64,000 nucleotides of DNA from Granulosicoccus antarcticus IMCC3135 (GCF_002215215.1 NZ_CP018632.1:4708501-4772500), one strand, 5' to 3'; counted from the first letter of the stretch, positions 1 through 64,000 are shown. Program-made: numbers and translations. Notes: generated by a model from the letters alone, not told the origin.

Positions 1-972
1 TATATGCAGGCAATGGAAGAGGCCTCAGCATCCACCGCTACCCAAGTGCTCGCCGAGTACACCAGCGCAGACTATTCGTGGCGTGGAGTCTTTCCCTTTC
101 GCGAACAGGACAGTGGTGAATCGGCAGCTCGGGTTTTCTGGCAACCACTGATGCATTCTTTCACTCGCCTGCAACGCCGCGAGGACATCTTCATGGCCGG
201 AGAGAATGTCTATGATGGTGAGACATGGGTCATGAGCTCGGGCAACTTCATGGGCCTGTTTGATAACGACTTTCTGGGCATACCGGCAACCCGGCGCATT
301 GCCAATCTTCGCTATGCAGAATTCAGCTGTGTGCGAGATGGCAAGATCTGCCAGACAGGCTTGTTTGTAGACCTGATTGGCCTCATGGTCCAAGCTGGGG
401 TCAACCCCCTACCCCCTTCCACCGGGGTTTATTACAACTACCCAGGTCCGCGCTACCATGACGGGCTGCTGCATGACGAGGCGGATCCGGCAGATAGTGA
501 AATCACCTTGTCCCTGGTGAATACCATGGTGCAGGATCTGAGTGATCTTAATACCAGTGGCGCAATGGGATGCCCACCGGAGGTGCTGGCCAGGACATGG
601 CATGAGGACATGCTCTGGTATGGCCCTGCGGGAATCGGGGCCAGCTACACCATTCCTCGCTACCAGGAGCAGCACCAGCTACCTTTTCGAAATCAACTGG
701 GCGACAAACAATTCCAGGGACATGTCTGCCGCTTTGCTGAAGGTAATTACGCCTGTTTTTTCGGCTGGCCAAACCTGAGCAACAGCCCCCTGGGTGGCTG
801 GCTCGGTTTACCGGGAGGCAGTCAGCACTCGAAAATGCAAGTGGTCGATATCTACCGACGCGAAGGCGATAAACTGGTAGAGAACTGGATTTTGATCGAT
901 CTGCCATGGTGGCTGACACAACAAGGCCTGGATGTACTCCAGCGCAATCGCGAGCTACGTGGAGTTATGTAG
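1..972 (+). CDS. SnoaL/NTF2-like double-domain protein, 5' end cut by window
   Basis: The reading frame is open back to the first base of the window, so the N-terminus is probably missing; the first ATG inside the window is at 4. The visible 322 residues look like two successive SnoaL/NTF2-like alpha+beta barrels (about 20-150 and 170-315), each with an aromatic core pattern (YSWRGVFPF, LRYAEFS; then WHEDMLWYGPAGIG, FFGWPNL). Members of this fold bind or isomerise small hydrophobic molecules, but many are uncharacterised. It lies 39 bp before an esterase on the same strand, so the two may be co-transcribed and act on one substrate. The family call is from pattern recognition; the substrate is unknown. 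Confidence 0.6.
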   Translation, partial: YMQAMEEASASTATQVLAEYTSADYSWRGVFPFREQDSGESAARVFWQPLMHSFTRLQRREDIFMAGENVYDGETWVMSSGNFMGLFDNDFLGIPATRRIANLRYAEFSCVRDGKICQTGLFVDLIGLMVQAGVNPLPPSTGVYYNYPGPRYHDGLLHDEADPADSEITLSLVNTMVQDLSDLNTSGAMGCPPEVLARTWHEDMLWYGPAGIGASYTIPRYQEQHQLPFRNQLGDKQFQGHVCRFAEGNYACFFGWPNLSNSPLGGWLGLPGGSQHSKMQVVDIYRREGDKLVENWILIDLPWWLTQQGLDVLQRNRELRGVM

Positions 973-1011
973 AGTCGCCAGAACCTGTAATTTTGAGGCA
1001 CTATAGCCTTC

Positions 1012-1965
1012 ATGAAAAACTCCCCACAAGCAGACTACGCATCATTGATTGATGCGCAGACTCATGACTTCATTCGTCGCACAGAGCTCTGGTATCCACC
1101 CGGCACTACGGGGCAGAGTATCGAGGCGCAGCGTCGCACCTATGATGCGTTGTGTCGGGAGTTTCATCGCGATTACCCGCCCGAAGTGACGGCCTCAGAC
1201 GATACCACTGGTATATCCACACGACATTATGTGCGTGCCTCTGCTGACAGCACAACGGCTGCAGCCCAGGTCGTGTATTTTCACGGTGGTGGTTTTGTGG
1301 TTGGTGGACTGGAGAGTCATGATGATGTCTGCGCCGAAATCTGTCAGGCCAGTGGATTTCCCGTTACTGCTATCGACTACCGCCTCTGTCCTGAACACAC
1401 ACATCCAGCCGCTTTCGAAGATGCCGTGGCCGGCGTAGAAAAAGCCTGGCAGGCCAGTCAGATGCCTATCGTTTTAGTTGGCGACAGTGCCGGTGGCAAT
1501 CTGGCCGCAGCGGTTGCCCATCAACTGCGTTCAAGCTCAATCAAGCTGGCAGGCCAGGTACTGATTTATCCTGGCCTGGGTGGCGACATGAGCAAAGGCT
1601 CCTATCTGCAGCATGCCAATGCGCCCATGCTCAGCACCGAGGAGGTCGAATACTATGCCACCCTCAGAGCCTCTGCCTCACATGACAAGAGTGACCCTAC
1701 TTTGTCACCACTGAGTGATTCCGACTTTTCAGCACTACCCCCCACCCTGGTCTTCGGTGCAGAGTGTGATCCTTTATCTGATGATGGCAAGCATTACCGC
1801 GACAGAATTCTGCAGGCAGGTGGCAAGGCTGCCTGGTTCAATGAAGCCGGACTGGTACACGGGTACCTCAGAGCACGTAGTACCGTTGAACGAGCCGAGT
1901 CCAGCTTCAAGCGTATCGTTGAAGGCATCCACCTGCTGGGCACCGGTCAGTGGCTCAACACCTGA
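1012..1965 (+). CDS. Alpha/beta hydrolase of the hormone-sensitive lipase (HSL) family
   Basis: A 317-residue cytoplasmic esterase-type protein, normal length for the family. It carries the HSL oxyanion-hole motif HGGG (YFHGGGFVVGG, near residue 90) and the nucleophile elbow GDSAGG (near residue 157). The acid D (ECDPLSDDG) and the His (LVHGY) of a Ser-Asp-His triad follow near the C-terminus. Such enzymes hydrolyse short-chain esters or lactones. It follows the SnoaL-like gene on the same strand and converges with a CocE-type hydrolase whose stop lies about 20 bp away. No signal peptide is visible. The substrate is not deducible. Confidence 0.85.
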   Translation: MKNSPQADYASLIDAQTHDFIRRTELWYPPGTTGQSIEAQRRTYDALCREFHRDYPPEVTASDDTTGISTRHYVRASADSTTAAAQVVYFHGGGFVVGGLESHDDVCAEICQASGFPVTAIDYRLCPEHTHPAAFEDAVAGVEKAWQASQMPIVLVGDSAGGNLAAAVAHQLRSSSIKLAGQVLIYPGLGGDMSKGSYLQHANAPMLSTEEVEYYATLRASASHDKSDPTLSPLSDSDFSALPPTLVFGAECDPLSDDGKHYRDRILQAGGKAAWFNEAGLVHGYLRARSTVERAESSFKRIVEGIHLLGTGQWLNT

Positions 1966-1986
1966 ATACGCACAGCTTTACTGCCC

Positions 1987-4047
1987 CTATACAAACTCGC
2001 GTGCAATCGTATCCTTGTATTCACGCCTGAATACTTGCGTACCTGACTCTGTCGCTATCAATACAGCACTGACGTAAAAGGCCTTTGCATCACAATGCAT
2101 ATGCACCTCGACATCCGTTGCCCATTGCCACTCATCCCGGCCGCCAGTCTGCGACCAGGTAATGCTGACGTTCGCACTCAACGGATCATCAGGATGGATG
2201 GACCAGATCTCATGTGTCTCACTGCCCGATAGCAGGCCGTGAGCCTGATCGCGGTTTTCACCAAAGTCATTACTGATGCGGGTCGTCACGATACCGCTCT
2301 TTTCATCCTTGAGCGTTGCTCGTGTGGAGCAAGCCTTGCGAATCACATCCACCGCCCAGGCAGGTGATGTCTCTGGCGGTTCGAAGCTGACATTATCCGT
2401 CTGCTCTGGCCTGACTGGCAAACTGAGAGCGCCGCTGGATACGGTGAGTTCAAAGACCCCTGGCTGTGGCCAGACGAAGGGCCAATAACTGGTCGACAGA
2501 GCAATTCGCAGGCGATGACCTGCGGGTATTCGATAGGCTATCTGATCTAAAACGACCTTGTACATTGTCAACTCACCCGGGACAGGCGCCAGCGGATGTT
2601 CCGGACGATCAGCATGGACCAGGTTCATCAGACCCAGAGTAATCAATGCCGAGCTACCATCGGGGCGAAGATCACACAGACGCACACAGATCATTCCGAA
2701 AGGCTGGTCCACACTGGCAAACAGATTCAGTTCCGGGGCACCGACGATATCCAGCGCTGTGCTCAGAATCTCCCCGTCGAAGATCATGGAACCCTGATCA
2801 TCCACAGATTGCTCGTCGGGCAACTCCGGTCCGAAGGCGAACGGAAAGTACTCACCGGCTGCCTGCCCGCAGTCCTGAGGCGATGTTATTGTCGCCAGAA
2901 AACAGCCATCAGCGTTAGCTTGAGAGCCCGGCACATTTTGGTGCAAGGTGCCCGTTGCAGGTGCATCGGTCACCGTCAAATCGTGGCCCAGATTGAAAAG
3001 CTGGCTCTGAATACTGCTCGAAGGCCAGTCAGATTCAGCAATCCAGCGACCCGGACGCTCCGGCAACCAACGTGCAGGCGCAATGCTGTCCATCAACCAG
3101 ACACGATAATCAGGTTCGTTCTTCACGCCTGTGTCCTCATCCTTCAGCCATTGATCCCACCATCGCTTAGCCTCCTGCAGGAAACCGATGGCAGGTTGTG
3201 GCGCCGCATAGTGAGGGTATTTATGTATCCATGGCCCCACGATGCCCTTGACCGGTGATGTCAGTTTACCAAGCAGATGACTGACAGTATTGCGATAACC
3301 ATCATGCCAGCCACCGACCGTGAGCACAGCCGCCTGGATGGCCGTGTAGTCCTCACACACTGAGCCACGCTGCCAGTACGCATCGCGGCTCTGATGGCCG
3401 TGCCAGGTGGATGCCATGAGCGGTAATTGCTCCAGCCGCGCCATCCACATGGCCCGCCAGTCCTCGCCAACCAGCGCCTTGTCAGGCGGCCGCGATGAAT
3501 AGGAGAGCATATTGGCAGCCCAGCCGATGTTCTCCCCCAGCAGACAGCCACCTTTGTAATGGATGTCGTCGGCAAATCGATCCACCGAGGAGCACAGGGT
3601 AATAACCGCCTGCAGTGCCGGTGGCCGCATAGCTGCCAGCTGCAAGCCATTGAAGCCTCCCCATGAGATGCCCATCATGCCGACCCGCCCCGTACACCAG
3701 CTCTGTGAACTGGCCCAGGCAATGACCTCACTGGCATCCTGCCATTCCTGATCGGTGTATTCATCCTCCATGAAACCGCCCGAATCGCCGCTACCGCGCA
3801 TGTCAATTCTCAGGCAGGCATAACCGTGCGAGGCAAACCAGGGGTGCATCAGCTCATCACGGGCAATGGTCCCATCGCGTTTGCGATAAGGCAGGTGTTC
3901 AACAATGGCAGGTACCGGATGCAGCGATGCATCCGCGGGCATCCAGATACGTACTGAAAGCCTGCAACCATCGGACATGTAGATGCCGACATCGGGCTGG
4001 TCAGTTATCTGACAGGGAAAGTCATTCACCGTATCTGTACCACTCAC
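1987..4047 (-). CDS. CocE/NonD family hydrolase (X-Pro dipeptidyl-peptidase S15 fold)
   Basis: The protein has the CocE layout. An N-terminal alpha/beta hydrolase domain carries the nucleophile motif GISWGGF and the segment DMRGSGDSGG. A C-terminal jelly-roll region (from about PELNLFASVDQPFG) is typical of the X-Pro dipeptidyl-peptidase C-terminal domain. Known members hydrolyse esters, acylated antibiotics or proline peptides. The frame is open to 4221, but the usual N-terminal strand before MSDGCRLSVRIW is reached from GTG at 4047 or GTG at 4029, and a longer form would run into the divergent gene; the start is uncertain and no clear Shine-Dalgarno is present. It is divergent from a peptide-type ABC importer, which suggests a shared substrate class. 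It has no signal peptide. Confidence 0.8.
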   Translation of the reverse strand: MSGTDTVNDFPCQITDQPDVGIYMSDGCRLSVRIWMPADASLHPVPAIVEHLPYRKRDGTIARDELMHPWFASHGYACLRIDMRGSGDSGGFMEDEYTDQEWQDASEVIAWASSQSWCTGRVGMMGISWGGFNGLQLAAMRPPALQAVITLCSSVDRFADDIHYKGGCLLGENIGWAANMLSYSSRPPDKALVGEDWRAMWMARLEQLPLMASTWHGHQSRDAYWQRGSVCEDYTAIQAAVLTVGGWHDGYRNTVSHLLGKLTSPVKGIVGPWIHKYPHYAAPQPAIGFLQEAKRWWDQWLKDEDTGVKNEPDYRVWLMDSIAPARWLPERPGRWIAESDWPSSSIQSQLFNLGHDLTVTDAPATGTLHQNVPGSQANADGCFLATITSPQDCGQAAGEYFPFAFGPELPDEQSVDDQGSMIFDGEILSTALDIVGAPELNLFASVDQPFGMICVRLCDLRPDGSSALITLGLMNLVHADRPEHPLAPVPGELTMYKVVLDQIAYRIPAGHRLRIALSTSYWPFVWPQPGVFELTVSSGALSLPVRPEQTDNVSFEPPETSPAWAVDVIRKACSTRATLKDEKSGIVTTRISNDFGENRDQAHGLLSGSETHEIWSIHPDDPLSANVSITWSQTGGRDEWQWATDVEVHMHCDAKAFYVSAVLIATESGTQVFRREYKDTIAREFV

Positions 4048-4061
4048 AATAAGGAAACTCA

Positions 4062-4136
4062 ATGAAAACGCTTGCAATGCGTCACTATATGTCGTTTCCT
4101 TGTCGCAAGGAAAACTGCATTCAGGAACACCATTAA
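4062..4136 (+). CDS. Possible 24-codon leader ORF coupled to the ABC binding-protein gene
   Basis: A short frame starts at ATG 4062, preceded by AAGGAAACTCA, a better ribosome site than many in this window. It ends in TAA at 4134-4136, sharing one base (TAATG) with the ATG of the downstream substrate-binding protein. The product would be basic and rich in His, Cys and Met; I do not recognise it. The arrangement suggests translational coupling or a regulatory leader peptide. It overlaps the possible upstream extension of the opposite-strand CocE gene. It may be fortuitous. Confidence 0.35.
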   Translation: MKTLAMRHYMSFPCRKENCIQEHH

Positions 4137-5722
4137 TGTCGATGTCTCTCGAACAACTCGGTAAGCTTGTGGTCGCTGGCAAGCTTGACCGCCGCACTTT
4201 CATGAAGCGCGCAGCTGCCATGGGCGCAGGCGTTGCACTGTCAAACGGCCTGCTGTCTCAAGCAGCATTGGCACAAGAACCCGTAAGCGGCGGCCTGCTC
4301 AAACTGGGCAGCGCCGGTGGTGAATCCACCAACAGCCTGGACCCTGCCACAGCCAGTAGCTCCGTACCCTTCATCAACGGGCACCAATGGGGCGACGTGC
4401 TTCTTGACATCGCTGATAATGGCGGTATCGAAAACCGTCTGGCCGAAGAATACGGCTCATCGGCAGATGCAAAAACCTGGACATTCAAGATCCGCAAGGG
4501 TGTCGAATTCCACAACGGCAAGACTCTCACACCGGCTGATGTACTCGCCACCCTGGAGCGTCATTCAGGTGAAGACACCAAATCTGGTGCACTGGGCGTA
4601 ATGCGCGGTATCGAAACCATGAAAGTGGACGGTGACACGGTCGTCATCGGTCTCAAGGATGCCAACGCCGATCTACCCTTCCTCATGACCGATTACCACC
4701 TGATGATCCAGCCCAATGGTGGCAAGGATGATCCGGCCGCTGGAATCGGTACAGGCCCCTACAAGATGGTAGTCAACGAGCCCGGCGTTCGTCATGGCTA
4801 TGAGAAAAACCAGAACGACTGGAAATCCGATCGTGGCTTCGCCGATCAGGTAGAAATACTGGTTATCAATGACGATACAGCGCGAGTAGCAGCACTGCAA
4901 TCAGGCCAGGTACACATGATCGAACGCGTACCACCCAAGATCGTCGAACTGGTCAAGCGCATCCCCAATGTGGATATCAAGAGCGCCCCGGGCCGAGGAC
5001 ACTACGTCTTCATCATGCACACCAACACAGCCCCCTTTGACAACAACGACCTGCGTCTGGCACTAAAATACGCCATTGATCGCCAGGAAATGGTTGACAA
5101 GATTCTGTTCGGTTATGGCTCTATCGGCAATGACATGCCGGTCAACCAGGCCTACCCCTACTTCTCTGACGATATCGAGCAGCGCAGCTACGATCCGGAC
5201 AAGGCAGCCTTCCATTTCAAGAAGTCCGGACATGAAGGCCCGGTTGTACTGCGAACGGCAGACGGTTCATTCCCCGGTGCCGTTGATGCCTCACAGCTGT
5301 TTCAACAAAGCTGCGCCAAAGCCGGCATCACGCTGGACGTCAAACGTGAGCCCAATGATGGCTACTGGTCAGAAGTCTGGAACAAACAACCGTTCTGCAC
5401 CTCGTATTGGGGTGGCCGCCCGACGCAGGACCAGATGTATTCAACCGCTTATCTGTCAAGCGCTGACTGGAATGACACGCGCTTTTTCAATGACGATTTT
5501 GACAAGATGTTGCTAACGGCACGCGGCGAGCTGGATGATGCCAAACGCAAGCAGATCTATCGCGATATGGGCACGATCGTACACAACGAAGGTGGACTGA
5601 TCTGTCCGATGTTCAACGACTGGGTTGAAGGCGTATCCACCAATGTCGGTGGTTGGGCTGTCAACTCCAACCAGACCATGATGAACGGTCAGGCCCTGTC
5701 ACGCTGCTGGTTGAAGTCTTAG
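4136..5722 (+). CDS. Periplasmic substrate-binding protein of a peptide/nickel-type ABC transporter (SBP_bac_5)
   Basis: This 528-residue solute-binding protein begins with a twin-arginine signal (DRRTFMKRAAAMGAG, about residues 18-32) and an Ala-rich cleavage region ending ALAQ. The mature part follows the family-5 binding-protein pattern (LDPATASS near the start, TWTFKIRKGVEFHNGK, IGTGPYKM, LRLALKYAIDRQEMVDKI). Tat export implies folding before secretion. The ATG at 4136 has CAGGA about 8 bases upstream, better than an in-frame TTG at 4100. It is the first gene of a complete importer, and a hairpin follows before the permease genes, as expected when the binding protein is made in excess. 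Family 5 takes peptides, nickel, opines or glycosides; the ligand here is unknown. Confidence 0.9.
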   Translation: MSMSLEQLGKLVVAGKLDRRTFMKRAAAMGAGVALSNGLLSQAALAQEPVSGGLLKLGSAGGESTNSLDPATASSSVPFINGHQWGDVLLDIADNGGIENRLAEEYGSSADAKTWTFKIRKGVEFHNGKTLTPADVLATLERHSGEDTKSGALGVMRGIETMKVDGDTVVIGLKDANADLPFLMTDYHLMIQPNGGKDDPAAGIGTGPYKMVVNEPGVRHGYEKNQNDWKSDRGFADQVEILVINDDTARVAALQSGQVHMIERVPPKIVELVKRIPNVDIKSAPGRGHYVFIMHTNTAPFDNNDLRLALKYAIDRQEMVDKILFGYGSIGNDMPVNQAYPYFSDDIEQRSYDPDKAAFHFKKSGHEGPVVLRTADGSFPGAVDASQLFQQSCAKAGITLDVKREPNDGYWSEVWNKQPFCTSYWGGRPTQDQMYSTAYLSSADWNDTRFFNDDFDKMLLTARGELDDAKRKQIYRDMGTIVHNEGGLICPMFNDWVEGVSTNVGGWAVNSNQTMMNGQALSRCWLKS

Positions 5723-5775
5723 TTATAGCCTGTGACTTTGTGGATTTTGCATAAAACCACAACCATTCGCAAGAA

Positions 5776-5822
5776 GCGCCCCTCGACCAGGAATCCCATC
5801 CGGGAAGCCTGGTCGGGGGCGT
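5776..5822 (+). terminator. Intercistronic stem-loop between binding-protein and permease genes
   Basis: The arms GCGCCCCTCGACCAGG (5776-5791) and CCTGGTCGGGGGCGT (5808-5822) pair almost perfectly around a 16-base loop. No T-run follows, so this is more likely an attenuator or an RNA-stabilising stem than a strong terminator. Placed directly after the binding-protein gene, it would raise that mRNA relative to the downstream permeases. Confidence 0.6.
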
Positions 5823-5880
5823 CTAGTCGTGGGCGCCTACGCCCTGCATTCCCCATTCCAACCACAGCCGTGGATACTGC

Positions 5881-6837
5881 ATGCCCTATCTGATCAAGCT
5901 GATTCTTCAGCGTCTTGCGATGGGGGCCGGCCTGTTGCTGGCCGTATCCGCGCTCATCTTTGCCGGTACAGAAATTCTGCCAGGCGATGTCGCCCAGTCC
6001 ATTCTTGGCCAGAGTGCAACGCCTGAGGCGCTGGCCAACCTGCGGCGCGATCTGGGAGTCAATGAACCGGCTCTGGCTCGCTATCTGGGCTGGCTAGGCG
6101 GGATTCTTACCGGTGATCTTGGAACAGCACTAACCAATGGCACCGACATCGCCGCCGCCATTGGCAAGAGGCTATACAACACCCTTTTCCTGGCCTCGGT
6201 TGCCGCTGCCGTTTCTGTGCCACTGGCGATCCTGCTGGGCCTGATTGCGGTGCGCTACAAGAATCGATGGCCCGACAAACTCATATCGAGCACCACCCTG
6301 ACCTTCATCTCCTTACCTGAGTTCTTCATCGGCTATATCCTGATCTATTTTGTCGCCGTAAAGCTTGGCTGGTTTCCCAGTGTGGCCACCGTTTACGAAT
6401 CCATGAGCTTTACCGAGCGCCTGTCCGCTGTCGCTTTGCCGGCAGCCACTCTGACACTGGTGGTACTGGCTCATATGATGCGCATGACGCGCGCAGCCAT
6501 TCTCAACGTCATGCAGTCAGCTTATATAGAAACCGCCGAACTCAAAGGTCTGTCAGCTTTCAGAGTCATCTTCAAGCATGCTTTTCCAAACGCCATCGCG
6601 CCGATCGTCAACGTGGTCATGCTGAACATGGCCTACCTGATCGTCGGCGTCGTGGTCGTCGAAGTCATCTTCGTCTATCCCGGCATGGGACAGTATCTGG
6701 TGGATCATGTCGCCAAGCGGGACGTACCGGTAGTGCAAGCCTGCGGACTGATCTTTGCCGCCTTCTTTATCGGTTTGAATATGCTGGCTGATATCGTCGC
6801 CATATTAAGCAACCCAAGAATCAGGTACCCACGCTGA
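5881..6837 (+). CDS. ABC transporter permease, DppB/NikB type
   Basis: A 318-residue inner-membrane permease. It has an N-terminal membrane segment (LLLAVSALIFAGTEILPGD) ending in the ILPGDVAQ motif typical of the DppB family. Five further membrane spans surround the coupling (EAA) loop ETAELKGLSAFRVIFKHAFPNAIAPI. It pairs with the next gene to form the membrane channel. It starts 158 bp after the binding-protein gene, beyond the hairpin, and its stop lies one base before the next ATG, so the two permeases are co-translated. Confidence 0.9.
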   Translation: MPYLIKLILQRLAMGAGLLLAVSALIFAGTEILPGDVAQSILGQSATPEALANLRRDLGVNEPALARYLGWLGGILTGDLGTALTNGTDIAAAIGKRLYNTLFLASVAAAVSVPLAILLGLIAVRYKNRWPDKLISSTTLTFISLPEFFIGYILIYFVAVKLGWFPSVATVYESMSFTERLSAVALPAATLTLVVLAHMMRMTRAAILNVMQSAYIETAELKGLSAFRVIFKHAFPNAIAPIVNVVMLNMAYLIVGVVVVEVIFVYPGMGQYLVDHVAKRDVPVVQACGLIFAAFFIGLNMLADIVAILSNPRIRYPR

Positions 6838-6838
6838 C

Positions 6839-7663
6839 ATGATGTCCAAAATACCCGTCAGTGCCCTGTTGGGAATACTGCTGACCAGCCTGTTCTTGCT
6901 AACCGCCCTGTTCGCGCCCTGGCTCGCACCCTATGGCATCGCAGAAGTTGTCGGCGATGTCTGGGAACCTATATCCACGAGCCATTTGATGGGCACAGAC
7001 AATCTGGGACGTGATCTGCTATCGCGCATGATATTCGGTGCCCGTACAACCATATTCATTGCCCTGATGGCCACCGCTCTTTCCTTCACACTCGGCTCGG
7101 TTCTGGGATTGACAGCAGCTGTCATCGGCGGCTGGTTCGATCAGATACTGTCCCGTTTCGTGGATCTGCTGATGTCGATTCCTACGCTGATATTCGCACT
7201 GGTCATACTCTCTGTTCTGCCATCGAATCTGCTGACCCTTATTCTGGTCATGGGTACACTGGACGCAACCCGTGTCTATCGACTATCACGGGCTGTGGCT
7301 GTTGATATCAATGTCATGGAATTTGTCGAGGCCGCCCGCCTGCGTGGCGAGGGTCGACTCTGGATCGTCTTTCGAGAAATCCTGCCCAATGCCCTGACGC
7401 CGTTGATTGCAGAGCTGGGCTTGCGCTTTATCTTCCAGGTGCTGTTCCTGTCGGCACTGTCGTTTCTCGGCCTGGGCATACAGCCGCCAGAAGCTGACTG
7501 GGGCGGCATGGTCAAAGAGAACAAGGATGGAATAATATTCGGCATAGGGGCAGCTTTGATACCAGCTGCGGCTATCGCCATACTGGCCATTTCGGTCAAT
7601 CTGGTAGCGGACTGGGTGCTCAACCGCACTACCGATCTGAAGGGAGGTCGCAGTGGACAATAA
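6839..7663 (+). CDS. ABC transporter permease, DppC/NikC type
   Basis: A 274-residue membrane protein. A single N-terminal helix is followed by a short periplasmic stretch with HLMGTDNLGRDLLSRMIFGARTT, the DppC hallmark, and five further spans. The EAA coupling loop is EAARLRGEGRLWIVFREILPNALTPL. It follows the DppB-type permease by one base, and its last 11 bases overlap the GTG start of the ATPase gene. The rarer members of this family import peptides, nickel or glycosides; nothing here decides between them. Confidence 0.9.
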   Translation: MMSKIPVSALLGILLTSLFLLTALFAPWLAPYGIAEVVGDVWEPISTSHLMGTDNLGRDLLSRMIFGARTTIFIALMATALSFTLGSVLGLTAAVIGGWFDQILSRFVDLLMSIPTLIFALVILSVLPSNLLTLILVMGTLDATRVYRLSRAVAVDINVMEFVEAARLRGEGRLWIVFREILPNALTPLIAELGLRFIFQVLFLSALSFLGLGIQPPEADWGGMVKENKDGIIFGIGAALIPAAAIAILAISVNLVADWVLNRTTDLKGGRSGQ

Positions 7664-9299
7664 AACACCAGACGCACTACTGGATGTGCGTCATCTGCAA
7701 ATCTCGGTCACCATTCATCCCACCGACGGCAAGTCTCACGATGTGGTTATCGTCGATGACATCTCCTTCAGCTTGCCCAAAGGTCGGGTGCTGGGCTTGA
7801 TCGGTGAGTCTGGCGCTGGCAAATCCACCATAGGCCTGTCGGCTCTGGGCTATGGACGTGGCGGCGTGCATATCTCTGGCGGTGAGGTGATTCTCAACGG
7901 ACGCGACATACTCAACGGCGGCAAGTCATTACTGCGCAACGTGCGTGGACTGGAGGTGTGTTATGTCTCTCAATCAGCGGCTGCCGGGTTCAACCCTGCC
8001 CATCGCCTGATCGACCAGGTGATCGAGGCAAGCCTTCGCAAGGGCTATTCAAACTCCCAGGCTCGAGAGCGCGCCATTGGCCTGTTCAAGACCTTGAGCC
8101 TACCCGACCCGGAAAACATCGGCAGTCGCTATCCCCATCAGGTATCCGGCGGCCAACTGCAGCGGGTAATGACCGCCATGGCATTATGCTCAGAACCGGA
8201 CCTGATTGTATTTGATGAGCCCACAACCGCACTGGATGTGACGACGCAAATCGATGTACTGGCGGCCATCAAGCATGCCATTGCACAAACCGGGGTGGCA
8301 GCCTTGTATATCTCGCACGACCTGGCTGTCGTTGCACAAGTCTCGGATGAGATCATGGTGCTGCGTGGCGGCAAGATGGTCGAGCATGCCGATACACGCA
8401 GTATCATTGAAACGCCTCAGCAGGAATACACCCGCGCCCTGGTAAGTGTGCGCTCGATAGATCATGAGGAAAAGTCACCCGACGGTGGCCAACCGCTACT
8501 GCAAGTCAAAGACATCACAGCTCGTTACCCGAGCACCGATGTGGACGTGCTACGCAATGTATCGATAGAACTCCTGCCCGGCCAGACGCTGGCGGTCGTT
8601 GGTGAGTCCGGATCAGGCAAGTCAACACTGGCGCGTGTTTTGACAGGTTTACTGGAGCCCAGTGCTGGCTCCATCAAATTCGATAATCGCACGCTCCCCA
8701 GCGCCATGGGTCAACGTAGTCGCGATGACTTGCGCGAGCTGCAGATGATCTATCAGATGGCAGATGTCGCCATGAATCCGCGGCATACGGTAAGAACCAT
8801 CATCGGTCGACCACTCACCTTCTATTTCAATCTACGCGGTGATGAAAAGAGACGGCGTATCGATGAGTTGCTGGATGAAATCGAGATGGGCTCGGGATTT
8901 GCCGATCGCTATCCGGCAGAGCTCTCCGGCGGACAGAAGCAGCGTGTCTGTATTGCCCGCGCTCTGGCCGCAAAACCCAAACTCATCATTTGCGATGAAG
9001 TGACCAGTGCCCTTGATCCACTGGTCGCTGATGGCATCCTCAAACTGCTGCTGGACCTGCAAAGCGTTGAACAAGTGGCCTACCTGTTCATCACTCACGA
9101 CCTGGCCACCGTACGCGCCATTGCCGACTCCATTGCGGTCATGCACCGTGGCAAGGTTGTTCGTTACGGCGGCAAGTCGGAGGTGCTGTCACCGCCATTT
9201 GATGATTACACCAAGCTACTGCTATCCTCGGTGCCAGAGATGCAACTGGGCTGGCTGGACAAGGCCATGACGGAAAGGAGTGCGCGTCAGCCAGGCTAG
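7653..9299 (+). CDS. Double-ATPase subunit of the peptide-type ABC transporter (DppD-DppF fusion)
   Basis: A 548-residue cytoplasmic protein with two complete ABC nucleotide-binding domains. The first has Walker A GESGAGKST (near 50), signature VSGGQLQR and Walker B LIVFDEPTTALD. The second has Walker A GESGSGKST (near 320), signature LSGGQKQR and Walker B LIICDEVTSALD. A fused pair replaces separate DppD and DppF subunits. The GTG start at 7653 has a strong ribosome site (AGGGAGGT) and overlaps the permease gene, which argues for coupled translation. It is the last gene of the transporter operon. A weak inverted repeat around 9323-9349 lies between this gene and the convergent dehydrogenase. 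Confidence 0.92.
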   Translation: MDNKTPDALLDVRHLQISVTIHPTDGKSHDVVIVDDISFSLPKGRVLGLIGESGAGKSTIGLSALGYGRGGVHISGGEVILNGRDILNGGKSLLRNVRGLEVCYVSQSAAAGFNPAHRLIDQVIEASLRKGYSNSQARERAIGLFKTLSLPDPENIGSRYPHQVSGGQLQRVMTAMALCSEPDLIVFDEPTTALDVTTQIDVLAAIKHAIAQTGVAALYISHDLAVVAQVSDEIMVLRGGKMVEHADTRSIIETPQQEYTRALVSVRSIDHEEKSPDGGQPLLQVKDITARYPSTDVDVLRNVSIELLPGQTLAVVGESGSGKSTLARVLTGLLEPSAGSIKFDNRTLPSAMGQRSRDDLRELQMIYQMADVAMNPRHTVRTIIGRPLTFYFNLRGDEKRRRIDELLDEIEMGSGFADRYPAELSGGQKQRVCIARALAAKPKLIICDEVTSALDPLVADGILKLLLDLQSVEQVAYLFITHDLATVRAIADSIAVMHRGKVVRYGGKSEVLSPPFDDYTKLLLSSVPEMQLGWLDKAMTERSARQPG

Positions 9300-9358
9300 C
9301 AGAGCGTATTGACAAGCGCTACGAGCCATACCCTATAGTGGGGAGGCTCTTAGGGCTC

Positions 9359-10444
9359 TTAGCGTTGCAGTATGCTCAACAGTGCTTCGGTGATGGCCAG
9401 AGTACCCATATCACCTCCGAATTCCATCGGGCGCAACAGATTTTCGGCAAAGCCCGTATCGACTGCCTGGTCAATCAGCACAGCGGCACTTCTGATACTT
9501 TCATCACCGCTCTTTTCTGCCAGATAGTCCAGCATCAATCCACCACTCATGATCGCCGCCAGAGGGTTGGCTTTGTCCTGTCCCATGATATCTGGCGCAC
9601 TGCCATGCGCTGGCTGAAACATTGCGTTCGCATCACCAATCTCGGCACAGGCAGCCATCCCCATACCACCCACGAGACCGCCTGCCAGATCGGAGAGGAT
9701 ATCGCCGAACATATTCTCCATGACCATGATATCGAACTCCCACGGTTGCCGAATCAGATCCAGAGCCTGTGCATCGACATAGTTGTAGCCAGTTTCAATA
9801 TCCGGATACTGCGGCGCAATCTCATCGAATATCTTGCGAAAAAATGCCATCGAATTGAAAACATTGGCCTTGTCGACGCAGGTCACTTTTCCAGGCTTGC
9901 CCCGGCTCTTTCTTTTCTGTGCAAGTTTGAATGCAAAATGGTGTAATTTTTCAGTCGTTGCACGCGTAATGCGCAGCGTATCCTGCACTTCACTATCGCC
10001 AATGATCACACTGCGTCCGTGCGCAGCAGCAGAATAGAACAAGCCTTCGGTGGATTCTCTCAGGACCACCATATCGATAGCTGCCGCCCTTGGGTCTGCC
10101 AGACGCTGAGGCGAGTTCGGATAAGCCTTGATCGGACGAACCCCCGCATAGAGCCCGAAACGGTCACGTATCCGTAAATGCGGGGAGATTTCGGTGCCGT
10201 TGTCATGCCGGATGGAGGGCAGACCAATAGCGCCGAGAAATATGGCATCCGCCTCACCTGCCTTCTCCTCACCACCAGGTTCGATGTCGTTACCGGTTTC
10301 CTTGAAATAAGCAGCACCTGCCTGGATCTGCGTATAAGCCAATTCTGGCGCGGCACATCGAACCAATGCTCTGTCAACGATAGTCATCATGGCATCTGAC
10401 ACATCAACGCCGATTCCATCACCTTTGATCAGTGCAATTTCCAT
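9359..10444 (-). CDS. Isocitrate/isopropylmalate dehydrogenase-family oxidoreductase (IPMDH or tartrate dehydrogenase type)
   Basis: A 361-residue beta-decarboxylating dehydrogenase. It starts with the family N-terminus (LIKGDGIGVDVSDA) and has the substrate-binding stretch HLRIRDRFGLYAGVRPIKA. The active-site region is VVLRESTEGLFYS, with a catalytic Lys in VTCVDKANV. The metal-binding Asp lies in MFGDILSDLAGG and the NAD-binding HGSAPDI near the C-terminus. The family oxidises and decarboxylates 2-hydroxyacids such as 3-isopropylmalate, isocitrate, tartrate or homoisocitrate. No leu genes are adjacent, so a catabolic 2-hydroxyacid is at least as likely as leucine synthesis. A CAGGA ribosome site lies about 9 bases before the ATG. 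It converges with the ABC operon. Confidence 0.8.
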   Translation of the reverse strand: MEIALIKGDGIGVDVSDAMMTIVDRALVRCAAPELAYTQIQAGAAYFKETGNDIEPGGEEKAGEADAIFLGAIGLPSIRHDNGTEISPHLRIRDRFGLYAGVRPIKAYPNSPQRLADPRAAAIDMVVLRESTEGLFYSAAAHGRSVIIGDSEVQDTLRITRATTEKLHHFAFKLAQKRKSRGKPGKVTCVDKANVFNSMAFFRKIFDEIAPQYPDIETGYNYVDAQALDLIRQPWEFDIMVMENMFGDILSDLAGGLVGGMGMAACAEIGDANAMFQPAHGSAPDIMGQDKANPLAAIMSGGLMLDYLAEKSGDESIRSAAVLIDQAVDTGFAENLLRPMEFGGDMGTLAITEALLSILQR

Positions 10445-10832
10445 TGATAAATTCCTGAGGTATAGCCTTCCAGCTAGTTGTTGCAGATAGTAGAGCTGCG
10501 AAAATCAATCAGTATTGAGGATATCCATCGGCTCGACAGATGTACGCCTGCTGACAGACGACATCAGCATGTCTCATTCTAAGCTTGTCGGACACAGATC
10601 TCTCTGGCTTGCGATTCAGAATACCAGTTACACCATAATTTAGGTATATTTTAATGTATACATTATTAAGGATAATCGTTCTCATTTTTGCAAGACACAA
10701 GCTCTGCCCTCGATATATCACGGATATTCCTTGTGCGATCCCATTAGCTCGTTCACGATACAGCTACCTTTGAGACGAACGATCAGCAAGCATCTGATCA
10801 GGTCTCGATGATGTGAGTTCTAGCAAACGATC
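10445..10832. promoter_or_regulatory. Divergent intergenic region with a Fur-box-like site at 10671-10689
   Basis: This 388-bp AT-rich gap separates the divergent dehydrogenase and FIST genes and must hold both promoters. Bases 10671-10689 read GATAATCGTTCTCATTTTT, which agrees at 13 of 19 positions with the classical Fur consensus GATAATGATAATCATTATC. The site is about 145 bp before the FIST gene and about 225 bp before the dehydrogenase. A minus-strand frame of about 70 codons here has no recognisable product. The Fur call is a motif match only. Confidence 0.35.
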
Positions 10833-12032
10833 ATGAGGGTCCCATTCGTGCAATCATCTACCGCAGGCCCCATATCCCAGAAACGCTATTCCAGTGGAAT
10901 ACAGGCACTGTGGAGTAAAACGGCAACAACCGACCAAGTGTGCAGCAGCATCGCCGGGGTTAATGCTGAACAGGATTTTTCCGCCTGCATCATCTGGTTT
11001 TCTGCCAGCTGCCACCATCCAGAAGCATTGGTGTCGGGCATGGCGCAGCACTCACCAGCACTGAAATTCTGTGGCTGCTCCACCAGCGGCGAGATCACTC
11101 CCGACGGTCTGCAGGATGACGGTATCGTTGCCATCCTGTTGCCGGCACGCTGGTTTTGCGTACATACCTTTGTCATGCAAAATATTGCCAATTTGGGTAT
11201 GGAAAATATTGCCCAATACACCTCTGATCAACGCGAATCGTTTCTGGATTCCCTGCCGCAAACAGACCCTGCACAGACGCAGTTTGCCCTGCTGCTGATA
11301 GATGGTCTCACCTACTCGGAAGAGACCGTCACCGTGGCTATTGACAGAGGGCTGGCTGGCATTCCTCTTATCGGAGGCTCTGCCGGAGACAACCTTGAGT
11401 TTATAAAGACCTGGCAAATCAGCAATGGTCACGCTTGCACGGGAGCAGCGATGCTGTCTTTGATCAGTTGCAAGCTACCGTGTCAGGTCTATACCAATAA
11501 TAACTTCGTGCCGACCGAACACAAACTGGTCGTCACCGAGTCGGATCCGAATCAGCGCCGAATCAGCGAGTTCAACGCAGAACCGGCAGCGGTTGCCTAC
11601 GCAAATGCCATTGGCATGCGACCTGATGAGCTGGATGCTGGTAGCTTTGCTTCATATTCGGTGATCATTCGAATGGGCGACAAGCATTATTGTCGCTCTA
11701 TCCAGCAATTGAACGATGATCTGTCATTGACATTCTTCTGTGCCATCGACAATGGGCTGGTACTGACCCTGGCTCGTTCCGAAGGCATGGTGTCCTCCTC
11801 ACGCCAGGCCATTGAAGAGCTGGAACATAAAATCGGCCCCATCGACGTCATGTTCGGATTTGACTGCATTTACCGAAAACTTGACGCCCAGTATCGACAA
11901 ACCAGTCATCGAATTGCTGAACTATACAAAGAGAAGAACTTTATTGGCTTCAACAGCTACGGTGAGCAGTACAACTCCATGCATATCAATCATACATTTA
12001 CAGGTATTGCTATCGGGATGCCTCCTGAGTAG
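10833..12032 (+). CDS. FIST-domain sensory protein (FIST_N + FIST_C)
   Basis: A 399-residue soluble protein. The N-terminal part (about 45-215) matches FIST_N by its pattern (LKFCGCSTSGEITPDG, VAIDRGLAGIPLIGGSAGDN). The C-terminal part (about 225-380) matches FIST_C (the segment with YANAIGMRPDEL, and FGFDCIYRKLD). FIST proteins are ligand sensors; one subgroup, NosP, binds haem and nitric oxide and controls a partner histidine kinase. No kinase or cyclase is adjacent, so the partner is elsewhere or absent. It converges with the PQQ dehydrogenase gene. The start ATG has only a weak ribosome site. Confidence 0.8.
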   Translation: MRVPFVQSSTAGPISQKRYSSGIQALWSKTATTDQVCSSIAGVNAEQDFSACIIWFSASCHHPEALVSGMAQHSPALKFCGCSTSGEITPDGLQDDGIVAILLPARWFCVHTFVMQNIANLGMENIAQYTSDQRESFLDSLPQTDPAQTQFALLLIDGLTYSEETVTVAIDRGLAGIPLIGGSAGDNLEFIKTWQISNGHACTGAAMLSLISCKLPCQVYTNNNFVPTEHKLVVTESDPNQRRISEFNAEPAAVAYANAIGMRPDELDAGSFASYSVIIRMGDKHYCRSIQQLNDDLSLTFFCAIDNGLVLTLARSEGMVSSSRQAIEELEHKIGPIDVMFGFDCIYRKLDAQYRQTSHRIAELYKEKNFIGFNSYGEQYNSMHINHTFTGIAIGMPPE

Positions 12033-12039
12033 CTCAACC

Positions 12040-12080
12040 GCGTGATGCCAACCCATGTCACTGCAGGGTTGGCACCACGC
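12040..12080. terminator. Bidirectional stem-loop between convergent genes
   Basis: GCGTG-A-TGCCAACCC (12040-12054) pairs with GGGTTGGCA-C-CACGC (12066-12080), giving a 14-bp stem with one mismatch and an 11-base loop. It lies between the FIST stop and the PQQ dehydrogenase stop, so it can end transcription from both sides. No long T-run follows on either strand. Confidence 0.7.
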
Positions 12081-12099
12081 TCGGACTCAAGCGTAAAGA

Positions 12100-13884
12100 C
12101 TACTTGGCAGCCAGACCTTCAGGCACTTTGAATACCCACACAGATCCGCCCTGGTTCAGATAGCTAACCACCTTGGCAACTTCTCCACCCCACAAAGGTA
12201 CCGCACCGCCCCAACCAGTGACGATGGCAACGTACTGCTCACCATCCTGTTCCCACGTAATGGGCGAGGACACGATGCCGGTGCCAGTCTGGAATTTCCA
12301 GAGCTCTTCACCTGTCTCATCATCAAATGCCTTCAGATAACCTTCAGGTGTACCGGTGAATACCAGACCACCCGCGGTAGTCAGTACCCCACCCCATAAA
12401 GGTGCCTTGTTCTTGTATTCCCACTTGATATCGCCTGTGACCGGATCAAGAGCTTTCAACGAACCAATATAGTCATCGAACAAAGGCTTTATCGTAAAAC
12501 CTGCACCCAGGTAAGCAGCGCCTTTCTTGTATGTGATGGGTTCATTCCAGATATCCATACCCCATTCGTTTGAAGGGATGTAGAAGTTTCCGGTGTTCTG
12601 GGAATAGGCCATCGGCATCCAGTTCTTACCGCCCAGAAAACCGGGAACGGCGAATGATGATTTGCCTTTCTTGCCATCGGCACTTTCTGCCGGGTTACCG
12701 GGACGATTATCCGGGTCATATAAAGGACGACCGTTCTCATCGATACCCTTGGCCCAGGTTATATCCTGAACAAACGGGACTGCCGAAATGAACTCACCGT
12801 TAGTACGATCCAGCAAGTAGAAAAAGCCATTACGATCCGCTGTGGCACCGGCCTTTATGGTTTCACCGTCTTTTTCCATGTCAAACGAGATGAACTCATT
12901 GACGCCGTCAAAATCCCAGCCGTCGTGTGGCGTTGTCTGAAAGCCCCATTCGATCTCGCCGTTTTCCGGATTGATGGCAATACGTGAAGAGGTCCACTTG
13001 TTATCACCCGGACGCAGATGACTGTTCCACGGTGCAGGGTTACCCGTTCCAAAGTAGGCCAGCTTGGTATCAGGATCGTAGGTGCCGCCCAACCAGGGAG
13101 CTCCACCACCGTTCTTCCATTGATCTCCCGCCCAGGACTCGTTAGCCACACCCGTCATGGTTGACTCTTCGCCGTTGAGCGTGCCCATATGACCTTCGAT
13201 GGTTGGCCGTGACCAGACCAGTTCACCGGTATCAGGATTACGTGCATCGACCTGACCGACGATACCGAACTCACCACCGGAATTGCCCGTCACAATCAAT
13301 GGACCATGTGCTTCACTGGGTACGATCAGAGGCGCTGCAGTATAGGAGTAGCCCGCCTCATAGTCGCCCAGCTTCTTGCGCCAGATGACCTTGCCGGTCT
13401 TGGCGTCCAGAGCCACGATCTTGGCATCCAGGGTGCCAAAGAAAACCTTGTCGCCCAGTATGGCGGCGCCCCTGTTGACCACATCACAGCAAGGCAGAAT
13501 ACCTTCAGGTAATCGCGCATCGTACTGCCAGAGCTCTTCACCGGTTGCGATATCAATGGCCCACATACGGCTGTATGAACCGGTGACGTACATGACGCCA
13601 TCCTTGATCAATGGTTGTGACTCCTGACCACGCTGCTTCTCTCCTCCAAACGAGAAAGACCAGACAGGGTACAGATTCTTGATGTTGTCCTTGGTCAGAG
13701 TCGCCAGCGGGCTGTAGCGTTGTCCACGAGGCCCCAGTCCGTAGGAGACGATGTCTTCTACCGAGGCCTGGTCATTCATGATTTCCTCAATTGAAACATC
13801 CAGCGCGGTGGCCGATGTGGCGAATCCTGCGACGCTAAGTGTCAATGTGCTGGCAAATGCCAGCAAGGTCTTTTTTCGCTTCAT
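12100..13884 (-). CDS. PQQ-dependent alcohol dehydrogenase, lanthanide-type signature
   Basis: A 594-residue periplasmic quinoprotein with an N-terminal signal peptide (residues 1-27, ending ATA). It has the adjacent-cysteine disulphide (C132-C133 in LPCCDVV) that sits over PQQ and repeated tryptophan-docking propeller motifs ([33 protein letters not shown]). Candidate metal ligands are E205 and N282. The catalytic Asp is D324 in GWDFDG, and position +2 is D326. In characterised methanol/ethanol dehydrogenases that extra Asp marks lanthanide-dependent enzymes (XoxF, ExaF, PedH); calcium enzymes have a small residue there. AGGAG lies 7 bases before the ATG. It is followed upstream by relay, carrier and cytochrome genes on the same strand. 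Whether it prefers methanol or longer alcohols cannot be read from the sequence. Confidence 0.92.
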
Positions 13885-14091
13885 TAATTGCTCCTAGAGT
13901 GGAAAATCATTGCATTCATCGAGAGGTGAACTCGGCGTGTAAGTGTCAAGGCGTACAGTTCTTCAAGGTGCCGTGCCATCGCATCAGCAGTTTAGTCGAG
14001 TTTTCACAAGCTCCATAGTGGACAAAAGTACACTGCAAGCATGGTTTTTAATTCAAGGCACGCTTACAGAACATTCTCAATCCTCCTTTTT

Positions 14092-15111
14092 CTAACGAGT
14101 GACCTCAACGACGGGATAAAGTACATCTTCCAGCGCCGGATACAGATGTACAACGGATCTTTCATACTCGGTACGAATCACACCCAAGCCTTCAAAACGT
14201 GCCGGAATGGGTAGCACCATCGCCTCATTCATGGTAAGTCCCTTGCCGACCGAATCGCTGATGCTGCCATACAGCCAGTCAATATAATCAGCGGTTTGTA
14301 CCAGAGATTCATCCTTGGCATCGCTGGGCCCATGACCGGGCACCAGCAGAGACTTATCCATACCGGACAGCACCTCCAGTGAAGCCTTCCATGAAGGAAT
14401 ATCGGCATGTGGCGTTGTCGGAGCACGATAAAGAAAGGCAAGATCACCTGCGAACACCACGCCGGTCTCATCATCTCTGATGACAAAATCGCTGTTGGTG
14501 TGGCCTTCAAGGTAAAACAGTGAGAACTGTCGTCCCCCCACATCCTCATTATCAGTATTCATGACAACAGTCGGTGCAACCGAATACGTACCGCGCATCC
14601 AGTCCCCTAGCAGACGATACATATTGTCGGTAAACCCGTCACCTTCCAGACTTATGTTCTCAATCACCTTTTGCGGTGCGGCGATGACAGAGGCCTCAAA
14701 TGACTGGTTACCCAGAAAATGATCCGGGTGATGGTGAGTGTTATAAACCCGAAGTATCGGCTTGCCGGGTACGGTTCTGCCGATCAGCTCGCGCAAGGCA
14801 TCGCCGTAGCGCTTCGAAGGCCCCGTATCGATCACGACAACGCCATCGGGGACCTCGATGAAGGAGGTATTGACGATATTGCCGCCATTGTCCTGGCTAA
14901 AGTATTCGGTGCGCCCCAGCACCGCCCACGTTTTTGATGCCACCTCAACCGCAACCAGATCAAAATCGAGTAACCGTGCCCCTGCCGAACCACAGGCGGC
15001 ACAACCACATCCTGCCGCAAACCACTGCAACACCTGTCGTCGCGACCTGGATATCGGTGCCGCGCTGGCTCTGCTGCCAGCGACAGGCATGACAGGTGTT
15101 GAAGTGTTCAT
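14092..15111 (-). CDS. Quinoprotein-relay-system metallo-beta-lactamase-fold hydrolase
   Basis: A 339-residue exported protein. A Tat-like N-terminus (SRSRRQVLQWFAAG) is followed by a Cys-rich stretch (CGCAACG). The MBL-fold zinc motif is THHHPDHFLGN, and further ligand positions appear as LEGHTNSD, VFAGDLAF and LVPGHGPSD. MBL-fold proteins of this type accompany PQQ dehydrogenases and are named quinoprotein relay system zinc metallohydrolases; their reaction is not established. The ATG at 15111 shares a base with the TGA of the SoxYZ-like gene (TGATG), so the two are translationally coupled. It lies 207 bp upstream of the dehydrogenase on the same strand. Confidence 0.82.
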   Translation of the reverse strand: MNTSTPVMPVAGSRASAAPISRSRRQVLQWFAAGCGCAACGSAGARLLDFDLVAVEVASKTWAVLGRTEYFSQDNGGNIVNTSFIEVPDGVVVIDTGPSKRYGDALRELIGRTVPGKPILRVYNTHHHPDHFLGNQSFEASVIAAPQKVIENISLEGDGFTDNMYRLLGDWMRGTYSVAPTVVMNTDNEDVGGRQFSLFYLEGHTNSDFVIRDDETGVVFAGDLAFLYRAPTTPHADIPSWKASLEVLSGMDKSLLVPGHGPSDAKDESLVQTADYIDWLYGSISDSVGKGLTMNEAMVLPIPARFEGLGVIRTEYERSVVHLYPALEDVLYPVVEVTR

Positions 15112-15902
15112 CAAAGCTCGTTGGCCGCAGGTATATCCAGAGGAAAACTGAAGGTATTACCTTCAGTGTCGCGAGAGGAAACACGCAGAATCATTTTTTC
15201 TCGCCCTACTTGCGGCTTTATGGTCAGCGTCGGATTTTCACTAACGGGCTCATACAGATCCAGCTCGGCAATTGCCCCACCTTGCTCATTGCTGATCGTC
15301 AGCTCATTGAGATAGAAGGCGGGAATTCCTACAGCCAGACCAGTGTCCATCGGGTGGCGCATGCGCAGCGTCATCCGCGCATTGCTATCATTTTCACGAA
15401 TGGCGAATGCGCGTGTCTCGCCCAGCGTCTGCATCCAGTTGCTATTGCCGTGCGCAGCCGCAGCAGTGGTGCAACCACCACCAGCCGCATCTACCACGGC
15501 ACCACCCACATGCCATACGCCATCAGCCGTACGAACACCGACATGAATGGGTGAGGTCTGCTGCAGTTTGAGTCGAAAACCGATATAAGGCAGTGCCCCT
15601 GCAGGACGAAAATTCATCACCAGCGGAATCGGATTCAGATCAGCCACAGCAATGATTTCTTCGACGCCGTCAAGCTCGGTGGCGTCGACCGTGACCGGTA
15701 CATGAAACTGGTTCTCGGCAGACAAAGGGGCCATGACCTTGACTCGATCATCAAATACGATATCGCCCTCTGGCATGAAACGCTCGACCATGGCCTGCCA
15801 CATGACTGACTGGAAGGGGTCCTCAGGAACCTCTCTGGCCAAAGCTCCTGTGCTAGCAGCTGCTAAACACAGGGCAGAGACCACCTTCAACCACTGTTTC
15901 AT
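15111..15902 (-). CDS. Quinoprotein dehydrogenase-associated SoxYZ-like carrier
   Basis: A 263-residue secreted protein with a signal peptide (MKQWLKVVSALCLAAASTGALA). It fuses a SoxY-like N-terminal half (residues about 35-155) to a SoxZ-like C-terminal half. The SoxY carrier motif is usually a C-terminal GGCGG; here a related DAAGGGCTTAAAA lies internally, between the halves. SoxYZ-like fusions of this type recur next to PQQ dehydrogenases, where a carrier role for a covalently held intermediate is suspected but not shown. It is the middle gene of a minus-strand set with the MxaJ-like protein upstream and the MBL-fold protein downstream. Confidence 0.8.
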   Translation of the reverse strand: MKQWLKVVSALCLAAASTGALAREVPEDPFQSVMWQAMVERFMPEGDIVFDDRVKVMAPLSAENQFHVPVTVDATELDGVEEIIAVADLNPIPLVMNFRPAGALPYIGFRLKLQQTSPIHVGVRTADGVWHVGGAVVDAAGGGCTTAAAAHGNSNWMQTLGETRAFAIRENDSNARMTLRMRHPMDTGLAVGIPAFYLNELTISNEQGGAIAELDLYEPVSENPTLTIKPQVGREKMILRVSSRDTEGNTFSFPLDIPAANEL

Positions 15903-15913
15903 ACCCTATACCT

Positions 15914-16792
15914 TCATTGCTGTAACTCGACGGGTAGCCATTCAACGCCATACTTTGCATAAATAGCCTGCATATCGCCCGATTCGATCATCTCCGTCAA
16001 TACGTCACCCAGTGCATAACCCAGATCCCGACTGTCGTGCTTGACGGCAATCCCAACCGGCCAGCCCGTTCGTACGATACCGGGCATGGGTGGCTGAACT
16101 ACTTTGGAATTTATATCCGGAGCGCTAAAGGCTACCCATTCTGCCTGAGCTCGTGAAGCAAGCAAGGCGCCTACCTCACCCGTCGTGTAGAGAAGCTGTG
16201 CATCCTTGAAGGTCCAACCTCGACGAATGCTCTCCAGCAACTGTCCACGAAATGCTGCTGACAGAAAGAAATCGCCTGCGGTATCCAGTTCCACAGCGAT
16301 CGGATTGGATACAAAGCGACCAAATGTATCCACTTCAGGATGGATATCCTGGTTGAATATCACAGCCATCTGTTCCTGAAAGTAAGGTGAGCTGAGCACT
16401 GCAAATTCATTGCGTGCATCCACCTCACGATCAAACGGGGCGTGCATCATGACATCGGCGGTCTTGTGATAAACCAAGTCACCTTTCCATATATAGACTC
16501 GCAGATCGTCATCCAGATTTTCGTCAGCCGGTCCAATAAGAAACTCGACATCCACCCCCAGACTCTTGCCAAAGCGACGCGCTATCTCCACATCAATACC
16601 TTGAGCGACCCCCGCCTCATCCTTCCACGAATAAGGCGCGTAGTCGCTGTAGGCAAACACCACCAGTTTGCCACTGTCGACAACATCGTCCACTGGACGG
16701 GCTTGCAGCGCAGACGAACAAAGCGCTGCCCCCAATAGACACAAAGACGCTGAAAGCAGCTTTGACTGTTTAAGAAAACTGATGGATAGCAC
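15914..16792 (-). CDS. MxaJ/XoxJ-like periplasmic binding protein of the quinoprotein system
   Basis: A 292-residue family-3 solute-binding fold with a signal peptide (residues 1-31). The ligand-binding start is LVVFAYSDYAPYSWKDEAG, and the SBP_bac_3 pattern GIDVEIARRFGKSLGVDVEF follows. In methylotrophs the MxaJ and XoxJ relatives are needed for active methanol dehydrogenase, probably by activating the apoenzyme; no ABC permease partner is present here, consistent with that role. The first codon is GTG at 16792, three bases after the stop of the cytochrome gene, so the two are one transcript. I infer assistance to the neighbouring dehydrogenase. Confidence 0.82.
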   Translation of the reverse strand: MLSISFLKQSKLLSASLCLLGAALCSSALQARPVDDVVDSGKLVVFAYSDYAPYSWKDEAGVAQGIDVEIARRFGKSLGVDVEFLIGPADENLDDDLRVYIWKGDLVYHKTADVMMHAPFDREVDARNEFAVLSSPYFQEQMAVIFNQDIHPEVDTFGRFVSNPIAVELDTAGDFFLSAAFRGQLLESIRRGWTFKDAQLLYTTGEVGALLASRAQAEWVAFSAPDINSKVVQPPMPGIVRTGWPVGIAVKHDSRDLGYALGDVLTEMIESGDMQAIYAKYGVEWLPVELQQ

Positions 16793-16795
16793 TGT

Positions 16796-17242
16796 TTATT
16801 CTGGCCGTGGTTGAGTTTCTGTATACGAACGGATTGCCCACATGGCTTCCTGATTCAGAATATTCTCAAACGGAGGCATCTTGTAGGCGCCATTCTGAGT
16901 ATAGCCCTTGCGCACTCGTTCCATAAACCACTCATCACCAAACTCACCATCCTCCAGCATGCGAAGATCCGGCGCAATGCCGCCTGAAATGGCTTCCAGT
17001 CCGTGGCAACGAGCACAATTGGATATATAGGCAGAAGCACCGATGGTACGCGCCAACTCGTATTGTTCCCCACCCATTACGCGATAGGGGTTTTCCATGG
17101 CGATCTCTTCAGGCAAGACTTCCAGGCCTTCGGTATCCACCGCTTGCGGTTGAACATCACCATGGCCAAAGCCGGTTGTTGAGAGCATGAACTGCGACAG
17201 GACCAGCAGCACGGTACCACCGGTCAAAAGACGTCTTTTCAT
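16796..17242 (-). CDS. pedF: Cytochrome c550 (PedF-like), electron acceptor of the quinoprotein dehydrogenase
   Basis: A 148-residue class I cytochrome c. It has a cleavable N-terminal segment (MKRRLLTGGTVLLVLSQFML), one haem-binding motif CARCH near residue 77, and distal Met candidates in YKMPPFENIL. c550 cytochromes of this type take electrons from PQQ ethanol dehydrogenase. The ATG at 17242 gives a clean signal peptide; a longer frame to 17290 adds an unlikely leader. It is the first gene of the minus-strand oxidation set and is divergent from the CXXCW operon. Confidence 0.85.
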   Translation of the reverse strand: MKRRLLTGGTVLLVLSQFMLSTTGFGHGDVQPQAVDTEGLEVLPEEIAMENPYRVMGGEQYELARTIGASAYISNCARCHGLEAISGGIAPDLRMLEDGEFGDEWFMERVRKGYTQNGAYKMPPFENILNQEAMWAIRSYTETQPRPE

Positions 17243-17419
17243 TTGCTTGTAAAGTCTGTGATTCGAAGGAGCGTAGGGTAGCCTGAGCAACGAAACATCA
17301 ACATGGTACTTTGGGTGCTATGCACAATAAAACATGATTTACAGACACCAAAACAATGAAGTCGGCCTTGGACTTTGGTACCACTGTGTTTACTCCTCAC
17401 ACAATGCATACTCCTGATC
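17243..17419. promoter_or_regulatory. Divergent control region between the cytochrome and CXXCW operons
   Basis: This gap holds the promoters of both halves of the PQQ locus: the minus-strand electron-transfer genes and the plus-strand maturation genes. It is AT-rich around 17300-17360. I could not recognise a specific operator. Its position makes coordinate control of the two halves likely. Confidence 0.45.
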
Positions 17420-18553
17420 ATGCTGGATAAAATCTTACTTGCACTTGCCTTGACTCTAGTTAGTGCTGCACCGGTCGCGGGCCAATCAGACACTCGCTAT
17501 GATGTCGACCCGGATAGTGGCCTGCGAATGGAGCGTTACCGAGCTCCAGTGCCTGCTGACATACCTGGCGGCATCACTCTGAACACCGAACAGGCCATCG
17601 CACTCTGGCAGCAGGAAAAGTTGATCTTCATCGATGTCTTTCCACCAAAGGGGCTCGGACCCGACCCACTGGATGGACATTGGCTCATCCCTGATGAACG
17701 CCTGTCGATACCCGGCGCAGTCTGGCTACCTGAGGTGGGTCGAGGCACACTGACGGATGAGGCCGTTGATTATTTCAAACGCAATCTGGTACGGCTGACC
17801 AATGACAAGCCTGACACAAGTATCGCTTTTTACTGCACATCCGACTGTTGGCAGAGCTGGAACGCTGCCAAGCGGGCCATTGACTGGGGCTACAGTGCCG
17901 TTCACTGGCTTCCCGTGGGCACCGACGGCTGGCTGGAGCTGGGGGCTGAGCTGGTAGCGGTACAACCGATCAATTTCTTCGATGATTCGACTCAGCAAGC
18001 AGCAGCATTGACAGAAGCTCCTGAGAGCCAGACGGTAACCGATATCACGGCCGAACCTGCGTTTCCCGATGCCGCTCGTATCTTCCTGATCGATCAGCAA
18101 GGCGTTGAACTGGAAATTGGCAATGTTGTATTTTCGAAGAACGGCCCGGATAAGAGCGGGATCAGCGTTGAAGTAGACAGTGACCAGTTCGTTGACCAGT
18201 TTCTGTCAATGCGTCCCTTCAAATGCCTCACCGGGGCGAGCGAATGGTTCTGCTATCTGCCCTACCCGTATGAGCTGAAGAACGAGGTGACAACCAAGGA
18301 GCTTACCGAGCTGGAGTACCAGTTATTGTTCATCTGGAAATCGGTGGCAAGTTTTGGTATCGATGCGTGGAATGGTGTGTACTACCAACTTGAATGGCAG
18401 CCAGATGGCAGCCTGCAAGGCAAACTACTACAAGGAGATCTCAACGTGCTGGCCTCACCACCAGAACCAAACAGCCATCCGATCGAACTGGACGAGTTCA
18501 TTGCCGAGGACGCCCAAAGTCGTTTATACCCTTCGCTGATCATTCGGCCATGA
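17420..18553 (+). CDS. PQQ-catabolism-associated CXXCW-motif protein with an extra C-terminal domain
   Basis: A 377-residue exported protein (signal residues 1-20, ending APVAG). Residues about 25-190 form a rhodanese-like domain carrying the CXXCW motif (C139-T-S-D-C142-W143), the hallmark of proteins found beside PQQ-dependent catabolic dehydrogenases. Those proteins usually end near 180-200 residues. Here residues about 205-377 add a second, unrecognised domain with aromatic-rich strands (FKCLTGASEWFCYLPYPYEL, YQLEWQPDG). The ATG at 17420 gives a proper signal peptide. Its TGA overlaps the MoxR gene ATG (ATGA at 18550-18553). A redox or sulphur-handling role is a guess from the motif. Confidence 0.82.
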   Translation: MLDKILLALALTLVSAAPVAGQSDTRYDVDPDSGLRMERYRAPVPADIPGGITLNTEQAIALWQQEKLIFIDVFPPKGLGPDPLDGHWLIPDERLSIPGAVWLPEVGRGTLTDEAVDYFKRNLVRLTNDKPDTSIAFYCTSDCWQSWNAAKRAIDWGYSAVHWLPVGTDGWLELGAELVAVQPINFFDDSTQQAAALTEAPESQTVTDITAEPAFPDAARIFLIDQQGVELEIGNVVFSKNGPDKSGISVEVDSDQFVDQFLSMRPFKCLTGASEWFCYLPYPYELKNEVTTKELTELEYQLLFIWKSVASFGIDAWNGVYYQLEWQPDGSLQGKLLQGDLNVLASPPEPNSHPIELDEFIAEDAQSRLYPSLIIRP

Positions 18554-19545
18554 AGGTGGGTATTGACGAACAACAAGCACCGCAGGCAGCGTTCAGCGCT
18601 CTGCAAGAACTCAGAGCAACACTTGGCAAGCAGCTCGTCGGACTTGAACCGCTGATCGACCGGCTGCTCATAGCCTTACTCACCGGCGGGCATCTTTTGA
18701 TAGAAGGCCCACCGGGTGTTGCCAAAACCCGCACCATCAATCGCTTTGCACAATTGCTGAACGTCAGGTTCGCACGCATACAGGCAACCCCTGACCTGTT
18801 GCCGGCAGATATCACCGGCACCGATATGTTCCAGCAGCAAAGCGGTGAATTCAAGTTCCATGCAGGCCCCCTGTTCAACCATATCGTGCTGGTGGATGAG
18901 GTAAACCGGGCACCACCCAAGGTTCAGAGTGCCTTGCTTGAAGCGATGGGTGAGCACCAGATAACCACCAATGGTGTCACGCGCAAGCTTGAAGAACCGT
19001 TCATGGTGGCAGCCACACAGAACCCCATTGAGTACGAAGGCACCTATCCCTTACCAGAAGCACAACTCGATCGATTCATGTTCTTTGTCACCATTGATCT
19101 GCCAGGCATTGAACAAGAGAGGATGATTCTGGATCAGGTATTGAGTGAACCAGACGCTTTACTCGATACTCCCAAGGTGGCTGCAATCGGTGATCGTGAG
19201 CTTATCCTGCAGGCCAGACAGGCAATACCGCAGGTATTCCTCTCCGAAGCGGTGCGTGATTACATTGTGCGTCTGGTTAGTGCCACTCGTGGGCACGGTG
19301 CCGGAGCTGCAGTTGCCACAGGCATTGCCCAGGCTGCCAGCCCGCGTGCATCGATCAATCTGGCGATAGCCTCACGTGCCGCTGCCTGGCTTGACGGGCG
19401 CGACTTTGTGACGCCTGATGATGTCGTGGCCCTGGCTCCGGATATCCTGTGCGGACGTATTGCACTGGACTACCGGGCTCGTGCAGCCGGCAAGACGACA
19501 CGACAGCTTGTCAACGAATTGCTGGACGCAACCCCGCGGGTCTAG
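18550..19545 (+). CDS. MoxR-family AAA+ ATPase
   Basis: A 331-residue cytoplasmic AAA_3 ATPase. Walker A is GPPGVAKT (53-60) and Walker B is HIVLVDEVNR (111-120). Also present are the MoxR motif QATPDLLPADITG, sensor-1 region AATQNPIEYEGTYPLPEAQLD and a C-terminal lid. MoxR ATPases act as chaperones with VWA proteins; in methylotrophs mxaR serves metal insertion or assembly of methanol dehydrogenase. The ATG overlaps the stop of the CXXCW gene, so the long upstream extension of the frame is not used. It is followed by DUF58 and VWA genes, the standard MoxR-VWA set. Confidence 0.92.
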   Translation: MKVGIDEQQAPQAAFSALQELRATLGKQLVGLEPLIDRLLIALLTGGHLLIEGPPGVAKTRTINRFAQLLNVRFARIQATPDLLPADITGTDMFQQQSGEFKFHAGPLFNHIVLVDEVNRAPPKVQSALLEAMGEHQITTNGVTRKLEEPFMVAATQNPIEYEGTYPLPEAQLDRFMFFVTIDLPGIEQERMILDQVLSEPDALLDTPKVAAIGDRELILQARQAIPQVFLSEAVRDYIVRLVSATRGHGAGAAVATGIAQAASPRASINLAIASRAAAWLDGRDFVTPDDVVALAPDILCGRIALDYRARAAGKTTRQLVNELLDATPRV

Positions 19546-19564
19546 CACGGATACTGATGACGCT

Positions 19565-20608
19565 GTGAATGTGCCTGAAACTGACAATCTGGATGATCCA
19601 AGCGTAAGCATCAGCGTGCAGTCATTACTGGACGAAAGACATTCGACCCATACCAGCACCTTGCATCAGCCTGCAGGTACAGGCCAGTGGACCGGCAATT
19701 TTCGAGGCAGTCGTCGAGGTCATGGCACCGACTTTGATGATCTGCGCCATTATAGTCCGGGCGATGAAATCCGACATATTGACTGGAAAGCCAGCGCCCG
19801 CACCAACACACTGCATACACGACTATATCGAGAAGAGCGCGAACATCGAGTCACACTGATTACCGATCTGCGCAGCTCCATGTTCACAGGCACACATGAA
19901 CTACGCTCGGTTAAAGCCTGTCGCGTAGCAGCAAGATTACTATGGCAAGCGGTCGAAGGAGGCAGTCGAACCAGTGTCGTTGGGGTTTGCGACACCGGAC
20001 TATTTGCTAGTGAATACGGTAACGGCCATCGTGCCGCGATAGATGCCTGTGGACTGCTGAGCCGCCGCTTTGAGGATGCCCGACAACAAGCCACGTCGAG
20101 CCTGCAACGTTCCTCATTGAACAGCGATAAGCACGAATCAACCGATGTGCTGATCACCCTGCCCGGAGCCTACACAGAGCATGGCGAACCGCCTGTGACA
20201 TTCGAACAGGTCGCCCATTGGCTGATCACACAACGACGGCTACATGGGACGATAATATGGATTAGCGCTTTTGATCAATTGGGTGACAAGTTCAACGAGG
20301 CAATGCAGATACTGTCACAAGCGACCAGACAAGCCGCCGTACACATCAACGATGTCATGCTGGAGCAGGCCCTGCCAACGGGTCGCTATGGTTATCGTTC
20401 TGGCGATCCGTCGAACTGGACCCAGAACCGAGCCCCTCATGCCATCACGATCAATCGTCAACAACGCCAGCGTTTGCAACAGCAACTCTCAGAACAGAAA
20501 CAACAGCGCATTGCACGCTTCTCGGATCTGCTGATTCCCTTGCTGGATACAGATGCTGGCAATACGCAGATTGTCACCGTTCTACGCCAACACGGTTACC
20601 TGCCTTGA
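19565..20608 (+). CDS. DUF58 protein (MxaS-like) of the MoxR-VWA module
   Basis: About 347 residues. It contains the DUF58 core GNFRGSRRGHGTDFDDLRHYSPGD followed by IRHIDWKASARTNTL, then a degenerate VWA-like domain (VTLITDLRSSMF). DUF58 proteins are constant partners of MoxR ATPases; the methanol-dehydrogenase homologue is MxaS. No ATG is available; GTG 19565 or GTG 19571 are the likely starts, both without a good ribosome site, so translation probably depends on coupling with moxR 20 bp upstream. Its stop overlaps the next start (TTGA). Confidence 0.83.
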   Translation: MNVPETDNLDDPSVSISVQSLLDERHSTHTSTLHQPAGTGQWTGNFRGSRRGHGTDFDDLRHYSPGDEIRHIDWKASARTNTLHTRLYREEREHRVTLITDLRSSMFTGTHELRSVKACRVAARLLWQAVEGGSRTSVVGVCDTGLFASEYGNGHRAAIDACGLLSRRFEDARQQATSSLQRSSLNSDKHESTDVLITLPGAYTEHGEPPVTFEQVAHWLITQRRLHGTIIWISAFDQLGDKFNEAMQILSQATRQAAVHINDVMLEQALPTGRYGYRSGDPSNWTQNRAPHAITINRQQRQRLQQQLSEQKQQRIARFSDLLIPLLDTDAGNTQIVTVLRQHGYLP

Positions 20609-21099
20609 ACAGCGAGCAACTTCTCAGCCAACTGCGAGACATACAGCTGCCCCCTGCACCTGAAAGTGTGCCTGCCTGGCTCATTGCCGCCAATTTGTTG
20701 TTGCTGCTTACTCTGTTACTGGGAATTTACCGACTCTGGCGTCTGAAAAAAAATATTTGGCGACACGATGCATTGAACCAGGTGCTCAAAGCCCGCTCCA
20801 TGGAGCCTGCAGCGGCGATGCTGGCGCTGGCAAAACTGCTCAGACAAATCATGCTGCACAGAGGGCACGATATTTCCAAGACCGGGCGTTCCTGGCTGAG
20901 CAGCCTGGATGTTGCCTTTGATACGAACTGGTTCACACAGGCAGAAGGACAGGCATTCGGCAGCTCCTTATACCGACAATCGACTATCAACAACAATGAA
21001 CTGCAACTGCTGTGTCTGCATCTTGAGCGTCTTATAAAAGCTCTGCCAGCCAGGGCGAAGAGCACGGCTCAGCAACAACGGCCACATCACGGTTCATGA
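20605..21099 (+). CDS. DUF4381 membrane protein
   Basis: A 164-residue protein with one N-terminal membrane helix (AWLIAANLLLLLTLLLGIY, about 25-43) and a cytoplasmic helical domain, the DUF4381 pattern. In MoxR-VWA operons this family always lies between DUF58 and the first VWA gene and takes the place of MxaA-type partners. The TTG at 20605 overlaps the DUF58 stop, and the TGA overlaps the next ATG (ATGA). Biochemical function is unknown. Confidence 0.75.
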   Translation: MNSEQLLSQLRDIQLPPAPESVPAWLIAANLLLLLTLLLGIYRLWRLKKNIWRHDALNQVLKARSMEPAAAMLALAKLLRQIMLHRGHDISKTGRSWLSSLDVAFDTNWFTQAEGQAFGSSLYRQSTINNNELQLLCLHLERLIKALPARAKSTAQQQRPHHGS

Positions 21100-22058
21100 T
21101 TCACTTCAACTGGCCATGGGTGTTGCTGCTGTTGCCTGTTCCATGGCTGTTCAAGCTCTTGTCGACAAAGCCTGTATCAGCAGCTATCGATATACCGCCG
21201 ACAATGGAGCACGCATTGCAGTCTCTGACTGGCGACACGAAGAATCCTGTGGATATCAGGCAGATTCTGCTTTGGCTTTCCTGGCTGTCTCTACTGCTGG
21301 CAATTGCTCAACCCTGGCAACCCGGAGATGCGGTAGTACAACCAGTCAGTGGCCGTGCCATTGCCCTGGCCATCGACATTTCAGGCAGCATGGAACGACA
21401 GGATTTTTCATTCAACGGGCAAACCAGCGATCGTCTCAGTATCGTCAAAAAGGTAGCCGGTGACTTCGTCATTCAACGCAAGGGGGATCGATTGAGTCTT
21501 GTACTGTATGGCAAACAGGCTTTCATCGCATCGCCACTGACCTTCGATCTGCCTGCATTGAGCCATATACTCGACAGCGCAGGCATTGGCATGGCAGGCC
21601 GCTCAACCGCAATTGGCGACGCCATCGGCCTGGCTATCCAGACCTTGCAAAGCGATCCGGCTGGCCAGAAGGCCATCTTGTTACTCTCGGACGGCACCAA
21701 CAATGCAGGCTCGGTTGAACCGGAAAGCGCTGCAGAACTTGCCAGCACCCTGGGCATCCGTATCCATACCATTGCTCTGGGTAGCGTCGATGGGGAACTG
21801 GAGGGCTATAGCACTGCGCAGTCTGCGGATCTGGATGAAGCAACGCTTGCATCGGTGGCAGAAAAAGCTGGCGGCCTGTTTTTCAGGGCCACCAGCAGCG
21901 ATGAACTGCAACAGATCTACACAGCCATTGATGAGCTTGAACGCGCAGAGGTGGAAGCACCACCTGTAATTCTGCGCAACGACCTTCGACAGTGGCCACA
22001 AGCGGTATTGTTGCTCTGCCTGTTGCTGCTGGCAAGCCGCCAGCGACTGTCCCGATGA
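21096..22058 (+). CDS. VWA-domain membrane protein, BatA/MxaC-like
   Basis: A 320-residue inner-membrane protein: a helix near the N-terminus and around 58-72, a VWA domain with a complete MIDAS motif DISGS (D94-S98), and a C-terminal helix (AVLLLCLLLLASR). The VWA domain faces the periplasm and binds a metal. MxaC, the counterpart at the methanol dehydrogenase locus, is needed for calcium insertion. It overlaps both neighbours by four bases. I infer it belongs to a metal-loading or assembly complex for the quinoprotein. Confidence 0.88.
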   Translation: MIHFNWPWVLLLLPVPWLFKLLSTKPVSAAIDIPPTMEHALQSLTGDTKNPVDIRQILLWLSWLSLLLAIAQPWQPGDAVVQPVSGRAIALAIDISGSMERQDFSFNGQTSDRLSIVKKVAGDFVIQRKGDRLSLVLYGKQAFIASPLTFDLPALSHILDSAGIGMAGRSTAIGDAIGLAIQTLQSDPAGQKAILLLSDGTNNAGSVEPESAAELASTLGIRIHTIALGSVDGELEGYSTAQSADLDEATLASVAEKAGGLFFRATSSDELQQIYTAIDELERAEVEAPPVILRNDLRQWPQAVLLLCLLLLASRQRLSR

Positions 22059-23023
22059 ACATGAGCTGGCAAATCGGTGAATGGTTGATTCTTCGTCCGC
22101 TGTGGTTATTACCGGCATTGCTACTGGTGATTGCAGCCTTCGTGTGGCGACCTGACAGCTATCACAATCATTGGCGCAAGATCCTGTCGCCCGCTCTGTT
22201 CCGTTTTCTGGGTGCTGACACCCGTCGCGCATCACGATGCAATCTGCCACTGCTGGTTGCCGCTGTGGCAGCCCTGAGCTTCTGCCTGCCGGTCCAGCGG
22301 CAAAGTGATGATGACACCTGGCGTCACAGCATCGGCTGGCTGGCGGTGGCTGATGTCTCACGTTCAATGACACTAGACGATACCGTGCCCTCCCGTCTCG
22401 CTGCCATGCGCGAGGCACTGGCTCAATTATCCCGCCAGGCTGGAGCCAGACCCATCGCCTTGATCCTGTTCTCCGGAGATGCATTTCTGATAGCGCCACC
22501 GGCCTTCGATCGATCGATATTCAATGAACATACCGCCTTGCTGGAACATGGCGTCATTCCAGTCGAAGGCTCTAACCTGGCACGGGCTCTCTCACTGGCA
22601 ACATCAGTCATAGAAGACAGCCAGTTGCTCAGGACGCGCATATTCGTGCTCGGTGACTCGGGCGGTATCGGTAAAAGCAGCATCGCCGCAGCACGCTTTC
22701 TGGCCGATGCCGGCCATCAAGTCGATACACTGGTATTTGGCTCATCCGAGCCCATGCAAGAAACAAGCAGCGATGAGCGTGGTGATGAAACCGCTGTTGA
22801 CTGGCAACAGGCACAGGCGCTGTCCAGAGCCGGTCATGGCATCAGCGTCAGGGCCAACAGCTTTGGCGTCATTGATTATGATCAACTTGAGCTGGACAAG
22901 CAATCCAGTGTCTCGACCCACGCAGCACTCAGCAGCCTTGTGTGGCAGGATCAATCACACTGGTTACTACTACTGGGCATACCACTACTACTGCAATTGT
23001 TCCGCCAGGAGTCAGCACACTGA
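22055..23023 (+). CDS. Second VWA-domain membrane protein, MxaL/BatB-like
   Basis: A 322-residue protein with N-terminal membrane helices (WLLPALLLVIAAFVW) and a VWA domain with MIDAS motif DVSRS (D100-S104). A C-terminal helix (WLLLLGIPLLLQLF) follows. Two successive VWA genes are characteristic of both Bat and mxaCKL gene sets. The ATG at 22055 overlaps the previous TGA (ATGA), and the gene ends in TGATG shared with the next. Confidence 0.87.
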   Translation: MNMSWQIGEWLILRPLWLLPALLLVIAAFVWRPDSYHNHWRKILSPALFRFLGADTRRASRCNLPLLVAAVAALSFCLPVQRQSDDDTWRHSIGWLAVADVSRSMTLDDTVPSRLAAMREALAQLSRQAGARPIALILFSGDAFLIAPPAFDRSIFNEHTALLEHGVIPVEGSNLARALSLATSVIEDSQLLRTRIFVLGDSGGIGKSSIAAARFLADAGHQVDTLVFGSSEPMQETSSDERGDETAVDWQQAQALSRAGHGISVRANSFGVIDYDQLELDKQSSVSTHAALSSLVWQDQSHWLLLLGIPLLLQLFRQESAH

Positions 23024-23922
23024 TGCGCAGGCTAGCAGCTTACCTGCACCCTCTGCGATGCATACTGGTGTTCAGCCTGGTCCTCGCTAGCGCCGTACCT
23101 GCATCAGCCAGCGACGACAATCTGCTGGCCCACCGCTTGTTCGAGCAAGGAGACTTTGTTCGTGCGGGCGAGATATTCACCGATCCGGCCTGGAAAGGCG
23201 TGGCGTTTTATCGCTCAGAGCAATGGTGGCGTGCAGCCGAAGCTTTTGTCAGAGCTGATGATCCCGTGTCGGCATTCAACCTGGGCAATTGCTATGTGCA
23301 ATTGGGATATCTGGAACTGGCACTGGATGCCTATCAGCAGGCATTACTGCTGGACTCCTCACTTGAGGCGGCGGCCGACAATGCGAAGTTGATGCGCAAA
23401 CTACTGGCAGCAGAGGACAAACAGAAACAACAAGGCGGACGTCAACCATCGGGCGAGGAAATAGAGCGCCTTGAAACCCAGGATGAGACTCACGAACGCG
23501 GCAGTGGCGAAGGCGGTGATGAGCAAAGCGATATCAGTGAAGCTGCCCCGACCGAACAGTCCGATGAACAAGGCAAACAAAGCATGAAAAGCGGCGAAGA
23601 TGCTCAGACGGGTCAGGGAGGACAGGCCAGCAAGCAAGAACACCAAGCCGCTGAGAAACAGGATGGCGGCGCGCTCAAGGGTGAGAGCAGTGATGAGAGC
23701 CCCCAGAATAGCGCCTCCGGCGAAGCTGAGTCAGAGACTCTCTCAGATGATTCTCTGGCAGCAGGCGTGCGAAGTACCCTGGAAACCGAGCAGGCTACAA
23801 CGCAATGGCTTAACCGGATCAGCCATGACTCAGCCCTGTTTCTGCAACGACGTATCCGACTGGAGCAACGTCGCAGACTGGCCGCCGGGCAATCCGCACC
23901 TGCAGGTGGCAGCTCATGGTGA
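23023..23922 (+). CDS. Exported TPR protein, BatC/BatE-like
   Basis: A 299-residue protein with a signal peptide (ending ASAVPASAS). TPR repeats (about 35-125, including FNLGNCYVQLGYLELALDAY) are followed by a low-complexity Gln/Glu/Ser/Gly-rich segment (about 130-250) and a short basic tail. TPR proteins follow the VWA genes in Bat and mxaK-type clusters and probably scaffold the complex in the periplasm. The ATG shares a base with the upstream TGA. The acidic linker is compositionally unlike its neighbours. Confidence 0.82.
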   Translation: MRRLAAYLHPLRCILVFSLVLASAVPASASDDNLLAHRLFEQGDFVRAGEIFTDPAWKGVAFYRSEQWWRAAEAFVRADDPVSAFNLGNCYVQLGYLELALDAYQQALLLDSSLEAAADNAKLMRKLLAAEDKQKQQGGRQPSGEEIERLETQDETHERGSGEGGDEQSDISEAAPTEQSDEQGKQSMKSGEDAQTGQGGQASKQEHQAAEKQDGGALKGESSDESPQNSASGEAESETLSDDSLAAGVRSTLETEQATTQWLNRISHDSALFLQRRIRLEQRRRLAAGQSAPAGGSSW

Positions 23923-25322
23923 GGCATCTGGCTCTACTTGGCTGCCTTCTGATATGGATATGTACCACCACTGCCCTGCTCATCCCCAAAGCTCAAGCTG
24001 CCGATGTAGTGCCCTCCATAACACTCACAGGCAGTGACGAGCCTGTGTATCTGGGGGATAGTGTCTTCATCGAACTCGAAATCGTTGGTATCGAAGAGCC
24101 ACTGGATATCAACCCTCTGCTCCAAGGGGCCGACCTGTTACGTGAAACGACGGGTACCCGCATTGCCGTCATGAATGAACAAGTCGTTGATATGAAATCA
24201 CGACGCATGGAGCTGGTCCCACGTCGTGAAGGTCGTGTCATTTTCGGCCCTCTATCGGGAAGCAGCATCAAGGGTCAGGTGACATCGAATGCGATCGTGA
24301 TCGAGGTGCTGCCGCCTGCCCAGCTGGACTGGCAACCCACACAGGATGATCTGCAGATCCAGCTTTCGCTCAGCCTTGGTGACGGCGAGGTCCTGTCACA
24401 GGTCTATATCGGGCAGCACATCATTGCCGATATCGAACTCAGACACAAATACCCGATTGCCGACGAGCAAATCACTTTGCCAGACTTTAACGGTTTTGAT
24501 GTCTTGGAGCAGTATGTCGAACGCAGAACACTGGACAAGCAAGGTGACGGGGAATCATGGCGCCTTACTGCCTGGCGCTATCATTTGTTCCCCCAGCATT
24601 CAGGCGAACTGAGCCTGGCTGCTCTCACCTGGAAAGGCACCGCTATTCGATCACGCACACAACGTGCGACATTCGACAAACACTCTCAGTTCCCGACTTT
24701 GCAGATCAGACCAGCCACCAGCAGCTCTGACTGGTGGCTACCTGCCAGTCAGGTCTCACTCAGCAACACCTGGTCCAAGGACCCCAGAGAATTGACAGCG
24801 GGTGACGAAATTCTCAGAACCATCACACTCACCGCACGTGATGTACTGGCCAGTCATCTACCGGTCGTTGTTCCCCCTGAAAGCCGCGCCTTGACAACAA
24901 CCCTAATCGGACAAACCCGATCCCAGCAACTGTCAGGCAATCATACAACTGCCACAGCAGTGTTTGAATTTCGAATGACGGCCCAAAGCCCCATTCCCGT
25001 GTTTCTGGATACGGTGCGAGTGCCCTGGTTCAGTACGGTCGAGGCCATTCCCAGAGAGGTCATCATTCCCGCCCGCCGCATCAATGTCGGACTACCTGAT
25101 CGTGCCGATTTGCTGGCCAGCCTGGCACTGGAGAATAACTGGCTTGATGCCTTCCTGTTACGACTTGAAGGTAATGTAACTCGACTGATACCCTGGCATA
25201 TCACACTTGTATTATTGTCTATTGCAGCAGCCTTGATCTGGCTGCTACAACTGGTGCACTGGTACAAACGCCGCCGCCGGTACAAACAAGACGTCAATTC
25301 GAGCGTACTACCTGATCTTTGA
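23916..25322 (+). CDS. BatD-like membrane protein
   Basis: A 468-residue protein: signal peptide (residues 1-28), tandem beta-sandwich regions beginning PSITLTGSDEPVYLGDSVFI as in BatD, and one C-terminal membrane helix (ITLVLLSIAAALIWLLQL, about 428-447) with a basic cytoplasmic tail. BatD closes Bat/VWA operons and is thought to present its extracytoplasmic domains to partner proteins. It overlaps the TPR gene by 7 bases and is the last gene of the eight-gene overlapping set that begins at 17420. An insertion-element complex starts about 190 bp downstream. Confidence 0.85.
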   Translation: MVRHLALLGCLLIWICTTTALLIPKAQAADVVPSITLTGSDEPVYLGDSVFIELEIVGIEEPLDINPLLQGADLLRETTGTRIAVMNEQVVDMKSRRMELVPRREGRVIFGPLSGSSIKGQVTSNAIVIEVLPPAQLDWQPTQDDLQIQLSLSLGDGEVLSQVYIGQHIIADIELRHKYPIADEQITLPDFNGFDVLEQYVERRTLDKQGDGESWRLTAWRYHLFPQHSGELSLAALTWKGTAIRSRTQRATFDKHSQFPTLQIRPATSSSDWWLPASQVSLSNTWSKDPRELTAGDEILRTITLTARDVLASHLPVVVPPESRALTTTLIGQTRSQQLSGNHTTATAVFEFRMTAQSPIPVFLDTVRVPWFSTVEAIPREVIIPARRINVGLPDRADLLASLALENNWLDAFLLRLEGNVTRLIPWHITLVLLSIAAALIWLLQLVHWYKRRRRYKQDVNSSVLPDL

Positions 25323-25515
25323 GCAGAAGCAAAGTGAAGTAAGACGACTCTCAATCCATGCCACGAATCGCAACAAACGTACGGCCGATTGAGTTCCGTG
25401 CAATTCGTAGTATTCTTGCTCAACCGCCGCACGCATTACCGGCGTACCGCGCTGATCTGAAGCCTTCAGTGTCTCGTTTTCGGACTTCGGTGGTATAACA
25501 AACAAGGCATTCATC

Positions 25516-25523
25516 ATTGATAT
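25516..25523. repeat. Left target-site duplication of the IS66-type element
   Basis: ATTGATAT directly before GTAA, the first bases of the element. The same octamer follows the right end at 28913-28920. An 8-bp duplication is the rule for IS66-family insertion. Confidence 0.85.
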
Positions 25524-25527
25524 GTAA

Positions 25528-25872
25528 CTTATGTGGACTCCCCCTGTGTCAACAACAAAATTGCATAAATGAAGAAATAGATGCGTACTTATGTACGAGC
25601 TCTCGATTGAGTAGCGAACTCAGGCTCTGTGATATTTACGCGGGACGTGTTTTCAATTCTACTCAACGAGCTCAAGGCTCTTCGTTACTAACTGAGTTAA
25701 CACGCTGATTTTTATCTTCGTTTTTGCATCTTCATCGTTGGAACGCTTTTTAGACGGCGACAGGATCCGCCTTATATTCGGTACCTTGTGTGAGCATGGC
25801 AAATGCCGTCCTCACGTTTTTGTTGGCCAGAGCAACCGCCGCGATTTTCTTGCCTCGTCGCGCGACCAGCTG
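25528..25872 (-). repeat. Truncated left-end copy of the IS110/IS1111-type element (345-bp direct repeat)
   Basis: These 345 bases recur at 25873-26217 with no difference I can see. They comprise the element tip (CTTATG + TGGACTCCCCC), its non-coding end and the last about 40 codons of the transposase. The copy stops at CAGCTG and is followed directly by the CT tip of the complete element. Confidence 0.92.
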
Positions 25873-25874
25873 CT

Positions 25875-26094
25875 TATGTGGACTCCCCCTGTGTCAACAA
25901 CAAAATTGCATAAATGAAGAAATAGATGCGTACTTATGTACGAGCTCTCGATTGAGTAGCGAACTCAGGCTCTGTGATATTTACGCGGGACGTGTTTTCA
26001 ATTCTACTCAACGAGCTCAAGGCTCTTCGTTACTAACTGAGTTAACACGCTGATTTTTATCTTCGTTTTTGCATCTTCATCGTTGGAACGCTTT
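25875..26094 (-). ncRNA. Candidate bridge/seek RNA region of the IS1111-like element
   Basis: This 220-base non-coding stretch lies just downstream of the transposase gene, where IS1111-type elements encode the guide RNA of their recombinase. It contains several local inverted repeats. Short segments resemble the insertion site: TGATATTTAC (25975-25984) against TGATATGTAA left of the junction (8 of 10), and ACTCAGGC (25963-25970) against ATTCAGCC right of it (6 of 8). CTTATGTAC (25933-25941) resembles the element tip CTTATGTGG. The matches are short. RNA ends are not determined. Confidence 0.4.
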
Positions 26095-27132
26095 TTAGAC
26101 GGCGACAGGATCCGCCTTATATTCGGTACCTTGTGTGAGCATGGCAAATGCCGTCCTCACGTTTTTGTTGGCCAGAGCAACCGCCGCGATTTTCTTGCCT
26201 CGTCGCGCGACCAGCTGCTGTATCCACACCTCTTTACTGGTGACCGCTGTTCTTTTGCACACCTGTGCAACGACTGCCATCGCTCCGGTAATAAGCTGGC
26301 TCCGCAACAAGCTGTTTTTCACATACCTGCCGATTGAGCCGAGCTTTACCTTGCCTCCCGATGTGTGCTGTATCGGAGTCAATCCGATGCATGCCGAGGC
26401 ATCCTTACCTTTGCAAAACGAACCCAGGTCCGCGCAGCCCAGTGCTATATACAGGTTCACGGCATTGATTACTCCCACCCCTTCCAGCTTGAGCAGCCGC
26501 TTGCAATCTTCATGCTGCTCAACTAATTCCTCCAGGCACCCATCGTATATAGCTATGGATTTGATGATGCTCAGGTGGTGTTGCCAGGCGGTATGCAACG
26601 CCTCTCTAAAAGCTGCCGAGAATTCATTCTCCGCATCTTCAAGCACAGATTCTATTACCCCTCCCAATCCACCATTTCTCGCGCTAACACGAATATTAAA
26701 CTCTAATAATAGTGCTTTTAGCTGATTGCCAGAAGCGGTCTTTTGTTTCACAGATAACTCCCTTAAGCGCAAAATGGTTTGCAACTGCTGTTGCTCAATA
26801 GTCTTTCCCTTGATGAAACTTATGTCCGGCAACATGGATGCCTGGACAATCGCCAATGCATCATTCTTATCTGTTTTCTGGTTCTGTCTGATCTTGGATA
26901 CCAGATCTGCTGATATCAAATGTGCAGCATGGCCAGCCTCCGTGGCCTTCTGTTTCCAGTAATTTGATGTGCCGCAAGCTTCAAATACTACCGTCGTGCT
27001 GGAGCTCGTAAATAGCCATTCAAGAAATTCGTGGTGTGTCATTTCGGTGTTCGATTGCACTTTCTTGCTCGCGTAAACACACACTTGAATAACATCTTTT
27101 GCCAAATCAACACCAACAATAGTATTCTTCAT
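26095..27132 (-). CDS. IS110-family DEDD transposase/recombinase
   Basis: A 345-residue protein. The N-terminal DEDD (RuvC-like) domain has D9 (IVGVDLAKDV), E51 (VVFEACGTSNYW) and D88/D91 (KTDKNDALA). A central helical region is followed by a C-terminal Tnp20 domain with the conserved serine S258 in PIQHTSGGKVKLG. IS110 recombinases use an RNA guide to join element and target. The ATG at 27132 has GGAG 6 bases upstream; a longer frame to 27207 would begin inside the terminal repeat. The gene looks intact. Confidence 0.9.
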   Translation of the reverse strand: MKNTIVGVDLAKDVIQVCVYASKKVQSNTEMTHHEFLEWLFTSSSTTVVFEACGTSNYWKQKATEAGHAAHLISADLVSKIRQNQKTDKNDALAIVQASMLPDISFIKGKTIEQQQLQTILRLRELSVKQKTASGNQLKALLLEFNIRVSARNGGLGGVIESVLEDAENEFSAAFREALHTAWQHHLSIIKSIAIYDGCLEELVEQHEDCKRLLKLEGVGVINAVNLYIALGCADLGSFCKGKDASACIGLTPIQHTSGGKVKLGSIGRYVKNSLLRSQLITGAMAVVAQVCKRTAVTSKEVWIQQLVARRGKKIAAVALANKNVRTAFAMLTQGTEYKADPVAV

Positions 27133-27224
27133 GCTGGACTCCATTAATGTGAATTGTGTCGGAACGATTACATTAACCCACTTCCTAGAGGAGGTGGGGG
27201 AGTCCAATTATCTATTCAGCCGTT

Positions 27225-28676
27225 TCAGGCGGCCTGAGCTTGTGATTGAATAGTATTGGCTATGAACGAAGGCAACTGCCCATCAAAGAGCATGTTCAGC
27301 GCATCAGTTGCTGAAACTCCATTTTTGCGGCACGTCGATAGGTAGCCGCGAATTCGACACGATATCAAGGCACCGTCCATCGAACGGAAACATCCTGATA
27401 TTTTTTGCTGCACCTTGGTCATCCGTATGTCGTTCTCACCCTGGTTGTTGGTGAACGGCACTATCGCATCACTCATGAATCGCAACACGTCATCTTCGTA
27501 GTTGATCAGACGCTCGAGCAAATTTCGTGACTTGCTGCGCTTGAGGCGGCCACGGGTACCACTTCGACGATTGTCTATCGGTGGAGGACATTCGATCTGT
27601 GCTTTTTTCGTTATCCGACGATATCTGGCGTACCAACGAGTCGCCTCATCTAAATCCAACTTACCTTGAGCCTTGTTGACCGCTGTATTGAGTTCTATCA
27701 GGTATTGACGCATCGTTCTTGCCCACGCTTGCTTATCCTGCTCCCAGGCACGCTGCAGTTCGCGTAGGTGGTGTGCGTTACAAAGAGAATGGAGACAAAA
27801 AAGATATGTGTAATAGGGCTTCCAGTGGTCATGACATAGCACGCCGGTGAAGTGTGGAAGAATGTCGATCTGATCCATCGCTTCAGTGCCACGGCGTTCG
27901 TGCGGGTAATAGTAGGTAAATTGTAGGTTCGAGGTGCAGTGCAACCAATGACGCTTGCCATTAATGTTGATGCCCGTTTCATCCACGTGAAGTAAGGTAC
28001 TGTTCGTGAGCTGATACTTGACCCAACTTTCATATTCTTCCAGCTTGTCAAACGCTTTACGATTGAAGTTATGGATCGTCCCGGCACTAAGCGGCATTAG
28101 AAATTGATCAGCAAACTGTTCGTGTACTCGCTCATAGGGAATGAGCTGTTTCTGAGACAGATAGACTGCCTGAACTTTTACCGTATTGCCGTATTGAGCT
28201 CTGGCAACCACTCCTTCGGGGAATGGTGCGGTGTACTGATATCCATCACTACCTTCAAGAATCTGGGCGCGGTACTCGGTGACGACAGCGCAGATCTTGA
28301 TATCAAAAACCTGTCGTGACTCATAGCCCACTTCTTTGTACTCGACTCCTGTGGGAATCGTGCGCTTATCGATTTTGATGGGCACAATTTCATCTGGTTC
28401 AGCCACCGGTTCCAGGGTGCACCCCTTATGACCTTTTTGTCCACCGGGCTTGCGTTTGCCTCTGGGCGGCCTCGCTTTCTTGTCGCGATTCGGATCTTGT
28501 GAAGGTGGGATGCTGCTAGTGCTGCTGTTAAGAGTGACACGGTTGAGCAGCAGGCCAACCAACAGAAGCAACACCTCCAAAGAGGATCTGAGCGCAGGTG
28601 ATAGATCCTTCTCATTTTTCAGAGATAGCTTGACCGACTCGATGGTCGATTCAACGTCAATATCCTGAATTTTCAC
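27225..28676 (-). CDS. IS66-family transposase (TnpC type)
   Basis: A 483-residue transposase. An N-terminal helical region, a Pro/Lys-rich linker (RPPRGKRKPGGQKGHKG) and a zinc-binding-like region precede the DDE catalytic core: D232 (LLHVDETGIN), D283 (VLCHDHWKPYY) and E414 (NNQGENDIRM). The start is GTG at 28676. No tnpA or tnpB accompanies it, as in the stand-alone IS66 subgroup. The stop lies 13 bases inside the left element end, so the nested IS110 insertion leaves the gene whole. Confidence 0.9.
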   Translation of the reverse strand: MKIQDIDVESTIESVKLSLKNEKDLSPALRSSLEVLLLLVGLLLNRVTLNSSTSSIPPSQDPNRDKKARPPRGKRKPGGQKGHKGCTLEPVAEPDEIVPIKIDKRTIPTGVEYKEVGYESRQVFDIKICAVVTEYRAQILEGSDGYQYTAPFPEGVVARAQYGNTVKVQAVYLSQKQLIPYERVHEQFADQFLMPLSAGTIHNFNRKAFDKLEEYESWVKYQLTNSTLLHVDETGININGKRHWLHCTSNLQFTYYYPHERRGTEAMDQIDILPHFTGVLCHDHWKPYYTYLFCLHSLCNAHHLRELQRAWEQDKQAWARTMRQYLIELNTAVNKAQGKLDLDEATRWYARYRRITKKAQIECPPPIDNRRSGTRGRLKRSKSRNLLERLINYEDDVLRFMSDAIVPFTNNQGENDIRMTKVQQKISGCFRSMDGALISCRIRGYLSTCRKNGVSATDALNMLFDGQLPSFIANTIQSQAQAA

Positions 28677-28912
28677 TGTGACAACCCAAACATTTCAGAG
28701 CTGCTCTCATAGCCACGTTTTGTCTATGAGGAGCATAGACGTCATTGAGAAAACTGCCAGAAAAATAGCACCACTGTGCAATCTTGAGGCACCGTGGAAA
28801 ATGAATGCGCATACAGGCTTACAGATGCAGGGCCAGCGGTATTGCTCTCGACCAAGTACTAATCAAGTGTGCAAATCTATCGCGGCAACGACAAATACGG
28901 CTGAATAGTTAC

Positions 28913-28920
28913 ATTGATAT
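28913..28920. repeat. Right target-site duplication of the IS66-type element
   Basis: ATTGATAT follows the terminal GTTAC of the element and matches the octamer at 25516-25523. Confidence 0.85.
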
Positions 28921-29001
28921 ATCCTTTTCGCAGTGAAAACAGATAGTCGTGGCTAGAACATCGGTTGCCTACCCTTCATAAATGGATCCTCCTATCCGCA
29001 A

Positions 29002-29889
29002 ATGAATGAACCTTCTCTAGACGATCTACGCCTGTTCCTGGTAGTGGCCAGCGAGGGCAGCCTGAGTGCCGCCGCAAAGCGCCTGTCGGCAAGTACTGCC
29101 ACGCTCTCGCGCCGTATCAACCAGCTGGAACAGCAAACGGGTCGATCACTCTTCCATCGTCAACCCAGCGGCTACGAGCTAACCGCCGATGGAGCCTCGC
29201 TACGTGAACGCGTTTTGCAGCTGGACGCGGTGCGCGCAGAACTTGCCGACTGGCTTGCAGAACCTACCCGCCGGCCCATGGTTAGACTCTCTGCCGGTAC
29301 ATGGACCTGCAACTTGCTTGTAGAGCATATCTCGCAGCTGCACCAGAAAGATGACGCTTTCGGACTGGTATTCGTATCCACAGAAGAACGGCTCAGCATT
29401 GCGCACCGCGAGGTTGATATCGGTCTGCGTAACACCCGACCTGACGATCCGCATCTGGTCACGCGACGCATTGGCGAGGTGTGCTACGCAAGCTACGCCG
29501 CGACGGACAGGGAATTGGCTGATGGTGAAGAGCAACGCTGGCCGTGGCTTCTAGTCGCACCCGATTGCGCCCATACACGCAGTGCTCATTGGATGGTAGA
29601 GCATCGACTCTCCCAGGCAGTGCTACAGGTTACCGCCTCGCGCACCCTGCTCGATCTGACGGTCGCCGGCGCTGGCGTGACTGTTCTACCGTGTTTCGTT
29701 GGTGATCGATTACCAAGCCTGCGCCGTGTCGGCCCTCTCATCGATGAGCTGACTGAATCGCAGTGGCTCGTGATGCACAGCGAAACCCGGCATCGCCCTG
29801 CAGTGCGTACCGTGATCGAAAGAATAGGCATAATGATCAGTAATTACGCGGATCTATACAGTGGCAAATGCCAGCGTGAGCCAATCTGA
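29002..29889 (+). CDS. LysR-family transcriptional regulator
   Basis: A 295-residue LysR protein. The N-terminal winged HTH (LDDLRLFLVVASEGSLSAAA and SASTATLSRRINQLEQQTG, residues 4-60) is followed by a substrate-binding domain. The effector domain is short of some usual features but keeps the pattern ITASRTLLDLTVAGAGVTVLP-like near 210-230. Its position between the two parts of the PQQ locus makes it a candidate regulator of alcohol oxidation, but the insertion elements lie between it and the main operon. Target and inducer are unknown. Confidence 0.88.
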   Translation: MNEPSLDDLRLFLVVASEGSLSAAAKRLSASTATLSRRINQLEQQTGRSLFHRQPSGYELTADGASLRERVLQLDAVRAELADWLAEPTRRPMVRLSAGTWTCNLLVEHISQLHQKDDAFGLVFVSTEERLSIAHREVDIGLRNTRPDDPHLVTRRIGEVCYASYAATDRELADGEEQRWPWLLVAPDCAHTRSAHWMVEHRLSQAVLQVTASRTLLDLTVAGAGVTVLPCFVGDRLPSLRRVGPLIDELTESQWLVMHSETRHRPAVRTVIERIGIMISNYADLYSGKCQREPI

Positions 29890-29944
29890 AGCCGTTACAC
29901 GATAGCGGCGGATATCCATAAGCAGACAACGGAAGGTATTGATT

Positions 29945-30334
29945 TTGATCGAGGGCAGCTGCTTGTGCGGCCAGGTGAGTTACGAAATATCCGGAGAGCT
30001 TGGTGAGATAGTGCATTGTCATTGCGTGACTTGTCGCAAGGCACATGGCGCTGCTTTTTCCAGTGTTGCAGCCGTGCAAGATGCAGATTTCAGGCTTAAC
30101 GGCGAAAGTGCTCTCAGTTGCTTCGAATCATCGAAAGGCAAACATCGTTATTTTTGCTCTGGCTGCGGTACTCAGATCTATGCAAAACGCGAGAATACAA
30201 AGCATATTATTCTTCGACTGGGATCACTTGATTCAAATACAGTGACGCAGGAAAGGAGTCATATCTGGGTCTCTGAGAAAGCCGATTGGTATTCGATACA
30301 CAACGAGCTACCAGAATACCCCGAGGCTGAGTAA
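29945..30334 (+). CDS. GFA-family (glutathione-dependent formaldehyde-activating/CENP-V-like) zinc protein
   Basis: About 129 residues with the GFA cysteine set: GSCLCGQVSY, HCHCVTCRKAHG and FCSGCGTQI, which form two zinc sites. The first characterised member was reported to speed formaldehyde-glutathione adduct formation, though many homologues have no shown activity. A link to aldehyde produced by the PQQ dehydrogenase is tempting but unproven. The TTG at 29945 is 8 bases after GGAAGG; a TTG at 29939 is too close to it. It converges with the beta-propeller gene. Confidence 0.8.
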   Translation: MIEGSCLCGQVSYEISGELGEIVHCHCVTCRKAHGAAFSSVAAVQDADFRLNGESALSCFESSKGKHRYFCSGCGTQIYAKRENTKHIILRLGSLDSNTVTQERSHIWVSEKADWYSIHNELPEYPEAE

Positions 30335-30346
30335 TACGCCTCAGGG
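30319..30346. terminator. Stem-loop between convergent GFA and beta-propeller genes
   Basis: CCCCGAGGC (30319-30327) pairs with GCCTCAGGG (30338-30346) with one mismatch around a 10-base loop that contains the GFA stop codon. No T-run follows. It may act in both directions. Confidence 0.4.
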
Positions 30347-30374
30347 CACAACCCAGAGAGAATGCCGCTTCGTC

Positions 30375-31403
30375 TTAACCGGGAATATTCTCCTTGGGCA
30401 ATATGGCAATACCCCAGGGGTAACGACCAACCTTGATTGTCTTCACCGCTTTGCGACTGGCAACATCGACCATCGTTACGTCACCCGACACACCATTGGT
30501 TGTGTAAAGCATGTCCTGCTCGGGGGTTAATGCCATGTGCCAGACACGTCGACCTACCAGTATGTAATCCACCACTTCAAGTGTCTTGCGATCCACCACC
30601 GCCACATGATTTGAAGGCCCTAATGCGATGAACGCCGTCTTTCCATCGTCGGTCAGCTCCATCCCCACCGGTTGAATCTGGTCTCGTGAGACTCCGGGAA
30701 TCGAAAAGCTGATTTTCTTTTTGATCTCCTTTGTTTCTGTATCAATGACAGCGACGGTGCCTCCGATCTCCGACGACACCCACAGCTCCTTGTCATCGGA
30801 TGAGAACTCTGCATCTCTTGGCCGTTGATCCACCAGGGTGTTGGCCACGATAGTCTGTGTTTCCGTGTCGATCCAGTGAGTCATATTGGATGTTTCGGAG
30901 GTAACGATGGCATATTTGCCATCATGACTCACGGCCATGCCTTCAGGCTCCACACCCACATCGATTTGTGAAACCACCGTACGAGTTTCAATATCCACTA
31001 CGGTGGCGATTGCATCATCCTCATTAGCGATATACAGATGCCGGTTATCCGGATGCAAGGCGAACTGTTCCGGGTCTTCGCCACTGGGCAGTTCAAAGAG
31101 AATCGAATCATCGCTAACATCAATCACCTGTACCGTGTCCGAATCGGAGGCACAGACGAACAACTTGGTGTAGTCGTGACTCAGGATAACGCCACGAGGC
31201 CGTTCACCCACATCCAGAGTCTTGATTACTTCATTGGTTTCTGTGTCGATGACTGACACAGTATTGTCTTTTTCATTACTGATATAGGCCCAATGGGCGT
31301 TTGCAGTACCAGACATGATGCCTATTGTCAGCCCCAGGGTACCCAGTATCGGGGCTTTGAATTCACGCAAGCTGACGACTCTTTCGTACCATTGCCTGTT
31401 CAC
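30375..31403 (-). CDS. PQQ-catabolism-associated YncE-type beta-propeller protein
   Basis: A 342-residue exported seven-bladed propeller with YVTN-type repeats (for example VSVIDTETNEVIKTLDVGERPRG, VAVIDTETKEIKKKISF, VTMVDVASRKAVKTIKVGRYPWG). Members of this subgroup recur beside PQQ dehydrogenases; their role is unknown. The GTG at 31403 is preceded by AGAGGA at a good spacing, and residues 1-36 then form a signal peptide ending TANA. It follows the ABC-type binding protein on the same strand by 32 bp, an arrangement typical of PQQ-associated gene sets. Confidence 0.82.
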   Translation of the reverse strand: MNRQWYERVVSLREFKAPILGTLGLTIGIMSGTANAHWAYISNEKDNTVSVIDTETNEVIKTLDVGERPRGVILSHDYTKLFVCASDSDTVQVIDVSDDSILFELPSGEDPEQFALHPDNRHLYIANEDDAIATVVDIETRTVVSQIDVGVEPEGMAVSHDGKYAIVTSETSNMTHWIDTETQTIVANTLVDQRPRDAEFSSDDKELWVSSEIGGTVAVIDTETKEIKKKISFSIPGVSRDQIQPVGMELTDDGKTAFIALGPSNHVAVVDRKTLEVVDYILVGRRVWHMALTPEQDMLYTTNGVSGDVTMVDVASRKAVKTIKVGRYPWGIAILPKENIPG

Positions 31404-31435
31404 GGTGTTTTGTCCTCTTAGTGTCAATTTATTAA

Positions 31436-32659
31436 TTAGAGAAAGTCTTTGCATTGGGTTTCTGGTGCATCAAGACCTAAGGTATCCAGTTCGGTTATCG
31501 GATGCAGAAAGCCTTCAATGGGTGCGGTAGCGACCATCGCTTGAGGATGTACAAGCTGTACACTCTGGCGCATCTGTCCATTCCAGTTACGAAAGCTGAG
31601 CGGTGAACCCTTGAAGCCACCCAGTTCGAATTCGCTGGATAGCAGGTAGCTTCGAATAGCCGAAGGATCCACCGAACCGGTACGGGTAACCGCTTCACCG
31701 ACACTACGAATGGCAGCCCAGTTACTGTAGTCGCGGGATGTCATGTCGCGCGCAGCCAGCTTCCTGAACCTGGATTGCAACTGCGCAGCCCCCCATTGCT
31801 CGATCACTGGCGACCAGGCCACAGGGGTCAGCCCTGCACTACCGGTAACAGGCCGTGGCAGCCAGGTATTATAAAGTATGTATTGTGAAAACTGCTGATC
31901 TTCATCAGCAACAATGATGGCATCGTATTGCTTGGCTTGTGTAAAGACAGGCACCTCACTTGAGGCAGTACGGCGCATGTCTGCATCTTCAATCCATTTT
32001 TTGCTTTCAACTACTTTCACGCCAAATTTGGTCATTGAGCGTCGTAGCGCATCGGCAAAGGCTTTGTCTTTGTGATTATTGCCTTCAATCAGGAACACCT
32101 TGTTCCAGCGTCGTTTGTAGAAAAACTGGATCAAGCCATCGCTGAGCATGGCACGTGAGGGTATGGAGTGCAGCACATTAACCTGGCATTGCTCATTGCG
32201 CAGCTCATCATTCATGCTCTGCGCGTTGAAGATCAGATCGTCTGCCGCCTCCGGCAATGCCGCTATGGCTGTCAAATCATTCGCAGGAAGGTTCGCGACA
32301 ACCAGGTGAGCACCACTAGCCAGTTTGGCTCTGATTTTTTCATTGCGTTCGTCCACAGGCTCATCAGGCTCGAAACTCATGCGCTCCAGCGTGTAGTTCT
32401 GACCCAGAAAACGCCCCGTCGTATTGTTATCCTCTATGCCGAGTGCCGCACCCTGCTCGCCCTCATCTTCGGGCCAACTGACCAGATTGGACAATACCGG
32501 AGGGTGCTCAATGCGTTGCTCCAGGTACAGGATGTTCACATCCAGCGTGGTTGATTGCGCATTTGCCTGGAGACCAATCGAAGCCAGTCCCATCGCGGCC
32601 AGCGTTCTAAAAACAGGTCGGCGGACTGTGCAGACAAAGAGCGATTTCAGGTAGTTCAT
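31436..32659 (-). CDS. ABC-type substrate-binding protein of the PQQ-dependent alcohol dehydrogenase system
   Basis: About 407 residues with a signal peptide (MNYLKSLFVCTVRRPVFRTL to LQANAQ) and a Leu/Ile/Val-type periplasmic binding fold (VNILYLEQR; RRWNKVFLIEGNNHKDKAFADALRRS; YDAIIVADEDQQF). Proteins of this pattern accompany PQQ alcohol dehydrogenases, usually with an ABC ATPase and permease that I do not find here. ATG 32659 gives the best signal peptide; ATG 32698 is possible. It heads a two-gene set with the propeller gene. Ligand unknown; the possible ligands include PQQ-related or alcohol-derived compounds (inference). Confidence 0.78.
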   Translation of the reverse strand: MNYLKSLFVCTVRRPVFRTLAAMGLASIGLQANAQSTTLDVNILYLEQRIEHPPVLSNLVSWPEDEGEQGAALGIEDNNTTGRFLGQNYTLERMSFEPDEPVDERNEKIRAKLASGAHLVVANLPANDLTAIAALPEAADDLIFNAQSMNDELRNEQCQVNVLHSIPSRAMLSDGLIQFFYKRRWNKVFLIEGNNHKDKAFADALRRSMTKFGVKVVESKKWIEDADMRRTASSEVPVFTQAKQYDAIIVADEDQQFSQYILYNTWLPRPVTGSAGLTPVAWSPVIEQWGAAQLQSRFRKLAARDMTSRDYSNWAAIRSVGEAVTRTGSVDPSAIRSYLLSSEFELGGFKGSPLSFRNWNGQMRQSVQLVHPQAMVATAPIEGFLHPITELDTLGLDAPETQCKDFL

Positions 32660-32916
32660 AGCCAGATAATATAAGTGTTCTTCGTCAGACTTTTTCATGA
32701 AGTCAGATAGTGGCTTAAGGTGCACTATTCGGCTATGGGCAATGGGTACCAAGCAGAGATGGGAGAAGGCACAAAGCCTCCTCCACACCGGACTTGTCAG
32801 CCGCCTGCCACGCCCTGTGTATTCACATACAGCGAGTAGACGGAGGTGCTGGCCGCCATGAACAGCCGATTACGATGCAAGCCACCAAAGCACAGGTTCG
32901 CACAGCGTTCTGGCAG

Positions 32917-33100
32917 TTGAATTCTCCTCTCCCTGAAGAGAAGAGGATTCTTTTCCTCTTCGCTCATTCGTAGGCTCCTTCTGCAAGGCTCTGAATTCCC
33001 AGAGCGGCAATGTTGCGGGCCGCGTTTATATCGCGATCGTGCGAGCTTCCACACTCGACACAGCTCCATTGCCCCTGCGCGGGCCGCTTATTACGAGATC
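32917..33100 (-). ncRNA. Candidate omega RNA (reRNA) at the tnpB 3' end
   Basis: In TnpB systems the guide RNA spans the end of tnpB and the element right end and continues into flanking DNA, which becomes the guide. Here this region holds the hairpin at 32941-32960 and ends TTCAA; the guide would start CTGCCAGAACGCTGTG, in the lactonase gene. The 5' limit is arbitrary. No expression evidence. Confidence 0.4.
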
Positions 33101-34048
33101 TTTCAGACCTTTCGGTCCGCTGAGTGCACCGCACACAGAACAGGCTCGTGTGGAATATGCCTCGTTCACTTCTTGGTAGATAACCCCTGCGCTAGCGCAT
33201 TTATATTCCAGGGCTCTCTTGAGGCTAGACCAACCAGCATCCAGTGCTGACTTGGCCATCGTAGTCTTTACCATCGCTTTGGATGAGACGTTTCCGACAA
33301 ACACCGCCGCACTCTTTTCTACAATCCTTGTAGAAAACTGATGGATTCCATCGCTGCGGCGGTTTCTTATTCTGGCGTGTATCTTCTTTGTCTGACGCTT
33401 CTTTCTTGCCCGCTGGGCCGTGGCCAACGCTTTCTCATCCGCTCGATACCAGCGCCCATGCAATACATCTGCCTCACTGGTGGTCGCAGCATCCTTGCAC
33501 CCCAAGTCAATACCCATGGCGATCTTGCCCGTTGACTTCCTGATCGGTACCTCAACAGCGACGTTGAAATACCACCGACCCCGACTATCCTCACTGAATG
33601 ATCCAGAGCGAAGCGTGTAGCCTGCCAGTCCGTAGCTATCCCAGACACCGTAAGCTGTACCATTGAAATGTACCTGACCGTTACGCCAGCGGGCGTGACC
33701 GGTATTGAAAGGCACCCAACCCAACGAGCGCCGTACTCCCCCGGACCTGCGCCACGCCAGTTTGCGCTTTCTGAACTGGATTCTTGCCTGAACGTAGGAG
33801 CCTGCTACTTTCTGCACCGTATGGCTATGCAAACCCAGCTCTTTACTGGCGCCAGTGGTGTATGAGTGAAGATCGAAAACCGAAAGAAAACGGCCCAGTT
33901 CGCGAATACTGCGCTCTGACAGCTCGTTGATGTAATTCCAGACGTAATTAACGGCTCGTGCCTGACGGGAAAGCTCAGCGGCATGTTTGTCCTTGACACG
34001 CAGTCTCAGCGTGCGCAGTTGTTTCTGATTGGAAGATGCCTGATTCAT
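32964..34048 (-). pseudogene. tnpB (OrfB, RNA-guided nuclease family), frameshifted near its C-terminus
   Basis: The N-terminal helical domain, wedge and RuvC region are readable: RuvC-I Asp D181 in AMGIDLGCKDAA, then AVFVGNVSSKAM, and the first zinc knuckle CSVCGALSGPKGL. After GLKDLVI the frame runs into unrelated sequence and stops at 33026. The expected end is in another frame: WSCVECGSSHDRDINAARN followed by about 15 residues and TGA at 32964-32966, including the third RuvC Asp. So a single-base-type indel lies around 33065-33095. The usual RuvC-II Glu position is Gly (G252); a Glu in YQEVNEAYST may replace it, as reported for some TnpB lineages. Without the shift the protein would be about 355 residues. 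Confidence 0.85.
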
Positions 34049-35091
34049 GCTTCTATCTTAACCGCGTTACACAGGCTAATTCCGTTTATTGCACCAGGAA
34101 GCTATAAATATATACAGTATTATCGTTTTCAGCTCTCACATTCGCTAGGACCCCGCCCTAAGCGCAGGCCCGGCTAAACGACGGGGTTTGCCGCTCAGTC
34201 TGATCAATCCTGCCAATCAGGACACCTGCCGGATTGAATATATGAACCCCGTCCAGACCGGCTTTACCCATCCCCCAACCGCACCACAGATTGCCATCCA
34301 TATCGACACGAAAGCCGTCGGGGGTGCCCTCCTTGCCAGCATCAATCAAAACTCGCTGATTGGCCAGTGTCTGTGCATCGACAACGTCAAATTCAAGTAT
34401 CTGTCGAGGCTCGCCTCGCGACTGCACCACATAGAGTCGAGACTCGTCGGGCGAGAAAGCCAGGCCATTGGGCTGCTTGATGCTATCAGCGACCATGGTC
34501 AGTTTGCCCTCTGGAGATAGGCGATAGACATTGGGTGACACCGCCGGCTCGGCTTTCTCGCCCTCGTAGAATCCCAGAATGCCGAAAACCGGATCGGTGA
34601 ACCAGATTGAACCATCCGAGTGACAGACGACGTCGTTTGGCGAGTTCAGGGCTACGCCCTCGAAAGAATCAGCAAGTACCGTACGATGCCCATCAAGCTC
34701 GGTACGGATAACGCGACGTGTCAGGTGTTCACAGCTAATGAGCCGACCATTGCGATCGCGTGTATTACCGTTGGAATTATTACTGGGTGCCCGAAAAACA
34801 CGTGCTGACTCACTCTGTTCATCCCAGCAATACTGGACATTGCCCGGAACATCGCTCCACACCAGCGTGCCACTCTCACCGATCCAGACCGGCCCTTCAC
34901 ACCAGCGATACCCGGTCGCCAATCGTTCGATTTTAGCCAACGGCAATCGATACTGATCAAATTCCGGTGTGACCGATACGATGGCAGGATCAGGGTAGCG
35001 CTGACTGGGGGTCCAGAGGGTGCTCATGCTTTTTTGCAGTGCCTGTGTTGGAATAAGAAGCATGATGCCTCAGCCCCATCGGTAGATTCTT

Positions 35092-36492
35092 CTACCAGCT
35101 GTTATCGGCGTGCTGCATTATCTGCTCACGCCAACGACTTGCGTAATCAATTAACAGCCTGCGCCTGTCAACAGTGGATTCGACCAGAATATTGCTGCTT
35201 TCACCCACCGGTCTGGCAATGAGCATCGCAGCACCCGCACTAGTGCCTGTCATGGACGTGCTAAGCGTCACAGCCCTGCCAGAAGCTGCAGCCAGCATTT
35301 GCGCAAACACACTATTATGGGCCATGGGGCCCTCTACGTGAGTCATGCCCTGAGCACCGATCAAGTTCAGACACTGCTCACTCATCAACGCCAGATACAA
35401 GCCGACCGCACAAACGCGCTCAGCATCACTCAGCAAGGCATGATGACCCAACCAGCACCCCCTGTGTTGCGGATAAGGCCCGGTCCCTTCGACGTGAGAT
35501 GGCATGACAAACACGCCTTTTTGCATGAGCTGAACAATGAGCCCGTCTACATCCTTGTCATTCAGCGACTTGGTGTTGCATGACTTCAACAACTCATCAT
35601 GTTCACGCCCTCCCATAAATCGAGCGGAAGGCACAGCAGCGCCCTTTGCATTGACGTTCAATAGTGAATCACGATGCTCATTCAGCACAACCTCATGTCC
35701 ACCTATCGCCATGGCGATGACCCAAGTGCCCGTGGACAGCACTGAAAACGGATTTTCCCCCTCACCAAGATACGGCACCAGTGACGCATTGGAATCGTGA
35801 ATACCCACATGGACAGGCAGGTGCATTGGCAAACCCGTACGTTTTGATATAGCGTCATGAAGCGGCGCGGCGAAATGCCCTGAATTGGCAACAGGCGGCA
35901 TACGAGCCTGCCAGTCGGTGCGTGCCAACAAGGATGAAACAACGCGCTTGGTCGGTCTGTAGAGATCCGTATGACAGCCCAGGGAAGTTGCATCGTTAAG
36001 CCTGGCACCGCTTAACCAGTGAACCCAATACTGTGGCCAGGTGAGTATGGTACTCACCGTATCGAATGCCTCAGGGAACCTTTGTTGCTGCCAATACAGC
36101 TGGGCGCCCAGATTCAGCCCACCGGGCAAGGCCGGTGAACCGGTTTCAGCAAACGCGGGACGTATCCGTTCATATTCATCACGCAACTGGTCCACGCCGC
36201 TAAATTCATAGTCCATGACCGGCAGAGCCAGCTCACCCTTCGAATCTATCAATGCACCCGTTGCACCATGGGTCGCTACCATCAACGCATCCACATCCCC
36301 ACTGCTGGCCAGCTTGGCCAGGCTGTCAACCAGAAAAGCTTCGATATGCGCATGGTCAATATGCGGATAGGGTCCGCTATCAACGACTCTGGCAGGTGTG
36401 GTGAACACATGCAATTCCCGACTGCTATCGGTATCAACCAGAGCCACTTTGGAGTTGCTCTTACCCAGATCTATAACCGCTACCCTGGCCAT
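35092..36492 (-). CDS. rhaK: FGGY-family sugar kinase, probable L-rhamnulose kinase
   Basis: A 466-residue kinase of the ASKHA fold. The N-terminal phosphate-1 region is AVIDLGKSNSKVALVD. ATHGATGALID and TWPQYWVHWLSGA lie in the first domain, and the second domain has SVLSTGTWVIAM and the adenosine-binding GTSAGAAMLIA. It phosphorylates a keto-sugar; its position after rhaQ and opposite rhaDI indicates L-rhamnulose. It starts three bases after the rhaQ stop and is followed by the disrupted lactonase gene. Sequence alone would only say FGGY kinase; the sugar is from context. Confidence 0.83.
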   Translation of the reverse strand: MARVAVIDLGKSNSKVALVDTDSSRELHVFTTPARVVDSGPYPHIDHAHIEAFLVDSLAKLASSGDVDALMVATHGATGALIDSKGELALPVMDYEFSGVDQLRDEYERIRPAFAETGSPALPGGLNLGAQLYWQQQRFPEAFDTVSTILTWPQYWVHWLSGARLNDATSLGCHTDLYRPTKRVVSSLLARTDWQARMPPVANSGHFAAPLHDAISKRTGLPMHLPVHVGIHDSNASLVPYLGEGENPFSVLSTGTWVIAMAIGGHEVVLNEHRDSLLNVNAKGAAVPSARFMGGREHDELLKSCNTKSLNDKDVDGLIVQLMQKGVFVMPSHVEGTGPYPQHRGCWLGHHALLSDAERVCAVGLYLALMSEQCLNLIGAQGMTHVEGPMAHNSVFAQMLAAASGRAVTLSTSMTGTSAGAAMLIARPVGESSNILVESTVDRRRLLIDYASRWREQIMQHADNSW

Positions 36493-36495
36493 GAT

Positions 36496-37515
36496 CTAGT
36501 GAGCCCCGGCGCGCCGCAGACGATTGCTCGTTCGGCGCAGGATAATGGGCAGTGCAATAACACCGATGAGCAGCAAACCGACAAAAATCGACATGACGAT
36601 GCCCGGCACATTGAGCAATCCCAGGCCGAAGGTAACCATTCCCATAACCAACGCTGCAATGAAAACGCCCAGTATGCTGCCGGAGCCACCCAGGATACTG
36701 ACACCCCCCAACACAACCATGGTGACAATCTCAAGCTCCCAACCCACGGCAATGGAAGGCCGTGTAGAGCCCAGTCGCGAGGTCAGACAGACCGCTGCAA
36801 TACCTGCCATCAACCCGGTCAGCAAGAACAGAATGAACTTCACGCGCGGGACACGAATTCCTGAAAACAGAGCGGCCGTCGGATTGTTTCCGATAGCCAC
36901 TGTTGCGCGGCCAAAGGAGGTTCGATGCAACAACACATAAAATACAATAGCTGCGAGCAGAAACAACACCATCTCGAAGGTGATAACCCACCAGACATAA
37001 CCTTGACCAAAAAAGGTGAAAGACTCCGGATAGCCAGAATAGGACTTGTCTCCCAGCACGATAAAAGCCAAGCCTCTGAACAAGGACAGGGTTCCGATCG
37101 TAATCACGATGGAAGGCAGACCCAGAACCGCAACCAGAAACCCGTTGAACGCACCACACAGGACACCGACACCAATGCCGACGGCGACCAGAGTTGGTGT
37201 ATCAGCACCCATTTGAACGGCAAACCCCATGGCCGTCGAGGACAAGGCAATGATCGAAGCTACCGACAAATCGATCTCACCGGCGATGATCAGCATGGCC
37301 ATGGCAAAGGCGATCATCGCTTTTTCGGTAAAGTTGAAGGTAGCATCCGACAGATTCCACGGATCCAGAAAGTACGGGGATGCTTGCGTATTGAGAAAGA
37401 AAATCAATATGCCTACAGCCAGTAACAAGGTCTCCCAGCTGGAGAAGATTCTACGCAGTGCACTGCTACCGCGATCTGGCATGGAATACTGCGACTTTAC
37501 CGTTGCCTCTTTCAT
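36496..37515 (-). CDS. rhaQ: Sugar ABC transporter permease, RhaQ-like
   Basis: A 339-residue inner-membrane protein of the RbsC/XylH type with about 8-10 hydrophobic spans. The family motifs are MLIIAGEIDLSVASIIALSS, LPSIVITIGTLSLFRGLAF and ELEIVTMVVLGGVSILGGSGSILG. It overlaps rhaP by four bases (ATGA) and pairs with it in the membrane. The carboxyl end is basic and cytoplasmic. Sugar identity rests on the rhaDI/rhaK context. Confidence 0.87.
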   Translation of the reverse strand: MKEATVKSQYSMPDRGSSALRRIFSSWETLLLAVGILIFFLNTQASPYFLDPWNLSDATFNFTEKAMIAFAMAMLIIAGEIDLSVASIIALSSTAMGFAVQMGADTPTLVAVGIGVGVLCGAFNGFLVAVLGLPSIVITIGTLSLFRGLAFIVLGDKSYSGYPESFTFFGQGYVWWVITFEMVLFLLAAIVFYVLLHRTSFGRATVAIGNNPTAALFSGIRVPRVKFILFLLTGLMAGIAAVCLTSRLGSTRPSIAVGWELEIVTMVVLGGVSILGGSGSILGVFIAALVMGMVTFGLGLLNVPGIVMSIFVGLLLIGVIALPIILRRTSNRLRRAGAH

Positions 37516-38489
37516 GCTTTCTGCGCCGATTTAAGTATGATTCGACCCGGCTTGCGTTCTGCACGGGCGTTGAAGATGATGGCCACGATAATGGCCGAGC
37601 CGGAGATAGCCATCTGCCAGAACGGAGAGATGTCGATCACAGGCAAGGCATTCTTGATAACCCCCAGAAACAGAGCACCCAGCACCGCACCCAGTACCGT
37701 TCCCATTCCGCCTGAGATGGATATGCCACCGATCACACACGCTGCCACGATATCCAGCTCAAAGCCTCCGGCGATATCCACATAGGCAACCGCGTAGCGT
37801 GAAACCCACAAATAGCCTGCCAGGCCGGAAACAGCCCCGGAAATGACAAAGGCCATAAAGCGTGTCTTACCCACATCTATACCCGTGTAGACCGCTGCAT
37901 TCGGGTTACCTCCCACCGCGTAAAAGGCTCGACCCAGAGCAGTGCGTCGCATGAGGAGCGCCACGATGGCAATGATGGCAATGGCAAACCAGGACAACAT
38001 CGGTAATCCCAGCACAACCGTGCGCGGCAAATCCTTGAACGCTGCGCTCATTTCATGGGCGTTGACCCACTGCCCTTGCGAGACCAGAAAAATCATGCCC
38101 CTGAAAATGGTGAGAGTACCCAGGGTCACCACAATAGGCGGTATGTCCAGCTTCCAGACCAGCAATCCATTGAGGCTGCCCAGAAGCGCACCCACCATGA
38201 CCGACATCAGCAGCAGCACCGGCATCGGTATACCAGGCAGCGCCGAGTTGAGCATTGCACACAACATACCCACCAAAGCCAGGTTGGATGCCATGGACAG
38301 ATCGATGCACCGCGTCAGAATGACAATCATCTGCCCTAATGCCAGAATGATCAATATCGAGGTGTCGTTGAAAACTGACAACAACATCGCTGGTCGTATG
38401 AAGGCTGGGAAGCGAAGATAGACAAGCCCGATGATCAGTATCAACGCACCGGCCAGAATCAGATCACGAGATATGCGTAAAGACTTCAT
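37512..38489 (-). CDS. rhaP: Sugar ABC transporter permease, RhaP-like
   Basis: A 325-residue RbsC-type permease with motifs LALGQMIVILTRCIDLSMAS, IPPIVVTLGTLTIFRGMIF and ELDIVAACVIGGISISGGMGT. It overlaps the ATPase gene upstream and rhaQ downstream by four bases each, so the three are translationally coupled. Two non-identical permeases are the rule in rhizobial-type rhamnose importers. Confidence 0.87.
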   Translation of the reverse strand: MKSLRISRDLILAGALILIIGLVYLRFPAFIRPAMLLSVFNDTSILIILALGQMIVILTRCIDLSMASNLALVGMLCAMLNSALPGIPMPVLLLMSVMVGALLGSLNGLLVWKLDIPPIVVTLGTLTIFRGMIFLVSQGQWVNAHEMSAAFKDLPRTVVLGLPMLSWFAIAIIAIVALLMRRTALGRAFYAVGGNPNAAVYTGIDVGKTRFMAFVISGAVSGLAGYLWVSRYAVAYVDIAGGFELDIVAACVIGGISISGGMGTVLGAVLGALFLGVIKNALPVIDISPFWQMAISGSAIIVAIIFNARAERKPGRIILKSAQKA

Positions 38490-40011
38490 GCTGCCTCCTC
38501 TTCTATACCCGCCGCCGCACGTACCAGTGCTTCCGGCGTTGCCTGTTCACGATCAAACTCAGCCACTCGCCGGCCCTCGCGCATCACGATGATTCTGTCG
38601 GACATCCCCATGACCTCGGGTATTTCCGAGGACACCATGATGACCGCCAGCCCCCTGGCGGCCAGCTCACGCATAAAGCTGTGTACAGCGGCCTTTGAAC
38701 CGATGTCGATACCTTTTGTCGGCTCATCCAGAATGATGACCTTGGGCTGGGTCGCCAGCCACTTGGCGATAACCACTTTCTGCTGATTACCACCGGACAA
38801 CTGGCCGACCGGTTGATCCAGTGCCGCCGCCTTGAGCTCCAGACGCTGAGTGTACTCACGCGCCAACTCATACTCTCTGGCGACTCGGACAAAGCCGCGT
38901 TTTGCAGTACTTTTCAATGACGGCAACGCGACGTTCTGCACAATGGGCAGTCCGGTGAAAGCACCTTGCCCGCCTCTATCTTCAGGTACGTAGACGACAC
39001 CTTCTCGAATGGCATCCGCCGGGCTCTGCAATTTCACGGTACGCCCATCCAGAGTAAGCGTGCCTTCACTGATACGCGTTGTGCCAAACAAGGCCTGCAT
39101 GCACTCACTGCGACCCGCCCCCACCAGACCGTAGAACCCTAAAATTTCTCCTCGGCGTAATGAAAAACTGATGTCAGCAAATTCGGTGGGGTGAGTAAAC
39201 CCTTCAACCTGCATGACCTGCTCACCCAGCTCACTGATTCGTGGTGGGAAAACGCTCTCCACGGATCGACCGACCATCATCTCGACCAGCTCGCTGGGGT
39301 GGGTATCGCAAATTTTACCCTCGCCCGCCATCGAACCATCACGAAATACAGTGTATCGATCAGCAATCCGGAAAATTTCATCGAACTTGTGACTGATGAA
39401 CAGAATGGCCTTGCCATCGGCTTTCAACAGATCTACCAGAACGTAAAGCTCTTCAATTTCCTTGTGCGACAAAGCCGCCGTTGGCTCATCCATGATCACG
39501 ACTCGCGCATCGACGGATAACGCACGTGCAATCGCGACCTGGTGTTTGCTTGCGATACCCAGTTCTCGCAAGGTGGTTTGCGGATCGAGATGGGCCCCGA
39601 CCTTTTCCAGCAGTGCTTGCGCCTGAGCATTTATCTGCTTCCAGTCAACCAGCCCCCAACGGTTGCGAGGTGCATGCCCAATGAATATATTCTCGGCAAC
39701 TGACAGGTCATCAAACAGCACGGTTTCCTGGTGAATAGCGGTAATGCCCGCCTTAGTCGCTGCATGTGGATTCGCCAGCACGCTCGCCTGCCCATCAATG
39801 CGTATGACACCGCCATCAGGCTGATAGATGCCCGTGAGTATTTTGACCACGGTTGATTTGCCCGCCCCGTTCTCACCAACGAGTGCCGTGACTTCTCCCG
39901 CATGCAGATTCAACGACACCTCAGAGAGTGCTTTGACTCCGGGAAACAGTTTCACGATTCCATCGAGGGATAGAACTGGCGGGGGGGCGTACTTGTAGAT
40001 TCCGAATTCAA
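38486..40011 (-). CDS. rhaT: Sugar ABC transporter ATPase, RhaT-like; N-terminus broken at a C7 tract
   Basis: A double-ABC ATPase of the RbsA/XylG/MglA type. The first domain has Walker A GENGAGKST and Walker B VVIMDEPTAALS; its usual LSGG signature region is poorly conserved. The second has signature LSGGNQQK and Walker B VIILDEPTKGID with a degenerate Walker A, as usual. The only start in the main frame is GTG at 39955, directly before KLFPGVKAL, which cuts off the first beta strand. Upstream in the same frame lies PVLSLDGIV, the expected N-terminal strand, but no start codon. In another frame TTG at 40011 reads NSESTST and then enters a run of seven G (39981-39987, plus strand). Eight bases there would fuse both parts. 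This is a sequencing slip, a frameshift or a phase-variable tract. Confidence 0.8.
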
Positions 40012-40138
40012 TTCGTGACTCTCGACAGTTATGGGTAAGGAGTATCAGAAACTATCTGATATAAAAGGATCCAGGCAGTGCTGCCAAAGACATGCACAGC
40101 ACTACCCGTCCGTTCAAACTGCAGCGATGCAGACCGTC

Positions 40139-41134
40139 TTAGAAGATATCCTTGAAATCATTGACGTTAGAGGCGTCATACACGAACGGATCCGCCATGG
40201 CGCCTGCACGATCATCATCCAGCGTCACGTTACCCAAGCGACCCATACCAATTTCGCTACCCGCCTCGGCCACCGCTTCACCCTTGACCAGGTTGTAGGC
40301 GATCATGGTTGCCGCATAACCCAGATCAATCGGATTCCAGATAGCAAAGGACTTGCTGGCACCGGATTCGACATGTGCGGCCATTTCCGAAGGCAGGCCC
40401 AGGCCCGTGACATTGACCTCGCCAGCCTTGCCAGCATCAGAAACTGCCTGTGCTGCAGCAACAATGCCTACCGATGTCGGTGAAATAATGGCTTTGAGGT
40501 TCGGATACGAAGACATAAGACCTTGTGCCTCACGATAGCTCTTGTCTGACAGGTCATCTCCGTAAACCGTTGTCACCACATCAATGCCTGGATAGTTATC
40601 CATAACCTTGTTCATCTCGTCTATCCAGACGTTCTGGTTGGTCGAGGTGGCCGTGGCCGAAAGAATGGCCACCTCACCACCTTCGGGTAGATGATCGGCT
40701 GCCAACTTGATGATCATGTTGCCGATCAAGGGACTGGAAGAAGGGTTCAAGTGCATCATGCGACCCTCTGGTGCGACGCCCGAGTCCCAGGACACGACAG
40801 TGATGCCGCGAGCCATGGCCTTTTTCAAGGCAGGTACCACGGCATCCTGATCATTGGCCGAAATGGCGATCGCATCCACCTTCTGGGCGATCAGGGAGTT
40901 GATCACTTCAATCTGACCTTCTGCTGTCGTATCCGTCGGACCGGTATAGATGATCTCGACCCCGCCCATCTCAGCCGCTGCCTCTTCGGCACCCTTGGCA
41001 GCCGCTTCGAAGAAACCGATACCCAGTGCCTTGACGACCAATGCAATGCGCATGTCATCTGCCTGGGCCGGACTGGCGCATATTCCCAGGCTTATAGCGC
41101 CCGCAGCCAGTATTTTGGAAAATGGTGTTTTCAT
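40139..41134 (-). CDS. rhaS: Periplasmic sugar-binding protein, RhaS-like
   Basis: A 331-residue type-I periplasmic binding protein with signal peptide (residues 1-25, ending SPAQA). The pattern is that of RbsB-like proteins: MRIALVVKALGIGFFEAAAKG, DAIAISANDQDAVVPALKKA, GITVVSWDSG and KAIISPTSVGIVAAAQAV. It delivers the sugar, by context L-rhamnose, to the RhaPQ/RhaT transporter. It lies between the DeoR regulator and the ATPase gene, about 130 bp before the latter. Confidence 0.87.
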   Translation of the reverse strand: MKTPFSKILAAGAISLGICASPAQADDMRIALVVKALGIGFFEAAAKGAEEAAAEMGGVEIIYTGPTDTTAEGQIEVINSLIAQKVDAIAISANDQDAVVPALKKAMARGITVVSWDSGVAPEGRMMHLNPSSSPLIGNMIIKLAADHLPEGGEVAILSATATSTNQNVWIDEMNKVMDNYPGIDVVTTVYGDDLSDKSYREAQGLMSSYPNLKAIISPTSVGIVAAAQAVSDAGKAGEVNVTGLGLPSEMAAHVESGASKSFAIWNPIDLGYAATMIAYNLVKGEAVAEAGSEIGMGRLGNVTLDDDRAGAMADPFVYDASNVNDFKDIF

Positions 41135-41228
41135 GTTATTCCTGCCGTGGTTGTCGTTATGGTGTTTTTATGGTTACTACTGGTTTTTCCAGTTACTACT
41201 GTTGAGCCAAATCGCTTCGGCCGTCTAC

Positions 41229-42050
41229 CTATCCAGCGTCCGACAAAGTATCGTCCGCCAGGGAATTTGAGCTACTCTTGAGAGTGGCCACGATCACGCG
41301 AACATCTGCGTTTTCCAGCATATTCACAGTGGCGTCATCGATTCTTTCATCAGTAATCAGGACATCGATGCGCTCAAGGGAACAGATCAGCTGACTGGAG
41401 CGACGTTTGAATTTGCTGGCATCGGCCAGAACCACCAGCTCATCCGTCTGAGCCATCAACTTCAGCTCACTCTGTATCACCAAAGGATCCGACTCCATCA
41501 GCCCCATCCTGCCGACGCTATGCACACCCATGAACATCCGGTGCGCATAAAAATTCTTGGTCACATCATTTTCGAACGGACTGAGAATGATGTTCTGCTC
41601 ACGATAAATAGTGCCCCCTGGCATCGTTATCTGATTTTTGGAGTTATGCAGCAGGTGCTCGGCAATGGGGAATGAGTTGGTACAGATCTGTAACCGCCTG
41701 CTGGTCAACAGGTGCACCATCTGAAAGGTACTTGTTCCCCCACTGATGATCAGAGCTTCCCCATCAACACACAACGCGGCTGCCTCACGGGCGATGGCGC
41801 GTTTCTCTACAACATTGATTGATTGGTTGACACTGAATGGTCGACCTGCCAGTCCTGTCTGAGCCGGAGGTAATAGTGCTTCTGCTCCGCCTCGAACCCG
41901 CTTGAGCTTCTTTTCCAGATGCAATGACGCGATATCACGCCTTATGGTCGCCTCGGATGAATCCGTCAGTTCGACCAACTCTGCCACTGTGGCAACCGGC
42001 CTTTCTTGTATGACAGACAAAATGATCTTCTGTCGCTCTCGTTCATGCAT
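41229..42050 (-). CDS. rhaR: DeoR-family repressor of the rhamnose genes
   Basis: A 273-residue regulator. The N-terminal HTH is the DeoR type (ERQKIILSVIQERPVATVAE and SSEATIRRDIASLHLEKKL). The sugar-phosphate-binding domain has ALIISGGTSTFQMVHLL and ELVVLADASKFKRRSSQLICSLERIDVLITD. In rhizobial rha loci the first gene of the rhaRSTPQUK transcript is a DeoR repressor, the same place as here. It is divergent from rhaDI, and repeats in the intervening region are candidate operators. A phosphorylated rhamnose intermediate is the probable inducer. Confidence 0.87.
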   Translation of the reverse strand: MHERERQKIILSVIQERPVATVAELVELTDSSEATIRRDIASLHLEKKLKRVRGGAEALLPPAQTGLAGRPFSVNQSINVVEKRAIAREAAALCVDGEALIISGGTSTFQMVHLLTSRRLQICTNSFPIAEHLLHNSKNQITMPGGTIYREQNIILSPFENDVTKNFYAHRMFMGVHSVGRMGLMESDPLVIQSELKLMAQTDELVVLADASKFKRRSSQLICSLERIDVLITDERIDDATVNMLENADVRVIVATLKSSSNSLADDTLSDAG

Positions 42051-42100
42051 ATATTTGCTCCTGAATCACAACACATGATACCTACGAGCTCATAAGTGTC

Positions 42101-42180
42101 AATCATTTTCAATCACAACCGATCATATTTTCATTAATTCGATCATTTTTACCAATTCTTGATTGACTAAGATCGTTTTT
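42101..42180. promoter_or_regulatory. Direct-repeat operator candidate between rhaR and rhaDI
   Basis: Four similar decamers lie on the plus strand: AATCATTTTC (42101), GATCATATTT (42121), GATCATTTTT (42141) and GATCGTTTTT (42171). Spacings are 20, 20 and 30 bp, so the repeats fall on one face of the helix. DeoR-type repressors often bind such repeats. Both divergent promoters must lie in 42051-42221. Confidence 0.5.
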
Positions 42181-42221
42181 GACGACATTATTCTCATTCG
42201 TCAAATTCAGGAATCGTTCTC

Positions 42222-44324
42222 ATGAGCAGTCGTCACACATCTGGTTTATTGCAAAGTCAATGGAACGAGCCACATGCAGCCACTATGGATGAGCCCGGCA
42301 GATTGCTGTATCGCTCTAACTTGTTGGGCGCAGACAAACGCATCACCAACTACGGGGGTGGCAACACCTCAGCCAAGGTCATGACCGCAGACCCCTTGTC
42401 AGGCGATGAGGTTGAAGTGTTATGGGTCAAGGGCTCTGGTGGCGATGTAGGCACGATGGCTCTGGATGGCTTTGCCACGCTGTATCAAAGCAAACTGAAT
42501 GCGTTGAAGGATTTGTATCGTGGCGAAGCACATGAGGACGAGATGGTCGCCTACCTGCCTCATTGCACATTCAATCTCAATACGCGCGCAGCTTCCATTG
42601 ACACGCCTCTGCACGCCTATGTTCCCAAAACTCATGTCGATCATATGCACCCCGATGCCATTATTGCCATCGCCGCTGCAGCTGACAGCCAAAAGTTGAC
42701 TCAGTCTATCTTCGGCGACGACATTGGCTGGTTGCCGTGGAAACGCCCAGGCTACGAATTGGGCTTGTGGCTCGAGAAGTTCTGCCTGGAAAACCCCAAG
42801 GCTCGTGGTGTCATTCTGGGCAGCCATGGTCTGTTTACCTGGGCTGATTCGGCTGCGGAATGCTATGCGGTGACGCTTGATATAATCAACAAGGCCATCG
42901 TCTGGCTAGATGAACAGACTGCAGACAGCGCAGCATTTGGTGGCTCTGAGTGTCAGGTGCTCTCTGCCGAAGAACGTCAGTCTGTTGCCTCGAAACTCAT
43001 GCCCGAAATTCGTGGACTCATCAGCACAGATGAATACAAGATTGGCCATTTTGACGACAGCGATACCGTGCTTGAATTTGTCTGCTCCAAACAGCTGACA
43101 TCCCTGGCGGCACTGGGTACAAGTTGCCCGGATCACTTTCTTCGAACCAAGATACGGCCATTGATTGTCGGCTTTGATGCTCATAAACCTGACATCGAGA
43201 ACACAAAGGAACAACTACCGCAGGCGATTGAAAGCTATCGTCAGGAATACGCTGCCTACTATGACCGATGCAAACACGCTGATAGCCCTGCCATGCGAGA
43301 TCCAAATGCGGTGGTCTACCTGATACCCGGTGTCGGCATGATCACCTTCGCAAAAGACAAAGCGACTGCAAGAATATCCGGTGAGTTCTATACCAACGCC
43401 ATCAACGTCATGCGAGGCTCTTCTGCCGTTTCCACCTACCAGGGATTGCCCGAGCAGGAAGCCTTTGACATTGAGTACTGGTTGTTGGAAGAGGCCAAAT
43501 TACAGCGTATGCCCAAGCCCAAGAGCCTGGCTGGACGCATTGCTCTGGTGACCGGAGGGGCCGGTGGTATCGGTTCAGCCACAGCGGAAAGATTCCTGAG
43601 GGAAGGCGCCTGTGTCGTCCTGGCAGATATCGACAAGGAGCTGCTTGAGCAGAGTTGTGCACACCTGTCAGAGCGATATGGCTCAGATGTTGTGCGCCAG
43701 GTGCTGATGGATGTGACCAGTGAGACGCAGGTAGCCGATGCATTTTCTAAAACCGCGAATCAATACGGTGGTATTGACATACTCGTCTCCAATGCCGGCA
43801 TCGCCACCTCGGCAGCTGTCGAGGACACCAGCCTGGCATTGTGGAACAAAAATATGGATGTCCTGTCGACCGGCTACTTTCTGGTCTCCCGGGAGAGTTT
43901 TCGTCTGATGCGCCGCCAGAACATGGGCGGTGCCGTTGTCTTTATCGCCTCCAAGAATGCACTGGCAGCCTCCCCGGGTGCTTCAGCCTATTGCACAGCC
44001 AAGGCTGCAGAAGTACACCTTGCTCGCTGTCTTGCCCTGGAAGGTGCAGGCGCAGGCATCCGTGTCAACGTAGTCAACCCTGATGCCGTCCTGCAAGGCT
44101 CCAAGATCTGGTCTGGCGACTGGCTGAAGCAACGTGCCGATGCCTACGGCAAAGACAGTTCGGACCTACAAGCTCATTACCGTGAACGTTCATTGCTCAA
44201 ACGCGATGTTCTGCCCGAAGATATCGCCGAAGCCAGCTATTTTCTCGCCAGCGATGCATCGCTGAAATCCACCGGCAATATCATCAATGTCGATGCCGGC
44301 AACGTGCAGTCTTTCACTCGATAA
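42222..44324 (+). CDS. rhaD: Bifunctional rhamnulose-1-phosphate aldolase / short-chain dehydrogenase
   Basis: A 700-residue cytoplasmic fusion. Residues about 20-420 are a class II aldolase domain (ITNYGGGNTSAKV; zinc-site region THVDHMHPDAI; ARGVILGSHGLFTW). Residues about 430-700 are an SDR: NAD-binding TGGAGGIGS, NAG in LVSNAGIA, and active-site Ser-Tyr-Lys with SAYCTAKAAEVH. The aldolase splits L-rhamnulose-1-phosphate into dihydroxyacetone phosphate and L-lactaldehyde; the SDR half is thought to oxidise or reduce the lactaldehyde. The same fusion is known from rhizobia and Bacillus. It starts the plus-strand rhaDI transcript. Confidence 0.92.
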   Translation: MSSRHTSGLLQSQWNEPHAATMDEPGRLLYRSNLLGADKRITNYGGGNTSAKVMTADPLSGDEVEVLWVKGSGGDVGTMALDGFATLYQSKLNALKDLYRGEAHEDEMVAYLPHCTFNLNTRAASIDTPLHAYVPKTHVDHMHPDAIIAIAAAADSQKLTQSIFGDDIGWLPWKRPGYELGLWLEKFCLENPKARGVILGSHGLFTWADSAAECYAVTLDIINKAIVWLDEQTADSAAFGGSECQVLSAEERQSVASKLMPEIRGLISTDEYKIGHFDDSDTVLEFVCSKQLTSLAALGTSCPDHFLRTKIRPLIVGFDAHKPDIENTKEQLPQAIESYRQEYAAYYDRCKHADSPAMRDPNAVVYLIPGVGMITFAKDKATARISGEFYTNAINVMRGSSAVSTYQGLPEQEAFDIEYWLLEEAKLQRMPKPKSLAGRIALVTGGAGGIGSATAERFLREGACVVLADIDKELLEQSCAHLSERYGSDVVRQVLMDVTSETQVADAFSKTANQYGGIDILVSNAGIATSAAVEDTSLALWNKNMDVLSTGYFLVSRESFRLMRRQNMGGAVVFIASKNALAASPGASAYCTAKAAEVHLARCLALEGAGAGIRVNVVNPDAVLQGSKIWSGDWLKQRADAYGKDSSDLQAHYRERSLLKRDVLPEDIAEASYFLASDASLKSTGNIINVDAGNVQSFTR

Positions 44325-44342
44325 CGGCGGAGCATCAAGAAT

Positions 44343-45632
44343 ATGAACCCATTGATCGATGCAGCTTTGCTGGCTGATGAAAACAGCAAACTCAGTGCTG
44401 ATCTGGATACCGACTATGCCGCGCTGGGTGAACAACTCCAGCGCCAGGGCCACGACATAGACCAGTTATGCAATACAGCAGCCCAGTTCGGTATCGCCAT
44501 ACCCTCGTGGGGTGTGGGCACCGGTGGCACACGCTTCGCACGTTTTCCGGGACCCGGCGAGCCTCGCCATGTATTCGACAAGCTGGAGGATTGCGGCGTT
44601 ATCCAACAACTGTGTCGCGCGACTCCCAAAGTCTCATTGCATATTCCGTGGGATGACGAAAACCCCACCGAGATGAAAGACAAGGCACAGTCGCTGGGCT
44701 TGAGTTTTGATGCCATGAACTCGAATACCTTTCAGGACCAACCTGACCAGAAACATTCCTACAAATACGGCTCCTTGTCGCATACCGATGCAGCTACACG
44801 GGCTCAAGCGGTCGAGCATAATCTGCGCTGCATCGAAATAGGTGAGGCGATCGGTTCTGATGCACTGACTGTATGGGTCGGTGATGGTTCGAACTTTCCG
44901 GGACAAACCCATATGGGTCGGCAGCTGGATCGCTACCTGGATGGCATGCGCCAGGTGTATGCAGGGCTACCTTCTCACTGGCGTCTGTTCACTGAACACA
45001 AGATGTACGAACCTGCCTTCTACTCCACTGTCGTGCAGGATTGGGGCAGCAATTACCTGATTGCCAAGGAGCTGGGACCACAAGCCTCCTGCCTGGTTGA
45101 TCTGGGACACCATGCCCCCAATGTGAATATAGAAATGATCGTGTCTCGTCTGGCTCATTTTGGAAAATTAGGTGGCTTCCACTTCAACGATTCCAAATAT
45201 GGAGATGACGATCTGGACTCCGGTTCCATTGATCCTTATCGATTGTTCCTTGTCTTCAATGAGTTGGTGGACATTGAGCAGCGTCAACCAGAGTCATTCA
45301 ATCCAGCCTATATGCTGGATCAATCACATAATGTCACCGACCCTATCGAAAGCCTCATGAGCAGTGCTCTGGAAGTTCAACGAGCCTATGTGCAGGCCTT
45401 GTTGGTAGATCGTGAAGCCCTGGCGTTCCATCAGGAAAACAATGATGCACTGATGGCCAGTGAAACACTCAAGCGGGCTTTCCGGACTAACGTAGAGCCC
45501 CTGCTTCAGCGTGCCCGTCAAAACATGGGAGGGGCTATCAACCCCGTAGCAGCGTATCGTGAAGCCGGCTACCGGTCCAAGGTGGCAAAACTACGACCCG
45601 CAGTCAGTGGCGCAGGTGGTGGCATAGTCTGA
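44343..45632 (+). CDS. rhaI: L-rhamnose isomerase (rhizobial/Pseudomonas type)
   Basis: A 429-residue TIM-barrel isomerase converting L-rhamnose to L-rhamnulose. Recognisable parts are FGIAIPSWGVGTGGTRFARF, VSLHIPWDD, TVWVGDGSNFPGQ, RLFTEHKMYEPAFY with the metal-binding Glu, LVDLGHHAPNVNIE and FHFNDSKYGDDD. The size and these motifs match the non-enterobacterial class. It follows rhaD by 18 bp, with a GGAG ribosome site. A terminator hairpin lies downstream. Confidence 0.92.
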   Translation: MNPLIDAALLADENSKLSADLDTDYAALGEQLQRQGHDIDQLCNTAAQFGIAIPSWGVGTGGTRFARFPGPGEPRHVFDKLEDCGVIQQLCRATPKVSLHIPWDDENPTEMKDKAQSLGLSFDAMNSNTFQDQPDQKHSYKYGSLSHTDAATRAQAVEHNLRCIEIGEAIGSDALTVWVGDGSNFPGQTHMGRQLDRYLDGMRQVYAGLPSHWRLFTEHKMYEPAFYSTVVQDWGSNYLIAKELGPQASCLVDLGHHAPNVNIEMIVSRLAHFGKLGGFHFNDSKYGDDDLDSGSIDPYRLFLVFNELVDIEQRQPESFNPAYMLDQSHNVTDPIESLMSSALEVQRAYVQALLVDREALAFHQENNDALMASETLKRAFRTNVEPLLQRARQNMGGAINPVAAYREAGYRSKVAKLRPAVSGAGGGIV

Positions 45633-45662
45633 CAAGAAAACCTTTAGAAAACCTGAAACAAG

Positions 45663-45697
45663 ACGGCACTTGCCTCTGCAGCCAGCAGGTGCCGTTT
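45663..45697 (+). terminator. Rho-independent terminator after rhaI
   Basis: ACGGCAC (45663-45669) pairs with GTGCCGT (45689-45695); the stem extends inward through GC pairs and is followed by TTT. It lies about 30 bp after the rhaI stop and before the minus-strand kinase gene, which ends at 45752. Confidence 0.65.
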
Positions 45698-45751
45698 CAG
45701 CAACTGAACCGAAGCTAACTACTCGCCGTCGCCTACAAACGACGGTCATGA

Positions 45752-46969
45752 TCAGTTACCACTCGACTTCTTTATCTCATCCCTGCGCTGGCGCGCCAAT
45801 GGGTGATCTGGATCTTCTCGCAGTATGGTTTCATAAAGCTCCAGAGCGTTAGAGCCTGGAGGTTCAGTCAGCTCATTGGAGACCTCGTGCATTTGGGCCA
45901 GTTTCAGCAGTCGCTGGATTTTAGGTGAATCTTCACTGAGCTCAGGTACCTCAACGGCTAACGGCTCCACAGGTGACGGCTCTGCGGGTAGCGTCTCGTC
46001 CAACTCCGGTTTGCCAATTGAAAGAGCTGTTTCTGGTACCGCATTACCATTCTTATCGATGAACGACCACCCGGCACCCAATGCAATAACAAGTGCTATC
46101 AGTGCACCACCGAGCCACAGCTTTTTTGTGCCTGTATTCTCTGGTTCTGGTGATACAGCAAGCAGTGCATTCATATCTGCCAGAACGGCATGGTGATCCT
46201 GATACCGATCATCAGGCTCTTTTGCCATAAGGCGCGATATCAATGGCTGATAAGCACTCTCGCTATCTGGCAACAGTGGGATGGGGTCATTGACGTGTTG
46301 TAGCATCAACCCCATTGGATCAGTGGATTTATAAGGCCGCTCTCCACTGAGCATTTCAAAAAGCAGAACACCAATACTGTAAAGATCAGACCTGCCATCT
46401 ATTTCTGCAAGCCCTTTGGCCTGCTCAGGGCTCATGTAGGCAGCAGTTCCAATAGCCGCACCCGCCACTGTTAGCTGTGTTTTCTCGTTAAGTGATTTCG
46501 CGATACCGAAGTCAGCGAGCATCGCACGACCTGATTCGTTGAACAAGATATTGGCTGGTTTGACGTCACGATGGATTACACCACTTTCGTGCGCATAACC
46601 AAGTGCATCAACAATCGGTAGTAATATTTCAAGCGGATGGTTGTAGGGATTTCCAGAATCAAGAATGTCCCTCAGGTTGGGGCCTGAGAGGTATTGCATA
46701 GCGATATAGTACATATCTCCTATGCAACCCACATCATAGATATGAATAATATTGGGATGGTTGTCAAGATTGGCGCATGTTCGCGCCTCTTTTAAAAATC
46801 GTTTGCAGAAATCATCATCATCTGCCAACTTTGCGTCCATGATCTTGAGCGCAACATTGATCTGCAGGCTTATGTGTTGAGCCAGATAAACCTTTGCAAA
46901 CCCACCCTCACCAAGCAATTTGTTTTCATCAATGATGTAGCCTGGTATCGATGGGGTTTCAGTAAGCAT
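45752..46969 (-). CDS. Transmembrane Ser/Thr protein kinase (PknB/STPK type)
   Basis: A 405-residue Hanks-type kinase. The catalytic domain (about 10-265) is complete: glycine loop GEGGFAKVY, K42 in ALKIMD, catalytic loop HRDVKPAN with D135, DFG at 153-155, and GTAAYMSPEQ. One membrane helix (about 284-303) leads to a Pro/Glu-rich extracytoplasmic segment and a TPR-like helix pair (NALELYETILREDPDHPLARQRRDEI). It lies 18 bp after the beta-barrel gene on the same strand. With the PP2C phosphatase near 56 kb it makes a kinase-phosphatase pair. Substrates are unknown. Confidence 0.92.
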   Translation of the reverse strand: MLTETPSIPGYIIDENKLLGEGGFAKVYLAQHISLQINVALKIMDAKLADDDDFCKRFLKEARTCANLDNHPNIIHIYDVGCIGDMYYIAMQYLSGPNLRDILDSGNPYNHPLEILLPIVDALGYAHESGVIHRDVKPANILFNESGRAMLADFGIAKSLNEKTQLTVAGAAIGTAAYMSPEQAKGLAEIDGRSDLYSIGVLLFEMLSGERPYKSTDPMGLMLQHVNDPIPLLPDSESAYQPLISRLMAKEPDDRYQDHHAVLADMNALLAVSPEPENTGTKKLWLGGALIALVIALGAGWSFIDKNGNAVPETALSIGKPELDETLPAEPSPVEPLAVEVPELSEDSPKIQRLLKLAQMHEVSNELTEPPGSNALELYETILREDPDHPLARQRRDEIKKSSGN

Positions 46970-46987
46970 ATTGCAAACAGCTTTTGA

Positions 46988-48523
46988 CTACATGAACTCG
47001 AATCTGATGCCTGCTGCGATCGACAGCTCTTTCAAGTCTTCCAGGCTTTGCAGAGAACGAATCTCCGTATAGAGCTGAGTGCCACCTTGCAGAACCGCAG
47101 ATGCGCCTGCTCCAATGGTGTAGTAATTTCGATCAGGACTGTCGGTCACCACTATCAGCTGTGTGTTCCGAGGATCATGCACATAAGTAGATACGATCTG
47201 CCGGCTATCATCATCGAACTCATGAATCAACTCGACGCTTAACTGCGGTGAAATGATTGCCTTTGAAGTGCTGAATGTTTTTGACAATCTGAAGCCGACA
47301 GCCCCAGTCAGTGATTCTATGCTTTGCTTATTGACGCTTAACTTCAAGGCAGAGTCGCCCGTCTCCTGATACGCATCCAGATCTACTGACAGCAATGAGA
47401 TGCGGCCATAGGGTGCAAAGGACAATCCGCCCGATCTGAATTCGTAGCCACCACCAACTCCAAATCTGAATGCCGAACTATCCGTCTCTGCACGCACCGT
47501 ATCATTCACGCCATCATTGGCTTGAGGATTATCAGGTTGACTATTGTCCGTCGCACCTTCCGCACCGTTGATGACAATTCGACGAGTCATGTCGAAGCTA
47601 CCTGAACTGAATCCAGCAATCACATCAACGTAGGCAGAATCTGAGAACCACATGCCATAGCCGCTGATGTTGATTTGTTCTGACTCCAGATCACCGCCAT
47701 CAACGTCGAGCGTTGTATCAAAATCTGTTGTTGACGATGTATAACCAAGATTCACTCCGCCCACGATAGTCGGGGTAATCAAGTAGTCGAATCCCAGGGA
47801 TAAACCGGTGGAACTTGCTTCAAAACCATCCTCACCTTCTGTTGCATCTTTATCTGATCTGGCTCCAAGCCCATTGACATAAAAGCCAAAAGGGCTGGCC
47901 AATGCATCGTCCGCTGCTGCTGCACCGCCAACAAGAGAATCCGTTGCCAGACTACCCGCAGCGATCATGCCCCCTGCTCCTGTCATGTTCGCGCTGCTGA
48001 GTTGTAACGATGAAACCCTCGACAGCAAGCTCGACAAACGGCGACCAACAGTCGAAGACTGCCTTGCAACCGATTCGGTGGCCAGACTACCTGCCGCTGC
48101 GACCTCTTCAGCTGCGGCATTCTGTACTGCTGCGCCTAATTCGTCAGCTGTTATACCCAGATCTTTAGCCGTACCAGCCGAACCTGGCTCAGCGCCTGCC
48201 AGTACATTAGCGGTGTGTACCATCTCCCCGCATTTGTCGAAGAGTACTTGTTGCTGGGCAACATCGTTTCGTGAATTATCAATTCCACCATCAGGATCCT
48301 GGCTGGCATTGATAAAGGCACCACAGACTGTTTGTATCGCATCGCCAGTACGCTGTTGCAACTCTGTAAACCCGTCTGTTCTTCCAAGGCTAGTCGAGGG
48401 CTCAAAGTCCTGCGCATAGACAAGGCCTCCACCGAGAGTGGTTACGAACAGACAAAATATTGAACCTGTTTTGATGATTCCCGGGGCCAAGTGTAAATCC
48501 CGGCTGTACTCGACTCGAATCAT
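46988..48523 (-). CDS. Outer-membrane beta-barrel protein with autotransporter-type barrel
   Basis: A 511-residue secreted protein. After the signal peptide (ending VYAQ) comes an Ala/Ser-rich helical region (about 35-200), then a barrel of about 12 amphipathic strands from FGFYVNGLGARSD to the terminal AAGIRFEFM. The terminal aromatic residue followed by Met is a slight variant of the usual C-terminal Phe. There is no long passenger domain, so secretion of an effector is not evident. ATG 48523 has GGAG upstream, better than GTG 48538. It is the first gene of a two-gene transcript with the kinase and is paralogous in plan to the gene at 58384. Confidence 0.8.
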   Translation of the reverse strand: MIRVEYSRDLHLAPGIIKTGSIFCLFVTTLGGGLVYAQDFEPSTSLGRTDGFTELQQRTGDAIQTVCGAFINASQDPDGGIDNSRNDVAQQQVLFDKCGEMVHTANVLAGAEPGSAGTAKDLGITADELGAAVQNAAAEEVAAAGSLATESVARQSSTVGRRLSSLLSRVSSLQLSSANMTGAGGMIAAGSLATDSLVGGAAAADDALASPFGFYVNGLGARSDKDATEGEDGFEASSTGLSLGFDYLITPTIVGGVNLGYTSSTTDFDTTLDVDGGDLESEQINISGYGMWFSDSAYVDVIAGFSSGSFDMTRRIVINGAEGATDNSQPDNPQANDGVNDTVRAETDSSAFRFGVGGGYEFRSGGLSFAPYGRISLLSVDLDAYQETGDSALKLSVNKQSIESLTGAVGFRLSKTFSTSKAIISPQLSVELIHEFDDDSRQIVSTYVHDPRNTQLIVVTDSPDRNYYTIGAGASAVLQGGTQLYTEIRSLQSLEDLKELSIAAGIRFEFM

Positions 48524-49248
48524 ACGAATGTTCTCCACTCTTCAATATAGATAGCGTTAGAAAAAGGCGCAGTTATTCAAACACTTGCTACTACCCCATA
48601 ACCGCACATGATCAGAGCTAATAGTGCAACTCGAATCCATTACGAATTGACTGGCTTTGACGCACTTTCAGGCAATGGAAGCAATGTCACGTTGTTTGGC
48701 ATTATCAAACACTTTCAAAATATATACAAATGGTCACACTTATGTATTTCCGAATCAAACGGCTCGACAAACAAACTTTATATGGAGCATGAATAAAACG
48801 TTTATTCCTATTTTTACAGTCGTTTAGGCAGTTTCCTGCTATCCAATTCATTCAACATTGTTGACTGAAACGTCGAAGCCTGCACTCATAAACTAGCCTA
48901 AAGGCGCAACACTCAACGAGGTATTCAAGTGCGTGAGTTCACTGTTTCAAGTGTGAATGTTTTTTGACAGCCTGACGCATATGCTTTGTGCGTCACATTT
49001 TCTGGATACACGTTGCCATCATTATCGACACCCTCATCAGAAGTGACAGCTCCTGAGGTCGACAAATTCCAACCTGCCTGACTCAATCATTCCCAGATCA
49101 CACTTATGACTCACTCGCCTAGACTAAAGGATAAGTTCATTCCATTAGTCGTAGAGAAAGAGTAGGCTCGCCGTTTGCTGACATGTGGAGATAAGCAAGT
49201 ACATCGCCGCGCTTGCTTTGCCCAATCTGGTCCAGGGCAAAGAATGCT
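48524..49248. other. 725-bp gap without a convincing gene
   Basis: It holds the promoter of the barrel-kinase operon (right after 48523) and the 3' end of the VWA-like gene. A plus-strand frame of 62 codons at 48608-48796 has no recognisable product and no ribosome site. I see no tRNA, repeat array or strong hairpin. Confidence 0.6.
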
Positions 49249-50454
49249 CTAATTCTGTGTCTTGTGTTTAAGCTGAGTAATATTCCTTAGTTCTTCAAGC
49301 TCATCTATGACACCCGTTTCACAGGTAATCAATGAGTCTTCGGACGCAATGCCTATTCGTTGTACTGTGGCATCGTTACTTTCTAGCTGTGCTTTCTTGT
49401 TGCTCATGACAGGTTTTCGAGGAGCAGTAACGTCAAGTTCTGACTCCATATCGTCAGTAAGCAAGTCAGAACCGGAGATCCCCTGTGATTCATCTGTATG
49501 CGGTATGAGCAGAGTGGAATCTGAATCAGCTTCGCTGGCACGCGCTGTCCGCACGATTGTATTACCCTGCTTCGGTGCCAGGTACCGGCTCAATGATTCT
49601 TTAGTAACCGACGCGCCCCTATCGTCTATCACCTCATGCTTACTGTTACGCCTACGTTTAAGCATAAATATTATGATCGCCCCGACCACTAAGACCAAAA
49701 GCGCCACAATTGTCAGAAGTACAGGAATACCTACCCCCTTCTTGTCTTCCTGCCTCTGTTCAGGCAACAGAATTGAACTGACCGCCGTTGGTTGATCAGA
49801 GAGCACTGCGACCGGCAACTCCTGTGTATCACCCGGAAGCGTGAAAGGCAGCACTAAAGAGAGTTGATTGATAGCATCAGATGCATCGCTGAAAGTAATA
49901 ACCTTGTTGTTCGCAAACCCTTGAATGATTGGACTTAACGCGGATGGCGGAGCATTTTGCGGCACTGCCAGAATAATGGCAATGGACTTACTGGCCGCAT
50001 CGGGCAACAACACGAGTTCCAACCAGTCAGAATACTTGGCGACCGCATTTGCATCGGCAAGTAAAATATCACTGTTACCAAACACCAGTAACACTCCACC
50101 TTCTGTGCTCAGTTCGCTAATGCCTTTCTCGATCCCGACGGCAATATTACTGAATTCACTGGGCTTAACATTGGAAAACACCTGGCTTATTCGTTCCAGA
50201 TGAGCGTCATCAGCAACAGTCAGGTCTGTACTTCGCTGGAACACCTCATCAAAGATCACGACACCAACGGAGTTTTCATCACCAGCAGCGCCTGCAACTT
50301 GTAAGGCTACTTCGTTAGCTGTGCGTAGTGAACTTTCGTCTAGTGCCGCGTCAACAAGTATCTCAACAGAGCTTGCAGCAGCATTGGAACACGGCACCAA
50401 AACTCCAAACATGGCACATAGGCAGTACGCCTTTAAATCATAATTGAGTCTCAT
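49249..50454 (-). CDS. Single-pass membrane protein with VWA-like extracytoplasmic domain
   Basis: A 401-residue protein with a signal peptide (ending SNAAA). A VWA-like domain (about 30-205) starts VEILVDAALDESS where a MIDAS DxSxS would sit; only D and S are partly kept, so metal binding is doubtful. One membrane helix (VLLTIVALLVLVVGAIIIFML, about 245-266) is followed by a basic stop-transfer and a 130-residue Ser/Thr/Asp-rich cytoplasmic tail (for example NTIVRTARA, SDSTLLIPHTDES). The tail is a plausible substrate of the neighbouring kinase, but this is inference. It is divergent from the caspase gene. Confidence 0.65.
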   Translation of the reverse strand: MRLNYDLKAYCLCAMFGVLVPCSNAAASSVEILVDAALDESSLRTANEVALQVAGAAGDENSVGVVIFDEVFQRSTDLTVADDAHLERISQVFSNVKPSEFSNIAVGIEKGISELSTEGGVLLVFGNSDILLADANAVAKYSDWLELVLLPDAASKSIAIILAVPQNAPPSALSPIIQGFANNKVITFSDASDAINQLSLVLPFTLPGDTQELPVAVLSDQPTAVSSILLPEQRQEDKKGVGIPVLLTIVALLVLVVGAIIIFMLKRRRNSKHEVIDDRGASVTKESLSRYLAPKQGNTIVRTARASEADSDSTLLIPHTDESQGISGSDLLTDDMESELDVTAPRKPVMSNKKAQLESNDATVQRIGIASEDSLITCETGVIDELEELRNITQLKHKTQN

Positions 50455-50694
50455 TCAATAACTCCGTGTTCAACTCCAAGCTACTCTATGGTAGAGGAAA
50501 GACACATATTTCATGCTCGGTAATTTTACGCCCAGCTTATTGCCTTATAATTCAACTAACCGAAATATGCTGAACTATCGAGCCATTTTTGACAATTACT
50601 TGGTTAAATAATTGACGTATGTCGATTGGCATGAAAGTCTGATTTCTTGCTCTCTATTTATAGTACGTGATACCGTCGATCGAGGTGGAATGAT
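50455..50694. promoter_or_regulatory. Divergent promoter region of the VWA-like and caspase genes
   Basis: An AT-rich 240-bp gap that must contain both promoters. GAGGTGG at 50682-50688 is the ribosome site of the caspase gene. No operator is recognised. Confidence 0.45.
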
Positions 50695-53600
50695 ATGTCG
50701 AGTATGAGGACTTGTTTATTTTGTCAAAAAATACTTGATGCCCTGTACAAGAGCGGTGTGTTTCTTGTCACGTCAGTCACTGTATTTGTGGTGGGTTGTG
50801 CGACCAACGCAGTGCCACCAGATTCCGCCCCCCTCTCGCGAGACGCAGACCGCTTGTTGATTGTAGATTGTCTTTTGCCAGGACAGCTGCGCAGACTGGG
50901 ACGATCCATCACCTACCTTACCCCTCGCCGCCCGGTCAAGGTTCCGACTTCCGAATGTGAGATCCGCGGTGGTGAATACGTTGCCTACGATCGAGCAAAT
51001 TTCTCTACATCGTTGAAAATCTGGTTGCCCAAGGCTGAATCGGGCGACCCTGAAGCACAAACTTATGTCGGAGAAATATTCGAAAAAGGTCTGGGATTGC
51101 AGGCCGATCCGGTTGTTGCTGCAAGTTGGTATCAAAAAGCTGCCGATCAACGGTTTTCACGCGCTCAAGTAAATCTCGGATATTTATACGAAAGCGGAAT
51201 CGGTGTGCCGCAAGATCTGGTCAAGGCGATGAACTACTATCGCGAAGCGGCTGGATTCGACGAAGGGAGTCTTGAGTACACAACGGCATTGCAGGTTGCA
51301 AATCGAAAACAGCAAACACTCGATCTGGTGTCCCGAGAACAGGATATAGAGCGGCTTAACCAGACTGTTGCACAACTGGAAATAAAAAATACCGAGTTGC
51401 GCAATCGACAAGTCGAGCTTCGAACCCAGCAAAACAATATCAATGCCTTGGCCGATGAAACCGCACAACAACGAAAACGCGTACTCGAATTAGGAGTCAG
51501 CACCACAAGTTCGACGAGCATCAATCAAAGCAGTGAGAAACTGGTCACAGCTTTGGAACAACTTGATACGCTTAATCTGCAACTCTCCACGACCGAATCT
51601 GAAAAGGCAGAACTGCTAGGCAACTTGCGGGAGCAACAAGCAAGCACAGACAGTCTGCGACAGAAATTCAATGCCAGCAACAAGGAATTGAACGCAGCCA
51701 ACGAAAACCTGTTGGCTCAAAAACAAAAGATATCAAAGCTCGAATCAGCCTCACTCTCAGGTGGAGACAGCTCTGCACAAATGCTTCAGTTGCAAAGCAG
51801 ACTGACTAATGCACAACAGGCGTTTGAAAAGGAAGCCTCAAAAACAGACAACTTGCAGCGTACACTTGCTCAAAAATCCACGCTGCTACAAAATCAGATA
51901 GCCAACGCTGAATCCAGAGAGTTGTCACTCAAAGGCGAGCTTTCTCGCTTGTCCGGAAATGTCGCTGACACACAGCTATCCGCTGCACAATTGAAGAACG
52001 AACTAACAGCACAGATCAACACCCGTCAGTCTGAAGTCGAACAGCTCAAACGACAACTCAACAATGCTGTGCGTGAGTTGTCAGTGACACAGGCTGGACT
52101 GGAAAACACCCAAGGTCGACTAGGAACACCCAGCCCAGAACTTGCCAGAGCCAACACTGTTCTGCAACAGCAAAACACAGAATTCACTCAACAGATTGCT
52201 GCGGCGATACAACTGGAAGAATCCCTGAAAACCGAACTTGACAGACTCGGATCATCACTGGCAGATGAACAGATTGACAAAGCCAGACTGCAGCGTCAAA
52301 TCACAGCTCAGCTACAGGAACAGACACAACAAGCGCAACAATTACAGAGTCAACTACAACGTTCCAATTCTCAACTGGAGCAAGCCAGAATCCAGATTGA
52401 GCAAGGTGGCAAAAGCAATACTTCCCAACCGGCACAATTTGCACAATTGCAGCAGCAGCTAGCTCAACAACAATCGACACTGGCATTGCAAATCGAAGGT
52501 ACTGAACGACAGCAGAAACAATTACTGTCGGACTTGGAGTTGATGCGTGTTCGTGCAGTTGACTCTGAAGCACAGAATAAGTTGTTAAAGGGAGAGATAG
52601 CCCAACAGGAGATGTTGATTGCATCCCTGTCTACAAGGTATGAAGAATCTGTGAGTGCACTCTCTGCCAAGGACAGCAACCTGGGCACCCAGCAAACGCA
52701 AATAGCGCAATTGCAAGAGGAGTTGCAACGAGTTCGAGAATCCTCAATCAACTCGACGCTCCTGGCACGAGCTGATAACAAGGATCTTCAAGAGACACTG
52801 AATACTGAACGTGAAACTTTTGCAGCACTGCAGCAAGAAGTTGAAAACTTGAGAGGCAAGCAGACGGGCGAATCTCGCACTCTTGAAAACCAACTGGCAG
52901 CAGCTGATCAGACAGAAGCATTGCTCAAGCGACAACTTGAGAGCAGTAGTGATGTGGCAGAGAGCCTGCAACAGCAGTTAATGGCTCAACAGCAGCAGTA
53001 TCAGGCGCAACTCAAAGAGGCAGAGAATGAAGTGGTTGCCGTCAAAGGCGAACTTAACCGTGCTCAAGACGAAAGAATCGATGCGCAATTAAAACTTGCA
53101 AGCCTTGAATCCGATCTCGTGCAGCAGCAACAAATGATTTCTACTCAGGAATCTGAAATAAACAAGCTGCAGTCGGAAGTTACCAAGGCCCAGGCTCAGG
53201 CCGACAAGCCAGCAATCGAACAAGTACCACAGATTGTAAATGCCGGACCTATTATCGAAATCATCGAACCCGACATCACGATAACCCGTGGTGGTCCCGC
53301 TATGAAGATTCTGAGCAATGCCGCAAAGTCATTTGATGTTATTGGTAAAATTTCCCCATCAAATAACATTCTCAGCTTCAAGATCGATAGCACCTCTGTT
53401 GATCTTAATGACAATGGCGTATTCAAATACCCAGCTGACGTCTCATCGCCTTCTCTCCGAATGGTCGCTATTGATGATGCAGGTGAACGAACTGATCTGG
53501 AGCTGCAACTCTCACAAATGAGAAGTGCGAACACTACCGCCGAACAACCAAGCTCGGATATATCAGGTATAGAGTTTGGCAATTTCCATGCACTCATCAT

Positions 53601-54393
53601 CGGCAACAATCGTTTCGAGAATCTTCAGAACCTCAAGACGGCAGAAAATGACGCCATTGCGGTAGAAGCATTGTTAAGAGAAAAGTACGGGTTCAAGACA
53701 AAGTTGCTATTGAATGCCACACGTTACGATATGCTCAGCGCGCTCAACAGCATGCGAGAGAATCTGACCTCTGAGGACAATCTTCTCATCTACTACGCGG
53801 GGCATGGCGAGCTTGCGAACGAGACCGGATATTGGCTGCCAGTTGATGCCGAACCCGATAGCGATGTGAACTGGATACCAAACTCCACGATCACCAAGTA
53901 TGTAGAAACGATAAACGCTAAACATATCATTGTCATCGCGGATTCCTGCTATTCCGGCACGCTTTCCAGAACATCACTATCCCGACTGGGAAAAGGACTA
54001 ACGACACAACAAAAACATAATTGGTATGAAACGATTGCCAGTGCAAAAGTACGGACGGTATTTACATCTGGGGGCTTGAAACCCGTATTGGATAGCGTCG
54101 GTGGTTCATCTCAGCATTCAATATTCTCAGCAGCCTTCCTGAACGAGCTGGAAACATCCGATGAGCCAGTAGTGTCCACCTACAAACTTTTCTTGAGGGT
54201 ACAGGAGAGAGTGAAGGCAGAAGCCACCCGACTGGGTCTCGAACAAAATCCTCAATACTCACCCATGCAATTTGCAGGACATGAATCTGGAGAATTTCTG
54301 TTTATTTCAGATCAGGATAATGTCACTAGCAAGCTCGAAATCCCAACATATCTTGTAGTTAAAGACGCATCCAGGGTTGCTGCGTTGCGTTAG
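50695..54393 (+). CDS. Lipoprotein with Sel1 repeats, long coiled coil and C-terminal caspase-like (C14) protease
   Basis: A 1232-residue protein. The N-terminal hydrophobic segment ends in a lipobox, VVGC with C35. Residues about 105-190 hold Sel1-type repeats (AQTYVGEIFEKGLGL, AQVNLGYLYESGIGV). About 210-840 is an almost unbroken Gln/Glu/Leu-rich coiled coil. About 860-940 is a small beta domain (VIGKISPSNNILSFKIDS). From about 955 comes a caspase fold: FHALIIGNNRF, NLKTAENDAIAVEALL, catalytic H1037 in IYYAGHGE and C1085 in IADSCYSG. Orthocaspases cleave after basic residues. Targets are unknown, and the whole is probably periplasmic. A GAGGTGG ribosome site supports the start. Confidence 0.88.
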   Translation: MSSMRTCLFCQKILDALYKSGVFLVTSVTVFVVGCATNAVPPDSAPLSRDADRLLIVDCLLPGQLRRLGRSITYLTPRRPVKVPTSECEIRGGEYVAYDRANFSTSLKIWLPKAESGDPEAQTYVGEIFEKGLGLQADPVVAASWYQKAADQRFSRAQVNLGYLYESGIGVPQDLVKAMNYYREAAGFDEGSLEYTTALQVANRKQQTLDLVSREQDIERLNQTVAQLEIKNTELRNRQVELRTQQNNINALADETAQQRKRVLELGVSTTSSTSINQSSEKLVTALEQLDTLNLQLSTTESEKAELLGNLREQQASTDSLRQKFNASNKELNAANENLLAQKQKISKLESASLSGGDSSAQMLQLQSRLTNAQQAFEKEASKTDNLQRTLAQKSTLLQNQIANAESRELSLKGELSRLSGNVADTQLSAAQLKNELTAQINTRQSEVEQLKRQLNNAVRELSVTQAGLENTQGRLGTPSPELARANTVLQQQNTEFTQQIAAAIQLEESLKTELDRLGSSLADEQIDKARLQRQITAQLQEQTQQAQQLQSQLQRSNSQLEQARIQIEQGGKSNTSQPAQFAQLQQQLAQQQSTLALQIEGTERQQKQLLSDLELMRVRAVDSEAQNKLLKGEIAQQEMLIASLSTRYEESVSALSAKDSNLGTQQTQIAQLQEELQRVRESSINSTLLARADNKDLQETLNTERETFAALQQEVENLRGKQTGESRTLENQLAAADQTEALLKRQLESSSDVAESLQQQLMAQQQQYQAQLKEAENEVVAVKGELNRAQDERIDAQLKLASLESDLVQQQQMISTQESEINKLQSEVTKAQAQADKPAIEQVPQIVNAGPIIEIIEPDITITRGGPAMKILSNAAKSFDVIGKISPSNNILSFKIDSTSVDLNDNGVFKYPADVSSPSLRMVAIDDAGERTDLELQLSQMRSANTTAEQPSSDISGIEFGNFHALIIGNNRFENLQNLKTAENDAIAVEALLREKYGFKTKLLLNATRYDMLSALNSMRENLTSEDNLLIYYAGHGELANETGYWLPVDAEPDSDVNWIPNSTITKYVETINAKHIIVIADSCYSGTLSRTSLSRLGKGLTTQQKHNWYETIASAKVRTVFTSGGLKPVLDSVGGSSQHSIFSAAFLNELETSDEPVVSTYKLFLRVQERVKAEATRLGLEQNPQYSPMQFAGHESGEFLFISDQDNVTSKLEIPTYLVVKDASRVAALR

Positions 54394-54428
54394 GAAAGGC
54401 TTGCGCTTTTGGTGATTAACGCCTGTGT

Positions 54429-55421
54429 TTATTTCAACTCATATTGGATGTTGAGCGGGATGACTTCCGATGTATCCACAGGCACTTCATACAGCTTTAC
54501 CTCCCAATCACCCGCAAGAGGCATTGCAGTACCTGAGCGTGATGCCCTGGCACCAACAGTCACCATTGCACTGGAGCTGAGACTCTGATCAGGCATCATC
54601 GCCATAGAATCATCAAGTTTGACCGTGGTAGGAAAGTCCGAAATTTGACGACGGGTAACAGCTAGCGGCATAGCTGACTCACCCGCAGCCTGTGCGTAAA
54701 CATAAACGACATCATCAGGTGAAAATGTACTCGATATTTCTGGGTCAAGCGTAATATATAAACTTAACTCCGGATTGACAGACGTATTATCGCGAGTACT
54801 ATCCACGTCAGCTACCATGTCATTCGCAGCGTCACTTTCGGACCTTGTGTCAACTCGAGTTACCGAAAACGCTATAGCCGCATCAATTAGCTCAATAGAG
54901 TTGCTATCCGGTGGAATTTCGCGTTTTAGCAATTCAAACAGGATGACAGCAGCCTCATCATTTCCAGACTGTTGATTGACCAAAGCCATCATCCATAAGC
55001 TCGGCTTGTGTTTATTGTCTATATCAAGTGAACGGCCTAATAGATCGAACGCCTTTCCCGCAAATGAACCGTTGTTCATTGATGCGATGATTTCTGCATG
55101 ATAGGCAAGTAAATCAGGTTGATCTGGAAACTGCTCCCTTGTGGATTGAATCAACGCGTCTGCCTCTTCGTATTGTTGTTGATCAAACAACACTTTTGCC
55201 TGAGACAGTTGCACTTCAAATTCACCTGGCTTTGCCTTCAGGTATTTTTCAAGCTCTTTCTTCAGTTTTATCTGCTCGCGGGAGGCGTAGGAGTCAAACT
55301 CACTATCAATATCTGCACTAATTGATGATTCGCTAATTGAATCTGCAGACTGCCCTTCGTGATAAACAACCATCAACAAGGAAAGCACAGAGAGACCTGA
55401 CAAGAATATTCGTACAGACAT
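54429..55421 (-). CDS. Exported TPR protein with a CcmI/CycH-like C-terminal domain
   Basis: A 330-residue protein with an N-terminal signal or anchor (MSVRIFLSGLSVLSLLMVVY). A helical TPR region (about 45-185; KELEKYLKAKPGEFEVQLSQ, YEEADALIQSTREQFPDQ, AFDLLGRSLDIDNKHKPSLW) is followed by a beta domain (about 225-330). The latter strongly resembles the C-terminal domain of cytochrome c biogenesis factor CcmI: LYITLDPEISSTFSPDDVVY, AMPLAVTRRQISDFPTTVKL and DDSMAMMPDQSLSSSAMVTV. No ccm genes are nearby. It follows the PP2C gene by 56 bp on the same strand, so its job may lie with the signalling set rather than haem attachment. Confidence 0.75.
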   Translation of the reverse strand: MSVRIFLSGLSVLSLLMVVYHEGQSADSISESSISADIDSEFDSYASREQIKLKKELEKYLKAKPGEFEVQLSQAKVLFDQQQYEEADALIQSTREQFPDQPDLLAYHAEIIASMNNGSFAGKAFDLLGRSLDIDNKHKPSLWMMALVNQQSGNDEAAVILFELLKREIPPDSNSIELIDAAIAFSVTRVDTRSESDAANDMVADVDSTRDNTSVNPELSLYITLDPEISSTFSPDDVVYVYAQAAGESAMPLAVTRRQISDFPTTVKLDDSMAMMPDQSLSSSAMVTVGARASRSGTAMPLAGDWEVKLYEVPVDTSEVIPLNIQYELK

Positions 55422-55477
55422 GTCTTATTCACACTCAATTGTTGAACACTATTCGATATACCGCAACCAGAGTTCTA

Positions 55478-56296
55478 CTACACGCTTCTGCGTTGCACCG
55501 TCTTATCCAGATCTTCTGTTTTATTGAAAGTAGCCGAGGTGCCATCCACCTTAACTATAACAACGGATATATTGTCATTACCTCCGTTTGCGTTTGCAAT
55601 GGAGATCAACTCATTGCAGGCCATATCAGGTGAATGTCGTATTTTTTGCACAAGAACTTTCTGCAGAAGCTTCGCATCAATCAAATTACTCAGACCATCG
55701 GAACATAACAGGAAAACATCTCCTTCGGAAACATTCTCCAGCGTAATATCAGGGAATATGTTTTCCAATAACCCGATTGCCTTGATCAATATATTTTTTG
55801 AGGGTGCCGTGCCTTTCTGCCCAGCATCGTACCACTCTTGATACATTGTATGATCACGAGTTAGTTGCTGTAAATCACCTCCTCTAAGTCGGTATAGCCT
55901 GCTATCTCCGACGTTAAAAATGACGACCTGCTTCTTGTTTTGCAAGAAATATGCACCAACCAGGGTGGTACCCATCCCCTGACCGAGGTTAGAACCGTTA
56001 TTGCGATTCTTGGCCAATATCAATTCATTACATGCATTGACGGCATCCAGAACAATGTTGTAGTAGTCTTCTTGCCTGACAGGTTCACGTATATTTTCAG
56101 CATGAATCTTGATACGAGACATAAGCTCATCAAGCGTTGACTGGCTTGCAACCTCACCCGACATATGCCCTCCCATGCCATCTGCGATTGCATAGAGATT
56201 TGCTTCTGAATCAACGGTCAGCGAATCCTCATTGTGTTTTCGCGCCTGCCCAACATCTGTTACTCCGGCTGCATCCAGTTTTAGCGCTAATTTCAT
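55478..56296 (-). CDS. PP2C-family Ser/Thr protein phosphatase
   Basis: A 272-residue soluble phosphatase with all main metal and phosphate motifs: GQARKHNEDS, YAIADGMGGHMSGE with D39, VIFNVGDSRLYRLR, LLCSDGLSNLI and GGNDNISVVIVKV. It resembles PstP/PrpC phosphatases that reverse Hanks-type kinases. The kinase at 45752 is the obvious counterpart. It heads a two-gene set with the TPR/CcmI-like protein. Confidence 0.9.
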   Translation of the reverse strand: MKLALKLDAAGVTDVGQARKHNEDSLTVDSEANLYAIADGMGGHMSGEVASQSTLDELMSRIKIHAENIREPVRQEDYYNIVLDAVNACNELILAKNRNNGSNLGQGMGTTLVGAYFLQNKKQVVIFNVGDSRLYRLRGGDLQQLTRDHTMYQEWYDAGQKGTAPSKNILIKAIGLLENIFPDITLENVSEGDVFLLCSDGLSNLIDAKLLQKVLVQKIRHSPDMACNELISIANANGGNDNISVVIVKVDGTSATFNKTEDLDKTVQRRSV

Positions 56297-56556
56297 TTAA
56301 TTATTAACCTTTAATGCTCGCTTACAGTTTCGTTGAACGAAAATGTCCCGTGTCACAAATACTTCTATAATGCCTCGCGCATAATATCAATTTCCAATAT
56401 TATTGCGACTGCGTGTGTTATATTTTTCACACTTGTCAATTGAATAATTATCACTCTAGCCAGTAAATCTTTCAAGATCATTTTCGGCTGATGTTTGATA
56501 TTAGATAACGTATAAAGGTTCTCATAATTTTTTAAAGAAGGACAAGCCATTCGTCG

Positions 56557-57384
56557 ATGAACATGTATTTGCGCAACACTATCGCTGGCTGCATCTGGGC
56601 GTTAAGCACAGTTCACGCTCAAGCCCATGACTTTTGGATAGAACCAGATTCGTTCACGCCAAATGAAAATCAAGCCGTGGCAATATCCCTGCGCTTTGGA
56701 GTGGGTTTCAACGGACAAACCCTGCCCTACGTCAACTCCTTCTTCACCGATTTCAGCCTTACCGATAAAAACAGTCGTTCGCACATCCGATCCAGACAAG
56801 GCGATGACCCAGCCGCAACAATAACGGCGACAGCCGGTGCCCAGTTGCTGGGTTACCAGAGTGTCCCCCAGTTTGTAGAATTGAAAGCTGATAAATTTAA
56901 CCAATATCTTGAAGAGGAAGGAATTGAATATATTCGCGTAGAACGTGAACGTCGGGGAGAAAGCGATTCGCCAGCTCCGGAAAATTTCGTACGTTGCGCC
57001 AAAGCACTGATTCAAACTGGCCCTGCAGATCAAGATGTGTATCGAAAAAAACTCGGTTACACACTTGAACTCATTCCACAAAGTGACCCATATCAGCTCG
57101 AAAAAGACGATAAACTGCAATTCCAGTTACTCTATAAAGACAAGCCAATCGATGGCTTACAGTTGCAAGCGGTCTCCAAAGCTGATCCAGATAATGTGCA
57201 GAAAATTCGTACAGATATGAACGGTAAAGCTAGCGTTAAAATTGATAAATATGGGGTGTGGCTAATAAAGGTTGTGCTTATCCTACCCATTGAACGGAGG
57301 CAACAGATCAATAATGAAACAAAATTCGCATTATGGCAAAGTTATTGGGCGAGCTATGTTTTCGAACTCGTTGATGAAAGCTGA
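56557..57384 (+). CDS. DUF4198 periplasmic protein
   Basis: A 275-residue secreted protein. The signal peptide ends VHAQA, and the mature N-terminus is HDFWIEPDSFTPNENQAVAI, the DUF4198 opening. The late part (KDDKLQFQLLYKDKPIDGLQLQAV then TDMNGKASVKIDKYGVWLIKVV) matches the beta-sandwich of this family. DUF4198 proteins often accompany metal uptake or cobalt/nickel systems, but none is adjacent here. A ribosome-like AAGGA sits unusually far (14 bases) upstream. Function unknown. Confidence 0.75.
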   Translation: MNMYLRNTIAGCIWALSTVHAQAHDFWIEPDSFTPNENQAVAISLRFGVGFNGQTLPYVNSFFTDFSLTDKNSRSHIRSRQGDDPAATITATAGAQLLGYQSVPQFVELKADKFNQYLEEEGIEYIRVERERRGESDSPAPENFVRCAKALIQTGPADQDVYRKKLGYTLELIPQSDPYQLEKDDKLQFQLLYKDKPIDGLQLQAVSKADPDNVQKIRTDMNGKASVKIDKYGVWLIKVVLILPIERRQQINNETKFALWQSYWASYVFELVDES

Positions 57385-57434
57385 TTGATTACGTGCCGTA
57401 AAGCGATCTTACACAAGCAAGTCTCTAAACAGAC

Positions 57435-58394
57435 TCATGCACACAAATCAAGTTGCTCGACCGATATAGTAGAAGGCATATAAGTGAATACTTCTGGATT
57501 AGTTCCAAAACTCAGTAACAGATTACCTTCCGACTCGCCAATGATATAGGTGAATATTCTGAATGGATCATGATACTGACCACCGCCGTCCGAAAACAAC
57601 GTAAGAAAATTGAAGCCAAAACAACCTTGCTCGGTTCTTCCGTAAAACCTGATCAACCCTTGGCCAGAAAGTTCCACATATTGATCTGATTCAGGAAAAA
57701 TCCATAATCCTTTCAGTTCCAGCGGAAATTCATCACCAACAACGCCTGATGACCTGATGTAAGCTGGACGAGTAGATAAAGTAGTGGGCCTGTTTTCGGC
57801 AGTAAAACTAATTTCATTTCCATAAAACAACTGCCCTCTCTCGACCAGGTATATCGAATAGTCCGCATAGGGTGTGGGGCGTCGGGAAACATCATCTCCA
57901 GGCCTGTTGGAACAGCTGCTAATATCATAGTCGACACCGACTTCCCAATCACTTATTTCACAAGTTGCCTGAGTATTGAAGAAAAGCACTGAATCGTCAG
58001 AGCGCGGTATTATCGAATAGGTTTTAGTGACGAAATTTATATTACTGACGGTTCCCCTGTCAGGTAGAACATAAGAAAAACTCTCCTCTACGGTACCAGT
58101 AGTTTTGGTGTCGAACGCAGCTATAGAACACGTTAAATCAAAATAGCCCGATACCGTCTTGGTAAACTTACCGTTCGTGAGAAATTCGATGGCAGTAGTC
58201 AGAGATAAGGAACCACTTGATGAATCACAAGGCGTAATCCAGCTGCCCACAATGGGACTGTTTGCGAGATCGGATGAACCGGTATCACTACTTCCGCCTC
58301 CACTACTGCACGACGCCATAAGAAATGGGAAAAGAACGACAATACGCCAGGCACGGTTTAGCAGGCGAGGAAGATCCGGAAACCTAGAACTCAT
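57435..58394 (-). CDS. Hypothetical lipoprotein
   Basis: A 319-residue protein with a basic N-terminus, hydrophobic core and lipobox LMASC, followed by a Gly/Ser linker. The rest is beta-rich with several Cys (ITPCDSSSG, LTCSIAAFD, EQGCFGFNF). I recognise no family. The ATG at 58394 lies inside the end of the upstream barrel gene (11-base overlap), so both are co-translated. It is probably outer-membrane anchored and may be the barrel's partner. Confidence 0.65.
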   Translation of the reverse strand: MSSRFPDLPRLLNRAWRIVVLFPFLMASCSSGGGSSDTGSSDLANSPIVGSWITPCDSSSGSLSLTTAIEFLTNGKFTKTVSGYFDLTCSIAAFDTKTTGTVEESFSYVLPDRGTVSNINFVTKTYSIIPRSDDSVLFFNTQATCEISDWEVGVDYDISSCSNRPGDDVSRRPTPYADYSIYLVERGQLFYGNEISFTAENRPTTLSTRPAYIRSSGVVGDEFPLELKGLWIFPESDQYVELSGQGLIRFYGRTEQGCFGFNFLTLFSDGGGQYHDPFRIFTYIIGESEGNLLLSFGTNPEVFTYMPSTISVEQLDLCA

Positions 58395-59667
58395 ACCGTA
58401 TACCTGCGCCAAGATAAGTTTCAGAAACATTTTCATAACCGAGTAAAGACTGTAAATTGGCAAACAGCTGTAACCCGCTACGCAATACCGCAGTTGCGCC
58501 TCCTCCCAAATAGAAGTAATCAGAGTCGAGTTGACGTTCGGGAAATCGTTGCGCTACCGCAGCATTGGATACAGTTCCCTGACTGAATCCAGCAAGCGAG
58601 CCCCTTAGGCTGCTACTGGTATCCTTGAATTCGTGTATCCACTCAAAGTCTCCCTTCAAAGAGACAACGGCCACTGCCGTGCTAATGACATAGGTCGATC
58701 CAAATCCGACACCTGTAGTCAAGGATTCAACTTCCTGATCTGTCAAACGTAAAGCGAATCCGCCACCCGAGCCGGGCGCTGGATGCCCCGGTGAATTAGC
58801 GAGATCCAGTTGTTCACGATAGCCATCTATACTGACTTGAGCATAAGACAAGCGTGTGTATGGAGAATACTCGAATTGCCTGTATTGTCGCTTGAGACCA
58901 GTCGCAAAGCTGGCACGAACCAAATCACTATTAGTTTCGGCAACGATCACTTCATTGACACGATCCAGAAGAATGAAACTATCCTCATCGCGCAATCCAT
59001 TAACAGTCTGAGCGCGCCTGAAATCAAATTCTCCAGACCCTATACTGACGATACCATCGATGTAATAAGTATCATTTTCATGGATACCATAGAAGGAGAA
59101 AACATCAAATGACCCTTCTACATCATTGCTTACAACGTTTACCGATCCGGTTGTGGTGAAATTGTCCTTTGGTGCTGAACAGCCCGACACCTTGCTGGCA
59201 CCCAACATTACACCAACAAACGACGTTGAAGAAAGAGCATAGTCAATAGACAACGCTGTCGCTGTAGTATCCCAATCAATGCCTGCCCCCGGGTTTATTG
59301 ATTGCTCATCTCCCGTAGCACCAAACGCACTGACCAAAAGTCCGATTCTGCTGGAGATGCCATCCTCGTCGCCCGCAGCACTACCCGATATATCAGACTC
59401 CTGGTTCGACGCGACAATTAACGGATTCTGCCCACTGAGATTGGCTGATCGCCGTTGAAAATTTGTTCCAAACTCGAGTGTTCGTAGCCCCGCAGCGCTG
59501 GCCAGATCGATCGTATCCAGATCTGAATTGAACGGTGACAGTGGATCCAGATTTGAATTTTCCGAAAAATCTATTGTAGGGCAGCTAGCAACAGCATCGC
59601 TCAGGCTCAAGAACGGCCCTGCGAGCAGTAGAATGGTAACTGATTTCAATTTTCGATATTTTTTCAG
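58384..59667 (-). CDS. Outer-membrane beta-barrel protein, paralogue of the 46988 gene
   Basis: About 427 residues. A signal peptide (LKSVTILLLAGPFLSLSDAVAS) is followed by a short variable region, then a barrel from RIGLLVSAFGATGD to the C-terminal LGAGIRYEF with terminal Phe. Internal strands (DYALSSTSFVGVMLGASKVS, YYIDGIVSIGSGEFDFRRAQ, FYLGGGATAVLRSGLQLFAN) match those of the 46988 protein (YYTIGAGASAVLQGGTQLYT). No ATG fits; CTG 59667 or ATT 59670 lie after GGAGA, with TTG 59649 as alternative. It follows gdhA by under 30 bp. Confidence 0.75.
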   Translation of the reverse strand: MKKYRKLKSVTILLLAGPFLSLSDAVASCPTIDFSENSNLDPLSPFNSDLDTIDLASAAGLRTLEFGTNFQRRSANLSGQNPLIVASNQESDISGSAAGDEDGISSRIGLLVSAFGATGDEQSINPGAGIDWDTTATALSIDYALSSTSFVGVMLGASKVSGCSAPKDNFTTTGSVNVVSNDVEGSFDVFSFYGIHENDTYYIDGIVSIGSGEFDFRRAQTVNGLRDEDSFILLDRVNEVIVAETNSDLVRASFATGLKRQYRQFEYSPYTRLSYAQVSIDGYREQLDLANSPGHPAPGSGGGFALRLTDQEVESLTTGVGFGSTYVISTAVAVVSLKGDFEWIHEFKDTSSSLRGSLAGFSQGTVSNAAVAQRFPERQLDSDYFYLGGGATAVLRSGLQLFANLQSLLGYENVSETYLGAGIRYEF

Positions 59668-59693
59668 AATGATTCTCCGAATTGATTACGCTT

Positions 59694-61040
59694 CTAGACC
59701 ACTCCAAACGCCAAAACTGCATCTCCTACTTTCTTGAATCCAGCAATGTTTGCACCTTTGGCATAGTTGCAATAGCCACCTTCATTGCCAGCTTCGTAGC
59801 AGCGATCATGAATGCTCAACATGATTTCTCGCAGCATCACACTAAGCTCAGCTCCGCCCCAAGAACGCTTACCTGCGTTCTGACTCATTTCCAGACCAGA
59901 CATTGCGACGCCACCTGCATTTGCAGCTTTAGCCGGTGCAAACAAGACCTTGGCATCCAGAAAAGCCTTCACGCCTTCAGCAAGCGTAGGCATATTGGCT
60001 CCTTCTGAAACCGCCATACACCCATTGGCTATTAACGTCTTTGCATCGTGACCTTCGATTTCATTCTGTGTGGCACAGGGCAGTGCAACATCACAGCTCA
60101 CTCCCCACGGACGGCTACCTTGATGGAATTCCGCACCGAATTCTTCAGCATATTCGCTGATACGACCGCGTCTGCGTATTTTCAGATCCTTCACCCAATC
60201 AATCTTTTCCTGTGTAAAGCCGTTCTTGTCATACACGAATCCGTCGGAATCTGACATCGTCAGAATTTTTGCACCATTCAGCAAAGCCTGTTCGGCAGCA
60301 TAAGTGGCCACATTACCTGATCCAGATACAAGGACCGTTTTTCCTTCAAGTGAATCGTTTGCAGCCTTCAGCATATCGATCAGGAAGTAGACACAGCCAT
60401 ATCCCGTTGCTTCGGTGCGCATCGCACTACCACCATAATCCAGGCCTTTCCCTGTTAGAACACCTGTAAATTGATTCGTGATGCGCTTGTATTGACCGAA
60501 CATATACCCGATCTCCTTGCCTCCAACACCAATATCTCCAGCTGGTACATCGATATCCTCGCCAACATGGCGATAGAGTTCAGTCATGAACGATTGACAA
60601 AATCGCATGATTTCATGATCAGATTTTCCACGAGGATTAAAGTCCGCCCCACCTTTACCACCCCCCATTGGCAAACCCGTTAGCGAATTTTTGAATGTCT
60701 GTTCAAAAGCCAGAAATTTGAGGATGGACTGATTAACCGAAGTATGAAACCTCAGGCCACCTTTGTAAGGACCGATAGCATTGTTATTCTGAATTCGATA
60801 TCCGCGATTGACCCGTATATTGTTGTTATCGTCATGCCAGCAAACACGAAAGGAAATGATGCGGTCGGGTTCACATAAACGTTCCAGGACCTGTTCTTGT
60901 GCGTATATCCTGTGGTCTTGCATCCACGGGATAATGTCGGATGCCACTTCGTGCACTGCCTGATGAAATTCGACTTCACCAGGGTTCCTGCTGATTAACC
61001 CGTCCATAAAATGCTCGATATCCGTGGCACGTGTTTGCAT
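59694..61040 (-). CDS. gdhA: Glutamate dehydrogenase, NADP-type
   Basis: A 448-residue hexameric GDH. The substrate site PMGGGKGGADFNPRGKSD has the catalytic Lys region, GDIGVGGKEIGYMFGQYKRI follows, and the nucleotide fold GKTVLVSGSGNVATYAAEQA lies in the second domain. It makes glutamate from 2-oxoglutarate and ammonia. Length and motifs match the biosynthetic NADP-dependent class. GGAG lies 9 bases before the ATG. The two envelope-protein genes downstream may share its transcript. Confidence 0.95.
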   Translation of the reverse strand: MQTRATDIEHFMDGLISRNPGEVEFHQAVHEVASDIIPWMQDHRIYAQEQVLERLCEPDRIISFRVCWHDDNNNIRVNRGYRIQNNNAIGPYKGGLRFHTSVNQSILKFLAFEQTFKNSLTGLPMGGGKGGADFNPRGKSDHEIMRFCQSFMTELYRHVGEDIDVPAGDIGVGGKEIGYMFGQYKRITNQFTGVLTGKGLDYGGSAMRTEATGYGCVYFLIDMLKAANDSLEGKTVLVSGSGNVATYAAEQALLNGAKILTMSDSDGFVYDKNGFTQEKIDWVKDLKIRRRGRISEYAEEFGAEFHQGSRPWGVSCDVALPCATQNEIEGHDAKTLIANGCMAVSEGANMPTLAEGVKAFLDAKVLFAPAKAANAGGVAMSGLEMSQNAGKRSWGGAELSVMLREIMLSIHDRCYEAGNEGGYCNYAKGANIAGFKKVGDAVLAFGVV

Positions 61041-61492
61041 CTATTCAGCTCCGTAAGCGGTATCGACATGATCTGGAACAGAATTGCAACTGGCGATTGA
61101 TACAAACACTCTCGATAAATACAGAGTCAACCAGAGTTGCAAAATACCTGTTTAGAGGCGAATAGATTTATTCCTAATTGGATACTAAATCAACAAGACT
61201 TAAGGCTAGTCATCTGCACTGTAAAGCTGGATCACAGGCGTGTACAGTGTGTTACCTCTATTGAAAAATGCCTACAACCATCAGTCTCAGTTCGTATCAG
61301 GTAGAAATGGAACTAGTCGACTTTATAGCTAATGCAAATTGCTGCAGCTAAATATTTATGAACAGGAAAGAGTTATGTCGCCTTAGCTTTTATCGGTTGC
61401 TTTATTAATCCCATTTTTTAAAGTCATATTGCGATATCACACCGAACAGCATTACAGGAACAGACGTAATTTCCACACAGGAGGAAATGGTA
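61041..61492. other. 452-bp intergenic region
   Basis: Divergent promoter space for gdhA and the DUF4331 gene. It is AT-rich, with one short inverted repeat (CACTGT near 61219 and ACAGTG near 61250). A consensus AGGAGG at 61479-61484 is the ribosome site of the DUF4331 gene. No gene or RNA is recognised. Confidence 0.5.
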
Positions 61493-62194
61493 ATGACCAA
61501 GATTCGATCGAAAGTCTGCATCGTCAAAAAATATTGCATCACCGCAGCATGTTCAACATTGCTTGCATCCGGTGCCGCGTATTCGGCTGACCATGCAGAC
61601 AGCCCGAACCAGCGAGGCAGCCTGGCTGCGCGCCAAGCCGACATCACTGATGTCTATGCCTTCATGAACCCAAGCGATAGCGATGAGTTGGTACTGATGT
61701 TGTTAGTCGCACCAGACGCATCAGGAGTACTTCCCGATAGCGAACCAACCCCTACCTTTGCAAGCGATATTAGCTACAACATCCTCATGCAGAACTACAG
61801 TGGTACAACGGCAGGAGATCATTTACGCATCTCTTGTATGTTCACGGACGCGACACCACAGGTTGTCTTCTGTGGACTGGATAGCTTATCGGTGTCGGGT
61901 GATGTTGGAACTACCACTGCAACCGAAGGCTTGAGAGTATTCACTGGTATTACTGACGATCCGTTCTTTTTCAATAGCGGTGGCTTGAATGCAACATTCA
62001 ATGCCGATCCTCCAAGCCCCATGTTTGAGGAAGGAGCTAATCCGGATAGCCCTTTTGTTAATGCTACCGGTCAATTCAATGCCTTTGCCGATCAGAACGT
62101 TCTTGCCATCGTTATCGGAGTGGATAGAGACCTGGTTACCAACAATCAGGCAAGCCCGGAGCTCAGATTGTGGGCAGCAACGGCACCAATGTAG
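61493..62194 (+). CDS. DUF4331-family exported protein, N-terminal-half type
   Basis: A 233-residue secreted protein. The signal peptide ends GAAYSA, and the mature N-terminus is DHADSPNQRGSLAARQADIT followed by DVYAFMNPSD, the DUF4331 opening. Full DUF4331 proteins are commonly 400-600 residues; this one stops after the first half. The second half seems to be the next gene. The ATG at 61493 is 8 bases from AGGAGG; an ATG at 61487 is too close. The function of the family is unknown. Confidence 0.78.
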   Translation: MTKIRSKVCIVKKYCITAACSTLLASGAAYSADHADSPNQRGSLAARQADITDVYAFMNPSDSDELVLMLLVAPDASGVLPDSEPTPTFASDISYNILMQNYSGTTAGDHLRISCMFTDATPQVVFCGLDSLSVSGDVGTTTATEGLRVFTGITDDPFFFNSGGLNATFNADPPSPMFEEGANPDSPFVNATGQFNAFADQNVLAIVIGVDRDLVTNNQASPELRLWAATAPM

Positions 62195-62245
62195 TCTGCT
62201 GACATTCGTGAACGTAACTCACATCGAATAGCGAGGATACAGAAA

Positions 62246-62815
62246 ATGATCAACAAATCCATATTCAAACTGATTATCGCTGCAACATTGATGACAACGG
62301 TAGTTGCCTGCAGTAGCGACGACGATAATGACAATACACCCGGCAACGGAACCGGTGGCAGTGTTGATGAAACAGGTGCCTTACCGGTCATCCTGGATCG
62401 CATGGGTCGCCCCGGTGTCAACACGGCATTGATTGCAACTGATGACGACAAAGACGCCTATAACCTTGCAGGAGATCCCGCACAGTGGGCTGGTTCATTC
62501 ACGGTCGCCATTACCGAGCGCGCCGCAGCCATAGACAGTCTGGACACAGTCGAGGGTAATGCGCTGGCTAGTCCTAGCGCACTTGCCGATTTGTTAGTTG
62601 ATGACCGACTACGAATTGATACCTCGGTACCGGAGTGCAACAACTATCTTGCACTGGAACTCAGTGTCGGTGGATGCGGAGGCCGAACATTGGAGCGAGA
62701 TGTCATCGACGACACCCTGCAACAATTGGTAGTTGCGGATACCCCAGTCTCTGACCTTGCCGACAACGACAGTAGTTTCCAGAGTGAATGGCCATTTCTC
62801 GGCGTTGCTAACTAA
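62246..62815 (+). CDS. DUF4331-related lipoprotein (C-terminal-half type)
   Basis: A 189-residue lipoprotein with lipobox TVVAC and an Asp/Asn/Gly-rich linker. LPVILDRMGRPGVNTALI is the segment that typically begins the second half of DUF4331 proteins, and VPECNNYLALELSVGGCGGR with TLERDVIDDTL ends it. It follows the N-terminal-half gene by 51 bp with its own ribosome site (GAGGA), so the two are a split pair rather than a frameshift. Confidence 0.72.
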   Translation: MINKSIFKLIIAATLMTTVVACSSDDDNDNTPGNGTGGSVDETGALPVILDRMGRPGVNTALIATDDDKDAYNLAGDPAQWAGSFTVAITERAAAIDSLDTVEGNALASPSALADLLVDDRLRIDTSVPECNNYLALELSVGGCGGRTLERDVIDDTLQQLVVADTPVSDLADNDSSFQSEWPFLGVAN

Positions 62816-62924
62816 CGGAGCAGTTCAATACAATGTGCGGTAGACACATATTAGTGAACGGTGTGTCTGCCCGCACCTTAAAGACCGGGGCTACAGATAA
62901 CCGGCAAAAGGGGCGTCAAAACAC

Positions 62925-64000
62925 ATGAGTAGTCATTATCATATTGCCATCATAGGGTCCGGACCAGCAGGCCTGAGCGCGGCGGCCAGGGCCGCGCAAA
63001 AAGATCAGGAGGCCGGTCGAAACGAACCCACCCATGTATTACTTGAAGCTTTTCCGCTTCACGCCAAAACAATTCAGCAGTACCAGAAAGGCAAATACGT
63101 GATGGCCGAACCCGGCTATCTGAACTTGCGTAGCGATTGTGAATTTGAACAGGGAACGCGGGAGAACATTCTAGATCACTGGTCGCAAAACCTGACTGAT
63201 AACAAAGTCAATTGTCTTTATAGCTCAGAGGTTAGCAAGGTTACTGGTGAACAAGGCAATTTCACCATTCAAATCGGCAACGGCACGTCACTGAGCGCCG
63301 AAAATATTGTCCTGGCCATTGGCGTTCAAGGGAATCCGAGAAAGCTCGGATCACCCGGATCAGAACATCCGCTGGTGCAATATCAGCTTGACGACCCTGA
63401 TGAATATCACGGCGAACATATCATCGTTGTCGGTGCGGGCGATGCAGCGATCGAAAACGCTGTTGCACTGACTGCTAACAACAAAGTAAGCATACTCAAT
63501 AGAAAAGACGAATTCAGTCGAGCAAAAGAAGGCAATCTGAATGGAATTCTCGCTGCAATCAGTGATGAAAAAGTCGCTCTGGAATGTTTTTATTCCTCCA
63601 GCGTCAAGCTTGTTGAGCCAGACAGTGACGATCCAAAACTATTGCATGTCACACTGAACACCTCAGAGGGCGAGATAAAAGTTGACGCCCATCGAATCAT
63701 TGCGCGTCTTGGAGCGATTCCGCAACGCGCCTTTGTGGAATCCATGGGCATCGAGTTTCCCAACAAGAAACCGGAGACTATGCCTGAGCTGGACAATCAT
63801 TATCAATCCAACGTACCGGGCATCTACATCGTCGGAGCACTCGCCGGATACCCGCTGATCAAGCAAGCGATGAATCAGGGTTACGATGTGGTCGAATTCA
63901 TCAACGGCAATGAAATAGATCCAGCTGATCACCCTCTTCTCGAATACCGATTTGCCGGTCTGCCATTTCGACTTGATGTCAACGAACAAGTACACCGACT
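62925..64000 (+). CDS. FAD-dependent NAD(P)-binding oxidoreductase, 3' end cut by window
   Basis: The first 358 codons of a thioredoxin-reductase-like flavoprotein. The FAD Rossmann motif is AIIGSGPAGLSAAARAA (residues 7-23), the second dinucleotide-binding motif is IIVVGAGDAAIENAVAL (about 168-184), and the FAD-closing motif is VPGIYIVGALAG. The CxxC redox pair of thioredoxin reductase is absent, so it probably passes electrons elsewhere. The frame continues beyond 64000 after a domain boundary near residue 330, so a fused C-terminal domain is likely. It follows the DUF4331 pair by 109 bp. Confidence 0.82.
   Translation, partial: MSSHYHIAIIGSGPAGLSAAARAAQKDQEAGRNEPTHVLLEAFPLHAKTIQQYQKGKYVMAEPGYLNLRSDCEFEQGTRENILDHWSQNLTDNKVNCLYSSEVSKVTGEQGNFTIQIGNGTSLSAENIVLAIGVQGNPRKLGSPGSEHPLVQYQLDDPDEYHGEHIIVVGAGDAAIENAVALTANNKVSILNRKDEFSRAKEGNLNGILAAISDEKVALECFYSSSVKLVEPDSDDPKLLHVTLNTSEGEIKVDAHRIIARLGAIPQRAFVESMGIEFPNKKPETMPELDNHYQSNVPGIYIVGALAGYPLIKQAMNQGYDVVEFINGNEIDPADHPLLEYRFAGLPFRLDVNEQVHR

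Follow-up and report, generated by a model that had tools for sequence, protein, structure and literature searches.

Caspase homologues are widespread in bacteria and their roles mostly obscure; the usual discussion casts them as cell-death proteins of the cytoplasm. The stretch of DNA analysed here, a window of 64,000 nucleotides from Granulosicoccus antarcticus IMCC3135 (NZ_CP018632.1:4708501-4772500), encodes a caspase-like protease that, as read from its sequence, carries a predicted lipid anchor and a long coil between anchor and protease. What would a caspase do in such an arrangement, and with which partners? The features that bear on the question are given in Table 1.

Table 1. Genes and protein parts at the caspase locus, in window coordinates.
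Feature	Position	Strand	Basis
Membrane Ser/Thr kinase, 405 aa (kinase domain 15-260, TM 283-305, periplasmic tail)	45752..46969	-	Pfam PF00069, E 1e-46
Periplasmic tail of the kinase (LLKLAQMHEVSNELTEPPGSNALELYETILREDP)	45773..45925	-	
Outer-membrane protein with autotransporter beta-domain, 516 aa, 18 bp from the kinase gene	46988..48538	-	Pfam PF03797, E 2.5e-51
vWA-like membrane protein (no Pfam match), divergent from the caspase gene	49249..50454	-	
Lipoprotein caspase gene, 1232 aa	50695..54393	+	ORF translation
Predicted signal peptide and lipobox VVGC, predicted lipidated Cys35, Ala next	50695..50799	+	
DCLLP N-terminal domain, residues 50-115, invariant Cys59 and Cys88 (probable disulfide)	50842..51039	+	
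Two Sel1 repeats, residues ~116-190	51040..51264	+	Pfam PF08238; helical repeats in model
Coiled-coil spacer, residues ~205-840, internal duplication at offset 99	51307..53214	+	
Beta domain, residues ~850-935 (IEIIEP...TRG...)	53242..53499	+	
Caspase (Peptidase_C14) domain, residues 960-1205	53572..54309	+	Pfam; fold matches
Catalytic His1037	53803..53805	+	
Catalytic Cys1085 (DSCYSG)	53947..53949	+	
PP2C-type phosphatase (Stp1/IreP-like)	55478..56296	-	
Second autotransporter-beta-domain protein	58384..59649	-	

Parts of the caspase lipoprotein and their conservation

The caspase gene begins with an ATG immediately preceded by a putative Shine-Dalgarno sequence, GAGGTGGA. A search of the divergent intergenic region for an RNA element or a clear sigma-70 promoter gave nothing exceeding chance. 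The original prediction read the order of parts as lipobox, Sel1 repeats, coiled coil, beta domain and caspase, and each of the listed parts is there. A hydrophobic segment (residues 16-35) ends in the lipobox V-V-G-C35. Pfam finds the two Sel1 repeats at E 1.5e-17 (63.8 bits against a cut-off of 30.7) and the Peptidase_C14 domain over residues 965-1190 at E 6e-25 (88.7 bits against a cut-off of 21.4), and the catalytic dyad H1037/C1085 is intact exactly as claimed. What the prediction left out is a conserved domain of ~65 residues N-terminal to the Sel1 repeats, the DCLLP domain, with the signature 'DCLLPGQ..RQLG..RRPIKTT..CEIRGGEYVAYDR'. Pfam finds no death domain in the window protein, which has a single beta domain, N-terminal to the caspase; the beta domain of relatives bears a weak likeness to Glucodextran_B. 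There is no specific NCBIfam name for the protein, the nearest caspase model scoring 70 against a cut-off of 140.

The predicted long coil with the caspase at its end is borne out by a spacer of ~640-650 residues rich in Q, L, E and A. Its composition (only 4 Pro in 641 aa) and its heptad-like hydrophobic period of 3.5-3.55 residues (z 5.5 against shuffles) are those of a coiled coil. It resembles SMC coils (NCBIfam, E 2e-8). The hydrophobic periodicity is weak in the spacers of some relatives.

An AlphaFold model of residues 840-1217 shows the beta domain and a caspase fold with a mean pLDDT of 85. The best fold matches of the caspase part are MALT1 (Z 24.6) and the plant metacaspase AtMCA4 (Z 24.4); MALT1, metacaspases and caspases all match at Z 22-25, so the caspase-hemoglobinase fold is present. 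In the alignment D986 falls on MALT1 D365 and D1083 on MALT1 D462, which we take to be the acidic residues of the Arg-binding pocket. Cleavage after Arg or Lys is therefore predicted, and at P1 the caspase would be Arg/Lys-specific.

A profile of the DCLLP domain, run over 369 gammaproteobacterial genomes, gave 29 matches at E <= 2e-60 in 27 genomes, and the next matches appeared only at 4e-27 and were ordinary Sel1 proteins. The window's own genome holds no second full DCLLP protein, its other Sel1 matches being weak. Outside this search, the domain was found in only 3 of 398 genomes drawn by phylum, all three of the same class, an unstated number of the 398 lying outside that class. The family set used here has 37 members, the window protein and 36 others, of which 35 bear the caspase (window included). 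The identical part order is found in genomes of the window's own genus, family and class and in Methylococcales. Since it recurs across 35 full-length homologues, the order in the window is not a chance assembly. Both catalytic residues are kept in all 35 caspase-bearing homologues, so that none was found to lack the dyad. The DCLLP domain is the best conserved part, with a mean pairwise identity of 65%; the N-terminal domains stand at 63-65%, the caspase at 52% and the coil at 22%.

The same set bears on where the protein resides. A Cys at the lipobox position is present in all full-length members, two of them with atypical residues at -3, and Asp at +2 occurs in no member. By the rule established in E. 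coli, a lipoprotein without Asp at +2 is sorted to the outer membrane, and this sorting is therefore expected here. If the lipobox Cys is set aside, the Cys count is exactly three in 34 of the 35: one is catalytic, and the other two form an invariant pair in the DCLLP domain, at a spacing of 29 residues. With members reaching 1445 residues, this restriction to paired and catalytic Cys makes the protein look exported and disulfide-bonded. The original prediction of a lipid anchor stands up well in this light, and the features together argue for an exported outer-membrane lipoprotein. The caspase domain would then face the periplasm, or the lipoprotein may instead be exposed at the cell surface.

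Linked kinases and autotransporters

The original prediction did not touch on the conserved kinase and autotransporter neighbourhood, which is a stronger clue to function than the rod. The caspase gene has a kinase gene no more than 10 kb away in 22 of 27 genomes from 13 families (0.8 expected), and a PF03797 gene within the same distance in 19 of 27, also from 13 families (0.25 expected by chance), where the expected values derive from gene numbers per genome and the p-values ignore shared ancestry, the genomes not being independent. One or both of these genes are near the caspase gene in 25 of the 27 gammaproteobacterial genomes, spanning 16 families. For these linkage counts, the entry for genome G031 was corrected with locus L126. 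The autotransporter beta-domain of the window matches PF03797 at 175 bits against a cut-off of 26; only three such domains occur in its 7.78-Mb genome, and two of the three are no more than 5 kb from the caspase gene.

The arrangement varies among loci. Of the 37 loci, 21 have the kinase gene as a direct neighbour of the caspase gene, in the same orientation and 0-488 bp away. In the window the kinase and the autotransporter are encoded on the strand opposite to the caspase gene, 2-4 kb off. In four Methylococcales loci (L033-L036) the autotransporter gene is immediately adjoining and the kinase is absent nearby. Methylotuvimicrobium buryatense 5G has two copies of the caspase protein, one adjoined by an autotransporter gene, and its tailed kinase is encoded elsewhere in the genome. 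Homologues of the vWA-like protein adjoin the caspase in two loci (L049 and L050), and besides the window 6 loci have a PP2C phosphatase in the vicinity of the caspase.

Each linked kinase has a single TM and, beyond the membrane, a C-terminal tail of ~52 residues with the pattern LLxxAExHxxxGRLxxPPGSNAxDxYxxVLxxDP. No PASTA domain was found in the linked kinase by Pfam, and the NCBIfam model PknB_PASTA covers the kinase part only, below its cut-off. A profile of the tail was run over the 369 genomes, taking E <= 1e-16 as a strong match. All 20 strong matches, in 19 genomes, fall among the 27 genomes that have the DCLLP domain. Four of the strong-tail kinases (in G283, G110, G237 and G240) are encoded at a distance from the caspase and were outside the set from which the profile was built. 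In 6 loci (L100 and L103-L107) the adjoining kinase has a different tail, of the DUF4384 type. The kinase partner can therefore change, and one fixed contact between tail and caspase is not universal.

Fusions and losses indicate which parts belong together. Genomes G008 and G020 each encode a single protein that runs from kinase through TM and tail to caspase and retains the catalytic His and Cys; a search of both genomes found no DCLLP protein (a generic Sel1 match only) and 0 PF03797 domains. In G243 and G120 the reverse part is kept, a DCLLP-Sel1-beta protein, and the caspase and any kinase-tail match are absent. In G243 the autotransporter gene is 116 bp from the gene for this shortened protein. 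The simplest reading of the fusions and joint losses is two pairs joined by the long protein. The outer-membrane pair would be the DCLLP module and the autotransporter, and the inner-membrane pair the caspase and the kinase tail.

A candidate relay and its alternatives

We propose a relay that spans the envelope: a periplasmic Arg/Lys caspase would couple the outer-membrane module to the Ser/Thr kinase. We judge this to have about an even chance of being right. The lipoprotein would be anchored in the outer membrane with its caspase domain working in the periplasm. The autotransporter and the DCLLP-Sel1 module would sense the state of the surface or envelope at the outer membrane, and the flexible coil would allow the tethered beta-caspase unit to reach the inner membrane. 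There the caspase would bind or cut something in the periplasm, for which the kinase tail, or a partner bound to it, is the likeliest candidate. The kinase would relay the signal to the cytoplasm, where in some species the PP2C phosphatase would reverse it. Since the periplasm offers no ATP, phosphorylation of the caspase by the kinase is unlikely, and the direction from caspase to kinase is the more natural one. Both this direction and the substrate are what we infer for the relay. We count against it the DUF4384-type tails of the 6 loci, the placement of the window's partners, on the opposite strand and 2-4 kb away, the common descent left out of the linkage p-values, and the chance that the lipoprotein is displayed at the cell surface.

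A less likely arrangement is that the caspase is a processing protease, acting on the autotransporter or another envelope protein by maturation, trimming or shedding, with the kinase regulating caspase expression or some other process. This would suit the linkage of the autotransporter gene in 19 of 27 genomes and its adjoining position in L033-L036, where no kinase is nearby, and both proteins are predicted to reside in the outer membrane. However, it leaves unexplained the kinase-caspase fusions in genomes without an autotransporter and the retention of the DCLLP-autotransporter pair without a caspase. Also, a caspase-specific cleavage motif was sought in the autotransporters and not found. 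A candidate, the conserved pre-barrel motif NVxxRLxxLR, is present equally in autotransporters unlinked to the caspase. It is thus general to the barrel family and gives no indication of a specialised cleavage site, and we rejected it as the place of a cut.

The caspase fold and intact dyad might also belong to a periplasmic executioner of cell death or autolysis triggered by envelope damage, and prokaryotic caspase homologues are discussed in such terms (PMC3501461). We consider this improbable, since the loci have no constant hydrolase, pore or nuclease partner; what is constant is the kinase and the outer-membrane barrel protein. A protease of an anti-phage or other conflict system is more improbable still. 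The PADLOC caspase model does match, weakly and partially (E 1e-10), and there are generic kinase matches to PD-T4-6, but these matches are at the level of domains, the architecture is that of an exported lipoprotein, and known defence partner genes were not seen at the loci. The defence assignment was rejected, the domain matches being generic.

The original prediction had further proposed that the rod acts as a ruler, either holding the caspase at a set distance from a membrane or gauging the spacing of the envelope by its length. The long heptad-patterned coil is truly present, but the spacer between the end of the Sel1 repeats and the beta domain ranges from 103 to 848 residues across the caspase-bearing members, with the window's (~650) the second longest, and its sequence shows only the 22% identity given above. 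Spacers also contain internal duplications: at offset 99 in the window (score 164 against a shuffle maximum of 80) and at offset 173 in L046 (score 347 against a shuffle maximum of 102). The caspase-less members L108 and L109 are nearly spacer-free. At a helix rise of ~0.15 nm per residue, 650 residues would extend ~97 nm, far exceeding the width of the periplasm. An eightfold change of length by duplication is not what a ruler would undergo, and a flexible tether fits better. On the range of lengths and the duplications, both forms of the ruler idea were given up, and we leave them very little probability.

Orthocaspases that have been characterised are for the most part regarded as cytoplasmic, but a cytoplasmic protein with an unused signal peptide is scarcely credible here, given the lipobox-like Cys in all homologues, the confinement of other Cys to the pair and the catalytic residue in proteins of up to 1445 residues, and the position of the caspase C-terminal to the TM in the kinase fusions.

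Comparison with known systems

If the relay is right, a caspase outside the inner membrane with standing kinase and outer-membrane partners would give a bacterial caspase homologue a concrete, testable role, that of proteolytic signalling across the Gram-negative envelope. At least one organism that carries the protein, Methylotuvimicrobium buryatense 5G, is a methanotroph in laboratory culture, which makes knock-outs practical. In the literature searched, which was largely open-licence, we found no description of a gene set combining caspase, autotransporter, kinase and lipoprotein. Every part is of a known kind; the stable union of the parts and the periplasmic caspase appear to be undescribed, and there is a fair chance that the gene set is a new kind of system. 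Our most far-reaching proposal is a categorically new transenvelope system, in which an outer-membrane-anchored periplasmic caspase would turn a state of the surface or envelope, read by the autotransporter-type protein, into cytoplasmic Ser/Thr phosphorylation, through proteolysis or docking at the kinase tail. This proposal is tentative, and we put it somewhat short of evenly balanced.

The bacterial metacaspases or orthocaspases with Sel1 repeats are alike in having the p20-type caspase fold, the His-Cys dyad and Sel1 repeats in front. Such combinations are known: Sel1 occurs in 6% of the set of Asplund-Samuelsson et al. 2012 (PMC3501461), and one 'Sel1 x 3|metacaspase' is among the entries of PMC4933709. 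Sections of these two papers already describe a wide range of metacaspase operons, and the same sections make no mention of a lipobox, a DCLLP domain, a long coil or a kinase/autotransporter neighbourhood. The MALT1 paracaspase is the closest solved fold and the closest in sequence, shares the Arg-pocket acids and likewise has a beta domain adjoining the caspase. However, the identity is only ~21%, and the window protein is a predicted bacterial envelope lipoprotein without a death domain. In the solved MALT1 constructs the Ig domain is C-terminal to the caspase, whereas the beta domain here is N-terminal to it.

The kinase resembles the PASTA kinases of the PknB/PrkC type in its cytoplasmic Hanks domain, single TM, extracytoplasmic sensor and PP2C partner. 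It differs in lacking PASTA domains and having instead the short TPR-like tail, LLxxAExHxxxGRLxxPPGSNAxDxY. Finally, the logic proposed for the relay is the same as that of QseG-QseE (PMC6075780) and NlpE-Cpx (PMC6593411), in each of which a lipid-anchored periplasmic protein works with an inner-membrane sensor kinase. Those systems employ histidine kinases and lipoproteins that are not proteases, whereas here a caspase would work with a Ser/Thr kinase of the Hanks type.

Kinase–caspase fusions and caspase-less members

In two genomes of the same genus, the Ser/Thr kinase and the caspase are joined in a natural single-chain fusion, and both genomes lack the autotransporters and the lipoprotein with the conserved N-terminal DCLLP domain. 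At two other loci (L108 and L109), absence of the caspase is accompanied by loss of the tailed kinase; at L108, 116 bp lie between the remaining lipoprotein gene and the autotransporter gene. The motif NVxxRLxxLR precedes the barrel in many autotransporters, that of the window and relatives among them, and is found in caspase-linked and unlinked ones alike.

Further caspases and a recurrent lipoprotein

At L087 a second caspase, predicted to be exported, lies in the same cluster. The sole other caspase of the window's own genome has an N-terminus similar to peptidoglycan amidase. Near the caspase in many loci of a 15-locus cluster is a lipoprotein similar to alpha/beta hydrolases; none was seen within the window.

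Cyclase-like neighbours

The Methylococcales membrane protein is encoded immediately upstream of the caspase gene, the position of the kinase at other loci. The FHA/cyclase-like proteins are encoded close to the caspase/kinase/PP2C cluster. Their two ends, as read by eye, hint at a phosphothreonine–cyclase branch in the L105 and L107 lineages.

Coordinates of the caspase-family genes and their neighbours
Feature	Position	Strand
Kinase–TM–periplasmic tail–caspase	L051:9838-11970	-
Same	L052:8235-10298	+
DCLLP–Sel1–beta lipoprotein without caspase	L108:9815-10795	+
Same	L109:9087-10070	-
Autotransporter	window 46988-48538	
Beta domain + caspase, without DCLLP or Sel1	L087:14172-15716	-
C-terminal caspase, 994 aa	L054:8414-11395 (C1:878510)	-
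Alpha/beta-hydrolase-like lipoprotein, ~280 aa (examples; other loci too)	L089:11787-12674	
Same	L091:10399-11229	
Membrane protein, ~715 aa, weak guanylate-cyclase match (Methylococcales)	L036:4090-6237	
Same	L035:1002-3143	
FHA-like N-terminus, nucleotide-cyclase-like C-terminus	L105:10780-11706	
Same	L107:669-1613
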